Shown in pieces: positions 1 through 5,509 of a stretch of 5,509 nucleotides of DNA. The stretch is taken from assembly GCA_021845155.1 (NCBI GenBank), contig JAKBSB010000104.1, forward strand, positions 1 to 5,509. Direction: 5' to 3'. Below the pieces are notes generated by a model. It had not been told where the DNA came from. It saw only the letters and a list, made by a program, of their open reading frames with translations, and searched no databases. The position numbers were made by a program, and so were the translations under genes. How positions within the stretch are numbered: position 1 is the stretch's first letter; the number at the start of each line of letters is the position of its first letter. This DNA is from Thermoplasmata archaeon. Its GTDB lineage: Archaea; Thermoplasmatota; Thermoplasmata; Thermoplasmatales; Thermoplasmataceae.

Positions 1-378
1 CCTGTCTTCTATCCGCTCTTGAAACATGAGATCCACTCATGAGGCCCCGCATTACGACTTTATGTATTAATCTGGACCTACAAAAGCCATTGCTTGCAGG
101 ATTTGGCACCCCTGCAAGTTCCCACAGGAGGCTTTCAACACCAAGGACTGCAAACAGAATCTCCACTATAGTGAACCTCATCCAACTACAATGTACTCTG
201 TCTTTCTTGCCAATCTTCCACTTCGCTTAAACGGGAACCAGTGAAACGATATGCAACGCTGCAGCTTTCACCTATGTCTGCCAAAATAGACCTCAGTGTC
301 CGGATAACAAAGTCGTGTTTTTCCTTGCTTTCATCACTATCCTGCGAAGACGGAATTTCAGCTCCAAACTGTTGGTTT
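1..378 (-). pseudogene. possible decayed or frameshifted gene remnant, product unknown
   Basis: I see no intact gene here and recognise no product. The segment is about 46% G+C by hand count, like the coding DNA of this window and unlike the AT-rich spacers. On the minus strand one frame is open for 65 codons from 383 to a TAG at 188-186, but it has no ATG and only weak TTG or GTG starts. Its residues look natural, with an acidic stretch and then SVAYRF, SEVEDWQERQ. A second frame is open from an ATG at 181-179 to the left edge (60 codons, beginning MRFTIVEILFAVLG). Each open frame stops where the other continues, and they overlap at about 226-189. This is the pattern expected of one gene carrying a frameshift and lacking its 5' end. 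A decayed transposase is one possibility, but I cannot support it from motifs. The plus-strand open frames here look like shadows. Confidence 0.3.
93..118. repeat. perfect 8-bp inverted repeat (hairpin) with 10-base loop
   Basis: CTTGCAGG at 93-100 and CCTGCAAG at 111-118 are perfect reverse complements around the 10-base spacer ATTTGGCACC. No T-run follows on either strand, so it does not look like an archaeal terminator. It lies inside the possible gene remnant and may be chance or a relic of a mobile element. Confidence 0.4.
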
Positions 379-1935
379 CTATGCTATCTCCAGAGCAACT
401 ATCTCCCAAATAATGAGAAAAAATACTATGAAATTCATGAGCAGCGCAATATTTGCTATTGTTTTTTCCTCGCCGAGTTTCGCGAATATTCTCCTTCTGG
501 AAGTGATCTTGAGGGTGTCTTTAAAGAATTGCCCCCCGTCAAGAATAAAGAATGGAAGAGCGTTTGTTAATCCAAGGAGAAAGTCCATCCAGAACAGCCA
601 GAACAACATATTGAAAAGTCCCCAGAATATGAATGGATTAAATGGTGTTGAAAACAGGCTTGCAAGTTTTCCAGGAATTGGTGAAAGTCCAGAGAACGGA
701 AGTGCTATTGTGCCCAGGGTTCCATACCATGGGCTTGTAAGCATGGATGTTCCAAGAACCTCTGATCTTATGTCGTTTATTGGAATCAAGCTTATCCCAA
801 GATAACTTATCTCAACCCCTATGAAACTCTGGTTTTTGTAGGAATAACTGTTTGCAGTTGGGTCATACTGGGAATAGTAACTGTACTTTGATCCGGTTAT
901 TAAGGTAAAATTTTTCTCAACGGGACTGCTTAGGTTTGAATTGTAATTCAGTGTGATGACTTTTATGCTGGTATCCGGCCTTATGTTATTCAGAATATTG
1001 CTCAGTTGTGTTGAGTTATACACATACTCTCCATTTAATTTATATAATATACTCCCAGGCGTTATATTACCGTATGCTGGAAACCCTCTAATCGTACCTG
1101 CTACCACCAGACCAGCTGGAACTTTTTGTTGCGCATAAGTGTGGCCATTGAATACCGTTACATCAGTTATGCTTCCAGGTATCAGTGTTGAGTTTTCCAT
1201 TATGCTGTAAAGTTGTGTACCCGAGTAGTTCCCAATGGAAGTTATCTCACTCTGGTCCGGTATTGAACTGTAAGAAGAATTGGCCTGCACACTTTCAACA
1301 TAAAGTCCTGAATGTATGGGTGTTGCCACTGGGGCCAATACAAAAAGAAGTATCAGTAACGCAAATATTGCTATCACAATATTTATGCCTGGTCCGGAAG
1401 CAAATATCCTTCTCCTTATGACTGGATCAGCGTCAGTTACTTCCTTTTCATCAGGTTCAACAAATGCCCCTATGGGAACAATGAAAAAAAGCGCTCCCAC
1501 TGATTTCACAGTTATATTGTGCTTTTTTGCCACAATTCCATGGAAAAATTCGTGAATCACCACTGCGGCAATAAGTGAAACAGTGCCAAATACAATAGGT
1601 ATTGCCGGATTGATTCCCGGTAAAACGAGATATAGAAGGAGGGATGGGGGACTCACGTTCCGCACTACAGTTGCCAGGTAAGAACCATACGCCAGGAATA
1701 CCATAGCAACTACTGAAGAAATGATTACCAGCACTACTGATATCCTGGAGAATGCTATTCCGGGAAACCTTGAAGATACTTTGTCCATTATCTTACGGTT
1801 TTTAACCGCCTTTACCATAATTGCAGGACCCATAAACGAAAAATGCTTTGATTTTCTTATAAATGGGGCTGCAATTACAAGTATGAGACCCCATATAATA
1901 AGGATCAGTAGAACGATGAGAATAGGGTTAGGCAT
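379..1935 (-). CDS. site-2 protease family (M50) intramembrane zinc metalloprotease with PDZ-like insert
   Basis: This 518-residue polytopic membrane protein has the site-2 protease signatures. HEFFH (residues 128-132) supplies two zinc-binding histidines and the catalytic glutamate E129, a GPGIN motif follows at 181-185, and NALPFFILDGG (458-468) supplies the third zinc ligand, D466. Hydrophobic segments lie near 4-25, 64-90, 113-135, 145-160, 184-203, 432-465 and 491-515. Residues about 205-390 form a hydrophilic insert with two PDZ-like stretches, the clearer one near 272-345 containing NITPGSILYKLNGE. This insert holds eight N-x-S/T sequons, so it is probably extracytoplasmic and possibly glycosylated. 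Family members cleave substrate membrane helices inside the bilayer, often to release signalling proteins; the substrate here is unknown. The protein is longer than many prokaryotic members because of the insert. It contains no cysteine. The ATG at 1935 is preferred because a TATA-like box lies about 26 bases upstream; I see no Shine-Dalgarno sequence. No T-rich terminator follows the TAG stop. Confidence 0.93.
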   Translation of the reverse strand: MPNPILIVLLILIIWGLILVIAAPFIRKSKHFSFMGPAIMVKAVKNRKIMDKVSSRFPGIAFSRISVVLVIISSVVAMVFLAYGSYLATVVRNVSPPSLLLYLVLPGINPAIPIVFGTVSLIAAVVIHEFFHGIVAKKHNITVKSVGALFFIVPIGAFVEPDEKEVTDADPVIRRRIFASGPGINIVIAIFALLILLFVLAPVATPIHSGLYVESVQANSSYSSIPDQSEITSIGNYSGTQLYSIMENSTLIPGSITDVTVFNGHTYAQQKVPAGLVVAGTIRGFPAYGNITPGSILYKLNGEYVYNSTQLSNILNNIRPDTSIKVITLNYNSNLSSPVEKNFTLITGSKYSYYSQYDPTANSYSYKNQSFIGVEISYLGISLIPINDIRSEVLGTSMLTSPWYGTLGTIALPFSGLSPIPGKLASLFSTPFNPFIFWGLFNMLFWLFWMDFLLGLTNALPFFILDGGQFFKDTLKITSRRRIFAKLGEEKTIANIALLMNFIVFFLIIWEIVALEIA

Positions 1936-1957
1936 TGCCAGCTATAATAAAACCTTC

Positions 1958-1973
1958 AATTATAATCCTTTTC
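1958..1973 (-). promoter_or_regulatory. putative archaeal promoter (BRE and TATA box) of the site-2 protease gene
   Basis: On the minus strand a purine-rich BRE-like GAAAAGGA (1973-1966) runs into TTATAATT (1965-1958). The box is centred about 26 bases upstream of the A of the ATG at 1935, so transcription should start at or next to the start codon and give a leaderless mRNA. This is inferred from spacing and composition only. Confidence 0.55.
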
Positions 1974-2055
1974 ACTCTCCAATGTCTTTAAGTTTTAAAA
2001 ATGCCGATGTAAAATGAAGAATAAATCGTTAATTGACTATCAAAAAATATGACCT

Positions 2056-2070
2056 CCAAAACCTTTAAAT
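2056..2070 (+). promoter_or_regulatory. putative archaeal promoter (BRE and TATA box) of the FBP aldolase/phosphatase gene
   Basis: BRE-like CCAAAACC (2056-2063) is followed directly by TTTAAAT (2064-2070), centred 26 bases upstream of the ATG at 2093. This spacing predicts a leaderless mRNA starting at 2093. The box overlaps an upstream in-frame ATG at 2069-2071, which argues against that ATG being the translation start. Confidence 0.65.
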
Positions 2071-2092
2071 GTTGAATTACCTAATTTACACC

Positions 2093-3250
2093 ATGAAAAC
2101 TACGATATCTCACATAAAGGCTGACATTGGTAGTCTTCCGGGACATTCCAGTGTGTATGAACCTGTTGTACAGGAAGTTGGCAAATTCATCAGGGAACAT
2201 GGAAACGGACTCCTGAGTGACCATTTTATCTCTCATGTGGGAGATGACATACAGATTACTATGGTACATGACAGAGGAGTTGACGATCCGGAAGTTCATG
2301 AGCTGGCCTGGAATGCTTTCATAGCAGGTACGGCTCTGGCAAAAAAGGTTGGATTGTACGGGGCAGGGCAGGATCTTCTCAAGGATTCCTTTTCCGGCAA
2401 CATCAAGGGAATGGGTCCAGGTGTCGCCGAGATGGAGATAAATGCACGAAAATCAGAGCCTTTTATTATCTACATGATGGACAAAACGGAACCTGGAGCT
2501 TTTAATTTCCCCATATTCAAGATGTTTGCGGATCCTTATAACACTCCAGGGCTGGTTATAGATCCGAATATGCACGATGGATTTAAATTTGAGATATGGG
2601 ATATTATCGAAGGAAAAAAGATTTACCTCAGTACTCCTGAGCACATGTATGACATCATGGGCATGATAGGTTCCAAGAGCAGATATGTTGTCAAGAGAGT
2701 TTTCACCAGAGATAACCATGAAAAACTTCCTGATGAGAATGTAGCTGTGATCACCACTGATAAACTTTCCTTCATTGCAGGCGAATATGTGGGGAAGGAT
2801 GACCCTGCAGGAATTGTCAGGATACAGTCTGGATTGCCTGCGGCTGGAGAATCCCTGGAGGCATTCTCCCACCCTTATCTGGTATCAGGGTGGATGAGGG
2901 GTTCCTTCAATGGGCCTCTTATGCCAGTTGGAATGAAAGATGCAAAGATGACAAGATTCGACGGTCCTCCAAGAGTAGTTGCACTTGGGTTTGTGCTTAA
3001 GGATGGAAAACTGACTGGTCCTGTTGATATGTTTGATGATCCTGCTTTCGATGGGGCAAGAAAAACAGCAGTTGACATCGTAGACTACCTGAGGAGAATG
3101 GGTCCATTTGAGCCACACAGGCTTCCTGAAGATGAAATGGAATACACCTCTCTTCCGAGAGTTCTTGAGAAGCTCAAACCACAGTTCCAGCATATAGATA
3201 TGGCCCCACCCAAGAAGAAGCTTAAAGTTTCTACAAAGGACTTTGATTGA
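2093..3250 (+). CDS. fbp: fructose-1,6-bisphosphate aldolase/phosphatase (archaeal type, bifunctional)
   Basis: This 385-residue cytoplasmic enzyme belongs to the archaeal FBP aldolase/phosphatase family. It condenses dihydroxyacetone phosphate with glyceraldehyde 3-phosphate and then hydrolyses the 1-phosphate to give fructose 6-phosphate, which drives gluconeogenesis one way. The family is Mg2+-dependent and usually octameric. The active-site residues known from the crystallised homologues are visible: D11 and H18 in KADIGSLPGHSS, D51-D52 in GDD, Q93 in GAGQDLL, D130, and GEYVGKDDP with Y232, the Schiff-base lysine K235 and metal ligands D236-D237. A late tyrosine in EMEYT (Y351) also matches. 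The length is normal for the family. The lysine-rich tail (PPKKKLKV) is probably disordered. I chose the ATG at 2093 over the in-frame ATG at 2069 because family members begin near MKTT and because 2069 lies inside the TATA-like box. The gene stands alone between minus-strand neighbours, so it is probably monocistronic. Confidence 0.97.
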   Translation: MKTTISHIKADIGSLPGHSSVYEPVVQEVGKFIREHGNGLLSDHFISHVGDDIQITMVHDRGVDDPEVHELAWNAFIAGTALAKKVGLYGAGQDLLKDSFSGNIKGMGPGVAEMEINARKSEPFIIYMMDKTEPGAFNFPIFKMFADPYNTPGLVIDPNMHDGFKFEIWDIIEGKKIYLSTPEHMYDIMGMIGSKSRYVVKRVFTRDNHEKLPDENVAVITTDKLSFIAGEYVGKDDPAGIVRIQSGLPAAGESLEAFSHPYLVSGWMRGSFNGPLMPVGMKDAKMTRFDGPPRVVALGFVLKDGKLTGPVDMFDDPAFDGARKTAVDIVDYLRRMGPFEPHRLPEDEMEYTSLPRVLEKLKPQFQHIDMAPPKKKLKVSTKDFD

Positions 3251-3284
3251 GCAAAACTCAGTTTTTGCTTTTTCTTTCTTTTAG
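3250..3284 (+). terminator. hairpin plus T-rich tract ending the fbp transcript
   Basis: AGCAAAA (3250-3256) can pair with TTTTGCT (3263-3269) around a 6-base loop. The T-rich tract TTTTTCTTTCTTTT follows at about 3270-3283. Archaeal termination depends mainly on oligo-T in the non-template strand, which fits here. The tract lies inside the 3' end of the convergent gene and encodes its lysine-rich C-terminus on the other strand. On the minus strand only a short GTTTTGC follows the opposing stop codon, so a terminator for that gene is less clear. Confidence 0.5.
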
Positions 3285-5288
3285 ATAATTTCTGATATCG
3301 TAGAAGAATATATTGTCATAAGGACATGCTTCGAGACACGAGGCTGCCCCAACACATTTTGAGCTTTTAAACTCTCCTGTTTTTATAAATTGTCCGGCAA
3401 GATCGCCCAGTCCAACTTCACAAGCGGAAACACAGTCTTTAGTCGGGCACGTTACGCAGGTATGTGGATCTTTCACTTTGAGTTTGAACAATCCCAATTT
3501 GCTGAATAACCCTACGAATGTCCCAGTGGTGCACCACCCGTATCTTCTGCATGGGCTCATTCCCACGAATGGTATGGATATGAAGAAAATATACCAGAGG
3601 AAATTCCATATAAAAAATGAAAAGTAAACTGAAACATCTATACCGTAAAGGTCGAAATAACCCATCTTTGTCGTGGTAAAATAGGAGAGCAATGAGACAG
3701 CAATCATTATGACCCAAAGAGATGAAATTACGGAAATAACCCACCCTTTAAAATGACTGCCTATATTTTTCCTGCTGAATCTGGATTCGTAATTGAATGA
3801 GATCATGGACTGACCAAATGTTCCACCGTACATTACCGCAGAGGGACACAGTGTGCTGCAGTAGCTCCTTCTTCCGAAAAGTAAGGCCAGCACCGCATAA
3901 AGCGCGTAACTTCCAAGAAGTGCTCCAACCATATATGGATAAAGGGGGGAAAGTGCCCCGACATTGGCCCATAATGGAAGTCTTGAGTGAGTGGCATTCC
4001 CTATGAAATTTGGATATATTATGGTATAGAGGGCAAAAGCAATGAGGGCCATGGAAAGATTTATTCTCTTCTCCTTCCACTGAATATTCTTCATGCGAAG
4101 CACCACAAGAGAGCCCATTTCAATGCCCATTATGGAGAGAAAAATGTAATAGTTTGGAACTGCCCCAAAAACGTAGAAAATATCTACAATGATAGATTTG
4201 GTAGTGAAGACCGTAACACCTCCAAGCATATTTGAAAATATTACAAGATTTTTAAAACCTGTGGAGAAATAAGGGGCATAGGCCTGGAATTCAATTGCTG
4301 CTGCAAGGAACCACTCTGAAATAAATGATGTGATCAGAATAAGAAATACAAACTTCGGATTTTTTATCCATCCTGTTCTTTTTTTATCCGGTTTTGCTGT
4401 TGGGAAATGGATGTGCAGGTAGAGAAGCATCCCCACAACCATAGCTATGCCGTAAATGGACCAACCTACATAAAAAGGTCTATGGTATAGGGTTCCGATA
4501 AATATGGAGGCACTCATGAGAGTGTAAAGCAGGAAAATATTCCTCATCAAGACCATATCTTTTGGGAATAGCGAAGTTCTTCCCCTGGAGATCTTTTCGT
4601 AAAAAATGATCATGAATAATACCATGCTTCCAGTGCCCAGTAATGTTCCCGGGAGAACAAAATTTTCCTGGCCGAGTAAGGTTGGACTGAAAATGCTTTG
4701 AATCATGATGCTCAGGGAGATTAACCGGTTAAGGGAACTCTCAACTGTAATGGCAATTATAACCACCATTTCAGCAACCATAGGGAGAATGAAAAGGTAG
4801 GAATTCAAGCTTGAACTTATCACTGATAACACGTTCGAAAGTAGTGAATAATCTGTGGAAGCGGGATAATAACCGAAACCAATCAGCCTTAGAAATATCC
4901 CCATAGACACTTCATTGAACACAATGAGAAATATTATGGTGGTCGAAACTGAACGGTTGAAACCTATGAATTTCTTTGAAAATGATAGCCAGAGTAGATA
5001 AATCACTGCAATGGACATTTCAAACATCGAGATGTTAAGGGCAATGACCGCATTGAGAAAGGTGACAGGAAATGCCAGGTAATATGTTATGGAATCAAGC
5101 ATGCTCGCCATCATAGACAGAGCTATAACCGCTATTGAAAAATCTCTGTAAGTAAACTCTGGTCGTCTTTTAAGGGAGAAAAATATCAGATATGATATGA
5201 ATGCTGTCATAAATATCTCTGTCAAAACAACAGCAACGATGTTTTCCATCGGGGAGCTAATAGTATCATCAATTAATACAGTTTGCAT
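3258..5288 (-). CDS. polytopic membrane protein with C-terminal NapH/NosR-like polyferredoxin region
   Basis: The longest frame has 676 residues. I do not recognise residues 1-430, which contain about a dozen hydrophobic segments and no cysteine. From about 445 it resembles NapH/NosR-type membrane ferredoxins: a membrane helix, GRRSYCSTLCP (C477, C481), two helices (512-536 and 551-575), then CRRYGWC (C580, C586). Next comes a soluble ferredoxin-like part with CVTCPTKDCVSAC (C611, C614, C619, C623) and CVGAASCLEACP (C645, C651, C655). Two helices between the cysteine pairs would place both on the same, probably cytoplasmic, face. The likely role is membrane-associated electron transfer; the donor and acceptor are unknown. 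In the last motif alanine 648 replaces the usual second cysteine. A start at the ATG at 5249 (663 residues, MENIVAVV) is more likely than 5288: a TATA-like box sits about 26 bases before 5249, and the first 13 residues are hydrophilic and precede the first helix directly. The stop lies 7 bases from the convergent fbp stop. Confidence 0.9.
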   Translation of the reverse strand: MQTVLIDDTISSPMENIVAVVLTEIFMTAFISYLIFFSLKRRPEFTYRDFSIAVIALSMMASMLDSITYYLAFPVTFLNAVIALNISMFEMSIAVIYLLWLSFSKKFIGFNRSVSTTIIFLIVFNEVSMGIFLRLIGFGYYPASTDYSLLSNVLSVISSSLNSYLFILPMVAEMVVIIAITVESSLNRLISLSIMIQSIFSPTLLGQENFVLPGTLLGTGSMVLFMIIFYEKISRGRTSLFPKDMVLMRNIFLLYTLMSASIFIGTLYHRPFYVGWSIYGIAMVVGMLLYLHIHFPTAKPDKKRTGWIKNPKFVFLILITSFISEWFLAAAIEFQAYAPYFSTGFKNLVIFSNMLGGVTVFTTKSIIVDIFYVFGAVPNYYIFLSIMGIEMGSLVVLRMKNIQWKEKRINLSMALIAFALYTIIYPNFIGNATHSRLPLWANVGALSPLYPYMVGALLGSYALYAVLALLFGRRSYCSTLCPSAVMYGGTFGQSMISFNYESRFSRKNIGSHFKGWVISVISSLWVIMIAVSLLSYFTTTKMGYFDLYGIDVSVYFSFFIWNFLWYIFFISIPFVGMSPCRRYGWCTTGTFVGLFSKLGLFKLKVKDPHTCVTCPTKDCVSACEVGLGDLAGQFIKTGEFKSSKCVGAASCLEACPYDNIFFYDIRNYLKERKSKN
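5271..5286 (-). promoter_or_regulatory. putative promoter supporting a downstream start (5249) for the membrane iron-sulfur gene
   Basis: On the minus strand GCAAACTG (5286-5279) precedes TATTAATT (5278-5271), which is centred about 26 bases upstream of the ATG at 5249. This matches the spacing at the other starts in the window and would make the mRNA leaderless from 5249. The only competing TATA-like string for the ATG at 5288 is TTAATTT at 5332-5326, about 41 bases upstream. That would leave a short leader without a recognisable ribosome binding site. Confidence 0.45.
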
Positions 5289-5363
5289 GGGTTATCTGTG
5301 GTCTTTTCCTAGTTTGATGCAAGACAAATTAACCACATTTGGGAGATTTTTGATATTATAAAA

Positions 5364-5378
5364 TCATCAACTATATAT
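5364..5378 (+). promoter_or_regulatory. putative archaeal promoter (TATA box) of the gene starting at 5400
   Basis: TATATAT (5372-5378), preceded by TCATCAAC, is centred about 25 bases upstream of the ATG at 5400. This predicts a leaderless transcript. The 5289-5399 spacer is AT-rich and holds no other feature that I can support. Confidence 0.55.
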
Positions 5379-5399
5379 GCCATCTGGATATAGAAAATA

Positions 5400-5509
5400 A
5401 TGGAATTAGATTATAAGTCCCTACTTGAAATGGATGATGAAGACAGAAAAAAAATGCTTACAAAATTTCTGGTTGAAACCCTGGGAAAAAATGAGGAGGC
5501 TCAGATCAC
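5400..5509 (+). CDS. N-terminal fragment of an unrecognised acidic protein, cut by the window edge
   Basis: An open frame begins at the ATG at 5400 and runs off the right edge after 36 full codons (MELDYKSLLEMDDEDRKKML, then more). An in-frame TAG at 5391-5393 lies three codons upstream, so 5400 is the first possible ATG. A TATA-like box at the usual distance supports this start, and no Shine-Dalgarno sequence is visible. The visible part is rich in Glu, Asp and Lys, probably helical, without a signal peptide or membrane segment, so the protein is likely cytoplasmic. I do not recognise the family. The gene is divergent from the membrane iron-sulfur gene and shares its upstream spacer. Confidence 0.75.
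   Translation, partial: MELDYKSLLEMDDEDRKKMLTKFLVETLGKNEEAQI

Follow-up and report, generated by a model that had tools for sequence, protein, structure and literature searches.

Membrane polyferredoxins of the NapH/MauN group (TIGR02163, NF007013) combine membrane helices carrying a GxR-x-[FY]-C-S-x-x-CP motif with a ferredoxin domain of two clusters, for which two four-cysteine motifs are expected. NosR and NirI, likewise membrane polyferredoxins, are encoded beside nosZ, whose product bears CuA, and NosR has an N-terminal flavin-binding domain. Binding of copper within the membrane is known from the Ctr1/COPT and CcoA transporters, where MxxxM pairs inside membrane helices act as Cu(I) ligands; Ctr1/COPT proteins have three helices, carry the MxxxM in helix 2 and form trimers. 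A further group of membrane polyferredoxins comprises CcoG (RdxA, FixG) and YccM. CcoG is an Fe-S protein of bacterial membranes whose gene lies next to those for cbb3 oxidase and which is described, in the available text of one report, as a cupric reductase (PMC7558416).

A family of membrane polyferredoxins in the Thermoplasmata

The window analysed here, the whole of a 5,509-nucleotide stretch from a Thermoplasmata archaeon (contig JAKBSB010000104.1), contains on its minus strand the coding sequence of a membrane polyferredoxin (3258..5288; ATG start, 676 amino acids). Because searches that scored the 7998 candidates sharing most words recovered 106 homologues at 28-99% identity, most of them spanning more than 85% of the ORF, we regard the ORF as real. 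Its start codon is uncertain, since the 99% identical relative P0001 has 663 residues, which points to Met14 (base 5249) as an alternative start, and residues 1-11 of the predicted model have a pLDDT below 50. All named relatives belong to the Thermoplasmata, except one labelled 'Euryarchaeota', and members include P0054 (Ferroplasma) and P0082 (Picrophilus). A profile search over 7998 candidates with a 95-row alignment (A2, which excludes the truncated P0100, of 605 residues, and the partial P0089 and P0099) added two fragments only, P0171 and P0172, and no relatives were found in the plasmid collection at E 0.01. The genome searches covered the class of G001, with one pattern scan of contigs, sensitive to close relatives only, outside it.

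The preliminary description had presented the protein as possibly undescribed, which holds for its function and probably fails for the gene. The available text of two papers lists a gene named 'Fd' or 'polyferredoxin NapH', without domain analysis or function, in sulfocyanin-oxidase clusters of Ferroplasma, Acidiplasma, Picrophilus and Oxyplasma. The listed gene very probably belongs to the same family, because P0054 and P0082 are members and the neighbours agree, an identity that rests on these Ferroplasma and Picrophilus proteins and not on the Oxyplasma and Acidiplasma genes themselves.

An invariant cysteine set in a NapH-like region

All eleven cysteines of the protein (477, 481, 580, 586, 611, 614, 619, 623, 645, 651 and 655) fall within its last 200 residues, at exactly the positions claimed from the DNA alone, and each of the eleven columns is Cys in 95 of the 95 rows of A2; P0100, outside this alignment, is without four of them, C614 and the last cluster. 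The two other complete proteins of the window, an M50 protease and an FBP aldolase/phosphatase, are free of cysteine, as had also been reported. The NapH-like region (residues 441-676; 3261..3968, minus strand) combines three helices in the membrane with an Fe-S domain on the cytosolic side. Its motifs, all on the minus strand, are C477-x3-C481-P (3846..3860), by eye equivalent to the first CxxxCP of NapH; C580-x5-C586 (3531..3551), a rearranged second membrane-side motif; C611-x2-C614-x4-C619-x3-C623 (3420..3458), the first ferredoxin-type motif; and C645-x5-C651-x3-C655-P (3324..3356), the second motif, one Cys short, with the chain ending 21 residues past the last Cys. In the predicted model the first four cysteines occupy loops that separate or follow membrane helices, and the soluble domain holds only Cys 611-655. 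The order of a membrane part and then a cysteine region agrees with the preliminary description, whose estimate of about 430 residues for the membrane part was too short, the predicted helices running on to about residue 570.

The best profile was NapH/MauN, matched at E 0.1 by 42 of the 43 members scanned (best E 3e-12); the protein of the window scored 33.5 bits over residues 455-660, far below the curated NCBIfam cut-off of 213 bits. The CcoG profile was absent among the best 25 of 30 families listed and among the best 25 of 65 for the 43 members. Comparison of the C-terminal profile with single sequences by hhalign gave probabilities of 94-96 for NapH, 92 for YccM, 83 for CcoG and 31 for NosR, with three other proteins below 7 and one at 43; these alignments cover mostly the Fe-S motif and are not a clean test of descent. 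Compared with NapH/MauN, the protein is over twice the size and has a 300-residue extra membrane domain, C580-x5-C586 replaces the second CxxxCP, with no CP after C586, and the first of the two expected four-cysteine motifs has four Cys whereas the second, C-x5-C-x3-C-P, has three. The C-terminal part is thus a polyferredoxin remotely of NapH type, whose cysteine set differs from the standard one in its rearranged second motif and three-Cys last cluster. In contrast to CcoG, it has no C-terminal Ig-like domain, a different extra domain and a different Cys pattern; where NosR binds flavin, the N-terminal part is a Met/Glu membrane domain.

A Met/Glu membrane domain that also stands alone

The N-terminal Met/Glu domain (residues 17-300; 4389..5240, minus strand) has about nine helices and is followed by more membrane helices (residues 301-440; 3969..4388, minus strand), which contain E325, M387, E390 and M391 and lie outside the stand-alone form; the predicted model of the whole protein has about 15 helices. 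The Met/Glu motifs, again on the minus strand, are M59-M60-x-x-M63 in helix 2 (5100..5114), E126-x-x-M129 in helix 4 (4902..4913), M170-x-x-E173-M174 in the helix of residues 164-180 (4767..4781), M222-x-x-x-M226 (4611..4625) and M387-x-x-E390-M391 (4116..4130). Methionine is the best-conserved residue type in residues 17-440, where conservation reaches 90% or more in 14 of the 21 columns with a Met majority (hypergeometric 3e-10) and in 5 of 10 Glu columns; there is no conserved His (0 of 2 His columns at 90% or above). These residues lie in mid-membrane, with 18 of 19 conserved Met/Glu at a helix depth of 0.3-0.7 versus 9 of 21 other residues conserved to the same degree (Fisher p 0.0006), a comparison that uses the same predicted helices and a full control set including P169 and R398. 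Mid-membrane Met and Glu point more to a soft-metal site than to a quinone site, and a Pfam scan at E 1 found no family before residue 465, and thus no match to the NrfD/PsrC quinol domain. There are four conserved MxxxM pairs, on whose spacing we do not rest the case because it is barely beyond chance (p 0.04). The protein differs from Ctr1/COPT and CcoA in size and helix number as well as in its four pairs and buried Glu, and the same scan gave no Ctr match.

No Pfam or NCBIfam family matched the N-terminal part, which bears out the earlier proposal of a large unknown membrane domain fused to a NapH-like Fe-S region, and no characterised family was found to match the protein over its full length. 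Fold searches of the PDB, with the whole model and with the N-domain alone, returned only chance-level helical matches, a lack that does not by itself establish a new fold for a predicted structure. Importins, receptors, rhodopsins and ABC transporters were among these chance-level matches, and we claim no family relationship with them.

The N-domain is also made as a separate protein of about 300 residues. All 16 stand-alone domains keep M27, M59, M60, M63, M88, N125, E126, M129, M170, E173, M174 and M222, and 15 keep M287; M226 is not kept. Fifteen of the 16 contain no Cys and one contains a single Cys, and the conserved core is therefore not there to serve the clusters. The preliminary description had held that homologues lacking the cysteines would speak against it: full-length homologues retain them throughout, whereas the stand-alone ones lack the Cys part altogether, which shows that the N-domain and the Cys region are separable modules and does not show the cysteines to be accidental.

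Genomic distribution and neighbourhood

The family is held by 41 of 150 related genomes, including Ferroplasma-, Picrophilus-, Thermoplasma- and Cuniculiplasma-type genomes. The haem-copper oxidase subunit COX1 exceeded the cut-off in 35 of these 41, versus 9 of the 109 in which the family was not found (the remaining 100 being without it), in counts that ignore shared ancestry. The six family genomes without COX1 are four of Thermoplasma type, which are without COX2 as well, G045, and G060, which has COX2. Rieske genes of bc type, picked out by eye, occur in 33 of these 41 genomes.

Family genes often cluster with genes for haem-copper oxidase, Rieske/cytochrome b, cupredoxin-like and TatC proteins, as judged from neighbouring ORFs named by eye, by BLAST to 12 or 17 families, or by a few profile scans. 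Because the genes so often lie beside respiratory copper enzymes, the family probably helps to supply these with copper or electrons. The neighbourhood comparison proposed in the preliminary description placed oxidase, Rieske or TatC genes within 10 kb of a family gene, of either form, in 22 of 41 genomes. By gene, the linkage amounts to 16 of the 35 genomes having COX1, 16 of 36 having COX2, 11 of 33 having Rieske and 14 of 40 having TatC, and to 1 of 35 for a one-gene ATP-synthase control. In 19 of the 41 the search within 10 kb found none of these genes; among the 19, G060 has, by BLAST, the family gene beside Rieske and cytochrome b. When 11 stretches of 16-19 kb were searched by tblastn with 12 respiratory families, only L061 had matches, and L050, L051 and L053-L060 had none. 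At L069 and L076 the gene is followed directly, in the same orientation, by those for Rieske and cytochrome b; ctaB and ctaA-like genes are linked to the family in several loci, and 2-oxoacid:ferredoxin oxidoreductase-like genes, named by eye, lie near it in L005, L044 and L051.

In the four Thermoplasma-type genomes without COX1 and COX2, the family gene comes after FAM1, which is a conserved membrane protein, and FAM6, a putative cupredoxin with W-Q-C-x3-C-G. The reading of FAM6 as a cupredoxin is based on the motif; two members scanned gave no plausible Pfam match, and the best PDB match was a CoxII domain at E 0.44. FAM1 (with SCQCE) and FAM36 (with ACCST), neighbours in different lineages, show no detectable homology.

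Among known copper loaders, Caa3_CtaG and Cox11 were found in 0 of 50 genomes checked, and SCO1/SenC passed its cut-off in 3 genomes, with weak matches under the cut-off in another 11. Cox11 and Caa3_CtaG are likewise absent from the nine COX1 genomes without the family, and Sulfolobus acidocaldarius, used as a control, gave no SCO or Cox11 match; the vacancy is therefore not specific.

Possible roles of the family

We tentatively prefer to read the polyferredoxin as a factor for the maturation of respiratory copper sites, in which a Cu(I) site lined by Met is joined to an Fe-S reductase on the cytosolic side, while stopping short of calling this probable. The cytosolic Fe-S clusters would accept electrons from a donor such as reduced ferredoxin or quinol and would hold copper as Cu(I); the mid-membrane methionine/glutamate belt would bind Cu(I) and pass it outwards, to be received on that side by the CuA-bearing subunit of haem-copper oxidase, by CuB, or by a cupredoxin, for example sulfocyanin. 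Where the membrane domain is alone, reduction would be done elsewhere. We infer metal binding, the identity of the metal as copper, its reduction and the direction of transfer. Counted for copper maturation were the Met conservation, mid-membrane depth, stand-alone core, COX1 co-occurrence and neighbourhood, and also the cupredoxin neighbour in COX-less Thermoplasma-type genomes, the missing loaders and the CcoG precedent. Counted against it were the nearest profile, which is NapH and not CcoG; the linkage to genes other than copper genes, namely Rieske/cytochrome b and TatC; the 19 genomes without a neighbour and the 6 without COX1; the unspecific loader vacancy; the motif-based identity of FAM6; the marginal MxxxM spacing; and the neglect of ancestry in the co-occurrence counts.

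The main alternative, which is possible, is that the protein resembles NapH in role and serves respiration as an electron-transfer module. Its Fe-S domain would then link the chain of Rieske/cytochrome b, cupredoxin and oxidase either with the quinone pool or with a donor in the cytosol (ferredoxin, supplied by 2-oxoacid:ferredoxin oxidoreductase), and its membrane domain would provide a quinone site or docking surface. The NapH/MauN profile match favours this, as do the likeness, by eye, of the first motif (G-R-R-S-Y-C-S-T-L-C-P) to that of NapH (G-K-R-L-F-C-S-W-V-C-P), the gene order at L069 and L076 and the nearby oxidoreductase-like genes, but the Rieske/cytochrome b complex, with its Rieske protein in most family genomes, would already carry out quinol-to-cupredoxin transfer, the NapH score is low, no His is conserved, and the stand-alone domain, which has no Fe-S part, retains the Met/Glu core. 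A role in assembling or scaffolding a Rieske/cytochrome b/oxidase supercomplex, with haem, Fe-S or a metal other than copper (e.g. Fe2+) as the cargo, seems improbable: TatC and Rieske linkage almost equals that of COX, ctaB and ctaA-like genes are linked, and Met together with acidic residues also serves to bind Fe2+ or Mn2+, Nramp being an example, but no gene is a near neighbour more often than COX1 and COX2, and haem or hard metals are not usually bound where Met dominates and neither His nor Asp is conserved. We consider it very unlikely that the protein transports metal across the membrane in the service of general copper or iron homeostasis, with shared regulation as the sole reason for its place near respiratory genes; acid mine waters are metal-rich and the large helical domain has a buried Met/Glu belt, but a homeostasis gene should not track the oxidase so closely as to be missed in 109 genomes of which 100 are without COX1.

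An extension of the copper-maturation reading, which we regard as doubtful, is a new copper-loading machine in which a Met/Glu membrane Cu(I) conduit, fused to an Fe-S cupric reductase and also occurring separately, would replace Cox11/CtaG/SCO in acidophilic archaea; in a bolder form, the bound Cu itself would act as a redox relay from the cytosolic Fe-S clusters across the membrane to outside cupredoxins. With its defined belt of residues, this conserved candidate makes the copper loading of haem-copper oxidases and cupredoxins in archaea accessible to experiment. If the protein is an electron-transfer module instead, it may fill a gap in the respiratory chain of these archaea; on either reading, its N-terminal domain is one without a Pfam or NCBIfam family or a fold match above chance. 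Some of these acidophilic archaea oxidise iron in bioleaching.

A conserved Thermoplasmata family joining a NapH-like region to a new membrane domain

The polyferredoxin gene (3258-5288, minus strand) encodes 676 residues; since a homologue, P0001, is 663 residues long, translation perhaps starts at Met14. A homologue search of 5.8 billion proteins, with 7998 candidates scored, returned 106 matches, the named organisms among which belong to the Thermoplasmata or Thermoplasmatota (including Thermoplasma, Ferroplasma and Picrophilus), with 'Euryarchaeota archaeon' appearing once. Profile search of proteins added two fragments and nothing more, plasmid records yielded no match at E 0.01, and a copy 99% identical to that of the window lies on a Thermoplasmata archaeon contig (L001), whose species is probably identical with, or very near to, that of the window.

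The eleven cysteines lie at the positions given in the preliminary description, and the other two complete proteins of the window contain none. All eleven columns hold cysteine in 95/95 rows of our alignment of polyferredoxin and its homologues, which omits P0100, a 605-residue homologue lacking C614 and the last cluster, and two partial entries. By eye, G-R-R-S-Y-C477-S-T-L-C481-P is the counterpart of the first CxxxCP motif in E. coli NapH, whereas the second motif is altered: hhalign places C586 on its first cysteine, its second cysteine is absent, and C580 precedes C586 by six positions. In the cytosolic domain, C-x2-C-x4-C-x3-C is followed by C-x5-C-x3-C-P. The usual ferredoxin rule assigns four cysteines to one cluster and three to the other, so that the three-cysteine cluster could, judging from these motifs, be a [3Fe-4S] cluster or a [4Fe-4S] cluster with another ligand.

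The NapH likeness and the unrecognised membrane part proposed earlier were both borne out by profile searches. NapH/MauN was matched by 42 of 43 scanned members at E 0.1 (best E 3e-12), the window protein itself scoring below the NCBIfam cut-off (33.5 bits; cut-off 213), and the Pfam scan of this protein gave ferredoxin motifs only, all below cut-offs. No Pfam or NCBIfam family covered its residues before 455 among the matches listed, and sequence comparison with solved structures gave a match confined to the ferredoxin domain. Polyferredoxin is a real, conserved and uncharacterised family, best described as a NapH-type variant that carries a new membrane domain.

A methionine and glutamate core in the membrane domain

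AlphaFold2 models were obtained for the whole protein (95 rows; pLDDT 84, pTM 0.88) and for the N-terminal membrane domain alone (90 rows, including homologues in which this domain stands alone; pLDDT 89.9, pTM 0.88). About 15 membrane helices are predicted for the whole protein, with the N-terminus outside. Lysine and arginine number 0-6 per inside loop before the C-terminal tail (15) and 0-2 per outside loop, in general agreement, on the modelled topology, with the positive-inside rule, which places the Fe-S domain in the cytosol. Foldseek found no match in the PDB (best E 0.48 for the whole model and 0.17 for the N-terminal domain), and VIA-align scores were no better than usual for unrelated helical proteins. 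Within residues 17-440, conservation reached at least 90% in 14 of 21 Met-majority and 5 of 10 Glu columns, and in no His column. Eighteen of the 19 conserved Met and Glu residues lie at 0.3-0.7 of helix depth, versus 9 of 21 other conserved residues on the same helices (Fisher p 0.0006); MxxxM spacing, seen in four pairs, is marginal alone (p 0.04).

Profile search of 150 genomes of the same class located the family in 41, of which 18 also hold a separate match reaching only model position ~323, without the cysteine part. Its open frame spans 288-409 residues in 17 genomes and 837 in G036; searching with one such stand-alone protein returned 64 proteins, all of them lacking Pfam domains. When 16 stand-alone proteins were aligned with full-length members, M27, M59, M60, M63, M88, N125, E126, M129, P169, M170, E173, M174, P202 and M222 were kept in 16/16, M287 and F166 in 15, M91 in 14, M226 in one and E231 in none. 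Most of this domain's Met/Glu core is therefore part of a module able to function independently of the clusters.

Association with respiratory genes

COX1 scored above cut-off in 44/150 genomes, 35 of them among the 41 family-bearing genomes and 9 among the remaining 109 (Fisher 1e-19, uncorrected for shared ancestry). The six family genomes without COX1 are four of Thermoplasma type, G045 and G060, the last having COX2. Among genomes having each gene, either form of the family lies within 10 kb of COX1 in 16/35, COX2 in 16/36, Rieske in 11/33 and TatC in 14/40. The neighbourhood comparison advised in the preliminary description gave at least one of these four neighbours in 22/41 genomes, against 1/35 for a single ATP-synthase family used as control. 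By this distance count none of the four was near in 19/41 genomes; in one of these, G060, blast showed the gene to adjoin Rieske and cytochrome b.

In L001 and L005 polyferredoxin is oriented divergently to a gene series comprising coxB, coxA, a blue-copper-like gene, ctaB and a CPBP protease gene; in L001 this series also includes the neighbour family FAM1. In the Ferroplasma/Picrophilus-type loci (L045-L047, L049) FAM1 and a gene ctaA-like by eye flank it and coxA is close by; L046, L047 and L049 also hold a member of the SoxE sulfocyanin family (profile-checked for L046). A DUF929 gene is conserved beside this sulfocyanin-oxidase cluster (L045:2946-3725, profile-checked; also L046, L047 and L049). 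Thermoplasma-type loci (L042, L043, L048, L052), from genomes without COX1 and COX2, carry, in this order, the putative cupredoxin FAM6, FAM1 and polyferredoxin, followed after several intervening genes by Rieske, cytochrome b and TatC. Polyferredoxin is a single ORF in these loci except L043 (8162-10083, minus), where it is divided between two overlapping ORFs close to the junction of the Met domain with the NapH-like part. In other lineages the stand-alone domain adjoins coxB-tatC-Rieske-cytB-coxA-ctaB clusters in L062-L065, and the full-length protein adjoins or lies near Rieske/cytB, coxA or tatC in L069-L071, L076, L078 and L079. In contrast, none of 12 respiratory families was found by tblastn in ten 16-19 kb stretches (L050, L051, L053-L060), nor any by blastp in L066-L068, L075, L077, L080 and L081, some of which are short contigs.

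Proposed roles: copper maturation or electron transfer

The family probably has a respiratory role linked to copper. Our tentative preference, held at somewhat under even chances and drawn by analogy, is for a copper maturation factor, because a Met/Glu belt without conserved histidine, as expected of a Cu(I) site, accompanies a cytosolic Fe-S domain beside oxidase genes. The mid-membrane belt would act as a Cu(I) site, for which Ctr1, CcoA and the Cu-ATPase entry site offer parallels, and the cytosolic Fe-S domain would act as a cupric reductase. The latter, with its oxidase gene neighbours, recalls CcoG, which the part of PMC7558416 consulted describes as a cupric reductase. Every chemical step here is one that we infer. 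Service as an electron-transfer module, a possibility we rate lower, follows closely because polyferredoxin resembles NapH and has Rieske and cytochrome b genes as neighbours.

For copper maturation, known bacterial copper loaders were surveyed in 50 genomes, the 41 with the family and nine with COX1 but without it. Caa3_CtaG and Cox11 were found in 0/50, and SCO1/SenC exceeded its cut-off in three, with 11 more weak matches. The nine non-family genomes likewise lack Cox11 and Caa3_CtaG, and among the controls Sulfolobus acidocaldarius gave no SCO or Cox11 match; the copper-loader vacancy is therefore not peculiar to family members.

In the portions consulted, PMC11349054 lists for Oxyplasma a polyferredoxin of the NapH superfamily together with genes for cupredoxin and oxidase, PMC12524180 describes the sulfocyanin cluster shared by Acidiplasma, Ferroplasma and Picrophilus as containing COX15 and an 'Fd' gene, and PMC3750248 contains no word starting with ferredoxin. 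Within a search lying mostly outside subscription literature, no publication combined 'polyferredoxin' and 'sulfocyanin', and no title or abstract opening among the matches listed concerned the function of the gene.

Neighbouring families and genes

FAM1 (L001:764-2230, minus; L042:6791-8257, plus; nine other loci) is a membrane protein of 437-538 residues with invariant S-C-Q-C-E and E-N-Y motifs; scans of two members against Pfam and NCBIfam gave no plausible match. It occurs in 18/150 genomes, all 18 within the 41 with polyferredoxin, and often near COX1; in G126, G132, G137, G147 and G152 the polyferredoxin family lies elsewhere, yet FAM1 is within 3 kb of COX1. FAM6 (L042:6070-6786, plus; L043; L048; L052; L061:4528-5190, minus), with W-Q-C-x3-C-G near its end, is apparently a membrane-anchored outside protein and may represent a CuA-like cupredoxin of those Thermoplasma-type genomes that have no haem-copper oxidase; its best PDB match is CoxII (E 0.44). 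In divergent lineages polyferredoxin adjoins FAM36 (L053:6828-8222, L054:10493-11788, L059:6695-7999), a membrane protein with conserved L-G-A-C-C-S-T and no detectable relationship to FAM1.

L005 and L006 lie on one chromosome (CP009479.1) and hold two paralogues, both with separate coxB and ctaB genes nearby. In L006 (13457-15208, minus) haem O synthase (ctaB) carries, fused at its N-terminus, a membrane domain of ~290 residues with an S-C-P-T-C motif and no family match, and two ORFs near the second paralogue (L006:1198-2501, minus) look by eye like group II intron-type reverse transcriptase. In the window, polyferredoxin neighbours an archaeal fructose-1,6-bisphosphate aldolase/phosphatase (NF041126, above cut-off) and an M50 protease (379-1935, minus), whose Pfam match to a 221-position profile extends over residues 118-499, indicating a large insert, and which weakly resembles a daptide intramembrane metalloprotease model. 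A divergent small ORF begins at ~5400-5509 (plus), ~111 bases from the polyferredoxin start; it is complete in L001 (6168-6545), where it encodes a 125-residue acidic protein.
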